Of a stretch of DNA of 64,000 nucleotides, positions 1 through 64,000 are shown piece after piece. The stretch is from Deferrisoma camini S3R1 (GTDB lineage: Bacteria; Desulfobacterota; Deferrisomatia; Deferrisomatales; Deferrisomataceae). The stretch's first letter is position 1. The number at the start of each line of letters is the position of its first letter. Where the stretch lies: contig NZ_JAFN01000001.1 in assembly GCF_000526155.1 (NCBI RefSeq), positions 3,784,264 through 3,848,263 of the forward strand. Reading direction: 5' to 3'. The position numbers and the translations under genes are program-made. The notes under the pieces were generated by a model. That model ran no database searches, was not told the origin of the DNA, and saw only the letters and a program-made list of their open reading frames with translations.

Positions 1-726
1 CGCACCGCCTTGACCCCGATCATCGTGTTCTCGGCCCGCACCGAGGACACCGACAAGGTGCGGGCCCTGCGCCTGGGCGCCGACGACTACGTGACCAAAC
101 CGTTCAGCATCCCCGAGCTCTCGGCCCGGATCGACCGGCTGCTCCGCCGCACCCAGGCGGGGCTCAGCGCCTCGAGCACCACCGGCCTGCCCGGCAGCGT
201 CACGATCGAGCAGGTGATCGCCGAGCGGCTGGCCCAGGGCCGGCCGTTGGCGGTGCTCTACGCCGACGCCGACCACTTCAAGGCGTTCAACGACCGCTAC
301 GGGTTCGCCCGGGGGGACGGGGTGATCCGCCAGATCGCCGACCTCCTGCTCGAGGCCGTGCGGGACCTGGGCAGCCCCGACGACTTCGTCGGCCACGTGG
401 GCGGCGACGACTTCGTGGTGGTCACCCATCCCGACCGGGCCGAGGCCGTGGCCCAGAGGATCGTGGAGCGGTTCGACCGGGTGATCCCCCTCTACTACGA
501 CCCGGAGGATCGGGCCCGGGGCCGGATCGAGACCAAGGACCGTCGGGGCCGGGTGACCCGGTTTCCCCTGATGACCCTTTCGGTGGCCGTGGTCACCAAC
601 GAGGCCCGGCCGTTCGCCCACGTGGGCGAGATCGCGGACGTGGCCGCCCAGCTCAAGGGGTATGCCAAGTCGAAACCGGGAAGCCTCTGGGTCAAGGACC
701 AGCGCACCAATGGGAAGGGCGGGTAG
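1..726 (+). CDS. Response regulator receiver + GGDEF-like domain protein (5' partial)
   Basis: The reading frame is open from the first base, so the N-terminus lies outside the window. The visible start (PIIVFSART, then [12 protein letters not shown]) is the last third of a CheY-like receiver domain: beta-5 lysine in TKPF and the preceding ADDY. After a linker comes a GGDEF-fold domain, with [14 protein letters not shown] as the metal-binding beta-1 region and VGGDDF at the active loop. The canonical motif is GG(D/E)EF, so GGDDF is a variant and diguanylate cyclase activity is uncertain. The usual RxxD inhibitory site lacks its arginine. The probable role is a phosphorylation-controlled c-di-GMP synthase or a degenerate signalling output. 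It overlaps the next gene slightly, suggesting co-transcription. Confidence 0.85.
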
Positions 727-1339
727 GGCGGCCGGCCTGGGGGGGCGTACCGGGTGGGCCGTGGCAGTGGCCCTGTTGGCCCTCGCCCCGACGGCGGCCG
801 CCGACGTGTACCGGTCGGACGGGCCGGGGGGAACCCCCCTGTTCACCGATGCCCCCACGGCTCCGGGGTGCCGCCTGGTGATCCGCACCGAGCCCCCCCG
901 GGTCCCCTGGCGCGAGGCGGTGGAGCGGACCGCCCCCCGCCACGGGCTCGACCCGCTGCTGGTGCGGGCCGTCATCCAGGTGGAGTCGGCCGAGAACCCC
1001 CGGGCCGTCTCGCCGAAGGGGGCGGTGGGTCTCATGCAGCTCATGCCCCGCACCGCGCGGGAGCTCGGGGTGCTCGACCCCTACCACCCCCGGGACAACG
1101 TGCAGGGCGGCATGGCCTACCTGGCCCGGCTCCTCGACCGGTACGGCGGGAACCTGGCGCTGGCCCTGGCCGCCTACAACGCCGGCCCGGCCGCAGTGGA
1201 TCGGTACGGCGGGGTCCCCCCGTACCCCGAGACCCGGCGGTTCGTGGACCGGGTGCTCGGCCTGTACCGACGTGCCAAAGGGGTTGACTTGCGGGGGGCG
1301 AATGTGGATACTACGCAGCCTGACGACGGGCGGGAATAA
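710..1339 (+). CDS. Lytic transglycosylase (SLT family) with N-terminal DUF4124-like segment
   Basis: Secreted peptidoglycan lytic transglycosylase of about 209 residues. A hydrophobic signal segment ([15 protein letters not shown]) precedes the short DUF4124-like beta region ([16 protein letters not shown]). The SLT domain follows, with the catalytic glutamate in [10 protein letters not shown] and the conserved blocks [10 protein letters not shown] and [13 protein letters not shown]. It cleaves MurNAc-GlcNAc bonds in the periplasm. ATG 710 is preferred because it places the signal peptide at the N-terminus. An upstream ATG at 662 would add residues with no family match and a larger overlap with the previous gene. 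The stop codon (1337-1339) lies inside the 5' acceptor region of the tRNA-Gly gene. Confidence 0.85.
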
Positions 1340-1404
1340 CTCAGTGGTAGAGTGCGACCTTGCCAAGGTCGAAGTCGCGGGTTCGAATCCCGTTTCCCGC
1401 TCCA
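1330..1404 (+). tRNA. tRNA-Gly (anticodon GCC), CCA encoded
   Basis: Cloverleaf seen directly. The acceptor is GCGGGAA paired with TTCCCGC. The anticodon stem CGACC/GGTCG encloses the loop TTGCCAA (anticodon GCC). The T arm is GCGGG-TTCGAAT-CCCGT, followed by discriminator T and an encoded CCA (1402-1404). The first ten bases overlap the end of the lytic transglycosylase gene. Confidence 0.95.
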
Positions 1405-1414
1405 TCGAAGCTCA

Positions 1415-1444
1415 AACCCCCGGGCGTTTTGCCCGGGGGTTTTT
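1415..1444 (+). terminator. Rho-independent terminator after tRNA-Gly
   Basis: GC-rich hairpin with arms AACCCCCGGGC and GCCCGGGGGTT around a GTTTT loop, running into TTTTT. It ends the transglycosylase/tRNA unit and separates it from the CRISPR locus. Confidence 0.85.
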
Positions 1445-1559
1445 CCGTTCGTGGGGCGCCCCGATTTGTAGGGTGCCCTGACCCATCCCCTTCCCAAAGC
1501 CCGTCGCCCCCGACGGACAGGATCTGACCGCCATTCCCCCGTTTCGGTTTCCCCCGAGG

Positions 1560-1589
1560 TTGCCGAACCCGCGGGGGTTCCCGTACCAT
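1560..1589 (+). promoter_or_regulatory. Predicted sigma-70 promoter of the first cas operon
   Basis: TTGCCG (1560-1565), an 18-base spacer and TACCAT (1584-1589). The element matches, in composition and in spacing to downstream features, a second promoter-like sequence at 11307-11336 before csm1 (TTGCGA-18-TATGAT). Conservation between two separate operons of the same system is the main support. The rest of the 1445-1559 stretch shows nothing recognisable. Confidence 0.5.
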
Positions 1590-1622
1590 GGCGAGCCTCC
1601 GTTCAGCGGGAGGGGAGCCACC

Positions 1623-1667
1623 ATGGCGGAGGAATCGGATCGGAACACCACGAGCGGCCACCCATAG
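1623..1667 (+). other. Possible leader peptide (uORF, 14 codons)
   Basis: A GGGAGGGGA Shine-Dalgarno-like tract is followed by ATG GCG and 12 more codons (MAEESDRNTTSGHP). The stop TAG lies in the loop region of the large hairpin at 1650-1696. The csm1 leader has the equivalent arrangement (GGGAGGGGA, then ATG GCG at 11366), although the peptides are not otherwise alike. Too short to be a confident gene; it may couple translation to folding of the leader. Confidence 0.3.
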
Positions 1668-1734
1668 CGCCCTTTGGGCGCGGGGTGGCCGCTCGTCCGT
1701 CTGGGGGGCGGCAACCGGCGGCAACATTGCCGCC
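1650..1734 (+). promoter_or_regulatory. Structured leader: long hairpin plus GGCAAC-N3-CGGCAACATTGCCG motif
   Basis: A 14-bp arm ACGAGCGGCCACCC (1650-1663) pairs with 1683-1696, with an inner GCGCCC-TTT-GGGCGC stem. It is followed at 1710-1732 by GGCAAC-N3-CGGCAACATTGCCG, whose second part is palindromic. The same order (hairpin containing CGGCCAC/GTGGCCG, then the same motif) occurs at 11396-11480, 124-126 bases after the -10 box in both cases. This may be a cis-regulatory RNA or an operator shared by the two cas transcripts. Between 1735 and 1894 I see no further conserved feature except the ribosome-binding site GGAGGG at 1885-1890. Confidence 0.55.
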
Positions 1735-1894
1735 CTGGCCCCGGGGGCCCGCCCTGCCGGAGCATGGCATCGGCTCGCGGGGCCTTGCTCTTTCGGGGCG
1801 GGCGGCTTCGCACGGGGTGCCGGGCGGCGTTCCCGGCACCCGACCTTTGCCGGGGCGACGGCGTGCGGCAAGAATCGAGGCAACGGAGGGATCC

Positions 1895-3130
1895 ATGGCT
1901 CAGGGACTTCTCGTGTCGGTGGGAGGCACGGCCGAGCCGGTGGCCGCGGCCGTGGCCGAGCACCGGCCCCAGGTAGTGTGCTTCTTCTGCTCCGAACGGT
2001 CGGTGGAGAAGCTCGGCGAGATCCGGTCTCTGGTGGCCGCTCGGGGGCTCGACTACCGCTCCCGGGTGCAGATGGTGCAAGACCCCGAGGACCTGACCCG
2101 GTGCTATGCCGACGCGCTGCGGGCGGCCGACCTGCTGGAGGCCGAGGGGGTGTCGCCGGAGGCGGTGGTGGTGGACTACACCGGCGGCACCAAGACCATG
2201 AGCGCGGCCCTGGCGCTGGCCACCGTGGGGCGGGGGTATCGGTTCTCCTACGTGGGCGGCGACCGCCGCAACAAGGGAGGGCTCGGCGTGGTCCAGACCG
2301 GCACGGAGCGGGTCCGCACCGGGTGGAGCCCCTGGCGGCTGTTCGCGGTGGAGGAGAAGCGGCTCTTCTCGGGGCTGTTCAACCGCCACCTCTACGGCTC
2401 GGCCGCCGAGGTGCTGGAACGGGCCCTGGGCCACGACCCGGAGGAGCGGCGGCTCCTGGAGGGGCTCTTGCAACTCACCCGGGGGTACCAGCACTGGGAC
2501 GCGTTTCGCCATGCCCAGGCCAAGGAGTGCCTGCGCGAGGGGGTGGAGCGCATCGAGGAGTGGGCCGCGTACCGGTCCGACGCCGGTTACCGGGAGGTCG
2601 GCGAGACGGCCCGTGCGAACCTGGAGTTCCTGAACCGCCTTCAGCAGGGCACCCGCGGGTTCCGCCGCCGTCACCGGCTGCAGGTGATCGACCTCCTGGC
2701 CAACGCCCGGCGCCGGGCCGAGGTGGGCCGCCACGACGACGCGGTGGCCCGCCTGTACCGGGCCCTGGAGCTCCTGGGTCAGATCGCGTTCGAGGAGGCG
2801 TTCGGGTGCGAGACCGGCGCCGCACCCACCGAAAAACTGCCCGAGACCCTTCGCGAAACCTATCGGGAGAGGTATTGGAGCGAGGAGAAAGGGGCGTGCC
2901 AGATTCCCCTCATGGCGGCTTTCGTGGCCCTGGCCGAGGCGGGGCGGCCCGAGGGGCTACACCTGCGGGAACGGGCAGAGGAGTTCAAGGCGCTCCTCTA
3001 CGCCCGCAATCACTCGATCCTGGCTCACGGGTTCGAGCCGGTGAAGCCCGACCTCCCGCGGCGGTTCGAGGCCCTGCTGCGGGAGACCTTCGGTCTGACG
3101 GACGCCCTCGTGTTTCCACGCATGCCCTGA
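1895..3130 (+). CDS. CRISPR-associated CARF protein, Cas02710 (TIGR02710) type
   Basis: A 411-residue protein with an N-terminal Rossmann-like CARF domain. It opens with GLLVSVGGTAEPV and carries the family signature VVVDYTGGTKTMSAALALA at about residues 90-108, where cyclic oligoadenylate (cOA) binds in related proteins. The C-terminal half is alpha-helical and unassigned by me; it would carry the effector or dimerisation function. Start ATG 1895 has a good ribosome-binding site (GGAGGG). The frame is open upstream to 1685, but that part is leader DNA. As first gene of the operon, with cas6 downstream, it is probably an accessory effector or regulator responding to cOA made by Csm1/Cas10. 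Confidence 0.8.
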   Translation: MAQGLLVSVGGTAEPVAAAVAEHRPQVVCFFCSERSVEKLGEIRSLVAARGLDYRSRVQMVQDPEDLTRCYADALRAADLLEAEGVSPEAVVVDYTGGTKTMSAALALATVGRGYRFSYVGGDRRNKGGLGVVQTGTERVRTGWSPWRLFAVEEKRLFSGLFNRHLYGSAAEVLERALGHDPEERRLLEGLLQLTRGYQHWDAFRHAQAKECLREGVERIEEWAAYRSDAGYREVGETARANLEFLNRLQQGTRGFRRRHRLQVIDLLANARRRAEVGRHDDAVARLYRALELLGQIAFEEAFGCETGAAPTEKLPETLRETYRERYWSEEKGACQIPLMAAFVALAEAGRPEGLHLRERAEEFKALLYARNHSILAHGFEPVKPDLPRRFEALLRETFGLTDALVFPRMP

Positions 3131-3132
3131 GG

Positions 3133-3291
3133 CATAGGGCGGCCCGCGGCCGCCGGACAAGCGACGCCGGGAACGACCGACGACGCGGGGGCTTGGGCGA
3201 CGACGGCGGTCCGAACGCCGGATGTCCGGCGCGCACGGCGCGCCCCATGGGGTTCCGTCCGAACGTCCGAACGTCCAAGCGTCCGAACCGA
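3133..3291 (+). repeat. Dispersed intergenic repeat, copy 1
   Basis: The block begins CATAGGGCGGCCC, carries GGTCCGAACGC and GGCGCGC...GGCGCGCCC, and ends in four tandem octamers of the form CGTCCRMR (3256-3287). A diverged second copy lies at 17425-17601, after csm5, and a fragment at 17604. The two full copies are in the same orientation and bracket cas6 to csm5. Confidence 0.75.
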
Positions 3292-3309
3292 CCCAAAGGG
3301 AGCGAAGGG

Positions 3310-4266
3310 ATGATGCCAAGCGACCTGCCCCACGAGCTCTACCGTTTCGTGCTGGAGCCGTTGGAGTCCATGCGGCTTCCCACGTACAAGGGCTCCACCT
3401 TCCGGGGCGTGTTCGGCCACAGCCTGCGGAAGGTGGCCTGCGCCCTGCGCGACGAGCGCTGCCCCACCTGCCTGGTGCGCTCCACCTGCACGTACCAGCG
3501 CGTGTTTGAAACCCAGGTGGACCGCGCCGACGGGCCGAAACCGGGGGTGAATCGGGCCCCCCACCCCTACGTTCTGGTGCCGCCCCTGGGCGAGGAACGC
3601 GAGGTGGGGCCGGGCCAGGAGCTCGCCTGCACCCTGCTCCTCATGGGCCCGGCCCGGGGTACCCTGCCGTACCTGGTGTACACCTTCCACGACGTGGGGC
3701 GCCGGGGGCTCACGCGCGAGCGAAAGCCCCTGGCGCTTCGCCGGGTCGAGGCCCTCGGGGCCCAGGGCTGGCGTACCGTGTACGCCGAGGGCTGGGAGGC
3801 CCTGGCCGAGCCTGCCGTGGAGGCGCCCGCGCCGAAGGTCCCGAACCGGGCCGACGGCCGGGTGGTCGTGCAGTTCATCACCCCGGTGAGGCTCAAGCGA
3901 AACGGCCGGCTCGTTCGCGAGCTCTCGGCTGACGACCTCCTGGTGGCGCTCGCCCGGCGGTGGGGCGACCTGGCACGCTACTACGGCGGCGGCATCGACC
4001 CGGAGCCGGGTGTAAAGGCGATCCTGGGGCTGCGGGGCCGGGTGCGGTTCGGCCGTTGCGAGCTACGGTGGCTCGACTGGACCCGGTACTCGAACCGCCA
4101 GCAAAGCCGGATGCAGCTCGGCGGCGTGGTAGGGCGGGCGGAGATCGAGGGCGACGTGGCCGAGCTCGTGCCGTGGCTCGGCTGGGCCGAGCGGTTTCAC
4201 CTGGGCAAGGCCACCTCGTTCGGCCTGGGCCGGCTGGGGATCGAAAGGGAGGACTCCGATGCGTGA
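3310..4266 (+). CDS. cas6: CRISPR endoribonuclease Cas6
   Basis: Processes the pre-crRNA of the array at 17.9-23.4 kb by cutting within each repeat and leaving an 8-nt 5' handle (here probably ATTGCGAC). The 318-residue protein has the C-terminal glycine-rich loop GKATSFGLGRLGIE (about 299-312) typical of the Cas6 RAMP fold. Near the N-terminus, TYKGSTFRGVFGHSLRKVAC is characteristic of the Cas6 family with the PF10040 C-terminal domain, and a cysteine cluster CPTCLVRSTC follows. ATG 3310 is followed at once by a second ATG (3313), and either could be the start; the long open frame upstream is not coding. The end overlaps the next gene by 8 bases (ATGCGTGA), so the two are translationally coupled. 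Confidence 0.85.
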   Translation: MMPSDLPHELYRFVLEPLESMRLPTYKGSTFRGVFGHSLRKVACALRDERCPTCLVRSTCTYQRVFETQVDRADGPKPGVNRAPHPYVLVPPLGEEREVGPGQELACTLLLMGPARGTLPYLVYTFHDVGRRGLTRERKPLALRRVEALGAQGWRTVYAEGWEALAEPAVEAPAPKVPNRADGRVVVQFITPVRLKRNGRLVRELSADDLLVALARRWGDLARYYGGGIDPEPGVKAILGLRGRVRFGRCELRWLDWTRYSNRQQSRMQLGGVVGRAEIEGDVAELVPWLGWAERFHLGKATSFGLGRLGIEREDSDA

Positions 4267-5377
4267 GCCGCTACACACCATCCTGTGCACCGTGGGGACG
4301 AGCCTCGTGGGCCACATCACCCCAGCGGCCGGGCGGCCCTCGGCGCTGCCTGACGTGGCTGAGGCGTGGTCCGAAGGGGACTTCGAGGCCGTGGCTCGCC
4401 GGGTGGCCGCGCTCGGGCCCGACGACCGCCGCACCGGTGCCGAACTCCAGTCCCTCTACGACCTGGTGGCCCGGGGACATGCCCGGCCGGATGCGCGGAT
4501 CGAGCTGTTCCACTCGGCCACCCCCGACGGCCGCGCCGCGGCCCGGGTCGTGGCCGAAGTCCTTCGCCGACGGGGGCACCCCGTGGAGCTCCACGAGGTG
4601 GAGCACCTCCAGGACGCCGATCCCAAGCGGTTCCGGTCGAAGGGGCTCCGGGTCCTGGTCAAGCTCCTGTGCCGCGCGGTGCGGGCCTGGGGCACCGCGG
4701 GCACCGGCATCGACGCGACCGGGGGCTACAAGGCCCAGATCGCGGTGGCCGTGGTGATCGGCCAGGCCCTGGGCGTGCCGGTGTTCTACCGTCACGAGCG
4801 GTTTCCCGAGGTGATCTCGTTTCCGCCCCTCCCGGTGAGCCTCGACTACGGCCTGTGGATGCGCTGGAGCGGGGTGCTGGCGGCCCTGGACCGGGGCGAG
4901 TGGGTCCGGTGGCTCGACGTGGCCGACGACTGGGAACCGGTGATGGAGACTATGGTCGAGCGGGTGGCGCTGGAGGAATCGGAGTTCCTCGACCTCTCGG
5001 CGATGGGCCAGGTGTTCCACGAGGCGTTTCGCCACCGGTTCCGAAGCGAGGCCGACCGGCTCCTGCCTCCCCCGGCGACGCAGAAGTCGCAGCCGCGTCT
5101 TACCGACCACGCCTGGGGCGGGGCCCGGACCCGGATCGGGGCGCTGCTTGCTCGGGTCGTGGACGACACGCCCTACGTCACGTCATGCCGCACCCACTAC
5201 TGGAACCCAGATCTCCCGTCGGCGTGTCTGTTCCGGCTGCGGGGGGAAGGGATCGAAGGTGTCTGGAGCGACGGAACCTGGACCGTGAAGTTCTGGGTGG
5301 ACACCACCGCCGTCACCCCGGGCCAGCGGGAGGCCTGCGTGGCCGATCTGAACGCCCGGGTCGCGCAGTGGCGGTAG
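4259..5377 (+). CDS. CRISPR-associated CARF protein, APE2256 (TIGR02619/PF09651) type
   Basis: A 372-residue protein with an N-terminal CARF domain: ILCTVGTSLVGH (strand 1 and ligand loop) and IDATGGYKAQIAVAVVIGQ with PVFYRHERFPEVISFPPLPV, the hallmark of the APE2256 family. Some members of related CARF families are ring nucleases that degrade cyclic oligoadenylate; which activity this one has cannot be told from sequence. The C-terminal third (from about residue 220) is unassigned. It overlaps cas6 by 8 bases and is followed after 38 bases by cas2, so it belongs to the same operon. Confidence 0.8.
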   Translation: MREPLHTILCTVGTSLVGHITPAAGRPSALPDVAEAWSEGDFEAVARRVAALGPDDRRTGAELQSLYDLVARGHARPDARIELFHSATPDGRAAARVVAEVLRRRGHPVELHEVEHLQDADPKRFRSKGLRVLVKLLCRAVRAWGTAGTGIDATGGYKAQIAVAVVIGQALGVPVFYRHERFPEVISFPPLPVSLDYGLWMRWSGVLAALDRGEWVRWLDVADDWEPVMETMVERVALEESEFLDLSAMGQVFHEAFRHRFRSEADRLLPPPATQKSQPRLTDHAWGGARTRIGALLARVVDDTPYVTSCRTHYWNPDLPSACLFRLRGEGIEGVWSDGTWTVKFWVDTTAVTPGQREACVADLNARVAQWR

Positions 5378-5415
5378 CGCCCACGGTGGACCGCGGGCGC
5401 AGGGGAGGGCGAAAC

Positions 5416-5700
5416 ATGGAACGCGATCTGTATTTCGTGGCTTACGACGTTTGCGATCAACGAAGGCTCCATCAGGCGCACAAGGTCGTCGTCTCGTACG
5501 CCACCGGCGGGCAGAAATCCGCGTACGAGTGCTTCTTGACCGAGGCGGAGCGGGAGCGGCTCGTGGACGAGCTGTCGGAGGCCCTCGACCTGGCCAAGGA
5601 CCGGGCCCACTTGGTGCGGCTGCGGCGCAACTGTCGGGTGACCTGCCTCGGCAAGGCCGTTCCGCCCCAGGATCCGGACTTCTTCTTCGTGGGGGGGTGA
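5416..5700 (+). CDS. cas2: CRISPR adaptation protein Cas2 (first copy)
   Basis: Ferredoxin-fold Cas2 of 94 residues, the dimeric core of the Cas1-Cas2 integrase that inserts new spacers. DLYFVAYDVCDQRRL carries the conserved acidic residue D11 at the end of beta-1 and the following arginines, and SAYECFLTEAE matches the usual S-x-F/Y-E strand. Preceded by GGAGGG. Its stop overlaps the GTG start of cas1 (GTGA), so the two are translationally coupled. Confidence 0.9.
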   Translation: MERDLYFVAYDVCDQRRLHQAHKVVVSYATGGQKSAYECFLTEAERERLVDELSEALDLAKDRAHLVRLRRNCRVTCLGKAVPPQDPDFFFVGG

Positions 5701-6689
5701 CCGTGGGCACGCTGGTCGTGGACTCCAGCGTGGACGAGGTGCGGCGCGACGGCCAGACCCTCACCCTCTACAAGGGCGGAAAACTCCAGGGCCGGGTGCC
5801 GGTGCCCCCCCTGGAGCGGGTGGTGTTCCAGGGGGGCCTGCGGGTGGACACCCGGGCCCTCCACCTGCTGGCCGATCAGGGGGTGAGCGTCCACTTCCTC
5901 TCGGGGCGCCACGGCCAGTGGCGGGCCACCCTGGTGGGGCAGGCGCACAACGACGCCGGTGTTCGGATGGGGCAGTTCGCCGCGTACCACCACGGCCCTA
6001 CCCGGTTGGCGATCGCCCGGGAGATCGTGGAGCGAAAGCTTCGGGCCCAGGCCGACAACCTGCTCCTGTGGACCGAGGGGTCGCGCCCCGCCGATGCCAA
6101 GGCGTGTCGGGCGGCGGCCGCGGGCATCCTCGAGATCGCCGCGAGGGTGCCGGCGGCCTCGGCGGAGTCGCTGCTCGGTCACGAAGGGGCGGCGGCCCGG
6201 GCCTACTTCGACGCCCTGGCCCGGGTGGTTCCGGCTTCGTACGGGTTCGCCGGGCGGACCCGCCGGCCTCCCACCGATCCGGTCAACGCTCTGTTGAGCT
6301 TGGGCTACACCCTGCTCCACGCCGAGTGGGAGCGCCTGGTGCGCCTCGTTGGCCTGGACCCGGCCGTGGGCTTCTACCACGCCCTGGAGTTCGGCCGTCC
6401 GTCCCTCGTGTGCGACCTGGTGGAGCCGTGGCGGCCCGCCTACGACCGGTGGGTGGTGCAGCAACTGCGGGAGCGCGCGTTCCGGTCCACCGATTTCGCC
6501 CGCGGCGGGGCCCGGGCCGGCTGCTGGTTGAAGCCGGCTGCGAGAAAGCGCTTCTACCTCGGGTTCGAAGGCTGGGCCCAGCCGTTGCGGGGCGCGTGGA
6601 GAACCGAGGCCCGGGACCTGGCCGCCCGGCTGGCCGAGCGGGCGGCCGAGGCGCGGGCGGCGGAGGCGCCCGGGCACGACACGGCGTGA
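5697..6689 (+). CDS. cas1: CRISPR adaptation integrase Cas1 (canonical copy)
   Basis: Metal-dependent integrase of 330 residues. The N-terminal beta domain (TLVVDSSVDEVRRDGQ, KGGKLQGRVPVPPLERVV) precedes the all-helical catalytic domain. Conserved catalytic residues are visible: E164 in GHEGAAARAYF, H228 in GFYHALEFGRPS, and D240/E243 in LVCDLVEPWRP. FAGRTRRPPTDPVNALLSLGYTLL is the standard Cas1 block between them. The GTG start at 5697 overlaps the cas2 stop by 4 bases; a GTG at 5703 is an alternative. Together with cas2 it forms the functional adaptation module, unlike the second cas1-like gene at 10106. Confidence 0.93.
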   Translation: MTVGTLVVDSSVDEVRRDGQTLTLYKGGKLQGRVPVPPLERVVFQGGLRVDTRALHLLADQGVSVHFLSGRHGQWRATLVGQAHNDAGVRMGQFAAYHHGPTRLAIAREIVERKLRAQADNLLLWTEGSRPADAKACRAAAAGILEIAARVPAASAESLLGHEGAAARAYFDALARVVPASYGFAGRTRRPPTDPVNALLSLGYTLLHAEWERLVRLVGLDPAVGFYHALEFGRPSLVCDLVEPWRPAYDRWVVQQLRERAFRSTDFARGGARAGCWLKPAARKRFYLGFEGWAQPLRGAWRTEARDLAARLAERAAEARAAEAPGHDTA

Positions 6690-6736
6690 ACGGGTGGGTC
6701 GGTCCGTAGGGTTCGGGACCGGGGAGGTGGAACGCA

Positions 6737-8905
6737 ATGGCCGACCGTGCGCGAACGAGGACGAAACAGACCGCCCCGCGGGACGGGGTGCTCCTGTGCA
6801 CCCTGGGCACCACGTGGCTCGTGGTGCCGGAGATTCTGGGCTACCTGGATCCCGAGCGGTACCGGGTGTACCCGGCTTCGTGGTGGCGCGAGCGGGCGCC
6901 GGCCGGGGTGGGACCCCCGGCCGAGGTGTGGGCGGTCACCACTCTGGGCGATCTGGCCTTGGCCGGGGTGAACGCGCTGCGGCGGTACTGGGACCTCCTG
7001 GGGCCCGGCGCGCCGGCGCTGCACGTGTTCGCCCCCGAGGGGGTCGAGGACGTGGCCGGCGCCCCCGAAGACGACCCCATGGCCGAGCTGATCTATCGCT
7101 TGGGTCTGGCCGCCCGGGCCACCGGGGGGACCACCCTCTACAGCCTGGCGGGCGGCCGCAAGACCATGTCGAGCCTGCTCCAGAAGGCCGCGGGCGTGTT
7201 CGGGGCCGAGCGGGTGTTCCACGTGGCCTCGACCGGGGCGGCGGACCAGGAGACCCGCGGCATCGGGCCGGAGGACCTGGCCGCACACGGGCTCCCGCGC
7301 CGTGTCGCCGAAGGCATCCAGCCGGTGGACCTCGGCGGCGAGGAGCCCTTCGAAGGTCTCGATTGGCGCCTCGAGGGCATGGAGCCGGTCGTGCCCGGGC
7401 GGTTCCCGGTGGAGGGGACGGGCTCGGCCGAGGGGGTCACGATCGTGAGGGGGCTCGACGGCTCCCTGTACCGGGAGGTGGAGTCCCGACGGCGCGAGGC
7501 GCAACGGATCGCGGGGAACTACTTCCTGCACCTCCTGGGCCAGGACGCCCGGGAGAACTTCCGGAGCCTCTACCGACTGCCGGCCTCCCGCATCCGGGCC
7601 CTGCGGGAGGACCGGCTGGGCGCCGACCCCCGCCGCCGCGACGAGGAGCTTGCGTGGCTGCGGCGACTGCCCAAGGCGGACTTGCACTGTCACCTGGGCG
7701 GGGCGGCCCGGCCCGACGATCTCCCCCGGCTCGCCCGGGCCGCGGCAGCCGACGCCGGAGACGCCTTTGCCGAAGCCGAGGCGGCCGCAGCCGATCTAAT
7801 GGCGTGGTTTCGGCGCACCCCCCCGGCCGCGGAGCGCGGGGCCGAGGCTCGGCAGCGGATCCGGGAGGCCAGGGTGGGGGCGGGGCTCCCGCCCCAAGCG
7901 TTCACCGCGGCGGTGATCCTGGGGCTTTCGGCCGTGCCGGCGTGGCTCGACCTTCTGACGGACCCTTGGGCGGACAGGGGCGGATCGGCCGAGGACCGGC
8001 TCCGGACCTATTTCGCGGCCGGCGACCTCCAGGGGAGTTCTTTGCTCCAGGGGCCGCGGGCCATCGCCGAGGCCTGCCGGCTTCTCGTGGAGCGGGCGGC
8101 CGCCGACCGGGTGCGCTACCTCGAGGTCCGGTGCTCCCCGGCCAACCTGACCCGCGGGGGCCTTACGGCCGCCGAGGCCCTCGAGGCCATCCGGGCCGGG
8201 TTCCGCGCCGCGTGCGCGAGCGTGCCCGGGGCGCCCCGGGTCGAACTCTTGCTGATCGGCACGCGCCACAAGGACCCGGAGAAGTTCGCGACCCATGTCG
8301 CGCTCGCCACGGCCGACCACGACGGCCAGAGCCCCCGGGTCGTCGGGTTCGACGTGGCGGGCGACGAGTCCACGAAATCGCCCAAGGAGCTCCGGGACCG
8401 GTTCGAGCCGCTCTTCCGCCGGTGCCGCAAGATCACCATCCACGCGGGGGAGACCGAGCCGGTGGAGCGGGTGTGGGAGGCCGTGTACCACCTGAACGCC
8501 GACCGCATCGGCCACGGCCTCAAGCTCCTCGACCACCCCGAACTGCTCGCCCATTTCCGCGACCGGGGAACCGCCGTGGAGATGTGCCCCACCAGCAACG
8601 ACCAGGTCGTGGGGTTCGCCGGCCCCCGCCGCCGGGACGGGCCGGTGTACCCCCTGGGCCAGTATCTGAAGCGGGGTGTGCGCGTCTGTGTCTGCACCGA
8701 CAACCCGGGCCTGTCGCGCACCTCCTGGTCCGAGGAGCTGTGGGCGGCCGCGGCCATGACCCCCGGGGGCCTGAGTCGGTGGGACGTGCTCGCCCTGGTG
8801 CGCACCGGGTTTCAGGCCGCGTTCCTGCCGCTTCCCGACCGCGGTGATCTGCTGCGGCGGGTGGACGCCGAGGTGTACCGCACCCTCACGGAGGAGGTGC
8901 CATGA
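6737..8905 (+). CDS. cad1: CARF-adenosine deaminase fusion (Cad1-type CRISPR effector)
   Basis: A 722-residue fusion. Residues about 18-200 form a CARF domain (VLLCTLGTTWLVVPEIL at the start, TLYSLAGGRKTMSSLLQKAA around 140-160). Residues about 305-720 form a metallo-dependent adenosine deaminase domain: H317 and H319 in ADLHCHLGG, H569 and E572 in IHAGE, H593 in IGHGLKLLDH, D655 in CTDNPG. These match the zinc ligands and catalytic residues of ADA, except that the usual second Asp (TDDP) is Asn here. CARF-ADA proteins have been reported as Cad1, a cOA-activated deaminase acting on ATP. It lies between cas1 and the NE0113-type gene, overlapping the latter by 4 bases (ATGA). Confidence 0.9.
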   Translation: MADRARTRTKQTAPRDGVLLCTLGTTWLVVPEILGYLDPERYRVYPASWWRERAPAGVGPPAEVWAVTTLGDLALAGVNALRRYWDLLGPGAPALHVFAPEGVEDVAGAPEDDPMAELIYRLGLAARATGGTTLYSLAGGRKTMSSLLQKAAGVFGAERVFHVASTGAADQETRGIGPEDLAAHGLPRRVAEGIQPVDLGGEEPFEGLDWRLEGMEPVVPGRFPVEGTGSAEGVTIVRGLDGSLYREVESRRREAQRIAGNYFLHLLGQDARENFRSLYRLPASRIRALREDRLGADPRRRDEELAWLRRLPKADLHCHLGGAARPDDLPRLARAAAADAGDAFAEAEAAAADLMAWFRRTPPAAERGAEARQRIREARVGAGLPPQAFTAAVILGLSAVPAWLDLLTDPWADRGGSAEDRLRTYFAAGDLQGSSLLQGPRAIAEACRLLVERAAADRVRYLEVRCSPANLTRGGLTAAEALEAIRAGFRAACASVPGAPRVELLLIGTRHKDPEKFATHVALATADHDGQSPRVVGFDVAGDESTKSPKELRDRFEPLFRRCRKITIHAGETEPVERVWEAVYHLNADRIGHGLKLLDHPELLAHFRDRGTAVEMCPTSNDQVVGFAGPRRRDGPVYPLGQYLKRGVRVCVCTDNPGLSRTSWSEELWAAAAMTPGGLSRWDVLALVRTGFQAAFLPLPDRGDLLRRVDAEVYRTLTEEVP

Positions 8906-10032
8906 GCGAGCCCCGGACCGTGCTCGTGGCCCTGGCCGGGCTCACGCCCCAGGTGGTCACCGAGACCCTGTACGCCCTGTGGCGGGAGGGCGACGTGCCC
9001 TCCGAGATCCACGTGCTCACAACGCTTCCGGGCCGGCAGCGGGTGCGCGAGACCCTGCTCGACCCCCACCAGGGGGCGTTCTACCGGTTCTGCAGCGACT
9101 ACGGCATCGACCACCGCCGGATCCGGTTCGACCTGGGCACGGTGCACGTGCTCGTCACGCCCGACGGCCGGCCGGTGGAGGACCTGCGCACGGCCCGTGA
9201 GAACGCGGCCGTGGCCGACCAGTTGGCCGGGTTCGTGCGCGACCTCGCGACCGACCCGGGGGTACGCATCCACGCCAGCCTCGCCGGGGGGCGAAAGACC
9301 ATGACCTACTACCTGGGCTACGCCCTGTCGCTCTTCGGCCGGCCCGGCGACCGGCTGACCCACGTGCTCGTGTCGGAGGACTTTGAGGCCCACCCCGAGT
9401 TCTTCTACCCGCCGCCGCAGCCCGTGGATCTGCGGACCCGCGCGGACAAGCGCATTCGCACGGCCGACGCCCGGATCGACCTGGTGGACATCCCGTTCGT
9501 CCGGCTCCGGGAGTTCGTGCCGGCCGAGGTGCTCCGGGGCTCGTTTTCCGAGATAGTGGCCGGGGCCGAGCAGGCCCTGGCCGCCCGGTGCGGGGGGCTG
9601 CGGCTCGATCTGGACCCGGCCACCCACACCTTGTGGGCGGCGGGCCGGGAGTGCCGGCTTCGGCCCCAGGGGTTCGCGCTGTACCTGCACCTGGTGCTCG
9701 TGGCGGGTGAGACCGAAGAGCCCCTGCCGTTCCTCGAGCTGGTGGCCGAGCCGCGGGTCGAGGCCCTGTGGCCCGATCGGGCGAGGGAACTGGGTCTCCG
9801 GGGCGAGGAGGCCCGGGACCTGGCCGACCGCCTGGAGGCCCTGGCCCTGTCGAAGAAGGGCGACCGGAACTTCGTGTCGGCGGTGTCCAAGGTGAACCGG
9901 GCGCTTCGCGAGAGCTTGCCCCCGGCCGTGGCGGCCCGGCTAGAGATCCGCAGAGCCGGCCGGTCGCCGGTGCGCTACGCCGTGGGCATCGGCCCCGATG
10001 CGGTGCGGATCGTCCGAACCCGAGCCTCTTGA
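8902..10032 (+). CDS. CRISPR-associated CARF protein, NE0113 (TIGR02584) type, with C-terminal extension
   Basis: A 376-residue protein. The N-terminal ~200 residues match the NE0113 CARF family: VLVALAGLTPQVVTETLYAL (strand 1 and loop), TARENAAVADQLAGFV and IHASLAGGRKTMTYYLGYAL. The last ~150 residues are extra relative to a lone NE0113 domain and look helical with a winged-helix flavour (SKKGDRNFVSAVSKVNRALRE, then VRYAVGI near the end). This suggests a DNA-binding or dimerisation part and hence a cOA-responsive regulator, but that is inference. Start ATG overlaps the stop of the CARF-ADA gene. Confidence 0.8.
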   Translation: MSEPRTVLVALAGLTPQVVTETLYALWREGDVPSEIHVLTTLPGRQRVRETLLDPHQGAFYRFCSDYGIDHRRIRFDLGTVHVLVTPDGRPVEDLRTARENAAVADQLAGFVRDLATDPGVRIHASLAGGRKTMTYYLGYALSLFGRPGDRLTHVLVSEDFEAHPEFFYPPPQPVDLRTRADKRIRTADARIDLVDIPFVRLREFVPAEVLRGSFSEIVAGAEQALAARCGGLRLDLDPATHTLWAAGRECRLRPQGFALYLHLVLVAGETEEPLPFLELVAEPRVEALWPDRARELGLRGEEARDLADRLEALALSKKGDRNFVSAVSKVNRALRESLPPAVAARLEIRRAGRSPVRYAVGIGPDAVRIVRTRAS

Positions 10033-10078
10033 GCCCTCTAGCCTCCTAGCCCCCCAGCCTTCTAGCCTTTGAGCGGGC
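10033..10078 (+). repeat. Short CTAGCC-type repeats between the NE0113-type gene and the second cas1-like gene
   Basis: The gap holds imperfect copies of a CTCTAGCCTCCTAGCC pattern (CTAGCC, CTAGCC, CAGCC, CTAGCC within about 40 bases). A ribosome-binding site (GGGGGTGG) for the next gene follows. The repeat may be low-complexity decay or a binding array; no function assigned. Confidence 0.4.
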
Positions 10079-10105
10079 CGAAGGCCCGAGAAAGGGGGTG
10101 GCATC

Positions 10106-10960
10106 ATGAAAAGCCTGTATCTCGTGGAAAGCGACGGGCTTGAGTTCGTGGGCGTCGAAGGCGGAGCCCTCCGGATCGAGCAGAAGGGCCGGGCGCCTTG
10201 GTACGTGCCGGCGGCCCGGGTGGAGCGGGCCGTCGTGTGGGGGAGCGTGCGCCTCGACACCGAGGCCCTGGGGCTGCTCCTGCGGCGCAACGTGCCGATC
10301 TCGTTCGTGGCCCGCGGCGGCGAGACCCTGGGCATCGTTTGGTCCCCGGCCGAGCGGCTTTCCCGGCCGGCGGTGCTCCTGGCTGCTCGCCGGGCCGATC
10401 CCGAGTGGCGCCAGGCCTACCGCCGCCGGCTCGACGCCTGGGTGCGCGAGGCTCGGCTCGACCTGGCCCGCCGCATCGACCCTGCCGCGGCCGAGCGGTG
10501 GTGCGAACGGGGGCTGCGGGGCCGCGACTGGCAGGCCTGGCGCCGGGCCCGGCTCGATCCCTTGGAGCCGGACGTGGACCCGGTGTGGCGGTACCTCCGG
10601 GGCCTGGTGTGGGAGATGGTCACGGCCCGGGTGCTCCGGGAGGGGTTCGACCCCCATGCCGGCGTCCTCGACGCCCGGCAGCGCTACGGGTTCGTGCGCG
10701 AGATGACCCGGCCGTTCGTGCCCTGGATCGACGGGTGCGTGCTGGCCGGGGCCCGGGCCGGGCTCCTCCGGGCCGGTCAGGAACCCTCGGGCGAGCTCAC
10801 CCCGGCCCAACTGCGGCGCTGGACCGCCCGGTTCGAGGGCGACCGCGAGTGGCTCGATCGCGACCTCGGCCGCCGGCTTGGCGAGGTGGCCCGGCTCGCC
10901 CGGGACTGGCAGCCCAGCCTCGACGCCCGCAGGCCCCCGCGGGAACGGAGGGCGCCATGA
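10106..10960 (+). CDS. Diverged Cas1-like protein, catalytic residues apparently replaced
   Basis: A 284-residue Cas1 homologue. The N-terminal beta domain is recognisable (VPAARVERAVVWGSVRLDTEALGLLLRRNVPISFV), as is the helical block DPVWRYLRGLVWEM followed by GFDPHAGVLDA and FVREMTRPFVPWID. Aligned by eye to the canonical Cas1 at 5697, the catalytic Glu (GxEG) corresponds to R138 in GLRGRDWQAW, the catalytic His to D189 in GVLDA, and the acidic residue to E199. Two of three catalytic positions are therefore changed, and it may be inactive as an integrase. It overlaps the following cas2 by 4 bases (ATGA). It could be a structural or regulatory partner, or act with an alternative active site. 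Confidence 0.75.
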   Translation: MKSLYLVESDGLEFVGVEGGALRIEQKGRAPWYVPAARVERAVVWGSVRLDTEALGLLLRRNVPISFVARGGETLGIVWSPAERLSRPAVLLAARRADPEWRQAYRRRLDAWVREARLDLARRIDPAAAERWCERGLRGRDWQAWRRARLDPLEPDVDPVWRYLRGLVWEMVTARVLREGFDPHAGVLDARQRYGFVREMTRPFVPWIDGCVLAGARAGLLRAGQEPSGELTPAQLRRWTARFEGDREWLDRDLGRRLGEVARLARDWQPSLDARRPPRERRAP

Positions 10961-11283
10961 ACCGCAAGCTCTACCTCACCAGCTACGACATCCGCGACCC
11001 CCGGCGGCTCCAAAAGGTCCACCGGTTCTGTAAGGAGCGGGGCCTGGCCCTCCAGTACAGCGTGTTCGTGATGGAGGGCACCGACGCGGACCGCGGGTCC
11101 CTGGCGGCGGGGCTCGAGGAGCTCATCGACCCCGACGAGGACGACGTGCGCATCTACACCCTGCCCCAGGGCGTGGAGGTCGTGCCCATGGGCAAGGCCT
11201 CGCCGCTGCCCCCCGGTGTGGTGTTGGTGGGGGTGGGCGGCGCGGGGCGGCTGCTCGTGCCCGACGAGGCCCGGGCGGAATAG
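10957..11283 (+). CDS. cas2: CRISPR-associated Cas2 (second copy)
   Basis: A 108-residue Cas2. KLYLTSYDIRDPRRLQKVHRF has the conserved D11 and arginines, ALQYSVFVMEG is the second conserved strand, and VRIYTLPQGVEVVPMGK matches the C-terminal beta strand. It clearly differs in sequence from the first cas2 (5416), so this is not a recent duplication. Its start overlaps the stop of the diverged cas1-like gene, implying the two products act together. Last gene of the first cas transcription unit. Confidence 0.85.
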   Translation: MNRKLYLTSYDIRDPRRLQKVHRFCKERGLALQYSVFVMEGTDADRGSLAAGLEELIDPDEDDVRIYTLPQGVEVVPMGKASPLPPGVVLVGVGGAGRLLVPDEARAE

Positions 11284-11306
11284 CGGCTGGGCAGACCGGC
11301 TCCGGC

Positions 11307-11336
11307 TTGCGAACGGGTCGACGGTTCCCCTATGAT
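11307..11336 (+). promoter_or_regulatory. Predicted sigma-70 promoter of the csm operon
   Basis: TTGCGA (11307-11312), an 18-base spacer and TATGAT (11331-11336). It corresponds base for base in layout to the promoter-like sequence at 1560-1589, with a shared GGTTCCC just before the -10 box and CCGTT...GGGAGGGGA after it. Confidence 0.6.
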
Positions 11337-11365
11337 CGACAACCGCCGTTTGCAGGGAGGGGAAG

Positions 11366-11512
11366 ATGGCGGGGACGGGGAGGAGACGACACACGCGGCC
11401 ACGCGACGCACCCACCCGGGGCGCGCGCGTGGCCGTTTTCGTTTCGGGGCCTCCGGCAACCCACGGCAACATTGCCGGAGTGGCGGCGGCAGACCCGGAT
11501 GCGCCACCGTAG
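11366..11512 (+). other. Possible leader peptide (uORF, 48 codons)
   Basis: GGGAGGGGA is followed by ATG GCG at 11366. The frame stays open through the hairpin and the GGCAAC motif to TAG at 11510-11512, in the same frame as csm1. The start context matches the uORF at 1623 in the other cas leader. The peptide is arginine-rich and has no recognisable domain; coding status is doubtful. Confidence 0.25.
11396..11480 (+). promoter_or_regulatory. Structured leader of the csm operon: terminator-like hairpin plus GGCAAC-N3-CGGCAACATTGCCG motif
   Basis: CGGCCACGCG (11396-11405) pairs with CGCGTGGCCG (11426-11435) and is followed by TTTTCGTTTC, like an intrinsic terminator. At 11455-11477 the motif GGCAAC-N3-CGGCAACATTGCCG repeats that of the first cas leader. 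CTCCGGCAA (11451-11459) can also pair with TTGCCGGAG (11472-11480), giving an alternative fold. A terminator-like hairpin followed by a switchable palindrome suggests attenuation of csm expression. The leader ends with AGGAGG before csm1. Confidence 0.55.
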
Positions 11513-11542
11513 GGGGGCCATCTTTCGGTAGGAGGAATCGGC

Positions 11543-14014
11543 ATGACGAGCGAAACCGTACCGGTACTCGAAGTGGCCCTGGCGGGGCTGGTCCACGACG
11601 TGGGCAAATTCATGCAACGGGCCCACAAAGAGGCCGAACTCGGGACCCTGGCCCCCCACTCGGCCGAGGCGGAGGGCACGTACTGCCCCGTCACCCCCGA
11701 CGGGCGCTACACCCACAGGCACGTGTTGTGGACCGACGCGTTCTGCGACTGGCTCAAAGCCGAGGTGGGCGCCCCGCCGGACCTGGACCTGGGGCTCGCC
11801 CAGCGCCTGGCCGTCTCCCACCACCGGCCCGACGGTTCCGGGGCCCACGAGGGGCTGGCCGCGTGCATCGCCGAGGGCGACCGGCTCTCCGCCGGCATGG
11901 ACCGCCGGGCCGCCGAAGAGGACGCCAAGGGCCACCGGGCCCGCAACCAGCCCCTTCGAAGCCCCCTGGCCGCCGTGGCCCTGGGCCGAGGCGAGTCCCC
12001 CCAGCGGTTTCACCGGCTCGACGAGCTCCGGCCCGACACCGAAGGGCTCTACCCCGTAGGGGACGAGGAGGCGCTGGCGAAGGGGCTCCCCGAAGCCTAC
12101 GCCCGCCTCTGGGAGCGGTTCCTGGCGGAGGCCAAGGGACTTCGGCGCTCGGCCACGGGTCGGCACTTCGTGGAGGGGGTGCAGGGGCTTCTCGAGCGGT
12201 TCACCTGGGCGATCCCAAGCTCCACCGTGGATCTTCCGGACATCTCCCTGTACGACCACTCCCACACCACAGCCGCGTTTGCGACCTGTCTGGCGGCCTA
12301 TCACGGGAGTGGGGGCGGGATGGACCCCGCCCGCGTGCGCGACCGCGAGGCCCCGGCGTTTCGGATGGTGGTGGGAGACCTCTCGGGCATTCAGCGCACC
12401 TTGTTCACCTTGGCGAGCCAGGGGGCCAAAGGGGTGCCCAAGGTGCTCCGGGCCCGCTCGTTTCTGCTCGGTGCCGTTGTCGACGCGGTGGCCCAGGCGG
12501 TGCTCGGCCGTCTGGGGCTGCCCTGGCCGTGCCGCATCCAGTCGGCCGGCGGACGGTTCTGGATTCTCGCGCCCAACACCGAAGCCGTGGACGAGACGGT
12601 CAACGCGGTGGCCCGCGAGGTGAACGCCTGGCTCGCCCGGCGGTACCTGGGGGAACTGGGCCTGAACCTCGCCCTCACCGAGCCGCTCAGACCGGCCCAG
12701 TTCGTGGGGGAACGGTTCGCCGAGGTCCTCGATGCCGTGGGCCGAGCCGTGGACGAGGCCAAGGCCCGGCCGCTCCGGGGCGTGCCCACCGGACCGCTCG
12801 ACGTGGCCTACCCCCACGGCCCCTGCAGCGTGTGTGACCAACGGCCCAGCGCAGAGGGCGAAGGGGGGCGGTGCGGGCCCTGCACCGAGGAGGAGCGGGT
12901 GGGCCGCAAGCTTCCGGCGGCCCGCTACCTCGTGTTTGGGCCCGAGAAGGAGCTCGACGGGGCGGGCCTTCAGCCGGTGTCGCTCCCGGCCGGCATGGGC
13001 TTGGCCCTCGTGGACCGCTCGCTCCCCCGGGAGACCCCGGCAGGGTGGCGGATCGAGGCGGTCAACGACGAGGATCCCGCCTACCCAAGGAGGTTCGTGG
13101 CGACCTCGGTGCCCTCGTGGGAGGGGGACGAGTGGCGCGACGATCCCCGGTACGCCGACCTCGCGGCCGCCCCCCCCGACGAGCGCCCGCGTCCCGGAGC
13201 GGTGAAGACCTTCGCCCATCTGGCGCGGGCGGCCCGCGAGGTGCGGGACGGGGCCGTGCGGGGCCGGGCCCTACTGGCCATCCTCAAGGCCGACGTGGAC
13301 TATCTGGGGTTCGTGTTCGCCCGGGGCGTGCCGAAGGAGCGACAGAGCCTCAGCCGGTACGCCGCCCTTTCCCGGGGGCTTGACGTCTTCTTCACGGCCC
13401 ACCTGCCGTGGCTCATCGAGAACGACGAGACGTTCGCCTCCACCTACACGGTGTACGCCGGGGGCGACGACCTGCTGCTCGTGGGGCCGTGGCGGCAGAT
13501 GGCGCAGTTGGCCGGGCGGCTCGCCGAGGCGTTTCGGGCCTACGTGGGCGAGAACCCGAACCTCACCCTGTCGGCCGCCGTGTACCCCCTGAGCCCCGAC
13601 GCCTCGCTCGCGCGGGCGGCCGTGGAGGCCGACGAGGCCCTCGACGAAGCCAAGGAGGGCGGCCGGGATCGCGTCTGGCTCTTCGGGCACGTGTTCCGGT
13701 GGGCCGAGTACCCGAAGGCGCGCGAAACAGCGGACATGCTGGTCCGTTGGGTCGACCAAAAGCTCCTCACCCGCGGCTTCGTGCGAAGGCTTCTCGAATA
13801 CAGCCGCCGGCGGAAACGGGCGAGCACCCATCCGGCCGAGGCGGTGTGGCGGGCCCATCTGGCCTACGACCTCAAGCGGAATGTCAAGAACCCGGAGGAC
13901 CGGGCCACCGTGCTCGAGCTCGTGGGGCTCGGCCCCGACCTGCGCTCCCGGGGCGATGCCCTCGAGATGCTGCCGGCCGCGGTCCAGTGGGCGCTCAACC
14001 GGCTTCGCACCTGA
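11543..14014 (+). CDS. csm1: Cas10/Csm1, type III-A signature protein with HD and cyclase (GGDD) motifs
   Basis: Large subunit of the Csm effector complex, 823 residues. It has an N-terminal HD nuclease domain (H18-D19 in GLVHDVGKFMQ, with SHHRP and EGDRLS further on). The centre has a zinc-type cysteine cluster (CSVCDQRP ... CGPCTEEE). The second palm domain carries AGGDDLLL at residues 639-643. By family knowledge, target RNA binding switches on ssDNA cleavage by HD and synthesis of cyclic oligoadenylates by the GGDD palm. Both motifs are intact, so the four CARF proteins upstream could be served. The C-terminal helical domain follows. Start ATG is preceded by AGGAGG. Confidence 0.93.
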   Translation: MTSETVPVLEVALAGLVHDVGKFMQRAHKEAELGTLAPHSAEAEGTYCPVTPDGRYTHRHVLWTDAFCDWLKAEVGAPPDLDLGLAQRLAVSHHRPDGSGAHEGLAACIAEGDRLSAGMDRRAAEEDAKGHRARNQPLRSPLAAVALGRGESPQRFHRLDELRPDTEGLYPVGDEEALAKGLPEAYARLWERFLAEAKGLRRSATGRHFVEGVQGLLERFTWAIPSSTVDLPDISLYDHSHTTAAFATCLAAYHGSGGGMDPARVRDREAPAFRMVVGDLSGIQRTLFTLASQGAKGVPKVLRARSFLLGAVVDAVAQAVLGRLGLPWPCRIQSAGGRFWILAPNTEAVDETVNAVAREVNAWLARRYLGELGLNLALTEPLRPAQFVGERFAEVLDAVGRAVDEAKARPLRGVPTGPLDVAYPHGPCSVCDQRPSAEGEGGRCGPCTEEERVGRKLPAARYLVFGPEKELDGAGLQPVSLPAGMGLALVDRSLPRETPAGWRIEAVNDEDPAYPRRFVATSVPSWEGDEWRDDPRYADLAAAPPDERPRPGAVKTFAHLARAAREVRDGAVRGRALLAILKADVDYLGFVFARGVPKERQSLSRYAALSRGLDVFFTAHLPWLIENDETFASTYTVYAGGDDLLLVGPWRQMAQLAGRLAEAFRAYVGENPNLTLSAAVYPLSPDASLARAAVEADEALDEAKEGGRDRVWLFGHVFRWAEYPKARETADMLVRWVDQKLLTRGFVRRLLEYSRRRKRASTHPAEAVWRAHLAYDLKRNVKNPEDRATVLELVGLGPDLRSRGDALEMLPAAVQWALNRLRT

Positions 14015-14041
14015 TCCCATCCAGAAAAGGAGGGAAACGCC

Positions 14042-14509
14042 ATGGCAAACGGAAGGTATGGACACCACCAAGGAAACCGTGGGGGCGGCCGCGGGGGCGA
14101 CACCCTGCCTCGGCCCCAGCCGGTCACGTACTTCCGGAACGACAACCTGGACCCCGCGCTGGTGGACGAGGCGGCCCAGGACTGGGCCGAGCGTATCAAG
14201 TCCCTGAAGCCCACCCAGTTGCGCCGCTTTTTCGACGAGGTGCGGGCCATCGAGCGTCAGTTCGAGCTCGAGGCCCAGAAGAAGGGAGACCGCGAGGCGG
14301 CGTTCGCGGCGGTTCGCCCCCGGTTCAAGATGCTCAAGGCCCGGGCCGCCTACGCCAAGGGGAGGCTGGGCCGCAACATGCCCGACGATTTCCTTCAGTT
14401 CATGGTCAACCACACCCACGCCGTGCAGACGGCTCGGGACTTCGACGCCTTCCTGAAGCACTTCGAGGCGGTGGTGGCCTTCCACAAGTACCTTTCGCCC
14501 GAGCGCTGA
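14042..14509 (+). CDS. csm2: Csm2, small subunit of the III-A effector complex
   Basis: A 155-residue helical protein lying 27 bases after csm1. A glycine-rich, probably disordered N-terminus (about 30 residues, GRGG type) precedes the Csm2 helical bundle: KSLKPTQLRRFFDEVRAIE, RPRFKMLKARAAYAKGR and DFDAFLKHFEAVVAFHKY are the standard Csm2 blocks. In the complex it lines the crRNA-target duplex opposite the Csm3 backbone. Start ATG 14042 has AAAGGAGG upstream. Confidence 0.92.
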   Translation: MANGRYGHHQGNRGGGRGGDTLPRPQPVTYFRNDNLDPALVDEAAQDWAERIKSLKPTQLRRFFDEVRAIERQFELEAQKKGDREAAFAAVRPRFKMLKARAAYAKGRLGRNMPDDFLQFMVNHTHAVQTARDFDAFLKHFEAVVAFHKYLSPER

Positions 14510-14534
14510 CCCGCGTTCCCGAGGAGGATGAACG

Positions 14535-15260
14535 ATGGCCCTGATCGAAAAGCTCGTCGAGGTGCAAACCCTCACCGGAACCCTCTGCTGCCTGACCGGG
14601 CTCCACATCGGGGCGGGCAAAGAAGCCGTGGAGATCGGCGGCATGGACCTGCCCGTGGTGCGAAACCCCGTGACCAGCGAACCCGTGATCCCCGGCTCGT
14701 CGCTCAAAGGCAAGGTGCGCAGCCTCCTGGAGTGGCACCTGGGCAAGCTCGAGCCCGACGGGCGGCCCTGGGGCTGGGGGAACTTCGACTCCTACCCCGA
14801 AGACGACCCCATTTTGTGCGTGTTCGGCACCACCTGGAGGGGGTGGCAGGGCGGCCCGTCACGGGCCCTGTTCCGCGACGCCACCCTCGACCCCGCGTGG
14901 GTGGAGGAGGTCACCGCGAGGGGGTTGCCGCTGACCGAGGAGAAAACCGAGGTCACCATCGACCGGATCCGGGGCAAGGCCCTGGATGGGGGCCTCCACA
15001 CCACCGAGCGCGTGCCGGCCGGGGCCCGGTTTCGGTTCGAGATCAACTACCGCGTGTTCTCCGTGGACGGCGACGGCGGCGCGGGCGACCGGGAGCGGTT
15101 CGACATCCTGCTCACCGGCTTCAAACTGCTCGAGCGCGACGCCCTGGGGGGGTGCGGCAGCCGCGGCTACGGCCGGGTGAAATTCGAAGGGCTCACCCTG
15201 GACGGCGAGTCGATTCAGGAGCGGTTCGAGGCGCTCAAGCCCGTGCCGGCGGCGGCCTGA
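14535..15260 (+). CDS. csm3: Csm3 (Cas7), backbone and target-RNA nuclease of the III-A complex
   Basis: A 241-residue RAMP (Cas7) protein. GTLCCLTGLHIGAGKEAVEI and VIPGSSLKGKVRSLLEW are the defining Csm3 blocks. The catalytic aspartate that cuts target RNA at 6-nt intervals is present as D38 in IGGMDLPVVRNP. CGSRGYGRVKFEG near the C-terminus is the usual glycine-rich RAMP strand. Preceded by GAGGAGG; 25 bases after csm2. Confidence 0.94.
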   Translation: MALIEKLVEVQTLTGTLCCLTGLHIGAGKEAVEIGGMDLPVVRNPVTSEPVIPGSSLKGKVRSLLEWHLGKLEPDGRPWGWGNFDSYPEDDPILCVFGTTWRGWQGGPSRALFRDATLDPAWVEEVTARGLPLTEEKTEVTIDRIRGKALDGGLHTTERVPAGARFRFEINYRVFSVDGDGGAGDRERFDILLTGFKLLERDALGGCGSRGYGRVKFEGLTLDGESIQERFEALKPVPAAA

Positions 15261-15278
15261 AGACCCGGGAGTGGGGCG

Positions 15279-16238
15279 ATGGGAATCCTCTGCTACCACC
15301 TGACCCTCGAGGGGCCGCTGGGCACGCCCGTGCGGTCGAACACCCTGTTCGGCCACCTGTGCTGGGCCCTGCGGCACCGTGACGGCGAAGGGGCCCTGAC
15401 GGACTGGTTGGCCGACTTCGATGCGGCCCCGCTTCGCCTCTCCGACGCCTTCCCCGTGGGCGTCCTGCCTCGGCCCTTGGTGCGGCCGCTCGCCCCGGGC
15501 GAGCTCGACCGGTGGCTCGAGCGCCACGGCGGCGACGAGCTCGAGGCCCTATCCCGGCTCAAGCGGTTCCGGAAGCGCCGCTGGATCGCGGTGGACGACT
15601 TTCTGGCGCTCCGCCACGAGTACCGGGAAGACCGGCTGTACGACCGCTGGGTCGAGACCCCGGAAACGGCAGGCTCCGACGCGGGCGCCCGCACGGAACG
15701 GGTGGCCCACAACCAGATCGACCGGTGGACCGGCCGCACCCCGGAGACCGGGGGGCTCTACTTCCAGCACGACACCTGGTACGCGGGCGACGGGCCGCAC
15801 CTGTGGGTGTTTGCCGACCCCGGAGCCCTCGGCGCCGACCGGTTGACCGAACTCATGACCCTCGTGGGCCGGGTGGGGTACGGCCGCGATGCCTCCACCG
15901 GCCGGGGCCGGTTCCGGGTGGAGCCGGCCGAACCGCCGGCCGGGCTGTTCGAGGGGGCCGGGAACCGGTGGATGACGCTTTCGCGGGGCGTGCTCACCCC
16001 CGGCATGGGCGAGCCCCGCTACCGGCTGGCCACCCATTACGGCCGGCTCGGGGCCGACCGGGCCACCGGCCAGCCGAGCCCGTTCAAACGGCCGATCCTT
16101 CTCGTGGAGCCCGGAAGCACCTTCTCGGGCGACGAGGGGCCGCACGGGGCCCTGCTGGACGGGGTGCACCCCTCGGTGGCCGATGTGCGGGAGAACGCCT
16201 ACCACCTGTGTGTCCCCTTCACGGAGGCGATGTCATGA
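15279..16238 (+). CDS. csm4: Csm4 (Cas5), crRNA 5'-handle binding subunit
   Basis: A 319-residue RAMP protein. The N-terminal YHLTLEGPLGTPVRSNTLFGHL...W is the Csm4 signature (the first RAMP strand and the 'TLFGHL' helix). VGYGRDASTGRGRF at about 195-208 is the glycine-rich loop, and SPFKRPILLVEPGSTF is also typical of Csm4. It binds the 8-nt 5' handle of the crRNA and contacts Csm1. The stop overlaps the csm5 start (ATGA). Confidence 0.92.
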   Translation: MGILCYHLTLEGPLGTPVRSNTLFGHLCWALRHRDGEGALTDWLADFDAAPLRLSDAFPVGVLPRPLVRPLAPGELDRWLERHGGDELEALSRLKRFRKRRWIAVDDFLALRHEYREDRLYDRWVETPETAGSDAGARTERVAHNQIDRWTGRTPETGGLYFQHDTWYAGDGPHLWVFADPGALGADRLTELMTLVGRVGYGRDASTGRGRFRVEPAEPPAGLFEGAGNRWMTLSRGVLTPGMGEPRYRLATHYGRLGADRATGQPSPFKRPILLVEPGSTFSGDEGPHGALLDGVHPSVADVRENAYHLCVPFTEAMS

Positions 16239-17380
16239 CCACCCTGCGATACACGGGGCGGGTGCTGACCCCGGTGCACGTAGGCACGGGGGAGGCCATC
16301 GACCCCCTGGACTACGTGGTCGTGGACGACCGGTTGGTGCGGTTCAACGCCTCGGCCGTGCTGTCCGACCTGCCGGAGACCGAGAGGCAGCGCTTCGAGG
16401 GCATCCTGGACCGGGGCGATCTCAAGGAACTCCAAGCGTTCTTCCGGACCCACGTCGTGCCGGAGCGCCATGGAGTGACCTTGGTGCGGGCGGGGCGGGG
16501 CGTGGTCCGGCGGTTTGAGGATGCCATCGGTCGTCCCTTGCGCAGCCAACTGAAGGTGCGCCCGATGATCCGGAACCTCCACACCGGAAGGGCCTACCTG
16601 CCCGGGAGTTCCATCAAGGGAGCCATCCGCACCGCCCTGGTGAACCGGTTCGCGGCCGAGATGCCGGGATTGAAGGAGGCGCTCCGGAACGAACGTGCGG
16701 GCGCGCAGAAGGCCCGCAAGCTCGAACAAGAGGCTTTGAAGTACGACTTTCGGCGGCTCGAGCGTGACCCGCTTCGGACCCTCAAGGTCTCCGATGCCCA
16801 CCTGCCCCCCGACTGCACCCAGGTGGACGAAGTGTTCAACGTCAAGCCAGAACGCCAGCAGGACATGCCCGTGGACATGTGGGAGCGCTGCCTCAGTCGG
16901 GCCGACAACGAGGTGGTCACCTTCAAGGTGGACATCCGGTTCGACGAGCACCTGTTCGACCACCCGCTGGCACGAAAGCACCTGGGCCGGCGGTTCACGT
17001 GGGACGACCTGGTAGAGGCCTGCAACGATTTCTACTGGGGGCGCCTCCTGGACGAGGACCGGCGGTTCTACCGGAACATGGCGAACGGCGGGAAGTTGAT
17101 CCGCCCGATCGTGTTCGGCCCGTTCCTAGCGGCTGGAAACGGCGGGGCGAAACGTCCGGTCAAGCCCGCGGCGCCGAAGCTCCTCCTGAGGTTGGGGCGG
17201 TTCACCCAGTTCGAAAGCAAATCGGTCGACGGTCTTCGGGAGGGCTGGAATGTGCGCCGGCGGCAACCTATCCGCGAGGGCAGTACGAGGAACCTCGTCC
17301 CGGTCAAGGTGATGACGAGAAACGGCCTGCGCGAGGTGCGGATCCCCTTCGGGTGGGTCCTGCTGGAGCCGGAGGAGTGA
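16235..17380 (+). CDS. csm5: Csm5 (Cas7-like), crRNA 3'-end cap subunit
   Basis: A 381-residue RAMP protein, last of the csm operon. YTGRVLTPVHVGTGEAIDPLDY at the N-terminus and YLPGSSIKGAIRTALVNRF at about 120-138 are the Csm5 family signatures. FTQFESKSVDGLREGW and PFGWVLLEPE end the protein. It caps the 3' end of the complex and influences crRNA maturation. ATG 16235 overlaps the csm4 stop by 4 bases; the open frame further upstream is a shadow. Confidence 0.93.
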   Translation: MTTLRYTGRVLTPVHVGTGEAIDPLDYVVVDDRLVRFNASAVLSDLPETERQRFEGILDRGDLKELQAFFRTHVVPERHGVTLVRAGRGVVRRFEDAIGRPLRSQLKVRPMIRNLHTGRAYLPGSSIKGAIRTALVNRFAAEMPGLKEALRNERAGAQKARKLEQEALKYDFRRLERDPLRTLKVSDAHLPPDCTQVDEVFNVKPERQQDMPVDMWERCLSRADNEVVTFKVDIRFDEHLFDHPLARKHLGRRFTWDDLVEACNDFYWGRLLDEDRRFYRNMANGGKLIRPIVFGPFLAAGNGGAKRPVKPAAPKLLLRLGRFTQFESKSVDGLREGWNVRRRQPIREGSTRNLVPVKVMTRNGLREVRIPFGWVLLEPEE

Positions 17381-17424
17381 CCCGGGCGCTTCGGGCCGGG
17401 CGACCCACCCGTGTCTCCCGGCCC

Positions 17425-17601
17425 CATAGGGCGGCCCGTGGCCGCCGGACACGCGACGCTTGGGTTTGGCGCGTCGGCGTGGGACCGATACGGCGTGGGC
17501 GGTCCGAACGCTGGGTGTTCGGCGCGCGCGGCGCGCCCTATGCGCGGGGCGCCACGGGGTTCCCGTCCGCACGTCCACGCGTCCACGCGTCCGAACCGAC
17601 A
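17425..17601 (+). repeat. Dispersed intergenic repeat, copy 2
   Basis: Same layout as 3133-3291: CATAGGGCGGCCC, GGCCGCCGGACA, GGTCCGAACGC, GGCGCGCGCGGCGCGCCC, and four octamers CGTCCRMR at 17564-17595. Diverged from copy 1 but alignable over its length. Lies between csm5 and the CRISPR leader. Confidence 0.75.
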
Positions 17602-17603
17602 GC

Positions 17604-17631
17604 CATAGGGCGGCCCCTGGCCGCCGGACAG
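17604..17631 (+). repeat. Fragment of the dispersed repeat (third partial copy)
   Basis: CATAGGGCGGCCCCTGG followed by CCGCCGGACA repeats only the first ~28 bases of the element, directly after copy 2, as if a tandem copy had been truncated. Confidence 0.65.
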
Positions 17632-17639
17632 GGGATGCG

Positions 17640-17908
17640 CCGGGCGAGGAGCTTGACTCGGCCCCCCACCGTTGACGACTTGCGAGGTGTGGAACCAAAC
17701 GGTGGGTGCGGGGCGGGGTTGGGAACGCTTGTCACATGCACACTTTCACAAACCCGTGCGTTTTGCAACATGTTGAAATGACTGCACTTTGTTCTCGACC
17801 CAAAAAGTCAAGTTGTTTTGCGCTGCGCGGAGATCCGTTTTATTCCGGACAGGCCCGACATGCGTCCTTGGAACTCTTTGGAATCATGGAGGAAAAAATG
17901 ACGGTGCC
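17640..17908 (+). promoter_or_regulatory. CRISPR leader
   Basis: Clearly richer in A/T than the surroundings (from about 17700), directly upstream of the first repeat and on the side opposite the degenerate terminal repeat, which fixes it as the leader. The last bases contain a GGAGG tract (17889-17893) and ATGACGGTGCC. That ATG (17898) would encode MTVPRNH and stop at the TGA within repeat 1. No convincing -35/-10 pair could be fixed by eye. Confidence 0.65.
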
Positions 17909-19776
17909 TAGGAACCACTGACCTGATTCAGAAGGGATTGCGACGCCTTGGCCCGTGGGCCTTGGCCCGCCCCTGGCTAGGAACCACTGACCTGATTCAG
18001 AAGGGATTGCGACAGGTGATGCAGCGGCAACCGCCCGCAGGGTGAGCTAGGAACCACTGACCTGATTCAGAAGGGATTGCGACGGGCTGCCTCCTCCGCG
18101 TCTTGGCCGCCAGCGCCGTCTAGGAACCACTGACCTGATTCAGAAGGGATTGCGACGAGCCCGCCCAGGTGTTGTTAGCGCCCGCAGTCTAGGAACCACT
18201 GACCTGATTCAGAAGGGATTGCGACCAACCCGGCCTCCCGCTTGAGCCGAGGCAACCTAGGAACCACTGACCTGATTCAGAAGGGATTGCGACTCCGGAA
18301 CCCGCTAGCAAGCGGGTTTGCGAACCCTAGGAACCACTGACCTGATTCAGAAGGGATTGCGACCGTGTTCGTCCGCTAGATGCCGGAGAGCACCCCTAGG
18401 AACCACTGACCTGATTCAGAAGGGATTGCGACCTAAGACGTTCGTCGAGCCCGATGCGGACGCCGTTAGGAACCACTGACCTGATTCAGAAGGGATTGCG
18501 ACGCTAGAATCCGCGGATGCCGAAGGCGAGAAAGCGTAGGAACCACTGACCTGATTCAGAAGGGATTGCGACACCACTCGGACCCGCCCCTTGCTCTCGG
18601 GGGTCTAGGAACCACTGACCTGATTCAGAAGGGATTGCGACAGGACACACCCGCAGTTCGTAGCGGTCGTTTAGGAACCACTGACCTGATTCAGAAGGGA
18701 TTGCGACATCTTCTTCTTCCTTCCTTTCCCGCCCTTGTTAGGAACCACTGACCTGATTCAGAAGGGATTGCGACGATGTTGCACCCGCACCGCCCCGGCC
18801 GCCGTTAGGAACCACTGACCTGATTCAGAAGGGATTGCGACGCAGGAACAGATCCTGCCCTCCCTGGGAATGGGGTAGGAACCACTGACCTGATTCAGAA
18901 GGGATTGCGACCGTGAACGCCACCAAACGCTTCACCATGGTCATAGGAACCACTGACCTGATTCAGAAGGGATTGCGACGGGTGATCGTTCTCTGACGCC
19001 TCCTGCACCGTTAGGAACCACTGACCTGATTCAGAAGGGATTGCGACGATGCTGCTTTCCGTACTTCGCCATGATACACCTCTAGGAACCACTGACCTGA
19101 TTCAGAAGGGATTGCGACCCGTGTCTTGGCCGCTAGCGCCGTCTGCTATTGTTAGGAACCACTGACCTGATTCAGAAGGGATTGCGACCGGGGCAGAGGT
19201 CTTTCGTGTGGACCTGGCACTAGGAACCACTGACCTGATTCAGAAGGGATTGCGACGTCTCATCGGATCACCGCCATCAGCAGAAGGCCGTAGGAACCAC
19301 TGACCTGATTCAGAAGGGATTGCGACCGGACACGCCGGCGACGGTTTTCGTCCCGCTCCATAGGAACCACTGACCTGATTCAGAAGGGATTGCGACCAAG
19401 CGGGCAAGCCGAGTCGCATCGTCCGGGCCTAGGAACCACTGACCTGATTCAGAAGGGATTGCGACGCCCTTGCTGACGGAGCTTTGCCAGCTCGCGCTTT
19501 AGGAACCACTGACCTGATTCAGAAGGGATTGCGACCCGATCCCTTGTGCGGATTCCCCTTCTTTGCCTTAGGAACCACTGACCTGATTCAGAAGGGATTG
19601 CGACCGCGGTCTGGGTACAGACAGATCGTTCCGTACATTAGGAACCACTGACCTGATTCAGAAGGGATTGCGACCGCGATCCACTGACCAGTCCTTCATC
19701 CAGATCATAGGAACCACTGACCTGATTCAGAAGGGATTGCGACACGAGAGCGCGGAGGATCTTTCGGTTCGTCAGC
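17909..19776 (+). CRISPR. CRISPR array, leader-proximal segment (27 repeats, 27 spacers)
   Basis: A 36-base repeat, starting TAGGAACCAC and ending GGGATTGCGAC, recurs identically 27 times with unique spacers of 30-37 bases. Repeat starts: 17909, 17978, 18048, 18121, 18190, 18258, 18328, 18397, 18467, 18537, 18606, 18672, 18739, 18806, 18876, 18944, 19012, 19083, 19153, 19221, 19291, 19361, 19430, 19500, 19569, 19639, 19708. Spacer 27 (19744-19776) is followed by insertion sequences; the array resumes at 22943. The same strand as the cas genes is the predicted crRNA strand, giving a 5' handle ATTGCGAC. Two spacer pairs overlap in sequence (see findings). Confidence 0.98.
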
Positions 19777-19782
19777 TAGCCC

Positions 19783-21252
19783 CAATACTGTTCACTTAGT
19801 GTGCCTTCGTGCTATTCTTCTCTCGTCTTCCTTACTCATGGAAAGCGAGGTGAAGGATGGCTCGAACTCCAGCAGGGCTTCCCGAAGGCACGCGGATCAC
19901 GGATTACATCACGCTGGGGGTCATCGCAAAAACGTTCCCCCTGCCCAAGGTGCACGAGGTGCTGCAAGCCACAGGCAAGGCGAGCCAGCGACAGCGCGCC
20001 TTACCTGCCCATGTCGTGGTCTACTATGTGATCGCACTGGCGTTGTACATGAGCGTGTCCACACGAGAGGTGCTCCGCTGTTTGCTCGAAGGTCTCCAGT
20101 GGCTCATGGGGCCCCGTGAACGCGTTCGCGTTGCCGGAAAATCGGCCATCTCCCAAGCGCGGTCCCGTCTGGGGGCGGAACCGATCGAACGGCTGCACAA
20201 CGAACTCGTCCGGCCGATCGCCGAAACGGCCACCCGAGGGGCGTGGTACCGGCGCTGGCGGCTGGTCAGCCTGGACGGCAGCACCTTGGATGTGGCCGAT
20301 ACTCAGGAGAACGAACAAGCCTTCGGACGCCCCAAGGCCGCCCGGGGACGGAGCGCCTATCCGCAGATCCGGTTCGTCTCCTTGGTGGAGAACGGAACCC
20401 ACGTGCTGTTCGGCTCCCGCATGGGTGGATACCACACGAGCGAGGTCGCGTTGGCTCGGCACGTGGTGGAGTCCTTGCGGCCCGGGATGCTGTGTCTGGC
20501 CGATCGGTGTTTCTTCTCCTGGCCCTTGTGGACCCAGGCCTGCGCAACCGGAGCCGATCTGCTGTGGCGAGTGAAGGCAAGCGCACGCCTGCCGTGCATC
20601 CGCCGTCTGTCCGATGGTTCCTATCTGAGCAAGATCTATCCCAACGCCTATGCTCGCCAAAAGGATCGGGGCGGTGTCATGGTCCGGGTGATCGAGTACA
20701 CACTGGACGGAGTCCCAGGCGCAGAGGACGTGTACCGGTTGGTGACCACGATCCTCGACCCTGAAGATGCCCCGGCAGAGGAGTTGGCCGCCCTGTACCA
20801 GGAACGCTGGGAGATCGAGACTGCACTCGACGAGTTGAAAACGCACCTCCGAGGGGCTCGGATTGTGCTCCGGAGCAAGACCCCGGAGCTCGTCCGACAG
20901 GAGTTCTTTGGGTTCCTGATGGCGCATTTTGCGATACGAGGACTCATGCATGAAGCCGCCCGCAAGGGCGATGTGGATCCTGACGAACTTTCCTTCGTTC
21001 ACACGGTGCGGGTGGTGCGTCGGAGACTGCCCGCTTTCGTCGCCACTCCCCCCTGAGCACAGGGCGGCGTTCCATGCGCAGGTGCTGGAGGAGATTTTGG
21101 AAGAGCGAGTGGTGTCCAGTCGTGGTCGACGCAACCCGCGAGCGGTGAAGCGGAAGATGACCCCGTATCCGACTCGGCATCGCCAAACGGTCTCGCCCAT
21201 GCGACTGCAGCCCATTTGCGAACACGTTCGTATCTTAAAGTGAACAGTATTG
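19783..21252 (+). mobile_element. IS4-family insertion sequence, copy A (1470 bp)
   Basis: Ends are inverted repeats CAATACTGTTCACTT (left) and its complement (right), with a 10-bp target duplication CAGCTAGCCC at 19773-19782 and 21253-21262. The target contains the last bases of spacer 27, the CTAG duplication made by IS1380, and the first three bases of IS1380, so this element landed after IS1380. Copy B at 40942-42411 has the same length, the same encoded proteins and the opposite orientation. Confidence 0.95.
19857..21056 (+). CDS. IS4-family transposase (copy A)
   Basis: A 399-residue DDE transposase. The catalytic region contains VSLDGSTLDVADT (first Asp), CLADRCFFSW (second Asp) and YQERWEIETALDELK, which is the Y-x2-R-x3-E-x6-K signature of the IS4 family and holds the catalytic Glu. 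Full length, no internal stops, flanked by intact IS ends, so probably active. The product is identical to that of copy B. Confidence 0.95.
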   Translation: MARTPAGLPEGTRITDYITLGVIAKTFPLPKVHEVLQATGKASQRQRALPAHVVVYYVIALALYMSVSTREVLRCLLEGLQWLMGPRERVRVAGKSAISQARSRLGAEPIERLHNELVRPIAETATRGAWYRRWRLVSLDGSTLDVADTQENEQAFGRPKAARGRSAYPQIRFVSLVENGTHVLFGSRMGGYHTSEVALARHVVESLRPGMLCLADRCFFSWPLWTQACATGADLLWRVKASARLPCIRRLSDGSYLSKIYPNAYARQKDRGGVMVRVIEYTLDGVPGAEDVYRLVTTILDPEDAPAEELAALYQERWEIETALDELKTHLRGARIVLRSKTPELVRQEFFGFLMAHFAIRGLMHEAARKGDVDPDELSFVHTVRVVRRRLPAFVATPP

Positions 21253-21259
21253 CAGCTAG

Positions 21260-22941
21260 CCCGGATGATTCATGACCGGGCCCGGAACGGGCCGTGGGGG
21301 AGTGAGCGGGGGGTAGTAGGAGGGGGAGATTGTCGCTCTTTGGGGTCAGGGTTCGGGGTGGAACGGGGCTGAATCCGGTGTTTTTCGCACACAGATGTGG
21401 GAATTGGCGGTTCTTCCCCGAACGGCGGGCAGACCCCACCCGTTCGGTCGGAGTGCGCACTGGGAGAGGCGGGGCACCCGGGGTGCCTTCAGACCCGTAA
21501 CGGAACCGGTTGTGGCTGAAGACATGCAAGGTTGACCAAGATCGTGCTCAGGAGCTCCCGGTAGGGGTAGGAGGAAGCGCACTGGAGGACCACCCGGCGC
21601 ACCGACTCTTTCACCCGGGCCCCTATCTTGAGGAGCTTCAGGCGAAGCGTATCCATCGAGGCGGTCGCGAGTTCGGTCCCAGCGGCCGCCTGACGCACGT
21701 GCCACAAGAGAGCATAGGCGAAGGTGTGCAGGAGAAGCCGGAACTGGTTGGCCTCGAAGCGGTGGCAGCTCGTGCGGTCGGCTTTGAGGTGGAGTTTGAG
21801 CTCTTTGATGCGGTTCTCGGTGTCCCCGCGGCCGATGTAGAGGTCATCGTAGACCCTCTGGGGGGTCAGGTGTCGGAGGTTGGTGACGACGAAGCGGGTG
21901 TTGGAGCCCAGGGAGTGGTACTCCACCTTGGCGACCACACGCCGGGGGCGTTTCCAGGAATCGGCCTTGTAGGAGAACGCCGTGAAGGTGCGCTGCTTTT
22001 TCTCGGTGGTCTCGAATTGTTCTTGTGCCTGTTCGACCAGAGGGGCGAGCCGTTCCCGGAGGCGGGCATTGGGGATCAGCCCGATGGTGTAGGAGACGCC
22101 CAGGCGCTCCAGAGTGCGGTAGAGGGTGGGGGTGGCAAAGCCGCTGTCGGCCCGCACGAGAATGTGGGCGTCGGGGTAGGCCTTCTTGAGGCGTCGAATG
22201 ATCGTGCGGAGGATGGTGGCGGCGCCCTTGGAGGCATGGGCCCGGCCGGAGCGCAATACGGCGGCCAGGGGGTAACCGGTGAGGCCGTCGAAGACGAGAA
22301 GCGGGTGGAACATGTACTGGTCGTAGAACCCGTGGAAGAGGGCCAGTTGCTGGCGGCCGTGGGCGGGGTCATCGGTGGAATCGATGTCGAGGACAATGAG
22401 GGAGTGGGGGCGGGGGTGGGCGGCGATATAGGACTCGACGAGCACCCGGGCGAGGCGGACGAGTTGGCGAGGGGTGATTCGGTTTTCGAGTCGGGAGAGA
22501 GTGGGCTGAGAGGCGAGATCGGGGTGGGAATCCGGCGCGTGACCGGCGGCGATTTTGAGGGCGGGGTCGGAGCGCAGGGTGTTGTGGTCGTTGGCGTCCT
22601 CGTATCCGAGGGCGATGGCGAAGATGCGCTGGCGCAGGAGAGTGAGTTGGGCGTGACGGACCTTGCGCGGATCCCTGGGGTCTTCGATGCAGGCGTTGAT
22701 GGCGCGAAGGAGGCCGGTGCGGCGATCGATCTCTCGCAGGAGGGGGGCGCCAGCGTCGGAGGTGATCTTGCCGCCGTCGAAGGTGGCGAGGACGGGTTTG
22801 CGGCCGAGATTTGCGAAGGAGAGCTGAGTGTGACAGACTGTGTTCAACGGGCACTCCTCTGTTGGCATGTTTTCCTTAGGCGGAACAACATGTTAGAGGG
22901 TGCCCGTTCTCTTGTCTACACCCTTTCGTGAATTATCCGGG
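21260..22941 (-). mobile_element. IS1380-family insertion sequence (1682 bp)
   Basis: Termini CCCGGATGATTCATGA (left) and, inverted, CCCGGATAATTCACGA (right). A 4-bp target duplication CTAG lies at 21256-21259 and 22942-22945. Insertion was exactly at the spacer 27/repeat 28 junction, since the repeat begins TAGG after a C. The left 230 bases (21260-21488) are non-coding IS sequence. Confidence 0.92.
21489..22868 (-). CDS. IS1380-family transposase
   Basis: A 459-residue transposase with N-terminal FANLGRKPVLATFDGGKITSDAG and LLREIDRRTGLL, typical of IS1380 family DDE transposases. The catalytic Asps are in LDIDSTDDPAHG and VRADSGFATP, and the catalytic Glu lies downstream within the GRGDTENRIKELK block. 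Full length and intact, transcribed against the CRISPR array. Confidence 0.94.
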   Translation of the reverse strand: MPTEECPLNTVCHTQLSFANLGRKPVLATFDGGKITSDAGAPLLREIDRRTGLLRAINACIEDPRDPRKVRHAQLTLLRQRIFAIALGYEDANDHNTLRSDPALKIAAGHAPDSHPDLASQPTLSRLENRITPRQLVRLARVLVESYIAAHPRPHSLIVLDIDSTDDPAHGRQQLALFHGFYDQYMFHPLLVFDGLTGYPLAAVLRSGRAHASKGAATILRTIIRRLKKAYPDAHILVRADSGFATPTLYRTLERLGVSYTIGLIPNARLRERLAPLVEQAQEQFETTEKKQRTFTAFSYKADSWKRPRRVVAKVEYHSLGSNTRFVVTNLRHLTPQRVYDDLYIGRGDTENRIKELKLHLKADRTSCHRFEANQFRLLLHTFAYALLWHVRQAAAGTELATASMDTLRLKLLKIGARVKESVRRVVLQCASSYPYRELLSTILVNLACLQPQPVPLRV

Positions 22942-22942
22942 C

Positions 22943-23391
22943 TAGGAACCACTGACCTGATTCAGAAGGGATTGCGACGTCCTTCATCCAGATCACCTTT
23001 TCCATCGTTGTAGGAACCACTGACCTGATTCAGAAGGGATTGCGACACCTTGACCACCGTCTGTTCTTCCTTCCTGGGCCTAGGAACCACTGACCTGATT
23101 CAGAAGGGATTGCGACGCCGCTTGCCAAGGGGTGACCTGCAGGTCATCCAGCTAGGAACCACTGACCTGATTCAGAAGGGATTGCGACTGGTGTCCCTGC
23201 AGTTCCTTAGGCACCAAACCCCTAGGAACCACTGACCTGATTCAGAAGGGATTGCGACTTCTTGCCTGGATCGATGCCGAGGCAGAACATCGTAGGAACC
23301 ACTGACCTGATTCAGAAGGGATTGCGACTTATGAGTGGTGAAAATTTCACGTCACATTAGGTAGGAACCACTGACCTGATTCAGAAGGGAT
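22943..23391 (+). CRISPR. CRISPR array, distal segment (6 full repeats + degenerate terminal repeat)
   Basis: Continuation of the same array beyond the insertions. Repeat starts: 22943, 23011, 23081, 23153, 23223, 23293 and 23362, with six spacers of 32-36 bases. The last repeat matches only its first 30 bases (to 23391) and then diverges (AGTTCAGAAGG instead of TGCGAC), marking the leader-distal end. Spacer 22979-23010 shares 17 bases with spacer 19675-19707 on the other side of the IS elements. Confidence 0.98.
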
Positions 23392-23500
23392 AGTTCAGAA
23401 GGCTGAAGGATGAGGGATGAAGGATGAAGGGCCCCCAAAGAGAGGAGGCATGTTCATCCTTCCGCCTTCTGCCTTCATCCTTCGGAAAGGGTGTGGGAAC

Positions 23501-23680
23501 ATGAGTGATCTTGACCAGAGGCTGAAGTCCTTCGCAATGGCAGCGGTTCGCATCGCGGACGGTTTGCCCCGTTGTATGGGGGCGAGTGTTTTGGGGCGGC
23601 AGTTTTTACGTAGTGCAACGAGTATTGGGGCGCACTACCGGGAGGCGCGAAGGGCGAGGTCGGACGCGGAGTTTGTGGCT
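23501..23680 (+). pseudogene. Fragment of a four-helix bundle (S23/IVP) protein gene
   Basis: The start MSDLDQRLKSFAMAAVRIADGLP and the helix FLRSATSIGAHYREARRARSDAEF match the N-terminal two helices of the four-helix bundle proteins related to 23S rRNA intervening-sequence proteins. After about 60 codons the frame leaves the family and enters unrelated sequence, so the C-terminal helices are lost. The upstream GGATGAAGG/CCTTCATCC repeats (23405-23485) form an inverted repeat before the start. Confidence 0.7.
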
Positions 23681-23918
23681 GCTGCTGGTCGCCGCACGGG
23701 ACACTCTGACGCTGGCGCTCCGCCGGAAGAAGGGCCGATCCGAGGAGCTGCTCCGGGCGCTCCGGTACGAGCGGGCCCTGGTGTACGAGGCCCTGGGCCA
23801 GCACCGCAGAGCGCGCAGCGAGTTCGAGAAGCTCTACGCCGAGGCGCCGGACTACGAGGACGTGGCGGCCCGGCTGGGCATCGCGGCCGTCACACCGCAA
23901 GGTGGTGATCGAACATGA
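23671..23918 (+). pseudogene. 3' fragment of a TPR-like protein gene
   Basis: In the next reading frame, ALRYERALVYEALGQHRRARSEFEKLYAE...YEDVAARLG is the C-terminal part of a tetratricopeptide-type protein; its N-terminal part is missing. It is fused directly to the S23 fragment at about 23672-23680. The stop TGA overlaps the ATG of the fic gene (ATGA), so the original gene may have been co-transcribed with fic or the join may be recent. Confidence 0.6.
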
Positions 23919-24976
23919 CACAAAGCTTCCAGCCCCGATTCACGATCACGAACCGCATCACCGAGGGCCTGACGCGGATCGAGCGGGTGCGCGGTTTCCT
24001 GGAAGCCGCCACCCTCTCGGAGGACTGGATCCGGGAGATGGGTGAGCGGGCGCTGGTGCTCGAGGCCCATCACACGACGCACATCGAGGGGACGCAGCTG
24101 ACCCTCGACCAGGCTGAACGCCTGATGGCCGGCGAGACGGTACCGGAAGCCGACCCCGACGATGTGCGGGAGCTTCTGAACTACCGACGGGCGTTCGATT
24201 TCGTCTCGGAATACCTGTCCAGCGGCGCACCGATCACGGAAGGGTTGATCCGCGAGATCCACAAGCGGCTGGTGGAGGGGGTGCGTGGCGGTGCTGCCGC
24301 ACCGGGCGAATACCGCAAGATCCAGAACTACGTGGTCAACTCCGCCCCCGGCGAGACGATCTACACGCCGCCACCGGCTCACGAGGTGCCGATCCTGATG
24401 GCGGAACTGGTGGAGTGGCTGAACCGGGAACGGGAGACCCATCCGGTGCTCGTGAGCGGCATCGCCCAGTTCCAGCTCGTTCACATCCATCCCTTCCTGG
24501 ACGGCAACGGCCGGACGTCGCGTCTGCTCTCTACCCTGTGCTTGTACCGCGAGGGCTACGACTTCAAGCGGCTGTTCACCATCAGCGAGTACTACGACCG
24601 GGACCGGGCCGCCTTCTACCGGGCGATCCAAGGCGTCCGGGCGCGAGACATGGACATGACCGGGTGGCTGGAGTACTTCGTGACCGGACTGGCCACCCAG
24701 TTGATGGAGGTCAGGCAACGGGGGGAACGGGTGATCCGACGGGACGTGCTCGTCCACCAGCACGATCTCTCCCCCCGCCAGGCCCAAGCCCTGATGCACA
24801 TTCTCGAACACGGGAGCATCAACATTCGGGAATTCGAGGAGCTCTGCCCGGAGGTCAACCGGCGCACACTTCAGCGAGACCTGAAAGGCATGGTGGAAAA
24901 GGGCCTGCTCGTGGAGCGGGGAACCAGCCCCACGGATCCCACGAAGCGGTACCGGTTGTCGGAAGGGGAGCTATGA
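23915..24976 (+). CDS. Fic-domain protein (putative AMP transferase) with N-terminal inhibitory helix
   Basis: A 353-residue Fic/DOC family protein. The catalytic motif [12 protein letters not shown] (H192) is intact. The inhibitory helix motif (S/T)xxxE(G/N) occurs at the N-terminus as TTHIEG (T54, E58, G59), giving a class II, self-inhibited enzyme. The flap region includes [13 protein letters not shown]. The C-terminal 80 residues look like a winged helix ([36 protein letters not shown]). It transfers AMP to a hydroxyl side chain of an unknown target. Located in an accessory patch after the CRISPR array; may have toxin or regulatory roles. Confidence 0.9.
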
Positions 24977-25305
24977 CGAGCTGTGACACGGAGCTGTGAC
25001 AAGCTGCGGCCTGCTGCTGTGACACGCCCCACGCCGGACCGGGCAGGCCAGACCCATCCGGAGTCCGGGACGTTGGTCTAAAACGAAGCTTTCTCGGACA
25101 GAGGCGGATCGCGGAGGCGAGCGAGGAGGTTCGTCGGGACTCAGCCGGGGGTCCTGTGACCCCGGCTGCGTAGTGGAGCTTCTCCCTCGCGGAGCGGCTG
25201 GGGACCGCTGCTCTCCCTCGGTCTTTGGGGCTCCGGCCGACACCGGAGGGGATCTCCGGCCGGATTTGCGGCGATCGCCGAGACTCAAGGGGAACGTAGG
25301 GGGGC
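24977..25305. other. Intergenic region with repeat, no gene seen
   Basis: Begins with short GAGCTGTGACA repeats just after fic and contains the direct repeat at 25061-25092. No reading frame with family features was found on either strand. Confidence 0.5.
25061..25092 (+). repeat. Direct repeat flanking the toxin-antitoxin pair, copy 1
   Basis: GAGTCCGGGAC, then TTGGTCTAAAACGAAGCTTT. A close copy (GAGTCCGGGAC, ATGGGTCGAAAGCGAAGCTTT) lies at 26063-26094 in the same orientation, so the PIN/RHH genes sit between the two copies. Confidence 0.65.
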
Positions 25306-25737
25306 TCAGGCGATCCCCCACAGCCGAGCGAAGGCAGCAGGGGTAAGCAGGCGGGCAAAGGCCGGCGGGTGTCCCAGGAGGTTTCCGTCTCCGGTCACCA
25401 GCACGGCACCCGGCTCGGCGGCCAGCAGATCCCAGAGATGCCGGTCGCCCGGGTCGGGTGGAGGCTCCGGAGCGGGAACGGGGGTGCGCAGGCCGCCGTT
25501 GGCCGCGATGTCGAGCAGGACGGTGTCCACCTCGTCTCCGGAAAGGCCGTGGAGGACCTGGATCCGCGGCCGGAGGAGCACCCGGCGGTATTCGGCCAGC
25601 AGGTTTTCGATGAGCAGGTAGAAGAACCTCCCGGCCAACATGGCGTTCAGGATCCGGCAGGTGGGGGCCGTGGGTTCGCCGGTGAGCAGGCCGCTCACCA
25701 CCACGTTGGTGTCAATCACCGCGGGGGGCCGCGCCAT
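25306..25737 (-). CDS. PIN-domain protein, VapC-like toxin
   Basis: A 143-residue PIN domain. Conserved acids are D9 (VIDTNVVVSGLL), E44/E49 (ENLLAEYRRVL), D98 (PGDRHLWDLL) and D117 (VTGDGNLL), the four-acid metal site of PIN ribonucleases. The family cuts tRNA or other RNA when freed from its antitoxin. Its start overlaps the upstream RHH gene by 26 bases, the usual antitoxin-toxin arrangement. Confidence 0.88.
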   Translation of the reverse strand: MARPPAVIDTNVVVSGLLTGEPTAPTCRILNAMLAGRFFYLLIENLLAEYRRVLLRPRIQVLHGLSGDEVDTVLLDIAANGGLRTPVPAPEPPPDPGDRHLWDLLAAEPGAVLVTGDGNLLGHPPAFARLLTPAAFARLWGIA

Positions 25738-25969
25738 GGCCGCGCTCCCAGCGTGTCTCCTCGACGGCCCGGCTCAAGGCCTCCGCCTCCGTAAGGCCCG
25801 CCCGGGCCCGGGCCCGGGCCACCAGGTCGGCGGCCTCCTTACGGGTCTTGATGCCGTAGTGCTCCAGGCTCTCTTCGATGATCTGCCGGATCGTCTTGCC
25901 CCGCCGGAGGGCGGCTTCCTTGAGGGCCCGGTGCCGTTCCTCGGACAGGGTGATCGTGAGGCGAGGCAT
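25712..25969 (-). CDS. Ribbon-helix-helix antitoxin partner of the PIN toxin
   Basis: An 85-residue protein. The N-terminal MPRLTITLSEERHRALKEAA with KTIRQIIEESLEHYG is a ribbon-helix-helix DNA-binding domain, expected to repress its own promoter. The C-terminal part (AADLVARARARAGLTEAEAL) would wrap the toxin. ATG 25969 is chosen for its strong ribosome-binding site GGAGGG and because the RHH fold begins there; the frame is open further upstream without homology. Confidence 0.85.
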   Translation of the reverse strand: MPRLTITLSEERHRALKEAALRRGKTIRQIIEESLEHYGIKTRKEAADLVARARARAGLTEAEALSRAVEETRWERGHGAAPRGD

Positions 25970-26315
25970 GCTTCCCTCCTGGCAAGCGGGATGCACCAAG
26001 TCACCAAGGCACTGTATCACCCAGCCTCCCTCCGGCCAACCCCCGCTGTCCGCTCCACCGGTGAGTCCGGGACATGGGTCGAAAGCGAAGCTTTTGGGGG
26101 GAGCGAAAGGGCGGCCGGTGCTCCGGAGAGGACCCCAGAACGAACGCGCCTCCTGCTCGGGAGCGAGTCCAATGAGCTCGTTTTCGGCTCTGCAAGCATC
26201 CGGGAGGTGGGGCTGGCGAGTTTCCTGCTGGGGATCGAGGAAGGGGTACCTTCGGCGAGGGCGTCCGGGGGGACCCTGGGAGGCGGGGAACTCGTCTGCC
26301 CCCGGCATGCGTCTT
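25970..26315. other. Intergenic region upstream of the antitoxin
   Basis: Contains the second direct repeat (26063-26094) and the expected promoter/operator of the antitoxin operon, though no clear operator was pinned down. No gene seen. Confidence 0.45.
26063..26094 (+). repeat. Direct repeat flanking the toxin-antitoxin pair, copy 2
   Basis: See copy 1 at 25061. The match covers about 32 bases with a few differences, and weaker similarity extends slightly upstream (CATCCG/CACCGG). A partial resemblance (TTGAAGCTTTCTC) is also seen near 27631. Confidence 0.65.
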
Positions 26316-27500
26316 TCAGGGGGTGGCCTGACCGGCCAGCTCTCTGGCGAGAAAGGGGAGCGGCGCGGCCCAGACGCCGCCGGAAAGCGGATAGGGCTCG
26401 CTTCCCGGGTACACGACGAACCGCCGCTGCGGCTCGAGGTCCGAGCAGGCCGAGTGAAACCCGCGGGCGGGTTTGGGTGTGAGGCTCCGCTTGATCTCCA
26501 CGGCCCAAAGGGGGCCCCCAGGAAACCGAAGTAGAAGATCGATTTCGGCCCCCCCGGCCGTCCGGTAGTAGAATCCCTCGACCCCTTCAGGGGCGACCGC
26601 CAAGAGATTCTCCACCACGAATCCCTCCCAGCTCCGGCCGGCGATCGGGTGACCCAGCAGGGCGTCCAGACTCCGGAGCCCGAGCAGGGCGTGCACCAGG
26701 CCGCTGTCCCTCACGTATACCTTTGGAGTCTTCGCCAGGCGTTTTCGGACATTCGCGTGCCACGGAGGGAGGCGACGCACGAGAAGGAGATCGGCCAGGA
26801 GGTCCACGTAGGCCGACACCGTTTTCGAGGACACTCCCAGGCTTCGGGCGAGTTCGGAGGCGTTCAGCGGGGAACCCTGGAGGTGGGCGAGCATCGTCCA
26901 GAATCGCCGCAGGGTTTCCGCCGGGATCCTCCGGCCGAACTGGGGCACGTCTCTTTCGAGGTAGGTGCGCACGAAGTCCAGGCGCCACTGAAAGCTCTTG
27001 GCGTCGTCCCGTGCGAGGAAACTCTCGGGGAACCCGCCCCGGAGCCACAAGGGATCCACGGGATCCGGCTCCCCCGCGCCCATCACCTCGAGGACGTCGA
27101 ACGGTCCCAGCTCCAGGTACGACACCCTTCCCGCCAGGCTCTCCCCCGATTGGCGGAGCAGATCCAGGGATGCGGAGCCCAGAAGGAGATACAAGCCTTC
27201 CCGGTGACCTTGCCGCCTCGCCCGGTCGATGAGCCCCCGCAACGCCGGAAAGAGGCCCGGGGCGCGGTGGACCTCGTCGAGGATCGCCAGCCGGCCGAAC
27301 AGGGTGGGGAGGTATCGCTCGGCCTCCATGAGCTTGGCCCGGTCCTGCTCCGACTCCAGATCCAGGTACACCGCCTCCATCGCCTCCGCCACGGTGAGCG
27401 CAAGGGTCGTCTTTCCCGCCTGGCGGGGACCGAGGAGGACGACGGCAGGGGTGTCCTGGAGCCGGCGGAGCACCGCCGGAAGGAGGCGTCGTTGGATCAT
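26316..27500 (-). CDS. AAA_14/DUF4143 ATP-binding protein
   Basis: A 394-residue protein. Walker A GPRQAGKTT (24-32) and Walker B LAILDEVHRAP (70-80) belong to an AAA_14 ATPase. The middle has a helix-turn-helix-like part (LARSLGVSSKTVSAYVDLL). The C-terminal DUF4143 region has a nuclease-like strand pattern (GAEIDLLLRFPGGPLWAVEIKRS), resembling the PD-(D/E)XK E-x-D-...-E-x-K arrangement. These proteins are widespread in accessory regions, and their physiological role is not established. Confidence 0.88.
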   Translation of the reverse strand: MIQRRLLPAVLRRLQDTPAVVLLGPRQAGKTTLALTVAEAMEAVYLDLESEQDRAKLMEAERYLPTLFGRLAILDEVHRAPGLFPALRGLIDRARRQGHREGLYLLLGSASLDLLRQSGESLAGRVSYLELGPFDVLEVMGAGEPDPVDPLWLRGGFPESFLARDDAKSFQWRLDFVRTYLERDVPQFGRRIPAETLRRFWTMLAHLQGSPLNASELARSLGVSSKTVSAYVDLLADLLLVRRLPPWHANVRKRLAKTPKVYVRDSGLVHALLGLRSLDALLGHPIAGRSWEGFVVENLLAVAPEGVEGFYYRTAGGAEIDLLLRFPGGPLWAVEIKRSLTPKPARGFHSACSDLEPQRRFVVYPGSEPYPLSGGVWAAPLPFLARELAGQATP

Positions 27501-27650
27501 GCTTGCAAATATGGAGGATCAGTTCCTGATTTGCAAGGAATTTATGTCACCCAGGTGGCCCCATGGAGCTTTTCGTGCTCCGGAGCACCGCACGCCACGG
27601 GATCGGGTTGTTCCGCCGCCCGGGGCGAGATTGAAGCTTTCTCTGGCTTC

Positions 27651-28334
27651 TTATCCCTGGTTCCGAGGGAGCATGATGCGGGCGTCGGCGATGACGCACC
27701 GTTCCGGGCCGCAGAAGACGGGGTTGAGGTCGATGGAGTCGACGGCGGGGCCGAGGTCGTGGGCCATCTCGGAGAACCGAACGAGGAGGTCCACGAGGCT
27801 CTCCCGCTGCACCGGGGGCGCGCCCCGAAATCCTTCCAGGAGCTTCCGGGCCCGAAGCGAGTCGAGGGCGGACTCGGCGTCGTCTGGTGACATCGGGGCC
27901 ATGCGGATGGCCACGTCCTGGTAGATCTCCACGGCCGTGCCGCCGATGCCGGTGAGAACCACGGGGCCGAACTGGGGGTCGTGCTTAGCCCCCACGATGA
28001 GCTCGAGGCCGTCGGCCACCTCGTCGAGGAGCACGCCCTCGAAGCCGGGAAGCCGGGCCATGCGGCGGTACGCTTCCCGCACCCCCTGCTCGTCCTCCAC
28101 CCCCACGATCACCCCGCCCACGTCGGACTTGTGGATCACCCTCGGGGAGACGACCTTCACGACCAGGGGATAGCCGACCTCGGCGGCGGCCTCGAGCGCG
28201 TTCTCGAGGTCGCGGGCCCACGCCCACTGGGTCACGGGAAGCCCGTATTCGGTGAGGATCCTCCGGGCAAGGGGTTCGACCACCCAGCCGGCCGAGGCGC
28301 AGCTCTCCAAGATGGCGGCGGTTTGCGGCTTCAC
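27651..28334 (-). CDS. ADP-forming acyl-CoA synthetase, beta (ATP-grasp) subunit
   Basis: A 227-residue ATP-grasp domain protein. YPLVVKVVSPRVIHKSDVGGVIVGV and LIVGAKHDPQFGPVVLTGIGG are the standard ATP-grasp blocks of NDP-forming acetate/acyl-CoA ligases. With the alpha subunit it converts acyl-CoA + ADP + Pi into acid + ATP + CoA. The GTG start at 28334 overlaps the alpha stop by 4 bases and has a GGAGGG site. The length fits the small beta subunit of two-subunit enzymes rather than the single-chain fusion. Confidence 0.88.
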   Translation of the reverse strand: MKPQTAAILESCASAGWVVEPLARRILTEYGLPVTQWAWARDLENALEAAAEVGYPLVVKVVSPRVIHKSDVGGVIVGVEDEQGVREAYRRMARLPGFEGVLLDEVADGLELIVGAKHDPQFGPVVLTGIGGTAVEIYQDVAIRMAPMSPDDAESALDSLRARKLLEGFRGAPPVQRESLVDLLVRFSEMAHDLGPAVDSIDLNPVFCGPERCVIADARIMLPRNQG

Positions 28335-29701
28335 GGGTGAGCCCTCCTGGCGATGGCCTTCGCCATGTGCACGGCCCCCTGCACGGTGTGGGAGACCGGG
28401 ATGCCGTTGGTCTGGAACCCTTCGATGAAGATCCCGTACTTGTCGATGTGGGGCACGTAGGCCACGATGGTCTTGCCGGTCTCGCGGGCGATCTGGGCCG
28501 CCCGCGCGCCCACGTCGGGCGTGATGGCCGGCAGGTAGGGCAGCAGGAGCAGGATGATGCCGTCCACGTACTGCCGCCCCAGCAGGAAACGCAGGGAGGC
28601 GAGGATGTCGCGATCCGTGGCCGAACCGGTCAGGTCGACCGGGTTCCCCACCGAGGCGATGTCCCGGATGCTCGGCGAGAGCTCGTCCCGCAGGCGATCC
28701 CCGTCCTCGGCCGGGATCGTCGGCAGCACGAGGCCCGCCTCCTGGCACTCGTCCGACGCCACTGCCCCGTGGCCGCCGCTGGCGGTGACGATGCAGAGGT
28801 TGCGAAAACCCCGCGGCGAACGCGTCGAGGAGAGCGCCTCGCAAAACGCCACGAACTCCGCCTCGTCCCTCGCTTCCAGTGCGCCGGCGTGCCCGAGGAT
28901 GTCGTGGAGCACCCGATAGTCGCCGGCCACGGAGGCGGTGTGGGACGCCACGGCCCGGGACCCGCCCGGGGACCTGCCCGCCTTCATGAACACCACCGGC
29001 TTGGCGGCCCGCCCCAGGAGGTCCGCGAACTCGCGGCCGCGGCCCGGACGGAACCCCTCGAGGTAGAGGCCGACGACCGTGGTGGCAGGGTCGTCGAGGA
29101 AGAACCGGACCAGGTCCACCTCGTCGAGGGCCGCCCGGTTCCCGATGCTGACTCCCCGTGCGATGCCGGCGCCCTCCTGGGTCAGCTTGATCATGAGGTC
29201 CACCAGAATGCCCCCGCTCTGGCTGACGAGGGAGATGCCCCCGGGGCGGATCTCGATCAGCCTCTCGGGCGGCAGGAAGAAGGTGTCGAGAACGGGCGGT
29301 GAGAACACGCCGAGGCAGTTCGGTCCGATCACCGGGACGTCGTTGGCGCGGCTGATGTGGGTGACCTCGTCCTGGAGGTCCTGGCGCCCGGTCTCGGCAA
29401 AACCTCCGGAGATCACGATGGCGCCCTTGACCCCTGCCGCCACGCACTCCCGGAGCGCGTCCGGGACCCTCTCGGCCCGGATCCCGATCACGGCCACGTC
29501 CACGGGCTCGGGGACCTCGTCGATGCTCCGGTAGACGGGCTCGCCGTACAGATCCCCGCCCTTGGGGTTGATGGCGTAGGTGGCCGTGCGGTAGCGCAGG
29601 TGGTTCTTGTGGTAGATCACGTTGGCCGGGTGGAACGGGTTGGTGAGCGACACGCCGTAGACGGCGATCGATCTCGGTTGGAACAGGCGAGAAAGGTCCA
29701 T
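28331..29701 (-). CDS. ADP-forming acyl-CoA synthetase, alpha (CoA-binding) subunit
   Basis: A 456-residue protein. N-terminal CoA-binding Rossmann domain (LFQPRSIAVYGVSLTNPF, YAINPKGGDLYGEPVYRS, VIGPNCLGVFSP) followed by succinyl-CoA-synthetase-like ligase domains (ISLVSQSGGILVDLM). The conserved histidine that is phosphorylated in the family is in SHTASVAGDY. It works with the beta subunit immediately downstream. ATG 29701 gives the family start (MDLSRLFQP); the 32 upstream codons are not conserved-looking. Substrate specificity cannot be read from the sequence. 180 bases separate it from ureG, so it may be an independent unit. Confidence 0.88.
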   Translation of the reverse strand: MDLSRLFQPRSIAVYGVSLTNPFHPANVIYHKNHLRYRTATYAINPKGGDLYGEPVYRSIDEVPEPVDVAVIGIRAERVPDALRECVAAGVKGAIVISGGFAETGRQDLQDEVTHISRANDVPVIGPNCLGVFSPPVLDTFFLPPERLIEIRPGGISLVSQSGGILVDLMIKLTQEGAGIARGVSIGNRAALDEVDLVRFFLDDPATTVVGLYLEGFRPGRGREFADLLGRAAKPVVFMKAGRSPGGSRAVASHTASVAGDYRVLHDILGHAGALEARDEAEFVAFCEALSSTRSPRGFRNLCIVTASGGHGAVASDECQEAGLVLPTIPAEDGDRLRDELSPSIRDIASVGNPVDLTGSATDRDILASLRFLLGRQYVDGIILLLLPYLPAITPDVGARAAQIARETGKTIVAYVPHIDKYGIFIEGFQTNGIPVSHTVQGAVHMAKAIARRAHP

Positions 29702-29880
29702 CGTCTCCTCGCAGGGGGTTGCGCGGTCTCCGGGGTCGGTTCGGTTCGCCGGGGTGGGGCGAAGGGGGTACGCTACCGCATCGTTCGGTGGTGTCAAAGG
29801 GGGGCATTGGCCCCCTTGGTCCCCACGAGATCGGGGCTGCTCCGTTCCGGTGTTGACCCGTTTTAGCGGCCCACGGCGTT

Positions 29881-30522
29881 TCAGGCCCTCGCCCCTGTCG
29901 GGGGGAGCTGGCCAATCATCCCCTCGTGCGCGATGAACTGAACCACGGTGTCCACCCCTTCCCCTGTCTTGAGGTTTGTGAAAACGAACGGCCTATCCGC
30001 CCTCATCCGAAGCGCGTCGCGTTCCATCACCTCCAATGAGGCCCCGACGTGGGGAGCGAGGTCGACCTTGTTGATCACCAGTAGATCGGACTTCGTGATC
30101 CCCGGCCCTCCCTTTCGCGGGATCTTGTCGCCCGCCGCGACGTCGATCACGTAGATCGTCAGGTCCACCAGCTCCGGGCTGAAGGTCGCGCTGAGGTTGT
30201 CCCCGCCGCTCTCCACCAGGATCAGGTCCAGGTCAGGAAGCCGTTGGATGAGCTGGTCCACCGCAGCAAGGTTCATGGAGGCGTCCTCCCGAATCGCCGT
30301 GTGGGGGCATCCTCCCGTCTCGACGCCGATGATGCGCTCCTCGGGCAGCACCCGGTTGCGGATGAGGAACTGGGCGTCCTCCCGCGTGTAGATGTCGTTC
30401 GTGACCACCGCGACCTGGTGGCTGCCGCGCAGCCTTTTGCATATCGCTTCGATCAGGGCGGTCTTCCCGGACCCGACCGGCCCCCCGATGCCCAGGCGTA
30501 GGGGCTGCTTGTGCGTGCTCAT
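29881..30522 (-). CDS. ureG: Urease accessory GTPase UreG
   Basis: A 213-residue SIMIBI-class GTPase that delivers nickel to urease in a complex with UreF and UreD. It has the P-loop [15 protein letters not shown] (about 11-25), the nickel-binding CPH motif in [14 protein letters not shown], and [23 protein letters not shown] supplies the guanine-specificity NKxD. Last gene of the urease cluster; 25 bases after ureF. Confidence 0.97.
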
Positions 30523-30547
30523 TGTCAGGCCTCCGTCGGATGGGTGC

Positions 30548-31270
30548 TCAAGAGCGAAACAACCGTGAGTACTGGACTTCGTGGAGCGCGCTGGCCATGG
30601 CCAGGCCCGGCCACAGGCATCCGATCTCGTCGTCCTTCAGGGTCAGGCCGAACCGTACGGCTTCCGGAATGACCTCTATGGCACGGGACAGGATCCTTTG
30701 GCCGGCCGTCTGGCCCAAGGGAATCAGCTTGACCGCCGCTGCCACCTGGGCCTCTGCCCAGGCCCACAGATACCCCGCAGCCGCATCGGGCAGGGGGATC
30801 TCCCAGTGGACGGTCGCCAGGGAGAACAGGGTGGCGAAGGTGGCATGGGGGTGGGCGATCCAGCCCTCGGCCTCGCCGATGCCGAGGAGGCCCAGCAAGC
30901 GGGCCAGCGCTCCCCCGACGTCCCGGTCCTCCGCCTGGAGCTCGCTGGTGTCGCGGGTCGCGTGCAGGAAGCGGCTCCAGTACGAGAGCGTCGAAGGGTC
31001 TGCCTCGGCCCAGGCCCGATAGAGGCGTGCGAAGATGGGCACATCCGTCCGTGACAGGGAGCGGGTGAGAAGCCCGAGGACCCAGTCGGAGGTCTCGCTC
31101 TCGGTCTTCACCCAGCCTGCCGCCACCGCCCACTCGAGCCCCTGCGAGTAGGCATAGGTCCCGATGGGCAGGGCAGGGCTTGTGAGCTGCATCAGCCGGA
31201 GCAGGCTCGCCGTGCCGAGCCGTTCCGAGCTACCGGTTGCCACGGGGGGCGGGGCGGCTCGGCGCACCAT
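30548..31270 (-). CDS. ureF: Urease accessory protein UreF
   Basis: A 240-residue helical protein. [24 protein letters not shown] is the UreF signature; the C-terminus [14 protein letters not shown] is also typical and binds UreG. It acts as adaptor and GTPase checkpoint in urease maturation. The start at 31270 lies within ureE (41-bp overlap), which implies coupled translation; a start at 31351 is possible but adds a proline-rich stretch without homology. Confidence 0.93.
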
Positions 31271-31733
31271 GGCTGTGGTCCTTCGCGGGGGAGGCGACGG
31301 GCGTCGGGTGGGGGGATGCGTAGGGGCCGGTCTCGGGCTCGAACCGCGCACGCTCCCGAACGACCTTCAGCCCGAGCCTTCCCACCAGATCGTCCAGCAC
31401 GTGGTCATGCCCGTAGCGGACCCATCGGTCTCGGATCTGCAGGGGAACGTGGCGGTTGCCCAGGTGATAGCAGGCCCTTGCCAGAAGCAGCGGATCACCG
31501 GTGTGCGCGGTGGAGACCTCCTCCGCAGCAGCCTGCACCCGGATCAGCAGGCCGTTCTCCGCCTGGAGAAGATCGCCGTGGCGCAGCACCCGTCCCCGGG
31601 GTAAGAGGAGGGCCACCTCCACTCCGTTGTCCAGGCGGGCGCGCTGGCGTCTTTTTTGACGGAGCGCGAAGGGCAAGGTGAGGGTGGCGTCCGGCCTCGC
31701 AGGCCCGTCCATCCATTGGGTCACGCGGAGCAT
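31230..31733 (-). CDS. ureE: Urease nickel chaperone UreE
   Basis: A 167-residue protein. The UreE N-terminal domain (LTLPFALRQKRRQRARL, VALLLPRGRVLRHGDLL) is followed by the metal-binding domain: LARACYHLGNRHVPLQI contains the conserved His that bridges nickel, then HDHVLDDLVGRLGLKV. The C-terminal tail carries several histidines (SPHPTP, DHSHGA) but is not strongly His-rich. Lies 7 bases after ureC. Confidence 0.93.
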   Translation of the reverse strand: MLRVTQWMDGPARPDATLTLPFALRQKRRQRARLDNGVEVALLLPRGRVLRHGDLLQAENGLLIRVQAAAEEVSTAHTGDPLLLARACYHLGNRHVPLQIRDRWVRYGHDHVLDDLVGRLGLKVVRERARFEPETGPYASPHPTPVASPAKDHSHGAPSRPAPRGNR

Positions 31734-31740
31734 GGCGCCC

Positions 31741-33440
<1,700 letters not shown>

Positions 33441-33444
<4 letters not shown>

Positions 33445-33758
33445 CGGTCGCCCTCCAGCGCCCCCATCACCTTGCCGTTGAACCCGTACACCCGTCGCGC
33501 CCCACCGTACTCGACCAGCTCCACCTCCCTCTGCTGACCCGGCTCGAAGCGCACGGCCGTGCCCGCGGGGATGTTGAGCCGGAACCCGAGCGCCGCCTGC
33601 CGGTCGAACCTCAGCGCCTCGTTGACCTCGTAGAAGTGGTAGTGGGAGCCCACCTGGATCGGCCGGTCTCCGGTGTTGACCACGACCAGGGGCCGCGTCC
33701 TGCGGCCCGCGTTCAATACCACCGTTCCCTCTGGGGTCAGGATCTCGCCGGGCTTCAT
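33441..33758 (-). CDS. ureB: Urease beta subunit UreB
   Basis: A 105-residue subunit. [39 protein letters not shown] and [16 protein letters not shown] are the strictly conserved UreB blocks. Separate from UreA, as in the three-subunit bacterial urease. Nine bases after ureA. Confidence 0.97.
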
Positions 33759-33767
33759 GGGACCTCC

Positions 33768-34070
33768 TCACCGAATCGGGGCGTGGACCGTCACCAGCTT
33801 GGTTCCGTCGGGGAAGGTGGCCTCCACCTGCACCTCGGTGATCATCGAGGGCACCCCCTCCATCACATCCTCGCGGCGGAGAAGGGTGGTGCCGTAGTCC
33901 ATCAGCTCGGCCACGCTGCGGCCCTCACGGGCCCCTTCGAGGATCGCCGCTGAGATGTATGCCACCGCCTCCGGGTAGTTCAGCCTGAGGCCCCGCGCCT
34001 TGCGGCGCTCGGCAACCAACGCGGCGGTGAAGAGCAGAAGTTTGTCCTTCTCGCGGGGGGAAAGCTCCAT
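33768..34070 (-). CDS. ureA: Urease gamma subunit UreA
   Basis: A 100-residue subunit of standard length. [40 protein letters not shown] and [21 protein letters not shown] identify UreA. ATG 34070 has the site AAGGAGG upstream. 46 bases separate it from ureD. Confidence 0.97.
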
Positions 34071-34116
34071 GGCTGCCTCCTTGGTCTTCGTTGCCCTGGA
34101 CCCGTGCCGAGACGGG

Positions 34117-35082
34117 TCAGGTGTTCCAGATGCGAGGTGCGCATGCCCGCCGATCCGCAAAGATCGGACGCAGGACCTCCCAGGCCCTCACAAAGCACCG
34201 ACGTGCCCTCTCCGCGTGGTGCCCGAGATACCGGCACACCAAGGCGTCCCGAAGCTGGGTGACGCTGACCAGCTCGTCTGCCCCTGACGTGGGGGCGTCC
34301 AGCACCGCCCGAACCCGCTCTACCGCTTCGGGATGGCTCGTGGCACAGAGCAAGCTCGCCACCACCGTGAACCCCCCCAACCCCCAGGGCGCCCGGAAGG
34401 GCCGGGGCTCCCTTCCCAAACGGGTCCGTTCCAGCACCAGGGGCGAGCCGTCGCGCCAAAGCTCGAAGCTCTGGCTCCAGCTTCCTTGGTCGTAAGGAGC
34501 CCCGGACCCGGGGAGCCCCACACACAGGATCTCCCACCCCAGAAACCCCCCGTCGCCGATGAGATCGACGCGGGTGTGCAGATCGGCGCGGGCCCCGCTG
34601 AACAGAATGGTCTCCTGGGGGAGCCACTCGAGGATGCCTCCTGGTTCCACCCTGAGCCGGTGCCCCTGGCTGGCCTGGGGACCGTGGCTCCGGTACATCT
34701 TGGTTGCGGCGGGGGTCGTGATCAGTGCGTGCGCCCCCTCTCCCGCCCGGATGCGGACCCGGAGCCGGTCTCCAGCCACCACCCCGCCGGGCGGGTGCAG
34801 CAGATACACGTGGCACGCGCCCCCATCCTCGGGGGGATAGAAGGGCCGTTGCACCAGGAGGGGGCCTCGGTGGCGCCTGTGAGCCAGGACCGTCCGCCCG
34901 TCTGCGCGGGCGAACTCCAGGACCAGCTCCCCCTTCCACCCCGTCTCCGCCGAGGCGTGTCGCAAGGCCGGAGGCTTCTCCCCGATGGGCCCGCCGCCTG
35001 CCGGATGCGCTGGCGCCCCTCCGGCCTCAAACGGTGAGATACCGTTGGACCAGATGCTCATCGAGGTTCTCGATCGGGCCAC
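34117..35082 (-). CDS. ureD: Urease accessory protein UreD
   Basis: A protein of about 321 residues. [34 protein letters not shown]-like sequence, [31 protein letters not shown] and [12 protein letters not shown] are UreD/UreH blocks. It scaffolds UreF-UreG on apo-urease. The exact start is uncertain: ATG 35082 or 35061 both lie within the end of urtE and neither has a strong ribosome-binding site; the conserved part begins further in. Overlap with urtE shows that transporter and urease genes form one transcript. Confidence 0.9.
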
Positions 35083-35722
35083 TCGCCACGGTTCGTCCTT
35101 TCTCCATGATGAAAAAGTCCCGGGCTACGCGCCGCGCGAACGGCAGCTTCTGTTCCACCAACAGCACGGTCACGTTCCCCTCGCGGTTCAGATGCATGAT
35201 CACGTCGCCGATCTCGTGGACGATGTTGGGTTGGATCCCCTCCGTGGGCTCGTCCAGGATCAGAAGCTTCGGATCGATCACGAGCGCCCGCGCAATCGCG
35301 AGCTGTTGTTGCTGCCCGCCGGAGAGGTCCCCTCCCCGGCGGTGCCGCATCTTCCGGAGCGCTGGAAACAGCTCGAAAACGGAGTCGGGAATCTCCCGGA
35401 GGCCGTCCCGGCGCGCACCCAGCCCCAGCCGGAGGTTCTCCTCCACCGTGAGATGGGGAAACACCTCCCGCCCCTGGGGGACGTACCCGATCCCGAGACG
35501 GGCACGGATCTCTGGGGGGTGCCCCGACAGCTCGCGGCCTTCGAACACGATGCTGCCGGATGGGATCGGGAGCAGGCCCATCACCGCTTTGAGAAGAGTG
35601 GTCTTGCCCACACCGTTGCGCCCCACGATGCAGGTGCAGGAGCCCTCGGGCACGCTCAGCCGGAGGTCCCAAAGGATGTGGCTTCCGCCGTAGAACTGAT
35701 TGAGACCGCTGATCTCGAGCAC
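35027..35722 (-). CDS. urtE: Urea ABC transporter ATP-binding protein UrtE
   Basis: A 231-residue LivF-type ATPase. Walker A GRNGVGKTTL (34-43), Q-loop GYVPQGREVFPHLTVEENL, signature LSGGQQQQLAIARAL, Walker B LLILDEPTEGIQP, switch His replaced in VLLVEQ as usual for LivF/UrtE. Pairs with UrtD to energise urea import. Two bases after urtD. Confidence 0.94.
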   Translation of the reverse strand: MLEISGLNQFYGGSHILWDLRLSVPEGSCTCIVGRNGVGKTTLLKAVMGLLPIPSGSIVFEGRELSGHPPEIRARLGIGYVPQGREVFPHLTVEENLRLGLGARRDGLREIPDSVFELFPALRKMRHRRGGDLSGGQQQQLAIARALVIDPKLLILDEPTEGIQPNIVHEIGDVIMHLNREGNVTVLLVEQKLPFARRVARDFFIMEKGRTVASGPIENLDEHLVQRYLTV

Positions 35723-35724
35723 CC

Positions 35725-36534
35725 TCAGCTCCCCAGGTACACCTCGATCACGCGGGGGTCGTTTTGCACGGCATCCATGCCGCCCTCGGCGAGCACCCGA
35801 CCCTCGTGCAGCACCGTGACCCTGCGCGCGATGTTGCGGACGAACTCCATGTCATGCTCCACCACCACGACGGTGCGCTCTCCTGCAAGGGAGGTCAGCA
35901 GCTCCGCCGTGCGGTCGGTCTCTCCGGCCGTCATGCCGGCCACCGGCTCGTCCAGGAGCAGCACTCGAGGATCCTGGACGAGCAACATTCCGATCTCGAG
36001 CCACTGCTTCTGGCCGTGGGAAAGTAGTCCGGCCCGGACGTGCATGCTTTCGGTCAGTCCGACGAGCTCCAGCACCTGTTCGATGCGCTCCCGTTCCCCT
36101 CCGGTCAGCCGAGCGAACAGGCTGTGCCAGACCCCCTTGTCCCCCCGGAGGGCGAGCTCGAGGTTCTCGAACACGCTGTGCTGCTCGAACACGGTGGGCG
36201 TCTGGAACTTGCGGCCGATCCCCTCCTGGGCGATCTGCGTCTCGGTGAGCCGGGTGAGGTCCACGGACTGCCCAAAGAACACGGTGCCGGCGTCCGGGCG
36301 GGTCTTCCCCGTGATCACGTCCATGAGAGTGGTCTTGCCGGCTCCGTTGGGCCCGATGATGCACCGCAGCTCACCGTCCTCGATGTAGAGGTTCAGATCG
36401 TCGAGGGCCTTGAACCCGTCGAAGCTGACCGTCAGACCCTCCACATAGAGGATGACGCCATGGCTCGTGTCCGGGCCTTCCCTGGGCTCGGGACCGCGGC
36501 ATCGCGGCCCCCTGTTTACCGGTTCGACGTGCAT
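35725..36534 (-). CDS. urtD: Urea ABC transporter ATP-binding protein UrtD
   Basis: A 269-residue LivG-type ATPase. Walker A GPNGAGKTTLMDVITGKTRPD (about 61-81), GIGRKFQTPTVFEQHSVFENL, signature region LSHGQKQWLEIGMLL (SHGQ is the usual UrtD form), Walker B VLLLDEPVAGMT. The first ~25 residues are extra. The start at 36534 overlaps urtC by 19 bases. Confidence 0.93.
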   Translation of the reverse strand: MHVEPVNRGPRCRGPEPREGPDTSHGVILYVEGLTVSFDGFKALDDLNLYIEDGELRCIIGPNGAGKTTLMDVITGKTRPDAGTVFFGQSVDLTRLTETQIAQEGIGRKFQTPTVFEQHSVFENLELALRGDKGVWHSLFARLTGGERERIEQVLELVGLTESMHVRAGLLSHGQKQWLEIGMLLVQDPRVLLLDEPVAGMTAGETDRTAELLTSLAGERTVVVVEHDMEFVRNIARRVTVLHEGRVLAEGGMDAVQNDPRVIEVYLGS

Positions 36535-37637
36535 GAGCCCCTTCTTTTGGGAAAACGGTTCAGAAGTGCGGCAGCCCCTTCGGGAAAGAAAAGGGTCACG
36601 CCGACGAACAGCGCGCCGAGAACGTACAGCCACAGCTCGGGGGAGACGACGGTGAACCAGCTCTTGATCCCGTTGACCAGCATCGCGCCGACCAAGGCCC
36701 CGACAAGGGTCCCTCTGCCGCCCACGGCAACCCATATCGCCATCTCGATGGACCCGGCGGGCTGCATTTCGCTGGGGTTGATGATGCCCACTTGGGGGAC
36801 GTACAGGGCTCCGGCGAGCCCACACAGGACCGCCGACAGGGTCCAGACAAAGAGCTTGTAGTGGAGCGGGTTGTATCCGGAGAACATGACCCGGCTCTCG
36901 GCGTCGCGTATGGCAGCGAGCACCCGGCCGAGCTTGGAGGTGACGATGTACCGGCACAGGAGGTACGTGAGCAGGAGGAGCACGGCGGTAACGACGTAGA
37001 GGCCCAGCTTGGTGGAGGGGACCTGAAGGGAAAACCCCAGGATTCGTTTGAAGTCGGTGAGGCCGTTGTTCCCCCCAAAGCCCGTCTCGTTCCGGAAGAA
37101 CAGGAGCATGAGGGCGTAGGTCATCGCTTGGGTGATGATCGAGAAGTAGACCCCCTTGATCCTGGAGCGGAACGCGAAGTAGCCGAAGACATAGGCCAGC
37201 AGGGCCGGCACCAGCACCGCCATGAGCAGGGCAAACCAGAACCGGTCGAACCCGTACCAGAACCAGGGCAGCTCCTTCCAGTCGAGGAACACCATGAAGT
37301 CCGGCAGGTTGCTCCGGTAGACCCCTTCCCCTGCGATGGCGCGCATGAGATGCATCCCCATGGCGTACCCGCCCAGGGCGAAGAACACCCCGTGCCCGAG
37401 GCTCAGGATGCCCGTGAACCCCCAGATGAGGTCCATCGCCAGGGCCACCATGGCGTAACAGAGGAATTTGCCGAGGAGCATGACCATGTAGTCGGGAACG
37501 TGGAGCCATGTACCCGGCGGCGGCACGAGGTTGAGAACGGGAACCCCGACGATGCCGACGGCCGCGACGAGGGCCGTAACGAGCCAGCCCCGCCGTGAGT
37601 GCATACCCGCTAGGCGATCGAACCGTGATCCCATCAT
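36516..37637 (-). CDS. urtC: Urea ABC transporter permease UrtC
   Basis: A 373-residue LivM-type permease with multiple hydrophobic segments. MDLIWGFTGILSLGHGVFFALGGYAMG is the branched-chain permease signature, and AIRDAESRVMFSGYNPLHYKLFVW and MQPAGSIEMAIWVAVGGRGTLVGALVGA are UrtC-specific. It forms the membrane channel with UrtB. One base separates it from the urtB stop. Confidence 0.94.
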   Translation of the reverse strand: MMGSRFDRLAGMHSRRGWLVTALVAAVGIVGVPVLNLVPPPGTWLHVPDYMVMLLGKFLCYAMVALAMDLIWGFTGILSLGHGVFFALGGYAMGMHLMRAIAGEGVYRSNLPDFMVFLDWKELPWFWYGFDRFWFALLMAVLVPALLAYVFGYFAFRSRIKGVYFSIITQAMTYALMLLFFRNETGFGGNNGLTDFKRILGFSLQVPSTKLGLYVVTAVLLLLTYLLCRYIVTSKLGRVLAAIRDAESRVMFSGYNPLHYKLFVWTLSAVLCGLAGALYVPQVGIINPSEMQPAGSIEMAIWVAVGGRGTLVGALVGAMLVNGIKSWFTVVSPELWLYVLGALFVGVTLFFPEGAAALLNRFPKRRGSCTSNR

Positions 37638-37638
37638 G

Positions 37639-39276
37639 TCAGCCTTCGGCCGTTCGGCCCTTCAGGGCGAACATCCCCTGGGGCCGCTTCTGGATGAACA
37701 GGATGATGAATGCCAGCACCAGGATCTTCCCGAGCACGGCGCCCGTGTACGGCTCTAAGAACTTGTTCACCACGCCCAGGCAGAGGGCCCCCCACACGGT
37801 GCCCGCGATCTTCCCTACCCCCCCCAACACGACCACCATGAAGGAGTCCACGATGTACGACTGGCCGAGTTCCGGGCCCACGTTGCCGATCTGGGACAGG
37901 GCCACCCCGCCCAGCCCCGCGATGCCGGAGCCGAGCCCAAACGTCCACATGTCCACCCGTGACACCGGGACCCCCATGCATGCGGCCATGGATCGGTTCT
38001 GAGTGACGGCGCGCACCCTCAGGCCGAGCGGGGTGCGGCGGAGGAGCACCCACACGAGGGCCACTGCAAAGAGGACGAACAGGACGATGGCGACGCGGTT
38101 GTGGGTCAGCACGAGCCCTTGCATCACCTCGGTCCCCCCTGACATCCACGTCGGGCTGGCGACCTCCACGTTCTGGGCCCCGAACACCAGCCGTACCGTC
38201 TGGATCAGCAGAAGGCTGATCCCCCATGTCGCCAACAGGGTCTCCAGGGGGCGCCCGTAAAGGTGGCGAAGAACGCACCGCTCCAGAACCATTCCCGTCA
38301 CGGCCGCCACGCCGAAGGCCATCGGCACGGCGGCCACGAGGTACCAGTCGAACCACCCCGGGAGATAGGTGCGGAACAGGTTCTGGGTCACGAAGGTGGC
38401 GTAGGCGCCCAGCATGAGCATCTCGCCGTGGGCCATGTTGATCACGCCCATCAGGCCGAAGGTGATGGCCAGCCCCAATGCCGCCAGAAGCAGCACGCTG
38501 CCGAGGCTCACCCCATAGAACAGGTTGCGGGAGAGGGAGACGAGGGCCAGCCTCCGTTCGATGGTGCGGATCGCATCGGCGGCCGCGGCGCGCACCTCTG
38601 GGTTTGGCTCCATGGTGAACTCGCCGGCCTCGTTCGTCTGGAGCATCCGCCGAAGCCTCTCCCTGACGTTCGCATCGGCAGAAGCCCCGAGCGTCCGGAC
38701 GGCAGAGAGCCGACGGCGAGGGTCCCGGCTGTCGATCTCGATCTGTGCCAAGGCCAGCAGCAAGGCCTGTCGCACGTCGGCATCCCGCTCGGCCTCCAGC
38801 GCGGCCCGGATGGCCCCTGCAGCGTCCGGACGCGGGCGTTTGGCCAGCTCCCTCGCAGCAGCCAACCGGACCCCGAGGCTGGAGGAGGAGAGCTGGAGCC
38901 TCGCGATGACCGGCAGCAGTACCCGGCGGACCCGGTTGTTGATCACGGGGGAACGTAGGCGTCCGGTCCCAACCGCCACCCGCTCGCCGGTCACAACGTC
39001 TCGGGCGAAGGCCCCGCCCCCGTCGAGTATCAACACGCGCCCCTGCTCGTCGACACGAAGCTTCCTGTCGCGGAGGGCCTCGAGGGCCGGGAGGGCGGCG
39101 GGGTCCCCCAGGGCCCCGAGCACCTTGATCGAACGCAGAATGGTCCTCCGGCTCTTTGCCCCCAACCCTTGCAGAGCTTCCTTGAGGCCCGCAGCGGTTG
39201 CCGTGCTGCTGCCGAGGCATGCGAGAGAGATGAACAGGGCGAGGAGGCCCAGGGATGCGATTCTGTTGAGGGACAT
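37639..39276 (-). CDS. urtB: Urea ABC transporter permease UrtB with N-terminal periplasmic domain
   Basis: A 545-residue protein. Signal-like N-terminus (LGLLALFISLACLGSSTATAA), then ~200 helical-repeat residues (ALEALRDRKL, AARELAKRPRPDAAGAIRAALEAE) resembling HEAT-type repeats, as usual in UrtB. The C-terminal LivH-type permease follows (LGLAITFGLMGVINMAHGEMLMLGAYATF, AVTQNRSMAACMGV). Separated from urtA by a 64-base gap with a strong hairpin. Confidence 0.94.
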   Translation of the reverse strand: MSLNRIASLGLLALFISLACLGSSTATAAGLKEALQGLGAKSRRTILRSIKVLGALGDPAALPALEALRDRKLRVDEQGRVLILDGGGAFARDVVTGERVAVGTGRLRSPVINNRVRRVLLPVIARLQLSSSSLGVRLAAARELAKRPRPDAAGAIRAALEAERDADVRQALLLALAQIEIDSRDPRRRLSAVRTLGASADANVRERLRRMLQTNEAGEFTMEPNPEVRAAAADAIRTIERRLALVSLSRNLFYGVSLGSVLLLAALGLAITFGLMGVINMAHGEMLMLGAYATFVTQNLFRTYLPGWFDWYLVAAVPMAFGVAAVTGMVLERCVLRHLYGRPLETLLATWGISLLLIQTVRLVFGAQNVEVASPTWMSGGTEVMQGLVLTHNRVAIVLFVLFAVALVWVLLRRTPLGLRVRAVTQNRSMAACMGVPVSRVDMWTFGLGSGIAGLGGVALSQIGNVGPELGQSYIVDSFMVVVLGGVGKIAGTVWGALCLGVVNKFLEPYTGAVLGKILVLAFIILFIQKRPQGMFALKGRTAEG

Positions 39277-39299
39277 GGTCCTCTCTACCGGGTCTGTTT

Positions 39300-39333
39300 C
39301 CGGCGCCCCCGCCAGGAAAGCCGGGGGCGCCGG
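39300..39333 (-). promoter_or_regulatory. Strong hairpin between urtA and urtB
   Basis: CCGGCGCCCCC (39300-39310) pairs with GGGGGCGCCGG (39323-39333). On the urt coding strand it lies just after the urtA stop and is not followed by a clear T-run. It may protect the urtA message or give partial termination, so that the binding protein is made in excess over the membrane parts, as is common in ABC operons. Confidence 0.6.
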
Positions 39334-39340
39334 GGTCGGT

Positions 39341-40648
39341 TTATTTGTATCTCGGTTCGGTGCAGTTGCCGCACACCCATGGATAGGTCCAGTCGGCTAC
39401 CTTTTTGGCGCTGTCGGGTAGGTACGGGCTCCAGGGTTCCGCACGGACGGGGCCGTCGGTCTGCCACACGATGTCGAACTGGCCGTCCTCTCGGATCTCG
39501 CCGATGAAGACCGGCTTGTGGAGATGGTGGTTCTTCGGGTCCATCCGAATCTCATACCCCGAAGGTGCCTTGAACGTCTGATAGCCCATGGCCTGCCTGA
39601 CCGCGTCCACATCCGTGGTGCCTGCTTGGAGCACGGCCTGTGCCCACATCTTGATCCCGATGTAGGTGGCCTCCATCGGATCGTTCGTCACCCGTTTGTC
39701 GCCGCCGGGGAGGTTGTGCTTCTTGACGTATGCCTTCCACTTCTTTACGAACGCCCGGTTCTCGGGGGAGTCTATGGACATGAAGTAGTTCCAGGCCGCC
39801 AGGTGGCCGACGAGGGGCGCCGTGTCGATGCCCCGCAGCTCTTCTTCACCCACGGAGAAGGCGATGACGGGGATGTCCTCGGCCCGGACCCCCTGGTTGG
39901 CCAGCTCCCTGTAAAAGGGCACATTCGAGTCACCGTTGATGGTGGAGATGACGGCTGTCGGTTTTGCTGCTGCGAACCTTTTGATGTTTGCGACAATGGT
40001 TTGATAGTCGCTGTGCCCGAAAGGGGTGTAGATCTCCATGATGTCGTCGTCACTGACGCCTTTTTGGTGCAGGAAAGCGCGAAGGATCTTGTTGGTGGTG
40101 CGCGGATACACATAGTCGGTGCCCAGCAGCACGAACCGTTTTGCGCCGCCGCCTTCCTCGCTCATGAGGTACTCGACAGCCGGGATCGCTTGCTGGTTGG
40201 GGGCAGCCCCGGTGTAGAAGACGTTGTAGGAGCACTCTTCCCCTTCATACTGCACGGGGTAGAACAGGAGGGCGTTGAGCTCTTCAAATACGGGGAGTAC
40301 AGACTTTCTGGACACCGAGGTCCAGCAGCCGAACACGACCGCAACCTTGTGCTTTTCGATCAGTTCGCGGGCCTTCTCTGCGAACAGGGGCCAGTTGGAG
40401 GCTGGGTCCACCACAATGGGCTCGATCTTCTTTCCCAGCAGCCCCCCCGACTCATTGATCTCCTCTATGGCCATCAGCGCAACGTCCTTCAGGGAGGTTT
40501 CGCTGATGGCCATGGTCCCAGACAGGGAATGCAGGATGCCGACCTTGATGACCCCGTCCTCTGCGGCGCCATAAGAGGGCGTAGTCAGAAGTGCGCCGAG
40601 CGCCGCTGCGGCGACCATGGTCCTTACCCGTCTTCTCCCTTGCCGCAT
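39341..40648 (-). CDS. urtA: Urea ABC transporter substrate-binding protein UrtA
   Basis: A 435-residue periplasmic binding protein. Signal peptide with hydrophobic core VAAAALGALLTT and cleavage near YGAAEDG. KVGILHSLSGTMAISETSLKD, VVFGCWTSVSRKSVLPVFEE, GTDYVYPRTTNKILRAFL and DPMEATYIGIKMWAQAV are the UrtA family blocks. First gene of the urt-ure unit, about 290 bases downstream of an IS4 insertion. Confidence 0.95.
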   Translation of the reverse strand: MRQGRRRVRTMVAAAALGALLTTPSYGAAEDGVIKVGILHSLSGTMAISETSLKDVALMAIEEINESGGLLGKKIEPIVVDPASNWPLFAEKARELIEKHKVAVVFGCWTSVSRKSVLPVFEELNALLFYPVQYEGEECSYNVFYTGAAPNQQAIPAVEYLMSEEGGGAKRFVLLGTDYVYPRTTNKILRAFLHQKGVSDDDIMEIYTPFGHSDYQTIVANIKRFAAAKPTAVISTINGDSNVPFYRELANQGVRAEDIPVIAFSVGEEELRGIDTAPLVGHLAAWNYFMSIDSPENRAFVKKWKAYVKKHNLPGGDKRVTNDPMEATYIGIKMWAQAVLQAGTTDVDAVRQAMGYQTFKAPSGYEIRMDPKNHHLHKPVFIGEIREDGQFDIVWQTDGPVRAEPWSPYLPDSAKKVADWTYPWVCGNCTEPRYK

Positions 40649-40931
40649 CTGTTTCCTCCTTCTCCTCTATCGCTGTTGGCCCAGAAGGCACACGCCTCGA
40701 GGCCGGCAGCGGGTGGCCGGGCCCCACACCGGGGCATCTATTGACCGCTGTTCCCCTCCGGGTCCCCGGGCACGAACTCCTGCCGCAGGCTCATCCCCGG
40801 CGTCGTACGGAGCGGGTTCCAGGGGGGCGCGGGGTCTGGCGAACTCGGGCGGGGCATACTCAAGAGGTGTGCCAGGGGGGTGGGAGAGAGGGGTTCTTTC
40901 GTGTAACGGTTTGAAATGTATCTTGAATTTC
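40649..40931. other. Region upstream of urtA, cut by IS4 copy B
   Basis: Must hold the urt-ure promoter (on the - strand). No canonical -35/-10, sigma-54 or NtrC site stood out. The IS4 copy inserted at 40942 has removed whatever lay further upstream, now at 42422 onward. Confidence 0.4.
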
Positions 40932-40941
40932 GTCCTAGTGG

Positions 40942-42411
40942 CAATACTGTTCACTTTAAGATACGAACGTGTTCGCAAATGGGCTGCAGTCGCATGGGCG
41001 AGACCGTTTGGCGATGCCGAGTCGGATACGGGGTCATCTTCCGCTTCACCGCTCGCGGGTTGCGTCGACCACGACTGGACACCACTCGCTCTTCCAAAAT
41101 CTCCTCCAGCACCTGCGCATGGAACGCCGCCCTGTGCTCAGGGGGGAGTGGCGACGAAAGCGGGCAGTCTCCGACGCACCACCCGCACCGTGTGAACGAA
41201 GGAAAGTTCGTCAGGATCCACATCGCCCTTGCGGGCGGCTTCATGCATGAGTCCTCGTATCGCAAAATGCGCCATCAGGAACCCAAAGAACTCCTGTCGG
41301 ACGAGCTCCGGGGTCTTGCTCCGGAGCACAATCCGAGCCCCTCGGAGGTGCGTTTTCAACTCGTCGAGTGCAGTCTCGATCTCCCAGCGTTCCTGGTACA
41401 GGGCGGCCAACTCCTCTGCCGGGGCATCTTCAGGGTCGAGGATCGTGGTCACCAACCGGTACACGTCCTCTGCGCCTGGGACTCCGTCCAGTGTGTACTC
41501 GATCACCCGGACCATGACACCGCCCCGATCCTTTTGGCGAGCATAGGCGTTGGGATAGATCTTGCTCAGATAGGAACCATCGGACAGACGGCGGATGCAC
41601 GGCAGGCGTGCGCTTGCCTTCACTCGCCACAGCAGATCGGCTCCGGTTGCGCAGGCCTGGGTCCACAAGGGCCAGGAGAAGAAACACCGATCGGCCAGAC
41701 ACAGCATCCCGGGCCGCAAGGACTCCACCACGTGCCGAGCCAACGCGACCTCGCTCGTGTGGTATCCACCCATGCGGGAGCCGAACAGCACGTGGGTTCC
41801 GTTCTCCACCAAGGAGACGAACCGGATCTGCGGATAGGCGCTCCGTCCCCGGGCGGCCTTGGGGCGTCCGAAGGCTTGTTCGTTCTCCTGAGTATCGGCC
41901 ACATCCAAGGTGCTGCCGTCCAGGCTGACCAGCCGCCAGCGCCGGTACCACGCCCCTCGGGTGGCCGTTTCGGCGATCGGCCGGACGAGTTCGTTGTGCA
42001 GCCGTTCGATCGGTTCCGCCCCCAGACGGGACCGCGCTTGGGAGATGGCCGATTTTCCGGCAACGCGAACGCGTTCACGGGGCCCCATGAGCCACTGGAG
42101 ACCTTCGAGCAAACAGCGGAGCACCTCTCGTGTGGACACGCTCATGTACAACGCCAGTGCGATCACATAGTAGACCACGACATGGGCAGGTAAGGCGCGC
42201 TGTCGCTGGCTCGCCTTGCCTGTGGCTTGCAGCACCTCGTGCACCTTGGGCAGGGGGAACGTTTTTGCGATGACCCCCAGCGTGATGTAATCCGTGATCC
42301 GCGTGCCTTCGGGAAGCCCTGCTGGAGTTCGAGCCATCCTTCACCTCGCTTTCCATGAGTAAGGAAGACGAGAGAAGAATAGCACGAAGGCACACTAAGT
42401 GAACAGTATTG
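40942..42411 (-). mobile_element. IS4-family insertion sequence, copy B (1470 bp)
   Basis: Same element as 19783-21252, inverted. Ends CAATACTGTTCACTT and complement; 10-bp target duplication GTCCTAGTGG at 40932-40941 and 42412-42421. The perfect duplication and identical length indicate recent transposition without later rearrangement at this site. Confidence 0.96.
41138..42337 (-). CDS. IS4-family transposase (copy B)
   Basis: A 399-residue DDE transposase with the same sequence as the product at 19857-21056, including the YQERWEIETALDELK (Y-R-E-K) signature. Intact. Transcribed towards urtA, so read-through could reach the urt operon. Confidence 0.96.
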   Translation of the reverse strand: MARTPAGLPEGTRITDYITLGVIAKTFPLPKVHEVLQATGKASQRQRALPAHVVVYYVIALALYMSVSTREVLRCLLEGLQWLMGPRERVRVAGKSAISQARSRLGAEPIERLHNELVRPIAETATRGAWYRRWRLVSLDGSTLDVADTQENEQAFGRPKAARGRSAYPQIRFVSLVENGTHVLFGSRMGGYHTSEVALARHVVESLRPGMLCLADRCFFSWPLWTQACATGADLLWRVKASARLPCIRRLSDGSYLSKIYPNAYARQKDRGGVMVRVIEYTLDGVPGAEDVYRLVTTILDPEDAPAEELAALYQERWEIETALDELKTHLRGARIVLRSKTPELVRQEFFGFLMAHFAIRGLMHEAARKGDVDPDELSFVHTVRVVRRRLPAFVATPP

Positions 42412-42421
42412 GTCCTAGTGG

Positions 42422-42935
42422 TGGGACGGTGGGGGAAGGGTGGGATAGGTCTGTTGCGACAAAAATGAATCATATACTGCAATAGTATACATTAATGTTA
42501 ATATGTGGCATCTCGGCAACGTTTTGGTTTCGGGGGCTGCTTTCTCCCGACAAGGTGTGACGGACGGGGCCATGCTGGTTGACCTCCCCCCCGGCCGGGC
42601 GCGGCCCCGCCGGGTCTCTCCGATCGTCCCTTGCCCTACGGTGATCTCGGCGCGGGGGGCTGTTTCTCTCCCCTCTCTGAGGGTATGCTGCCTGCTTGCG
42701 CTCCCTCCCTTGCCCCGGCCCGCCCCCATGACGCGACCGAGCCGGCTCCCGCGCACCGTGATCGCCCTGGCCGCCGTCCTGCTCCTGGGGGTGCCTCCCC
42801 CCCGGCGGCCTGAGGGTGGGAGCCCTTTTCCCGCTTTGTGGCATGCCCCTGCCGCGGTATGATTCCCGCTCGGCTTCCCTCCGCGAGGCTCCCTGCTCGC
42901 GGGGCCCGGCCCCTTCCCGCGCCCCGGGTGGACCC
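42422..42935. other. Intergenic region upstream of the CO regulator
   Basis: Contains a locally A/T-rich patch (42460-42505) with the inverted repeat TATACT-GCAAT-AGTATA (42473-42489), which may be a promoter or operator either for the downstream regulator or, before the IS insertion, for urtA. The remainder is GC-rich without a recognisable gene. Confidence 0.4.
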
Positions 42936-43643
42936 ATGGAGCGACATAGCCTTCTGACCCTGATCGAGAACACGGACCCCGGGATCGTGCTGTTCGACGA
43001 CCGGTTCACGGTGCGCTACATCAACCGGGCGTTCCTGATGATCTTCGCCGGGATCACGAGCGACGACGTGTTCTCGGGCGACATCATGCGGTTCCACGAC
43101 GAAGCGGGCCGGGAGCGGATCCGGCAGATGTTCCGGCTGATGAAGGACTCGAGCCGCCAGGTGCCGTTCTCGTTCAAGCGCATCGGCGACGGCCGCGACG
43201 ACCGCTACCTGTTCCTGAAGCTGATCCCCCTGCTGGACCGGGACATGGCCGACGCCCTCAACTGCATGCTGGTGTACGACATCACCCCGTTCGTGGCCGA
43301 CCGGGAGCGCACCTTCATCAAGATCCCGGTGAGCGCGGGCCGCGAGATCCACCTGCTGGACCCCGACGAGGTGCTGTTCCTGCGGGCCGACAACATCTAC
43401 TCCCGGGTGCACACCCCCGAGGGCGAGTACTTCTGCGATTTCTCCCTGGGCTTCGTGGAGGAGCGCCTCCCCCCCGACCGGTTCTACCGGATCCACCGCA
43501 GCTACATCGCCAACCTGGCCCGGGTCCGCAAGGTGGTGCGCGGCTCCAGCGGCTACACCCTGCTCATGCGGGGCAGCGACCTGCCCCTGCCCGTGAGCCG
43601 GGCCCGGGCGCCCGAGCTGTTCTCCCGCCTGGGCCTTCGCTGA
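42936..43643 (+). CDS. PAS-LytTR single-component regulator, RcoM-like CO sensor
   Basis: A 235-residue protein. N-terminal PAS domain (PGIVLFDDRFTVRYINRAF, SGDIMRFHDEAGRERI). C-terminal LytTR DNA-binding domain (DEVLFLRADNIYSRVHT, FYRIHRSYIANLARV). PAS-LytTR proteins of this layout beside CO dehydrogenase genes are RcoM, a haem protein that activates CO-oxidation genes on binding CO. H54 in RFHDEAG is a candidate haem ligand, but RcoM residue numbering could not be matched with certainty. Position directly upstream of cooS supports the role. Start ATG 42936 is chosen at the PAS domain; the frame is open further upstream without homology. Confidence 0.75.
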   Translation: MERHSLLTLIENTDPGIVLFDDRFTVRYINRAFLMIFAGITSDDVFSGDIMRFHDEAGRERIRQMFRLMKDSSRQVPFSFKRIGDGRDDRYLFLKLIPLLDRDMADALNCMLVYDITPFVADRERTFIKIPVSAGREIHLLDPDEVLFLRADNIYSRVHTPEGEYFCDFSLGFVEERLPPDRFYRIHRSYIANLARVRKVVRGSSGYTLLMRGSDLPLPVSRARAPELFSRLGLR

Positions 43644-43659
43644 GACCGGCCGCCGCAGC

Positions 43660-43708
43660 TCACCAGTCCCTGGCGGCCCCTCACCAGCCGTGGGCGCAGG
43701 TGGCCAGT
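43660..43708 (+). promoter_or_regulatory. Candidate RcoM/LytTR operator: periodic direct repeats before cooS
   Basis: CTCACCAG at 43660-43667 and again at 43681-43688 (21 bases apart), with a weaker third copy GTGGCCAG at 43701-43708. LytTR proteins bind direct repeats about two helical turns apart. The array ends a few bases before the -35 element at 43716, as expected for an activator site. Confidence 0.5.
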
Positions 43709-43715
43709 GCGGCCT

Positions 43716-43744
43716 TGAAGCGGTCCCCAGAACGGGGTTTGATC
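43716..43744 (+). promoter_or_regulatory. Predicted promoter of cooS
   Basis: TTGAAG (43716-43721), 17-base spacer, TTTGAT (43739-43744). A good -35 and a moderate -10, directly downstream of the direct repeats. The leader to the cooS ATG is about 40 bases and ends in GGAGGTG. Confidence 0.5.
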
Positions 43745-43787
43745 TTCCCCGGCCTGCCCGACGCAACCGCCAACCGGAGGTGACACC

Positions 43788-45701
43788 ATGGAGCACAAGG
43801 CACCGAAGCGAAGCGCGGACCCCGCCGGCGTGGAGATGCTCGAGATCGCGGAGCGCGACCGCCTGGACTCCGTGTGGGAGCGCCTGGAGCGACAGCAGCC
43901 CCAGTGCGGCTACGGCCAGCTCGGCACCTGCTGCCGGATCTGCGTCATGGGCCCGTGCCGGATCGACCCCCTGGGCGAGGGGCCCATCCGGGGGGTGTGC
44001 GGGGCCACGGCCGACACCATCGTGGCCCGGAACCTGGCCCGCATGGCCGCGGTGGGCGCGTCGGCCCACTCGGACCACGGCCGCAAGGTGGCCCTCACCC
44101 TCAAGGAGGTGGCCGAGGGCACGGTGACCGACTACCGGATCACCGACACCGAGAAGCTCACCGCGGTGGCCGCGAAGCTCGGGATCGCGGTCGAGGGCCG
44201 GTCGTTCCCGGACGTCGCCAGGGACGTGGCCGACGCGGCGCTCCACTGCTTCGGAAAGCAGGACGACCAGCCCATCTCGTTCCTCGAGGCCTACATGCCG
44301 GCCAAGCGGTTCGAGCGACTCAAGAAGCTCGAGGACGACCTGCTGGCGTCCACCGGCGCCAGGTACGGGCTCCTGCCCCGGGGCATCGACCGCGAGTCGG
44401 TGGACATCCTCCACCGCACCCACTTCGGGTGCGACGCCGACCCCCTGTCCCTGGTGCTCCAGTCGGTGCGGTGCTCCCTGGCCGACGGGTGGGGCGGGTC
44501 CCTGATCGCCACCGAGCTCCAGGACGTGCTGTTCGGCACCCCCCGGGTCAAGACCGTGCGGGCCAACCTGGGGGTGCTCGAGGAGGATATGGTCAACCTC
44601 ATCGTCCACGGCCACGAGCCCATCCTCTCGGAGAAGGTGGTGGAGCACGCCCTGTCGGACGAGATGCAGCAGCGGGCCCGGGACAAGGGGGCCCAGGGGA
44701 TCAACGTGGCCGGCCTGTGCTGCACCGGCAACGAGGTGCTCATGCGCCAGGGGGTGAACGTGGCCGGCAACGAGCTCCACAGCGAGCTCGTGATCATGAC
44801 CGGTGCGGTGGAGGCCATGGTGGTGGACGTCCAGTGCATCTACCCGGCCCTGGCCGACCTCGCGGCCTGCTACCACACCAAGCTCATCACCACCAGCGAG
44901 CAGACCAAGATCCCGGGCGCCCTCCACATCCAGTTCGAGGAGCACCGGGCCGACGCGGTGGCCCGCCGGATCGTGGAGACCGCCATCGACGCGTTCGAGG
45001 CCCGCAACCGGGGCCGCGTCTACATCCCGCCCCACTCCGAGGAGGCCGTGGTGGGGTTCAGCGTGGAGGAGATCCTCAAGGCCCTGGGCGGCACGGTGGC
45101 GCCCCTGGTCAAGGTGATCGCCGACGGCGCGATCAAGGGGGTGGTGGGCGTCGTGGGGTGCAACAACGTCAAGGTGCGCCAGGACTCGTTCCACCGGGAG
45201 CTCACGGCCGAGCTGATCGCCCGGGACATCCTGGTGATCGGCACCGGGTGCTGGGCCATCGCGGCGGCCAAGGCCGGCCTGATGCAGCTCTCCACTCGGG
45301 AGCAGGCCGGCCCGGGCCTCAAGGCGGTGTGCGAGCAGCTCGGCATCCCGCCGGTGATCCACATGGGCTCGTGCGTGGACTGCTCGCGCATGCTCGTGCT
45401 CGCCGGGGCCCTGGCCGACCACCTGGGCGTGGACGTGGACGCCCTGCCCCTGGTGGGCTCGGCCCCCGAGTGGACCACCGAGAAGGCCGTGGCCATCGGC
45501 ACCTACTTCGTGGGCTCCGGGGTGCCGGTGCACCTGTGGCCCGTGCCCCCGGTCCTCGGCAGCCCCGCGGTCACCAAGATCCTCACCGAGGACGCCAAGG
45601 GGGTGCTCGGCGGCTACTTCTTCGTGGAAGAAGATCCCAAGGCCGCCGCGGACCGGATGGAGGCCATCATCGCCGAGAAGCGCGCCGGGCTCGGCCTGTG
45701 A
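43788..45701 (+). CDS. cooS: Anaerobic nickel carbon monoxide dehydrogenase, catalytic subunit CooS
   Basis: A 637-residue Ni-Fe-S enzyme oxidising CO to CO2. Cysteines for clusters D and B are C40, C48, C49, C52, C57 and C71 (CGYGQLGTCCRICVMGPC). C-cluster ligands are all present: H274/H276 (IVHGHEPI), C311/C312 (AGLCCTGNE), C350 (VQCIYP), C458 (VVGCNN), C488 (GTGCWA), C529 (MGSCVDC). No acetyl-CoA synthase gene is nearby, so this is a monofunctional CODH feeding electrons to the adjacent CooF and flavoprotein. First gene of a three-gene operon. Confidence 0.97.
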   Translation: MEHKAPKRSADPAGVEMLEIAERDRLDSVWERLERQQPQCGYGQLGTCCRICVMGPCRIDPLGEGPIRGVCGATADTIVARNLARMAAVGASAHSDHGRKVALTLKEVAEGTVTDYRITDTEKLTAVAAKLGIAVEGRSFPDVARDVADAALHCFGKQDDQPISFLEAYMPAKRFERLKKLEDDLLASTGARYGLLPRGIDRESVDILHRTHFGCDADPLSLVLQSVRCSLADGWGGSLIATELQDVLFGTPRVKTVRANLGVLEEDMVNLIVHGHEPILSEKVVEHALSDEMQQRARDKGAQGINVAGLCCTGNEVLMRQGVNVAGNELHSELVIMTGAVEAMVVDVQCIYPALADLAACYHTKLITTSEQTKIPGALHIQFEEHRADAVARRIVETAIDAFEARNRGRVYIPPHSEEAVVGFSVEEILKALGGTVAPLVKVIADGAIKGVVGVVGCNNVKVRQDSFHRELTAELIARDILVIGTGCWAIAAAKAGLMQLSTREQAGPGLKAVCEQLGIPPVIHMGSCVDCSRMLVLAGALADHLGVDVDALPLVGSAPEWTTEKAVAIGTYFVGSGVPVHLWPVPPVLGSPAVTKILTEDAKGVLGGYFFVEEDPKAAADRMEAIIAEKRAGLGL

Positions 45702-45715
45702 GCGGGGAGGGAGCC

Positions 45716-46312
45716 ATGAAAAAGATCTTCGTGGACTACATGCGTTGCGTGGCGTGCAAGGGGTGCGAGATCGCGTGCGCGGTGGAGCACCATCCCAGCC
45801 GGAGCCTGCTCGGCCTGGTGGGGGACGCCCGGACCCAGGTCAACGTGCGGGTGCTCGCCGTGGAGCACGAGGCGTTCCCGGTGTCGTGCCGGCACTGCGA
45901 CCCGGCCTGGTGCATGGACGCGTGCCCGGCCGGGGCCATCTCCCGCGACCCGGTCACCGCCGCGGTGATCCTGGACCAGGCCAGGTGCAAGGCGTGCGGC
46001 ATGTGCGCCATGGTGTGCCCGTTCGACGCCATCGCGTTCAAGGTCACCCACGCGTCCCCCGACGGCCGGGAGACCGCGTTCAAGTGCGACCTGTGCTCCC
46101 ACCGGGTCCGGGAGGGGCGGCTTCCGGCCTGCGTGGAGGCGTGCCACTCGGGCGCCCTGGCGTTCCGCGAGCACGAGGAGGTGCGCCGGGACCGGGCGAC
46201 CCGCAACCTGCGGGAGTACCTGCTCGGCCAGCGCGCCCTGCCCGACACCTTCGCCCTGTACCGCGAGCTCCGGCGCAAGGAGTTCGCCCGGCGCGGGGAG
46301 CCGGCGCCGTGA
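45716..46312 (+). CDS. cooF: CooF-like 4Fe-4S electron carrier of CO dehydrogenase
   Basis: A 198-residue ferredoxin-type protein with four cysteine groups: CVACKGCEIAC, CRHCDPAWCMDAC, CKACGMCAMVCP and CDLCSHRV...CVEAC, in the order of CooF/HycB-type polyferredoxins. It takes electrons from CooS. The preceding GGGAGGGAGCC is a good ribosome-binding site; its stop overlaps the GTG start of the flavoprotein, so electron transfer partners are translationally coupled. Confidence 0.92.
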   Translation: MKKIFVDYMRCVACKGCEIACAVEHHPSRSLLGLVGDARTQVNVRVLAVEHEAFPVSCRHCDPAWCMDACPAGAISRDPVTAAVILDQARCKACGMCAMVCPFDAIAFKVTHASPDGRETAFKCDLCSHRVREGRLPACVEACHSGALAFREHEEVRRDRATRNLREYLLGQRALPDTFALYRELRRKEFARRGEPAP

Positions 46313-47526
46313 AGGTCGTGACCGTGGGGGCGGGAGTCGCCGCCGCCGAGTTCGTCGAGACCCTCCGGGCCGAGGGGTTCCGGGGCGAGATCGTGATGAT
46401 CTCGGCGGAGGGCTTCCCGCCCTACTCCCCGTGCGTCATGCCGTTCTTCCTGGCCGGCGACCCCCTCGAGACGGCCTACTGGAAGGGCGCGGACTTCTAC
46501 GACCGGCTCGGGGTGACGCCCCGCCTGGGGGACCCGGTGACGGAGGTGGAGGACGGCAAGGTGCGCACCGCCTCCGGAGCGGTGGAAACCTTCGACCGGC
46601 TCCTGTACGCCCCCGGGGCCCGGGACCGGTACCCCGAGCCCTCGTGGCTCCGGGTGCGCGGCGTGTTCGGCTTCAAGACCCTGAGCGACCTCACGGCCAT
46701 CGACCGGCACATCCGGGAGACGGGCGCCCGCCGGGCGGTGATCTTCGGCGGCGGGTTCATCGGCGTGGACGCGGCCCTGGCCCTGTGGCACCGGGGCCTC
46801 CAGGTCACCGTGGTGCACCGGAACAACCGGCTCCTGTCCCGGATGACCGACGAGGACGGGGGCAAGTTCGCCACCCGGCTCCTGGCCGAGCGCACCGGCA
46901 TCGAGGTGCGCCTCGAGACCCGGGTCACCGCCGTCAACGCCCGGGACGGGGCGCTCGCGTCGGTGGACCTGACCGACGGCACCCGGATCGAGACGCCGCT
47001 CCTGATCGTCGCCACCGGGGTGGCCCCCGAGTCGGGGCCCCTCACCGGGGCCGACCAGGGGGTCGCGGTGGACGAGGCCCTGCGGTTCGACCCCCGGGTC
47101 TACGCGGCCGGGGACGTGGCGGTCACGCCCCACGCCGTGGACGGCCGGCCCGGCCTGTACGCCCTGTTCCCCAACGCCGTGGAGCAGGCCCGGGTGGCGG
47201 CCCGGCACCTGGTGCACGGCCGCGGCGCGTACGCCGGCTCGGTCGACGCCAACGTGCTCCGCAAGCACGTGGACTTCCCGGTGGTCTCGGCCGGCCGGTT
47301 CGAGGGGGAGCCCCTCACCTGGCAGGACGCCGACCGGTTCCGGCGGGTGTACCTGAAGGACGGCCGGATCAACGGGTACATGCTGGTGGGCGACATGGCC
47401 GCCGCCGGCTACCTGCACCGGCTCTACCTGGAGCAGACCCCGGCCGAGCGGGAGGTCCCGGGTCTCTTGTCCGACACCTCGGGCACGAGCTACTACCGCA
47501 GGGCCGTGGGACTGGGGGGCCGGTGA
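46309..47526 (+). CDS. FAD/NAD(P)-dependent oxidoreductase linked to CO dehydrogenase
   Basis: A 405-residue pyridine nucleotide-disulphide-type flavoprotein. FAD-binding VTVGAGVAAAEFVETL at the N-terminus, second dinucleotide fold VIFGGGFIGVDAALALWHRG (about 145-164), and the FAD-binding VYAAGDVAVTPHA motif. The cysteine in PYSPCVMPFFLAG matches NADH oxidase-like flavoproteins. In CooS-CooF-flavoprotein operons this subunit is thought to reduce NAD(P)+ with CO-derived electrons. GTG 46309 overlaps the cooF stop. Confidence 0.9.
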   Translation: MKVVTVGAGVAAAEFVETLRAEGFRGEIVMISAEGFPPYSPCVMPFFLAGDPLETAYWKGADFYDRLGVTPRLGDPVTEVEDGKVRTASGAVETFDRLLYAPGARDRYPEPSWLRVRGVFGFKTLSDLTAIDRHIRETGARRAVIFGGGFIGVDAALALWHRGLQVTVVHRNNRLLSRMTDEDGGKFATRLLAERTGIEVRLETRVTAVNARDGALASVDLTDGTRIETPLLIVATGVAPESGPLTGADQGVAVDEALRFDPRVYAAGDVAVTPHAVDGRPGLYALFPNAVEQARVAARHLVHGRGAYAGSVDANVLRKHVDFPVVSAGRFEGEPLTWQDADRFRRVYLKDGRINGYMLVGDMAAAGYLHRLYLEQTPAEREVPGLLSDTSGTSYYRRAVGLGGR

Positions 47527-47550
47527 GGGGCGGGCGGATCCAGCTGTGTG

Positions 47551-47901
<351 letters not shown>

Positions 47902-50304
47902 CTAGGGCTCGGTTTCCACCGCGGCCCGGAGCCGGGCCAGAATGCGCTTCTTCTTGTCCTCCCCCTCGATCCGGCCGCCCAGGAGGTCTCGCACGTGGAA
48001 CACGTCGCGGGCCTGGGGCCCCTGGGTCGTGACCATCGCATGAACCACGGTGAGCCCCAGCTCGTCCAGGGCCGCCGTCAGGGCGGCCAAGAGCCCCGGC
48101 CGGTCCCGGCAGGTGACCTCGATCACGGAGTGCACCGGCGAGCCGTGGGTCAGGTCCACGCGGGTGGGAACGGGCATGGCCGCCATCCGGCGGTCCACCA
48201 GCCCCGGCCGGCGGGGCCTGGGCCGGCCGGCCGTCAACGCCTCGTCGAGGGCCTGCCTCAGACGATCCCGGCCGGGGGGATGATCCGGCGGGTGGCAGCG
48301 GAACCATAGGTGCAGCAGGCCCCGGGGCCAGGCGTGGACCTGGAACATGCGGATGTCGAAGCCCAGGCGGGTCAGGGCGGCGGAGGTCGCCGACAGGGCC
48401 CACGGCGGCGGCGCGGAGATCACCCCCAGCACCTCCACAGGCCCGAAGGGGGTGGCCACCGTCTCCCACCGGCACGGGGCGTCGCCCAGCCGAGCTGTCA
48501 TCCGGACCAGCCGGCCGAGGAGGTCGGGGGGCACCTGGAGCAGCTCGGCCGTGGGCACCTCGTCCACCAGAGCACGCTCGGCCGCGCCGCCGCAGGCCCG
48601 CGCGAGCTGCTCACGCAGGGCGTCGGCCGGCACGGCGGGGTCTGCCCGGGCCGTGCGGGCCCGGCTGTGGAGGGCGAGCAGCAGGTTGCGGGTCCAGGCG
48701 GTCCAGGTGGGGTGGTGGGGCCCCGGATGGGTCGAGGCCAAGTCCGCGTAGGCCAGCACCACGAGCGCGTCCAGGCGCTCGGGGGTCCCGGCGATCTTCC
48801 AGGCCTCCCGGGCCGTGCGGGGGTCGTCGGGGTCCCGCCGGAAGGCCAGGAGCGGCACGGCGTGGTGATGCTCGACCAACCGGGCCGCCTCCCTCGCCTC
48901 CTCGTCCGAGAGCCCCAGGGCCCGGGCGATCCGCTCGGCGTGGGAAGCCCCGGACCGGGCGTGGTCTCCGGCCGACACGCACTTGCCCAGGTCGTGGGTG
49001 AGCGCTGCCACCCGCAGCACCCAGGGGGCCGGGAGCCCGCCGGCGACCCGGGTGAGCCACGGCTCCCGATCCTCCAGCGCCCCCAGCCACAGCCGCTCGA
49101 ACGCGGCCAGGCACTCCACCCCGTGGGCGCCCACGGTGAAGGCGTGGCGGGCGTCGTAGGGCACGGCGTGGGCCGCCTCGCCCAGCAAGGGGTCGACGTC
49201 CCCCAGGAGGCCGTGGTCGAGCAGGGCGTCGAGCAGGGGGTGCGAGGCCGCCCTCCTGCGGAACAGTCTGCCCAGGGCCTCCCGCAGGGCGGCGCGCCGC
49301 ACGGGGGCGGGCGATGCGGCCAGGCGCGCCATCACGGAGGGGCGGGGCTTTCCGTCGGGACCCTGGGGGCCCTGGAGGGCCGAGGCCGCCCGGGCCGGGT
49401 CGTCGAACCCCTCGGTAGCCGTGGCGACGCGGGGGGGGTGGGGGAACCCGTCGGCCACGGCCTGCCACAGCGCCGCGATGTCGCGGGCCGCCCGGTGGAG
49501 CCGGGCAAAGAGCTCCTCGGGACGTTCGCCCGGCACCACGATCCGCGCCACGGCCTCGTGGTGCTCGAAGGTGAGATGGTCGGTCTTGCGGCCGGCAACG
49601 CCGTGGATGGCCGCCCGGACCCGATCGAGGAGGCGCGCCCCTTCCAACGCCTGGGGGCCCCGGGGAAGCCGGGCGATCTCCCGGTGCGGGTCGAGCCCCA
49701 GGCACGCCAGGACCCAACGGGCGGCCTGCAGGTCCCGCAGCCCGCCCCACCCCTCCTTCACGTGGGGTTCGAGCAGGTGCGAGATCTCCCCGAAGCGCTT
49801 GCGCCGGGCCTCCACGTCCTCGATGACGGCCCTCGCCCAGGCCCGGGTTCGCCGGGACGGACGGGGTTTCGCCCCGGCTCGCCTGAGGGTCCGCTCGAAC
49901 AGGTCGGGGTCCCCCAGGAGCAGGCGGGCATCCAGCAGCGCCGTGGCCGCGGTCAGGTCCTGGCGGGCCACGTCCCGACAATCGGCCGGGGTACGCAGGG
50001 CGTGGCCCACGTCGAGCCCGAGGTCCCACAGGGGGTACAGCACGGGTTCGACCTCGGGCGCGGTGCCGGAGCGGCCCGCGAGGAACAGCAGGTCCACGTC
50101 GCTGCGCGGGGCCATCTCCCTGCGGCCGTACCCGCCCAGGGCCACCACGGCCCGCCCCGGGCCGTCCCAGCCGGCGGCCCGGGCCAGGTCCCCCACCAGC
50201 TCGTCCACGAGCCGGGCGAACTCTGCGGGGGACGCCCGGCCCGAGGCCAGCCGGTGCCTGGCCTCGGCCAGGCGGTCCTTCCAGGCGGACAGGGGAGCCG
50301 TCAC
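47902..50304 (-). CDS. glnD: [Protein-PII] uridylyltransferase/uridylyl-removing enzyme GlnD
   Basis: An 800-residue bifunctional enzyme that uridylylates PII at low glutamine. Nucleotidyltransferase domain with VVALGGYGRREMAPRSDVDLLFL (catalytic G-G...D-x-D), HD domain with LTHDLGKCVSAGDHARSG (uridylyl removal), and two C-terminal ACT domains (TPFGPVEVLGVISAPPPWAL and VHSVIEVTCRDRPGLLAALTAAL). Slightly shorter than the enterobacterial enzyme. GTG 50304 overlaps the amt stop (GTGA), so the sensor enzyme is made together with the transporter. Confidence 0.95.
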   Translation of the reverse strand: MTAPLSAWKDRLAEARHRLASGRASPAEFARLVDELVGDLARAAGWDGPGRAVVALGGYGRREMAPRSDVDLLFLAGRSGTAPEVEPVLYPLWDLGLDVGHALRTPADCRDVARQDLTAATALLDARLLLGDPDLFERTLRRAGAKPRPSRRTRAWARAVIEDVEARRKRFGEISHLLEPHVKEGWGGLRDLQAARWVLACLGLDPHREIARLPRGPQALEGARLLDRVRAAIHGVAGRKTDHLTFEHHEAVARIVVPGERPEELFARLHRAARDIAALWQAVADGFPHPPRVATATEGFDDPARAASALQGPQGPDGKPRPSVMARLAASPAPVRRAALREALGRLFRRRAASHPLLDALLDHGLLGDVDPLLGEAAHAVPYDARHAFTVGAHGVECLAAFERLWLGALEDREPWLTRVAGGLPAPWVLRVAALTHDLGKCVSAGDHARSGASHAERIARALGLSDEEAREAARLVEHHHAVPLLAFRRDPDDPRTAREAWKIAGTPERLDALVVLAYADLASTHPGPHHPTWTAWTRNLLLALHSRARTARADPAVPADALREQLARACGGAAERALVDEVPTAELLQVPPDLLGRLVRMTARLGDAPCRWETVATPFGPVEVLGVISAPPPWALSATSAALTRLGFDIRMFQVHAWPRGLLHLWFRCHPPDHPPGRDRLRQALDEALTAGRPRPRRPGLVDRRMAAMPVPTRVDLTHGSPVHSVIEVTCRDRPGLLAALTAALDELGLTVVHAMVTTQGPQARDVFHVRDLLGGRIEGEDKKKRILARLRAAVETEP

Positions 50305-51581
50305 AGGGAGTAGCCCACCTCGCCGTGGGCCGTTTGGTCCAGGCCGACGAGCTCGTCCTCGGGGCTGACCCTCAGGCCGATGGTGGCGTCCAGCACCCGG
50401 CACAGCACCCAGGTCACGGCGAACGCGTACACCGCGGCCGCGACGACCCCCACCACTTGGACCCCGAACTGCCTCACGTCGCCGGTGATCAGGCTGCCCG
50501 CGCCCACGGTGGCGAAGATGCCGGTGGCCAGGGCTCCCCAGGCGCCGCCCACGCCGTGGACCCCGAGCACGTCCAGGGCGTCGTCGTAGCCGAACCGCTC
50601 CTTGAGGCACACGGCTCGGAAGCAGATGAACCCGGCCAGCCCTCCGACCACGATGGCCCAACCCGGGGTGATGAACCCCGCCCCGGGGGTGATGGCGACC
50701 AGCCCGGCCACCAGCCCCGACGCGGCGCCCAGGGCGCTGGGCTTGCCGAACCGGACCTTCTCGGCTGCGAGCCACCCGAGCATGCCCGCGGCGGCGGCCG
50801 TGTTGGTGGACACGAAGGCCAGCACCGCGGTTCCGTTGGCCGCCAGGGCGCTGCCGGCGTTGAACCCGAACCAGCCGAACCACAGGAGCCCGGCCCCCAG
50901 CAGGGTCATGGTCAGGTTGTGGGGGATGAACCGCTCGGTGGGGTACCCCCGGCGCTTGCCGAGCACGAGGATCGCGGCCAGGGCCGACACGCCCGACGAG
51001 ATGTGCACCACGGTTCCGCCGGCGAAGTCCAGGGCTCCCAGCTCGAGCAGCCACCCGCCGTCCCCCCACACCCAGTGGGCCAGGGGGTCGTACACCAGGA
51101 ACGCCCACAGGACGATGAACAGGGTGTAGGCCCCGAACTTGACCCGTTCGACCAGGGCCCCGCTGATGAGGGCCGGCGTGATGATGGCGAACATCCCCTG
51201 GAACACGGCAAAGGCCAGGGTGGGCACCGTGCCGGACAGGGTGTCCGGGGTGAGGCCCGCGAGGAACAACCGGTCCAGGCCCCCGATCCAGGGGCCGGGG
51301 GCTCCGCCGAACGACAGGGAGTACCCGGCCACGACCCACTGGACCGCCAGCACGCCCATGGCGATGAAGCTGAGCATCAGGGTGGAGAGGATGTTCTTGG
51401 CCCGGACCATGCCCCCGTAGAACAGGGCGAGCCCGGGAACCATCAGCAGCACCAGGGCGGAGCTCACCAGGAGCCAGGCGGTGTCGCCGGGGTTGGGGCC
51501 GGACCCGGCCCATGCCGGGCCGGCGACGAGGGGCAAGACGAGGGGCAGGGCAGCGGCCCGGAAGGGGCGGATGAGACGCAT
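50301..51581 (-). CDS. amt: Ammonium transporter Amt
   Basis: A 426-residue membrane protein. N-terminal signal-like segment, then the Amt/Rh channel: TAWLLVSSALVLLMVPGLALFYGGMV, FVYDP-like LVYDPLAHWVWG, DFAGGTVVHISSGVSALAA, WFGWFGFNAGSAL and LGVHGVGGAWGALATGIFA. The last carries the second conserved pore histidine, the first being in VVHISSG. Together with glnB downstream this is the usual amt-PII pairing. ATG 51581 has AAGGAGG eight bases upstream. Confidence 0.96.
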   Translation of the reverse strand: MRLIRPFRAAALPLVLPLVAGPAWAGSGPNPGDTAWLLVSSALVLLMVPGLALFYGGMVRAKNILSTLMLSFIAMGVLAVQWVVAGYSLSFGGAPGPWIGGLDRLFLAGLTPDTLSGTVPTLAFAVFQGMFAIITPALISGALVERVKFGAYTLFIVLWAFLVYDPLAHWVWGDGGWLLELGALDFAGGTVVHISSGVSALAAILVLGKRRGYPTERFIPHNLTMTLLGAGLLWFGWFGFNAGSALAANGTAVLAFVSTNTAAAAGMLGWLAAEKVRFGKPSALGAASGLVAGLVAITPGAGFITPGWAIVVGGLAGFICFRAVCLKERFGYDDALDVLGVHGVGGAWGALATGIFATVGAGSLITGDVRQFGVQVVGVVAAAVYAFAVTWVLCRVLDATIGLRVSPEDELVGLDQTAHGEVGYSL

Positions 51582-51941
51582 CGGTTCCTCCTTGCTTCGG
51601 CGCGACAGGGGTTGGCAGGGGGAGGGCCGAAAGCAAGGCGCGTGCCCGGGGTGAAAGCCGGCCACCCTGGCCGGGTTCCGGGCTCGGGGAGGGGGAGGGA
51701 ACGGGTGGGGTTGCAACAATCGTGTGACGGTGTGGGTGGCTTCGATACAAAAATGTCGTAACGTTGGGCGGGGAAAACAAAAAGGGGAAGCCGGGGGCAG
51801 CTCTCCGGGGGGGCAAAGAGCAATCGCGATCCCGACTTCCCCAACCGATTTTCCGTGTTGGTGGACGGAGGAACTATGCTCCCCCGGCCCCAATGTGTCA
51901 AGGGGCCCCAAAAAACTTTTTCAGGGGGTTCTCGAACCTTT
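51582..51941 (-). promoter_or_regulatory. amt upstream region
   Basis: Non-coding. Read on the - strand, a sequence TCACACG-N4-TTGCA (51712-51727) resembles the -24/-12 sigma-54 pattern with a good -12 but without the -24 GG, so it is only a weak candidate. CCCC-TGAAAAAGTTTTTT-GGGG (51906-51926) could be a terminator of the clp-type gene that ends at 51942. Confidence 0.35.
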
Positions 51942-53240
51942 TTACGCCGCTTCGAACCAGACCTTCCGTCGCCGCAGGTGGGTGCGGATGCGGGCCGGGG
52001 GGCGGAACTTGCCCGAGAGCAGCTCCGTGGCCAGGGGGTCGAGCACGTGGCGCCGGATGGTGCGCCGGAGCGGCCGGGCCCCGTACCGCGGGTCGGTGCC
52101 CTCCTCCACGAGGAACTCCTTCACCTCCGGGTCGAAGTCGATCGCAAGCCGCCGGGGCTCCAGGTACCCCTCCACCTCCTTGAGGATGAGCTCGCAGATC
52201 TTCAGGCTGGCCTCCCGGCTCAGGGGCCGGAACACGACGACCTCGTCGATGCGGTTCACGAACTCCGGCGGGAACTCCGCCTTGAGCGCCTTGAGGCTCT
52301 CGCTCTCCACCTCCTCGCAGCCGGTGCACACGCCGAACCCCGCCCGTCGGTCGAGCTCCTCCACCTCGCGGGTGCCCACGTTGCTGGTCATGATGATCAC
52401 GGCGTCCCGAAACGAGACCTTCCGGCCCTTGCTGTCGGTCAGGATGCCCTCGTCGAGTACCTGGAGGAGGAGCTGATGGAGCTTGGGGTGGGCCTTCTCG
52501 ATCTCGTCGAACAGCACCACGCACGGCCCCCGGGCCATCACCGCGTCGGTGAGGTAGCCCCCCTCGCCGTGGCCGATGTACCCCGGAGGCGCCCCAATGA
52601 GCTTCGCGTACTCATGGGACTGGGCGTACTCGCTGCAGTCCACCCGCACGAGCCGGTCCTCGCCCGGGTAAAGCACCCGAACCAGGGCCTTGGCGAGCTC
52701 GGTCTTGCCCACCCCGGTCTGTCCCAGGAAGAAGAAGCTGCCCACGGGCCGGTCCGGATCCTTCAGACCTGCCGCGGCGCGGCGCAGCACCCGGGCCAGC
52801 TTCTCCACGGCCTCGCGCTGCCCTACCACCTGGCGTTCCAAGAGCTCCTCCAGCCGGAGCACCCGGTCCGCTTCGTCCGGCGTCTCTTCCTGCCGGGGCT
52901 CCACCAGGTAGAGGTGGGTCTCCGCCTCGCCCTCGGTCACGGGCACCGAGACCCGCGTGATGTCGAGGTGGGGGTTCACGTCCACGCACAGCTGATACAG
53001 GGCGTCTTCGATTCGGCGCCGCTCCTCCCCCTCGGGTCCGCGGTCCAGGAGGTGGGGAAGGATCTCGGCCGGGAACTCCGGGATGCACAGCCCCAACAGG
53101 AACCGCACGTACTCGTCCCGGTTCCGGAACCGGGCCCCGCCCAGCAGCCGTTGGGTCTCCGTCTCGGTGAAGGAGCGCACCCTCACGAACCGGTCGAGGG
53201 CTTCGCTGTAACGAAGCACCGTGTTCACCGATACCTTCAT
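51942..53240 (-). CDS. Single-ring AAA+ ATPase of the Clp/Hsp100 type (ClpB D2-like)
   Basis: A 432-residue protein. The first ~130 residues are not a ClpA/B N-domain and are unassigned. Then a class 2 Clp AAA+ domain: LERQVVGQREAVEKLARVLRRA, Walker A FFFLGQTGVGKTELAKAL (about 173-190), GYIGHGEGGYLTDAVM, Walker B VVLFDEIEKAHPKLHQLLLQVLDEG, sensor 1 VIIMTSNVG, arginine finger FPPEFVNRIDEVVVF, and the C-terminal D2-small domain (YGARPLRRTIRRHVLDPLA). It resembles half of ClpB/ClpA. No ClpP-binding loop was recognised, so a chaperone or unfoldase role is more likely. ATG 53240 with an AAAGGAG site. Confidence 0.85.
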   Translation of the reverse strand: MKVSVNTVLRYSEALDRFVRVRSFTETETQRLLGGARFRNRDEYVRFLLGLCIPEFPAEILPHLLDRGPEGEERRRIEDALYQLCVDVNPHLDITRVSVPVTEGEAETHLYLVEPRQEETPDEADRVLRLEELLERQVVGQREAVEKLARVLRRAAAGLKDPDRPVGSFFFLGQTGVGKTELAKALVRVLYPGEDRLVRVDCSEYAQSHEYAKLIGAPPGYIGHGEGGYLTDAVMARGPCVVLFDEIEKAHPKLHQLLLQVLDEGILTDSKGRKVSFRDAVIIMTSNVGTREVEELDRRAGFGVCTGCEEVESESLKALKAEFPPEFVNRIDEVVVFRPLSREASLKICELILKEVEGYLEPRRLAIDFDPEVKEFLVEEGTDPRYGARPLRRTIRRHVLDPLATELLSGKFRPPARIRTHLRRRKVWFEAA

Positions 53241-53660
53241 GGCCTTCCACTCCTTTGCCTCCCCTCCGGTCTTGCATCGGGCGCTTTCGCCCTGGGTTAC
53301 GGATCGGCCGGACCGGACCGGATCGTGACCCGGTCTCATGCCGACCCGCGTTCAAATCCATTGGCCCCCTGAGCACAGGGGCAAGGGGCCCATATTCATT
53401 TTTGTCCACCCCCCGCGCATGGGCAAGGGACTCCGGCCACACGGCGGGGAGGCAAACGAAGTTTTTTTCTCGCCGGTGGAGGCTTTTGGGCTTGAATCCC
53501 GGTTCGCGGTGTCGCGTGGGGTGCGGATAACGCTTTGGAATAAAAAGAGAAAGGTTTGGAGGTGGGGTCCGGCTTCGTTTGATTTTCCCGCGGTTCGTTT
53601 GGCGGATCGGCAGGCCGGCGGCCCGCGGGCCGTCCGTCCGCAGGAGGGCCACAAAACCTC
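53241..53660. other. Intergenic region between divergent genes
   Basis: Lies between the clp-type gene (-) and the XRE-cupin regulator (+). Contains A/T-richer patches at 53395-53410 and 53530-53560 that may hold the clp promoter; no site could be fixed and no gene is seen. Confidence 0.4.
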
Positions 53661-53725
53661 TTGACCCATGGGGTTCGTTTGCTCTAGGTTGACGGCCGCC
53701 TTTAGCAGGACTGAATCCGGTTCAG
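53661..53725 (+). promoter_or_regulatory. Candidate promoter and palindromic operator of the XRE-cupin regulator
   Basis: TTGACC (53661-53666), 18-base spacer, TAGGTT (53685-53690), followed by the inverted repeat CTGAA-TCCGG-TTCAG (53711-53725), about 33 bases before the gene. An operator downstream of the promoter suggests autorepression by the XRE protein. Confidence 0.45.
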
Positions 53726-53758
53726 CAACTCTTAAGCGGGGCGGGGTGGACACGGCGT

Positions 53759-54337
53759 ATGAAGAAGGAGGTCCTGGAGAAGCTCAACCTGGGGGGGAAG
53801 ATCAAGGAGCTTCGCCTGCAGCGGGGGATGACCCTGAAGGACCTGGCGGCGAAAACGGGGTTCAGTCCGGCCCTGTTGAGCCAGGTGGAGAACAACTTGG
53901 TGTCGCCGTCCATCTCCACCCTGTGGAACTTCGCCGAGGCCCTGGGGGTGAAGATCGGGTACTTCTTCCACCAGGAGGCTGAGGAGCGAACCGATTACGT
54001 GTTGACCCGGGCCGGAAAAGAGGCCCTGGTGTACCGAAACGAGCTGCCCCACACCCTGCCGTACCGGGACCTGGCGTACGGCTACGAGGGGCGCAGCATG
54101 AGCCCGATCCTCCTCTCGTGCGACGAGCCCTGTGAATTCTCTCTCAAGGAGCTCCCGTACGAGGGCGAGGAGTTCGTGCACGTGTTGGAGGGGCGGATCC
54201 AGGTGGAGTACGGGGGGCAGCGGTTCGACCTGGGCCCCGGGGACAGCCTGTACTACAACGCCCAGCTCCCCCACCGCATCCGGGTGGGGGACCGGGCGCG
54301 GTTCTTGGCGGTGTTGTATGAGGCCAACCGGAACTGA
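53759..54337 (+). CDS. XRE-family transcriptional regulator with C-terminal cupin sensor
   Basis: A 192-residue protein. The helix-turn-helix domain is at about 12-66 (KIKELRLQRGMTLKDLAAKTGFSPALLSQVEN). A cupin_2 domain is at about 115-185 (EFVHVLEGRIQVEYGG, LGPGDSLYYNAQLPHRIRV). Such XRE-cupin proteins sense small molecules. It lies 40 bases upstream of the thiolase gene on the same strand and is probably the regulator of the beta-oxidation operon. Start ATG preceded by a purine-rich tract rather than a strong Shine-Dalgarno. Confidence 0.9.
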   Translation: MKKEVLEKLNLGGKIKELRLQRGMTLKDLAAKTGFSPALLSQVENNLVSPSISTLWNFAEALGVKIGYFFHQEAEERTDYVLTRAGKEALVYRNELPHTLPYRDLAYGYEGRSMSPILLSCDEPCEFSLKELPYEGEEFVHVLEGRIQVEYGGQRFDLGPGDSLYYNAQLPHRIRVGDRARFLAVLYEANRN

Positions 54338-54377
54338 GAGGTGAGGCCTGGAATCTGCGATTGGGAGGTTGCCCACC

Positions 54378-55565
54378 ATGTCCGTTCGTGACGTTGTGAT
54401 CGTTTCCGCGTGCCGTACCCCCATCGGGGGGTACCTCGGGTCGCTCCAGCCCCTGAAGGTGACCGATCTGGGCGGGGTGGTGGTGAGGGAGGCCGTGCGG
54501 CGGGCCGGTCTCTCCCCCGACCGGGTGGACGAGTGCATCATGGGGAACGTGCTCCAGGCCGGGGTGGGCCAGAACCCGGCGCGCCAGGCCGCCCTCAAGG
54601 GTGGGCTGGCTTCGGCCGTGAATGCGTTCACCATCAACAAGGTGTGCGGGTCGGGCCTGAAGGCCGTGATGCTGGCCGCCCAGGCCGTGGCCTTGGGGGA
54701 CGCCGACGTGGTGGTGGCCGGCGGCATGGAGAGCATGTCCAACGCCCCCCACCTCCAGCGCAACCTGCGGGGGGGGGTGCGGTTGGGCAACTTCCCCACC
54801 GAGGACGCCATGGTCCACGACGGCCTGTGGTGCGCGTTCAACGACGTGCACATGGGCAACCTGGCCGAGTACACGGCCCGGGAGGCGGGGCTCACTCGGG
54901 AGGAGCTGGACGCGTTCGCGGCCCAGAGCCAGCAGAAGGCGGCCCGGGCCATCGAAACGGGCGCGTTCCGCGACGAGATCGTGGCGGTGGAGGTTCCCCA
55001 GCGCAAGGGGGACCCCAAGCGGTTCGACACGGACGAGCCGGTCAAGCCGGGCACCACGGTGGAGATCCTGGCCAAGCTGCGGCCGGCCTTCGAGAAGGGG
55101 GGCATGGTCACGGCCGGCAACGCCCCGGGGCTGACCGACGGCGCTAGCGCCGTGGTGGTGACGAGCCGGGAGCTGGCCGAGCGCGAGGGGTTGCCGGTGC
55201 TCGCCACGATCCGTCACTATGCGGCGGCCCACCGGGACCCCAAGGACGTGTTCTTCGCGCCCATCGACGCGGTGCGCAGGGTCATGGACAAGGGCGGGTA
55301 CGCCATCGACGACTTCGACCTGATCGAGGCCAACGAGGCGTTCGCGTCCCAGTGCCTGGCCGACGGCAAGGAGCTGGGCTGGGACTGGGACCGGGTCAAC
55401 GTGAACGGCGGCGCCATCGCCCTGGGCCACCCCATCGGCGCGAGCGGCGCCCGGATCCTGACCACCCTGCTCTACGCCCTCCAGGCCCGGGGCGGCCGGC
55501 TGGGGCTCGCCACCCTGTGCCTGGGCGGCGGCGGGGCGGTGGCCATGGTGGTGGAGCGGGGCTAG
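54378..55565 (+). CDS. Acetyl-CoA acetyltransferase (thiolase)
   Basis: A 395-residue thiolase: acetyl-CoA + acyl-CoA <-> 3-ketoacyl-CoA + CoA. Catalytic residues C90 ([11 protein letters not shown]), H351 ([12 protein letters not shown]) and C381 ([11 protein letters not shown]), plus NEAFASQ. ATG 54378 has GGGAGG upstream at the right distance; a TTG at 54369 is an unlikely alternative. First enzyme gene of the operon. Confidence 0.95.
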
Positions 55566-55623
55566 CCAAGCAGCGAGGGGACGCGCAACCCGACGGAGCG
55601 CATCGAGAAGGGAGGAGAGAGCC

Positions 55624-56487
55624 ATGCAGGTGAGCGACGTGAAGAAGGTGGGGGTCCTGGGGGCCGGCACCATGGGCCACGGCATCGCGCAGGTGTTCGC
55701 GGCCGCGGGATACCCGGTGGTGCTGCGCGACATCTCGGACGAGTTCGTGCAGCGCGGCATCGCCGCCATCACCAAGAACCTGGACCGCATGGTGTCCAAG
55801 GGCAAGCTGGAGGCGGCCCGGAAGGACGAGATCCTGGGCCGAATCCAGGGCACCACGTCCCTCGAGGCCCTGGCCGACGTGGACGTGGCCGTGGAGGCGG
55901 CCACCGAGAACCTGGACATCAAGCTCAAGATCTTCGAGGACCTCGATCGCATCACCAAGCCCGAGGCGATCCTCGCCTCCAACACCTCGTCCATCTCCAT
56001 CACCAAGATCGGCAAGGTCACCGGCCGGCCGGGCAAGGTGATCGGCATGCACTTCATGAACCCCGTGCCGGTCATGAAGCTGATCGAGATCATCCGGGGC
56101 CTGCAGACCTCGGACGAGACCTACCAGGTGGTGGAGGAGCTGTCCAAAAACCTGGGCAAGGTGCCGGTGTGCGTGAACGACAGCCCCGGGTTCGTGTCGA
56201 ACCGGATCCTGCTGCCCATGATCAACGAGGCCATCTTCACCCTGTACGAGGGGGTTGCCTCGCCCGAGGCCATCGACACCGTGATGAAGCTGGGCATGAA
56301 CCACCCCATGGGGCCCCTGGAGCTGGCCGACCTGATCGGCCTGGACGTGTGCCTGTCGATCATGGAGGTGCTCTACGAGGGGTTCGGCGACTCCAAGTAC
56401 CGGCCCTGCCCGCTGCTGAAGAAGATGGTGGATGCGGGCACCCTGGGCCGGAAGACCGGCAAGGGTTTCTACGACTACTCCGGGTAG
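55624..56487 (+). CDS. 3-hydroxybutyryl-CoA dehydrogenase
   Basis: A 287-residue enzyme oxidising 3-hydroxyacyl-CoA with NAD+. Dinucleotide fold [24 protein letters not shown], catalytic block [30 protein letters not shown] (catalytic His-Glu pair) and [20 protein letters not shown]. Ends GKGFYDYSG as usual. Single-domain, as in clostridial Hbd. Confidence 0.96.
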
Positions 56488-56499
56488 AGGAGGGCGGCC

Positions 56500-57285
56500 A
56501 TGGCGTACGAGAACGTGATCCTGGAGCAGGTGGAGCCCGGCATCTACCGCCTGACCATCAACCGTCCCAAGGCCCTGAACGCCCTGAACGCCGAGACCCT
56601 CGACGAGATCGAGGCGGCCCTGCGGGAGGTGGAGGCCGACCCCGGCGCCCGGGCCCTGCTGGTCACCGGCGCCGGCGACAAGGCGTTCGTGGCCGGGGCC
56701 GACATCAGCCAGATGCGCTCGCTCACGGCGGCCGAGGCCAAAGCGTTCGCCCTCAAGGGCCAGAAGGTGTTCCGCCGGCTGGAGGACCTGCCGGTGCCGG
56801 TGATCGCGGTGGTCAACGGGTACTGCCTGGGCGGGGGGTGCGAGCTGGCCATGGCGTGCGACTGGATCGTGGCGAGCGAGAAGGCCGTGTTCGGCCAGCC
56901 CGAGGTGAACCTGGGCGTGACCCCGGGGTTCGGAGGGACCCAGCGGCTCACCCGGATCGTGGGCAAGGCCCGGGCCATGGAGCTGGTGACCACCGGCCGG
57001 CAGGTGAAGGCGGCCGAGGCCAAAGAGATCGGGCTGGTGAACCACGTGGTGCCGGCCGAGTCCCTGATGGACGAGGCCCTGGCCCAGGCCCGGACCGTGG
57101 CGTCCAAGGGGCCGGTGGCGGTGCGGCTGGCCAAGGAGGCCGTGCAGCGGGGTCAGGACCTGGACCTGGACAACGCCTGCGTGCTCGAGAGCGACGTGTT
57201 CGGCCTGTGCTTCGCCACCGAGGACCAGAAGGAGGGCATGGCGGCGTTCCTGGAGAAGCGCAAGGCCGCGTTCCAGGGCCGGTGA
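56500..57285 (+). CDS. Enoyl-CoA hydratase (crotonase)
   Basis: A 261-residue crotonase. Oxyanion-hole region AFVAGADISQM and GGGCELAMACD; catalytic glutamates E115 (GGGCELA) and E135 (GQPEVNLGVTPGFGGTQRL). Hydrates crotonyl-type enoyl-CoA. 12 bases after the dehydrogenase gene. Confidence 0.96.
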   Translation: MAYENVILEQVEPGIYRLTINRPKALNALNAETLDEIEAALREVEADPGARALLVTGAGDKAFVAGADISQMRSLTAAEAKAFALKGQKVFRRLEDLPVPVIAVVNGYCLGGGCELAMACDWIVASEKAVFGQPEVNLGVTPGFGGTQRLTRIVGKARAMELVTTGRQVKAAEAKEIGLVNHVVPAESLMDEALAQARTVASKGPVAVRLAKEAVQRGQDLDLDNACVLESDVFGLCFATEDQKEGMAAFLEKRKAAFQGR

Positions 57286-57325
57286 GGTTGGTTCCCCCAT
57301 TTCCGATTCCGGAGGAGTTTCCCCG

Positions 57326-58471
<1,146 letters not shown>

Positions 58472-58502
58472 CGGCATCCACCCGACCAAAGGAGGTACGA
58501 CG

Positions 58503-59252
58503 ATGAAGATCATGGTGCCGGTTCGGCGGGTCCCGAACCCCGACGTGAAGGTCCGGCTCAAGAAGGACGGCACGGGGATCGAGACCGAGGGCGTGAACTT
58601 TCTGGTGAACCCCTTCGACGAGTACGCCATCGAGGAGGCGGTCCGGATCACCGAGAAGTCCGGGGGCGAGGTGTTCCTGGTGTCGATCGGCGGCCCCGAG
58701 AACGAGGAGACCCTGCGGGCCGGCCTGGCCCTGGGCGCCCACCGGGCCTACCTGGTGGACCTGGGCGGCGAGTGCTACGAGAGCTCGGGCATCGCCGACA
58801 TCCTGGCCGCCGTGTTCAAGCAGGAGAACCCCGACCTGGTGATCCTGGGTAAGCAGTCGGTGGACACCGACAACAACCAGGCGGCCCAGATGCTGGCGGC
58901 CAAGCTGGGCCTGCCCCAGGCCTGCTTCGCCTACAAGGTGGAGCTCCAGGACGGCAAGGCCGTGGTCCAGCGGGAGATCGACGGCGGCCTCGAGGTGAAG
59001 GAGGTGGAACTGCCGGCCGTGATCACGGCGGACCTGCGGTTGAACCAGCCCCGGTACGCGAGCCTCCCGGCCATCATGAAGGCCAAGAAGAAAGAGGTGA
59101 AGAAGGTCACCCCCGCCGACCTGGGCGCCGAGCCCAAGAACCGGGCCCGCGTGCTGGGGCTCAGCGAGCCGCCGCCGCGCAAGGCCGGGCAGAAGGTCGC
59201 GAGCGTGGACGAACTGGTGGACAAGCTGGTCAACGAGGCCAAGGTCCTGTAG
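58503..59252 (+). CDS. etfB: Electron transfer flavoprotein beta subunit
   Basis: A 249-residue EtfB. IMVPVRRVPNPDVKVRLKKDG, NPFDEYAIEEAVRI, LGKQSVDTDNNQAAQMLAAKLG and the recognition loop DLRLNQPRYASLPAIMKAKKK are diagnostic. Ends with KVASVDELVDKLVNEAKVL. Confidence 0.96.
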   Translation: MKIMVPVRRVPNPDVKVRLKKDGTGIETEGVNFLVNPFDEYAIEEAVRITEKSGGEVFLVSIGGPENEETLRAGLALGAHRAYLVDLGGECYESSGIADILAAVFKQENPDLVILGKQSVDTDNNQAAQMLAAKLGLPQACFAYKVELQDGKAVVQREIDGGLEVKEVELPAVITADLRLNQPRYASLPAIMKAKKKEVKKVTPADLGAEPKNRARVLGLSEPPPRKAGQKVASVDELVDKLVNEAKVL

Positions 59253-59270
59253 GGCCAGGGAGGAGAACCG

Positions 59271-60248
59271 ATGGCGATTCTGTTGATTGCGGAGATGCGC
59301 GAAGGGGAGGTCCGGCACGCCACCTTTCCGGCGGTGACGGCGGCCAAGCATCTGGCCGAGCTCCTGGGGACCGAGTTCGACATCGTGCTGTTGGGCAAGG
59401 GCGCCCAGGCCTGCGCCGAGCAGCTCAAGGACCTCGGCGCGGCCAACGTGCTGTGGAGCGAGGCCGACGCGGTGGCCGAGTACACGGCCGAGGCCCACGC
59501 TCAGGCCGCCGCAGACCTGGTGAACGAGAAGGGCTACACCGCGGTGCTCGCGGCGGCCACCACCACCGGCAAGGACCTGATGCCCCGGCTGGCGGGCCTG
59601 CTGGACGCCGGCATGGTGAGCGACGCGATCGGGTTCGAGAAGGGCGACGAGGGCATCGTGTACCTGCGGCCCATGTACGCGGGCAACGCCATCGCCCGGG
59701 TGGTGATCGACACGCCGATCCACTGCATGACGGTCCGGGAGACGGCCTTTGACGCGGCCACCCCTGGCGCGGGTTCCGCGGCCGTGGCCGAGGCCCCGGT
59801 CAACGTGGACGCCGGCGGCCTGAAGGCCAAGTTCGTGGAGTACCAGCTCACCAAGTCCGAGCGGCCCGAGCTCACCGAGGCCAAGGTGGTGGTGTCGGCC
59901 GGCCGGGGCGTGAAGGACGCCGAGGGCGTGAAGCTGATCGAGCAGCTGGCCGACGCCCTGGGCGCGGCCCTGGGCGCCAGCCGGGCCGTGGTGGACGAGG
60001 GGCTCCTGCCCAACGACCTGCAGGTGGGCCAGACCGGAAAGATCGTGGCCCCCGACCTGTACATCGCCTGCGGCATCAGCGGCGCCATCCAGCACGTGGC
60101 CGGCATGAAGGACGCCAAGGTGATCGTGGCGATCAACAAGGACGAGGAGGCCCCGATCTTCGAGGTGGCCGACTACGGGCTGGTGGATGACCTGTTCAAG
60201 GCCGTGCCCAAGCTCATCGAGAAGGTCCAGGCCGCCCGGGCCTCCTGA
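59271..60248 (+). CDS. etfA: Electron transfer flavoprotein alpha subunit
   Basis: A 325-residue EtfA. The FAD domain carries VVSAGRGVKDAEGVKLIEQLADALGAALGASRAVVDEGLLP, GQTGKIVAPDLYIACGISGAIQH and VIVAINKDEEAPIFEVADYGLVDDLF. No ferredoxin domain is fused. With EtfB it passes acyl-CoA dehydrogenase electrons on, here probably to the membrane protein at 60986. Confidence 0.96.
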   Translation: MAILLIAEMREGEVRHATFPAVTAAKHLAELLGTEFDIVLLGKGAQACAEQLKDLGAANVLWSEADAVAEYTAEAHAQAAADLVNEKGYTAVLAAATTTGKDLMPRLAGLLDAGMVSDAIGFEKGDEGIVYLRPMYAGNAIARVVIDTPIHCMTVRETAFDAATPGAGSAAVAEAPVNVDAGGLKAKFVEYQLTKSERPELTEAKVVVSAGRGVKDAEGVKLIEQLADALGAALGASRAVVDEGLLPNDLQVGQTGKIVAPDLYIACGISGAIQHVAGMKDAKVIVAINKDEEAPIFEVADYGLVDDLFKAVPKLIEKVQAARAS

Positions 60249-60263
60249 CCCAGCGGAATGAAG

Positions 60264-60302
60264 CGGGCACCGCAGGGCCCCCAGGGCCCTGCGGTGCCCG
60301 CC
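60264..60302 (+). terminator. Long perfect hairpin after etfA
   Basis: An 18-bp perfect stem (GCGGGCACCGCAGGGCCC and its complement) with a CCA loop, 16 bases after the etfA stop. The downstream T-run is poor (CGTGTGTTCC), so it is either a terminator of limited efficiency or an mRNA end-stabiliser. Confidence 0.65.
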
Positions 60303-60985
60303 GTGTGTTCCTGCCGCCCCCGGACAAAGTGACTTGCACCCTTCCATACGCTTAGAAACTAGAGACTAGAGACTAGAGACTAGAGATCTTGGGGGGCGGG
60401 ATTCGTTGCAAAGGCGTCAAGTTTTTGCGCGGGGGCGCAGTTCCCCAGAGCCGGCTCCCCACGCCTCGACGGTCTGAGGCGGAGCCTCGCTAAAGTTTTG
60501 GGGACCTGCGGGCTAGGCGGACGGGCTCTCCAGCAGACCCCATGCCCCCGAGACCGTGAGGTGACGTCAAAGGGGCGCGGTTACGTTTGGAATGCTTGGA
60601 GATCTTGGAGGTTTTCGAGCCCTCTAGGGGAAGTCACTGGGAAGCTCCATCAGGCCCCTGCGGGGCCCTACAACGGGGAAGGTAACGTTCCCTGATCCCG
60701 GGACCACAGCCGGCGGCGGGGCACGGGGGCTACTTCCGGCCGGGCGCGAAGCCGAGCGTTGAGATTCGCCGCGCAGGCACAGGACACGGGAGTTGGTTTC
60801 ATCACGGGTGCGTGCAAGGGGTCCCCTTTCGCGGTCCGGGCGCCGGAGGCTCTGCGCGGCGAGCATAGGGGCCGCGCCCGCCTCTCCGGCAGACCCCATG
60901 CCCCCCGGCTCCGATGTCGAGGCGACTTTCGACCGACGACCAACGACTGACGACCAACGACCGAAGTTATATGGAAGGAAAGACC
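60303..60985. other. Long intergenic region with short repeats
   Basis: Four tandem ACTAGAG heptamers lie at 60358-60385. A ~25-base sequence CTCTCC(A/G)GCAGACCCCATGCCCCC occurs twice (about 60523-60551 and 60882-60905). No gene was recognised on either strand. The region may hold a separate promoter for the EMO-like gene. Confidence 0.5.
60358..60385 (+). repeat. Tandem heptamer ACTAGAG x4
   Basis: Four exact copies of ACTAGAG in a row, preceded by TTAGAA and followed by ATCTT. Not a CRISPR: no spacers. Confidence 0.85.
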
Positions 60986-62932
60986 ATGGTCAATGGGCTC
61001 GATTTCGCGTTGATCCTGTTGGCGGTTGCCGTGGCCGCGGGCGGGATCGTGGCCAAGGCGCGTCGGATCGCCTTGGGGCAACCCGAGGCCCGCTCCGGTG
61101 ACCTGCGGGCCCGGATCGGCGGGGTGTGTCGGGCGGTGCTCCGCCACGATCGGATCCTACGGGACCAACCCGAGGGCCGCCACCACCTGTACCTGTTCTA
61201 CGCCTTCGTTATCCCCCTGACCGTGATCGTGGTGGTCCAGGTGGCGTTCACCCTGCCGCCGGTGCTGGCGCGGCCCCTGGGCCTCGCCCTGGACCTGGTG
61301 GCGGGGTTCGGCCTGTTCGGAACCGTGCGGCTGTACCAGCGCCGGTACGGCGAGCAGCCCGACCGTCTGGACAACCGGCCCGAGGACCGGTGGGCCCTGA
61401 TCCTGCTCATGACGATCTTCGTCACCGGGTTCCTCACCGAGGCGAGCCGGCTGAGCCTTCTGTCCGGGTTCGAGTACCTGTGGAACCCGATCGGATTCGT
61501 CCTGGCCATCCCCCTGCACCTGCTGCCCGAGCCCTGGCGGTTGGTGCTCGTCGAGCTCTTCTGGCGGCTCCACCTCTACCTGGTGCTGTTCACCCTGGCC
61601 AGCCTGCCCTACGGAAAGCTGGGCCACATCCCGTTCGGGGTGGCCAACATCTTCCTGCGCAACCTGGGGCCCAAGGGCGCGTTTCGGCCGATCGACATCG
61701 AGACCGCCGAGGTGTACGGCGTGGGCCAGGTGGAGCAGTTCACCCGGAAGCAGTTGCTGGACCTGGAGGCCTGCGTTCGGTGCGGCCGGTGCCAGGCCCG
61801 GTGCCCGGCCTACAACACGGGCAAGAGCCTGAGCCCCAAGAAGGTCATCCAGGACCTCCGGGCCCACTGGATCGCCAAGGCTCCCTACCTGCGCAAGGGG
61901 CAGGGTGACGCGTTCGAGCAGCCCATGATCGAGGGCGGCGGTGTGAGCTACGACGACATCTGGGCCTGCACCACCTGCCGGCACTGCATGGAGACGTGCC
62001 CGATGATGATCGAGCACGTGGACAAGATCGTGGACATGCGCCGGTACCTGGTGCTGATGGAAGGCCAGATGCCCCAGGAGCTGGTGACCCTCAACAAGAA
62101 CCTGGAGAACAACTTCAACCCCTGGGGCGTGGGGTGGTCGGCCCGGAACGACTGGATGACCCGTCGCAAGGTGAGCCCCCGGATCCTCACCGAGGAGGAG
62201 AACCCCGAGTTCGAGGTGCTGCTGTGGGTGGGCTGCGCCGGCGCCTACGACGACCGGTACCAGCGGGTGGTGGCGTCGGTGTGCCGGCTGCTCGACCGGG
62301 CCGGGGTGTCCTACGGCGTGCTCGGCACCCAGGAGAAGTGCTGCGGCGACCCGGCCCGGGCCTCGGGCAACGAGTACCTGTACCAGACCCTGGTGGCCGA
62401 GAACATCGCGGCCATGGACGCCTTGGGCGTGAAGAAGATCCTGGCCACCTGCCCCCACTGCCTGAAGACCCTGTCCAAGGAGTACCCCCAGTTCGGCGGG
62501 AACTACGAGGTGGTCCACCACAGCCAGTTCCTGCTGGAGCTGATGACCCAGGGCCGGCTCCGCACCGTGCGGGACCTGCCGGGGCGCCTCACGTTCCACG
62601 ACTCGTGCTACCTGTCGCGCTACGCCGACATCGTGGCCGAGCCCCGGCGCCTGCTCGGTTCGGTACAGGGGCTGGAGCTTGCCGAGATGCCCCGCTCGGG
62701 CACCGAGAACTTCTGCTGCGGCGCCGGCGGCGGCCGGATGTGGATGGAGGAGGAGGGCACCCGGATCAACAACGTGCGGGCCGAGGAGGCCTTGGCCACC
62801 GGCGCGGACCTGATCGGCGCGGCCTGCCCGTTCTGCCTGACCATGCTCACCGACGGGGTCAAGGCCCAGAAGAAGGAAGAGGAGGTCCAGGTGCTCGACA
62901 TCGCCGAGATCCTCGAACGGGTGACTGCCTAG
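60986..62932 (+). CDS. Membrane Fe-S oxidoreductase, EMO-like (ETF:menaquinone oxidoreductase)
   Basis: A 648-residue protein. The N-terminal ~230 residues contain several membrane helices with histidines (FALILLAVAVAAGGIVAKARR, LYLFYAFVIPLTVIVVVQVAF) resembling NarI-type haem b domains. Two 4Fe-4S motifs follow (CVRCGRCQARCP, CTTCRHCMETCP). Two CCG domains come last (WVGCAGAYDD...EKCCGDPAR; FHDSCYLSRY...FCCGAGGG). This layout matches the ETF:methylmenaquinone oxidoreductase (EMO, DUF224 family) described in anaerobic fatty-acid oxidisers. Position after etfBA supports that role. ATG 60986 is chosen for the GGAAGGA site; ATG 60971 is possible. Confidence 0.88.
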   Translation: MVNGLDFALILLAVAVAAGGIVAKARRIALGQPEARSGDLRARIGGVCRAVLRHDRILRDQPEGRHHLYLFYAFVIPLTVIVVVQVAFTLPPVLARPLGLALDLVAGFGLFGTVRLYQRRYGEQPDRLDNRPEDRWALILLMTIFVTGFLTEASRLSLLSGFEYLWNPIGFVLAIPLHLLPEPWRLVLVELFWRLHLYLVLFTLASLPYGKLGHIPFGVANIFLRNLGPKGAFRPIDIETAEVYGVGQVEQFTRKQLLDLEACVRCGRCQARCPAYNTGKSLSPKKVIQDLRAHWIAKAPYLRKGQGDAFEQPMIEGGGVSYDDIWACTTCRHCMETCPMMIEHVDKIVDMRRYLVLMEGQMPQELVTLNKNLENNFNPWGVGWSARNDWMTRRKVSPRILTEEENPEFEVLLWVGCAGAYDDRYQRVVASVCRLLDRAGVSYGVLGTQEKCCGDPARASGNEYLYQTLVAENIAAMDALGVKKILATCPHCLKTLSKEYPQFGGNYEVVHHSQFLLELMTQGRLRTVRDLPGRLTFHDSCYLSRYADIVAEPRRLLGSVQGLELAEMPRSGTENFCCGAGGGRMWMEEEGTRINNVRAEEALATGADLIGAACPFCLTMLTDGVKAQKKEEEVQVLDIAEILERVTA

Positions 62933-62952
62933 AAGGCCGGGGAGGAGAAGCC

Positions 62953-63900
62953 ATGAAGCGAGCCGTGATCGTTGCCGTGCTTCTGGCCCTCGGCCCCGCG
63001 GCCCGGGCCGGGGAGATGGCCCCGGGGTTCCAGCCCCCGGAGAAGAAGATCGAGAAGCCCTACACGAACGACAAGTGCCTGAAGAACTGCCACGGGGTGC
63101 CCGGGTTCTCGGCCGGCGGGCCCGACGGGGCCCTGCGCGACCTGTACGTGGATGCCGAGGAGTTCGTGCTCTCCACCCACGGCCAGAAGGGGGTGGAGTG
63201 CATCGACTGCCACCGGGACGCGGACCCCAACTTCCACCCCCGCACGGGCTACCCCAAGGTGGACTGCCGGGCGTGCCACGCCAAGACCCCCCCGGCCGAC
63301 GCCTACCCGCCGGACGCCCTGGCCCGGCTCGAGGCCAAGGGCATCAAGCCGCCGCCCGAGGAGGCCCGAAAGGCCGAGGGGTGGCTCAAGACGAAGCACG
63401 GCCAGGCCTTTGCCCGGGGGGACGAGAAGGCCCCGTTCTGCACCGACTGCCACACGGCCCACCGGATCCGCAAGGCCGACGACCCGGCCTCGACCGTGAA
63501 CCGGGCCAACCTGGCGGCCACCTGCGGCCGGTGCCACGCCGACCGCCTGGAGGCGGGCCGGGCGGGGGTCTGGCTCGCCCGGTTCCGGATCGGGGCCCAC
63601 GGCAAGGGCGATCTGGCCAACCGCTACGACGTGACCGAGTGCGCCTCGTGCCACCAGGGCGAGGCGGCCCACGGCGAGAGATCGGTCACGGGCCAGGCCT
63701 GCCCCACCTGCCACCGGGTGGCCGAGGAGAAGGGCCGAGAGTGGGCCACCCTTCACATCCGGCCCGGCTCCGGCGACCAGCCCCTGGCTTGGGCCCTCTC
63801 CTGGCTCTATGAGGCCGGGTTCTGGGCGGCGGTGGCGGGCGGCGTGCTCATCGCGGTGTTCTGGGGTTTCACCAGCCTCTTTCGCCGGGACGACGGCTGA
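62953..63900 (+). CDS. Membrane-anchored multihaem cytochrome c
   Basis: A 315-residue exported protein: signal peptide (AVIVAVLLALGPAARAG), six canonical CxxCH motifs (CIDCH, CRACH, CTDCH, CGRCH, CASCH, CPTCH) and one non-standard CLKNCH (C-x3-C-H) near the N-terminus, so six or seven haems. A single C-terminal membrane helix (WAAVAGGVLIAVFWGFTSLF) anchors it. 20 bases after the EMO-like gene; probable electron acceptor from the quinone pool or partner of the downstream Fe-S subunit. Confidence 0.92.
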   Translation: MKRAVIVAVLLALGPAARAGEMAPGFQPPEKKIEKPYTNDKCLKNCHGVPGFSAGGPDGALRDLYVDAEEFVLSTHGQKGVECIDCHRDADPNFHPRTGYPKVDCRACHAKTPPADAYPPDALARLEAKGIKPPPEEARKAEGWLKTKHGQAFARGDEKAPFCTDCHTAHRIRKADDPASTVNRANLAATCGRCHADRLEAGRAGVWLARFRIGAHGKGDLANRYDVTECASCHQGEAAHGERSVTGQACPTCHRVAEEKGREWATLHIRPGSGDQPLAWALSWLYEAGFWAAVAGGVLIAVFWGFTSLFRRDDG

Positions 63901-63924
63901 GGCCTTGCGGGAGGAAACGGTCCC

Positions 63925-64000
63925 ATGGCGAAGACCCGATACGGTTTTCTGATCGACCTTCGGCGGTGCATCGGGTGCCGCACCTGCCAGGTGGCCTGCA
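63925..64000 (+). CDS. 4Fe-4S ferredoxin-type subunit (3' partial)
   Basis: Only the first 25 residues are in the window: MAKTRYGFLIDLRRCIGCRT followed by CQVAC. The CxxCxxC spacing at the N-terminus is that of NrfC/PsrB/TtrB-type four-cluster subunits of membrane oxidoreductases. Follows the multihaem cytochrome by 24 bases with a GGGAGG ribosome-binding site, so the operon continues beyond the window. Confidence 0.75.
   Translation, partial: MAKTRYGFLIDLRRCIGCRTCQVAC

Follow-up and report, generated by a model that had tools for sequence, protein, structure and literature searches.

Does the PAS-LytTR protein encoded just ahead of the CO dehydrogenase gene cooS in Deferrisoma camini act as a CO sensor of the RcoM type, and does it reach the cooS promoter through the direct repeats that lie in between? 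The locus is found in a stretch of 64,000 nucleotides ("the window") of a 4.24-Mb genome assembled as a single contig. The rcoM-cooS clusters of Geobacter, Pelobacter and D. camini, the last without cooC, were published in 2015 together with the proposal that RcoM controls the Geobacter cluster (PMC4703632). RcoM control in Geobacter and Pelobacter is mentioned, with reference to Kerby 2008, in a paper of 2014 (PMC4257681), and a Deferribacter cluster was published in 2019 (PMC6896113). The first-pass annotation of this DNA had presented the locus as a new lineage and context for RcoM-cooS, a claim that falls with these publications: the locus is an ordinary, known gene pair and not a new system. 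The cluster descriptions in PMC4703632 and PMC6896113 contain no operator or ligand analysis, and these two aspects are addressed here.

Gene content and gene order

The genes of the locus are the following:
42936..43643, + strand, rcoM-like gene, 235 aa (ORF with PAS and LytTR profile matches)
43788..45701, + strand, cooS, catalytic subunit of the anaerobic Ni-CO dehydrogenase, 637 aa (TIGR01702)
45716..46312, + strand, cooF-like 4Fe-4S electron carrier, 198 aa
46309..47526, + strand, FNOR-type FAD/NAD(P) oxidoreductase, 405 aa, GTG start

A PAS-LytTR gene preceding cooS-CooF-flavoprotein genes had been read from the letters alone, and this arrangement is borne out by the ORF at 42936-43643, by its LytTR match (E 1e-21, 77 bits) and by cooS, which scores 722 bits against the TIGR01702 equivalog cut-off of 478. 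A gap of 144 nt separates the rcoM-like gene from cooS, which is preceded by a GGAGG at 43776-43780, and the cooF stop is overlapped by the FNOR GTG start. The cluster lacks cooC. The description of the D. camini cluster in PMC4703632 gives the same genes in the same order, cooC being likewise absent, whereas in the G. sulfurreducens cluster cooC is located between cooS and cooF. The order rcoM-cooS-cooC-cooF-FNOR applies to Pelobacter and Deferribacter as well (PMC4703632, PMC6896113).

The surroundings of the locus hold genes of other kinds. An IS4-family DDE transposase (Pfam; 41138-42337, - strand) lies about 600 nt upstream of rcoM; on its other side is the gene of a periplasmic binding protein, of urea-transporter type by resemblance (39341-40648). 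Downstream, convergent with the coo operon, the segment 47551-51911 (- strand) carries a P-II nitrogen regulator gene (Pfam) accompanied by ORFs similar to glnD and to an ammonium transporter gene. Elsewhere in the genome, two further cooS-type genes are present (L065, 6607-8487, - strand; L066, about 6612-8459, - strand), 53% and 46% identical.

The closest homologues of the regulator, defined at E <= 1e-18 among 395 genomes of the phylum, occur in 15 genomes from 6 families and adjoin cooS in 14 of them. The order is rcoM-cooS-cooF-FNOR in the window, rcoM-cooF-cooS-nuoE-nuoF-like in family f16, rcoM-cooS in f41, and cooS-rcoM in f67, f31 and f94. In one f16 locus (L039, 841-3019, - strand), nuoE/nuoF-like genes replace FNOR, the same regulator and operator thus accompanying a different electron-transfer module. 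In another genome of the window's own family (G003, assembly 92% complete), an intact rcoM, 91% identical and with its His and Lys kept (L038, around 8940-9644), has neither a coo operon nor repeats beside it, only a cooS-like fragment being found at a contig end; a recent loss of the coo operon is possible. The cooS of G270 (L048, 2795-5816) seems interrupted, residues 5-602 and 602-636 being encoded about 1.1 kb apart, perhaps by an insertion.

The sensor protein and its putative haem ligands

The protein is composed of a PAS sensor domain (about residues 8-120) and a LytTR DNA-binding domain (residues 137-232). The TIGR00229 sensory_box model is matched above its cut-off and PAS_4 with E 1.4e-4, 0.6 bits under the Pfam cut-off; profile search finds no receiver or kinase domain in its 235 residues. 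Kinship to RcoM, suggested in the first-pass annotation, is supported by comparison with the LytTR protein encoded beside coxMSL on a plasmid of Paraburkholderia (P. aromaticivorans), the only plasmid match with a query coverage of 80% or more. This "coxMSL-side RcoM" is 24.7% identical to the window protein over 96%, aligns with it in hhalign at 99.7% (E 4.7e-26, 224 columns), shares its haem His, and finds the window gene alone in this genome. For this protein, a CooA-type assignment, with a CRP/FNR fold and a palindromic site, was considered and rejected, a LytTR domain and direct repeats being found instead.

In RcoM, the haem is ligated by a His/Met pair (PMC9670170), and Met104 of RcoM-1 is named in a title cited by the same paper. 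Relative to its His, the coxMSL-side RcoM carries Cys at +20, +53 and +56 and Met at +30. This pattern matches His74, Cys94, Met104, Cys127 and Cys130 of RcoM-1. In the window protein, His54, which is taken here to be the equivalent of the proximal ligand His74 of RcoM-1, is the likely proximal haem ligand; it is invariant in 17/17 sequences (15/15 and two later relatives) and is also conserved in four relatives of His/Met type. At the position of RcoM Met104, by contrast with RcoM-1 and RcoM-2, the distal Met is absent in 17/17 in both hhalign and MAFFT alignments. According to hhalign and a first MAFFT alignment, an invariant Lys81 takes this place. A richer alignment puts F, I or L there with Lys81 next to it, the register differing by one residue, and a strict equivalence of Lys81 and Met104 was dropped once this shift appeared. 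In FixL, an Arg acts as distal hydrogen-bond donor. Lys81 may ligate the haem, be a distal hydrogen-bond donor, or point away from it. A structure model built from four sequences (pLDDT 52) is too poor to judge the haem pocket, and a fold search with this low-confidence model returns generic PAS matches, including haem PAS domains (EcDOS, FixL, SrrB and Aer2) and LOV domains.

The Met is kept in four other Desulfobacterota relatives, which lie beside cooS in L099 and L101 and apart from it in L100 and L102. Judged from these alignments, a single phylum holds both His/Met and Met-less RcoM types. A tentative reading, possible rather than probable, is that the Met-less proteins form an anaerobic RcoM-like clade with Lys in place of the distal Met (a His/Lys haem) or with no distal ligand, the three-repeat operator being kept. 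If true, such a His/Lys or distal-ligand-free switch would represent a different ligand chemistry, with presumably a different CO affinity, from those of RcoM and CooA.

Direct repeats upstream of cooS

The gap between rcoM and cooS contains CTCACCAG at 43659-43666 and again at 43680-43687 (period 21), followed by a third, divergent copy, GTGGCCAG, at 43700-43707 (period 20 from the second). Seven nucleotides separate GTGGCCAG from TTGAAG (43715-43720), and a further 17 nt lead to TTTGAT (43738-43743). The first-pass annotation, which had reported two CTCACCAG copies 21 bases apart, a weaker third and TTGAAG-17-TTTGAT, was accurate to the letter, with the third copy at a spacing of 20 instead of 21. 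In the register of the cross-family motif (see below), the elements read:
43656..43664, + strand, operator copy 1 (predicted), CAGCTCACC (cross-family motif, genus conservation)
43677..43685, + strand, operator copy 2 (predicted), CCCCTCACC, 21 bp after copy 1 (cross-family motif, genus conservation)
43697..43705, + strand, operator copy 3 (predicted), CAGGTGGCC, 20 bp after copy 2 (cross-family motif, genus conservation)
43715..43743, + strand, predicted sigma-70-type promoter of the coo operon, TTGAAG-17-TTTGAT

Copy 3 in this register (43697-43705) ends 9 nt before the -35, and a predicted start at 43750 puts the repeat centres near -49, -69 and -90. The promoter hexamers match the consensus weakly, and the promoter is not listed by a simple promoter scan at default thresholds.

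Judged on their own sequence, the window repeats are weak evidence and only suggestive, as 2-5% of tiles match them: among 442 tiles of 144 nt taken at random from the window, 9 contain two identical 8-mers at period 20-22 and 24 attain the triple score. The CTCACCAG pair with a 12-14 nt spacer has a single occurrence in the 4.24-Mb genome, for a pattern picked after the fact. Relatives were therefore compared. The two other genomes of the genus retain all three copies with a single-base exception in one of them, and their spacers have diverged. With the three genomes taken together, 2 of the 36 positions that make up the repeats, -35 and -10 are variable, versus 30 of the other 108 positions of the gap (Fisher p = 0.005). 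This conservation makes the repeats more than chance. The earlier reading had been staked on their conservation in related genomes, which is now found both within the genus and across families.

The predicted operator in other families

A three-copy motif model with a period of 20-21 bp, fitted to 13 coo upstream regions, scores 96.9 versus 56.8 +/- 2.5 for shuffled sequences, which ignore relatedness; G396 and G414 were excluded from the operator tests, having no cooS on the piece or a cooS cut by the contig end. Shared ancestry inflates this pooled score, and held-out tests were therefore run. With training restricted to f16 and f41, which leaves out the window's family, the best triple of the window gap falls exactly on its three repeats (p 0.016 in shuffles; equalled by 50 of 1774 overlapping tiles). 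Requiring in addition a TTG 9-10 nt later leaves 3 sites in both strands of the 64 kb, among which the cooS site alone has 4/6 bases of a -10. When trained on f1, f16 and f41, the motif finds a triple upstream of cooS in 5/5 held-out genomes of f67, f31 and f94 (p 0.001, 0.001, 0.043, 0.006 and 0.004), although rcoM there follows cooS. With this same motif, the operator is not found at the genome's two other cooS genes (p 0.56 and 0.44).

When all sites of a locus (7-13 kb) are ranked, the one upstream of the coo genes comes first in 6/11 relatives and within the top three in 3 more; in L040 and L046 it fails. The window repeats fit the cross-family motif only moderately, 54 sites being equal or better when 128 kb (both strands) are scanned with no promoter requirement. 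In family f11 (L099 and L101), found later, CCGTTTATC-12-CCGTTCATC is present in the rcoM-cooS gap; these sites rank 1 and 2 of their locus under the frozen motif, and the second copy is followed, by eye, by 9 nt and TTGATC.

The four f16 genomes display three copies at 20-21 bp, 9 nt, TTGnnT, 17 nt and CATnnn, the repeat register of L039 having been fixed by eye to match its family ahead of later training runs. In the f41 genome L042, 10 nt lie between the last copy and the -35. Ahead of their coo genes, three lineages share one layout: three units of CnKTTYAYM at a period of 20-21 bp, then 9-10 nt, a -35, 17 nt and a -10. Repeats without this full promoter layout are present in three more families, and a clear -35 geometry is not seen in the families with cooS ahead of rcoM. 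The operator prediction for the coo branch, made from sequence comparison, is well supported.

Repeats of this kind may extend beyond coo genes. In G311 (L100, 4381-4788 and upstream), CCGATTATC-12-CCGTTCATC-9-TTGAGC lies between the gene of a His/Met RcoM relative and a rubrerythrin-family gene, an arrangement that suggests RcoM control of a rubrerythrin; these repeats are not top-ranked in the motif scan.

Proposed mechanism and alternatives

In the RcoM-1 operator, spacers of 12-13 bp separate three direct repeats, and activators of the RcoM1 type occupy sites upstream of the -35 (PMC11347149). The mechanism proposed here is drawn on this analogy, and the repeats are read as an operator because the three-repeat layout recurs in distant relatives. 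The PAS-LytTR protein is most probably a single-component haem sensor for CO, of the RcoM type, which switches on the coo operon via the three repeats. The PAS domain would hold haem on His54, and CO binding to this haem would enable a dimer or higher oligomer to place its LytTR domains on the CnKTTYAYM repeats, which, being 20-21 bp apart, would lie on one helix face. Once occupied, with the last copy 9 nt before the -35, they would activate cooS-cooF-FNOR, whose products would oxidise CO and pass the electrons via CooF to NAD(P).

The alternative that survives best, although unlikely, is that CO is not the signal: the PAS domain would respond to redox state, O2, NO or another cofactor, and the protein would control the coo operon accordingly. 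The missing distal Met, replaced by F/I/L and then the invariant Lys, would fit such a change, as would the low-confidence fold matches to generic PAS domains that include flavin-binding LOV domains; the invariance of the haem His, and a CO dehydrogenase adjoining the gene in nearly every genome that has the protein, argue for CO and haem.

Slightly less likely still is a repressor relieved by CO, in the manner of CoxC at PcoxB. CoxC of Afipia carboxidovorans is, like the regulator studied here, a LytTR protein with three direct repeats, 18-21 bp apart, and it responds to CO and represses (PMC11347149). CoxC is located in the membrane and has a copper-dependent MHYT sensor, whereas the window protein carries a soluble PAS domain. 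The CoxC operator overlaps the -35, whereas copy 3 stops 9 nt short of it both in the window and among the f16 relatives, a position upstream of the -35 that is that of RcoM1 and most LytTR activators (PMC11347149) and points to activation rather than repression. Chance repeats, with cooS controlled elsewhere or constitutive, would agree with the 2-5% significance of the single sequence and are nonetheless highly improbable given repeats conserved within the genus and a layout conserved across families.

Relation to known RcoM systems

The proposed CO-responsive activator resembles RcoM-1 and RcoM-2 of Paraburkholderia xenovorans in its PAS-LytTR architecture, its haem His and three direct repeats at 20-21 bp near a promoter. 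It differs from them in its motif, CnKTTYAYM against TTCNNGCA in RcoM, the leading T-T-pyrimidine alone being common to both, and in its setting: RcoM-1 and RcoM-2 target aerobic cox genes, whereas the adjoining genes here form an anaerobic Ni-CODH operon. The open literature searched, which does not include the original RcoM papers, reports no operator for the RcoM-cooS branch and no missing Met. The operator and the Met-less RcoM clade thus seem new, the gene pair itself having already been reported. The ligand change, as predicted from the alignments, is interesting, if unproven.

These results supply a testable operator for the RcoM branch tied to anaerobic CO dehydrogenases. His/Met and Met-less types both adjoin operons of this kind, which allows a direct comparison of what the distal ligand contributes to CO sensing.
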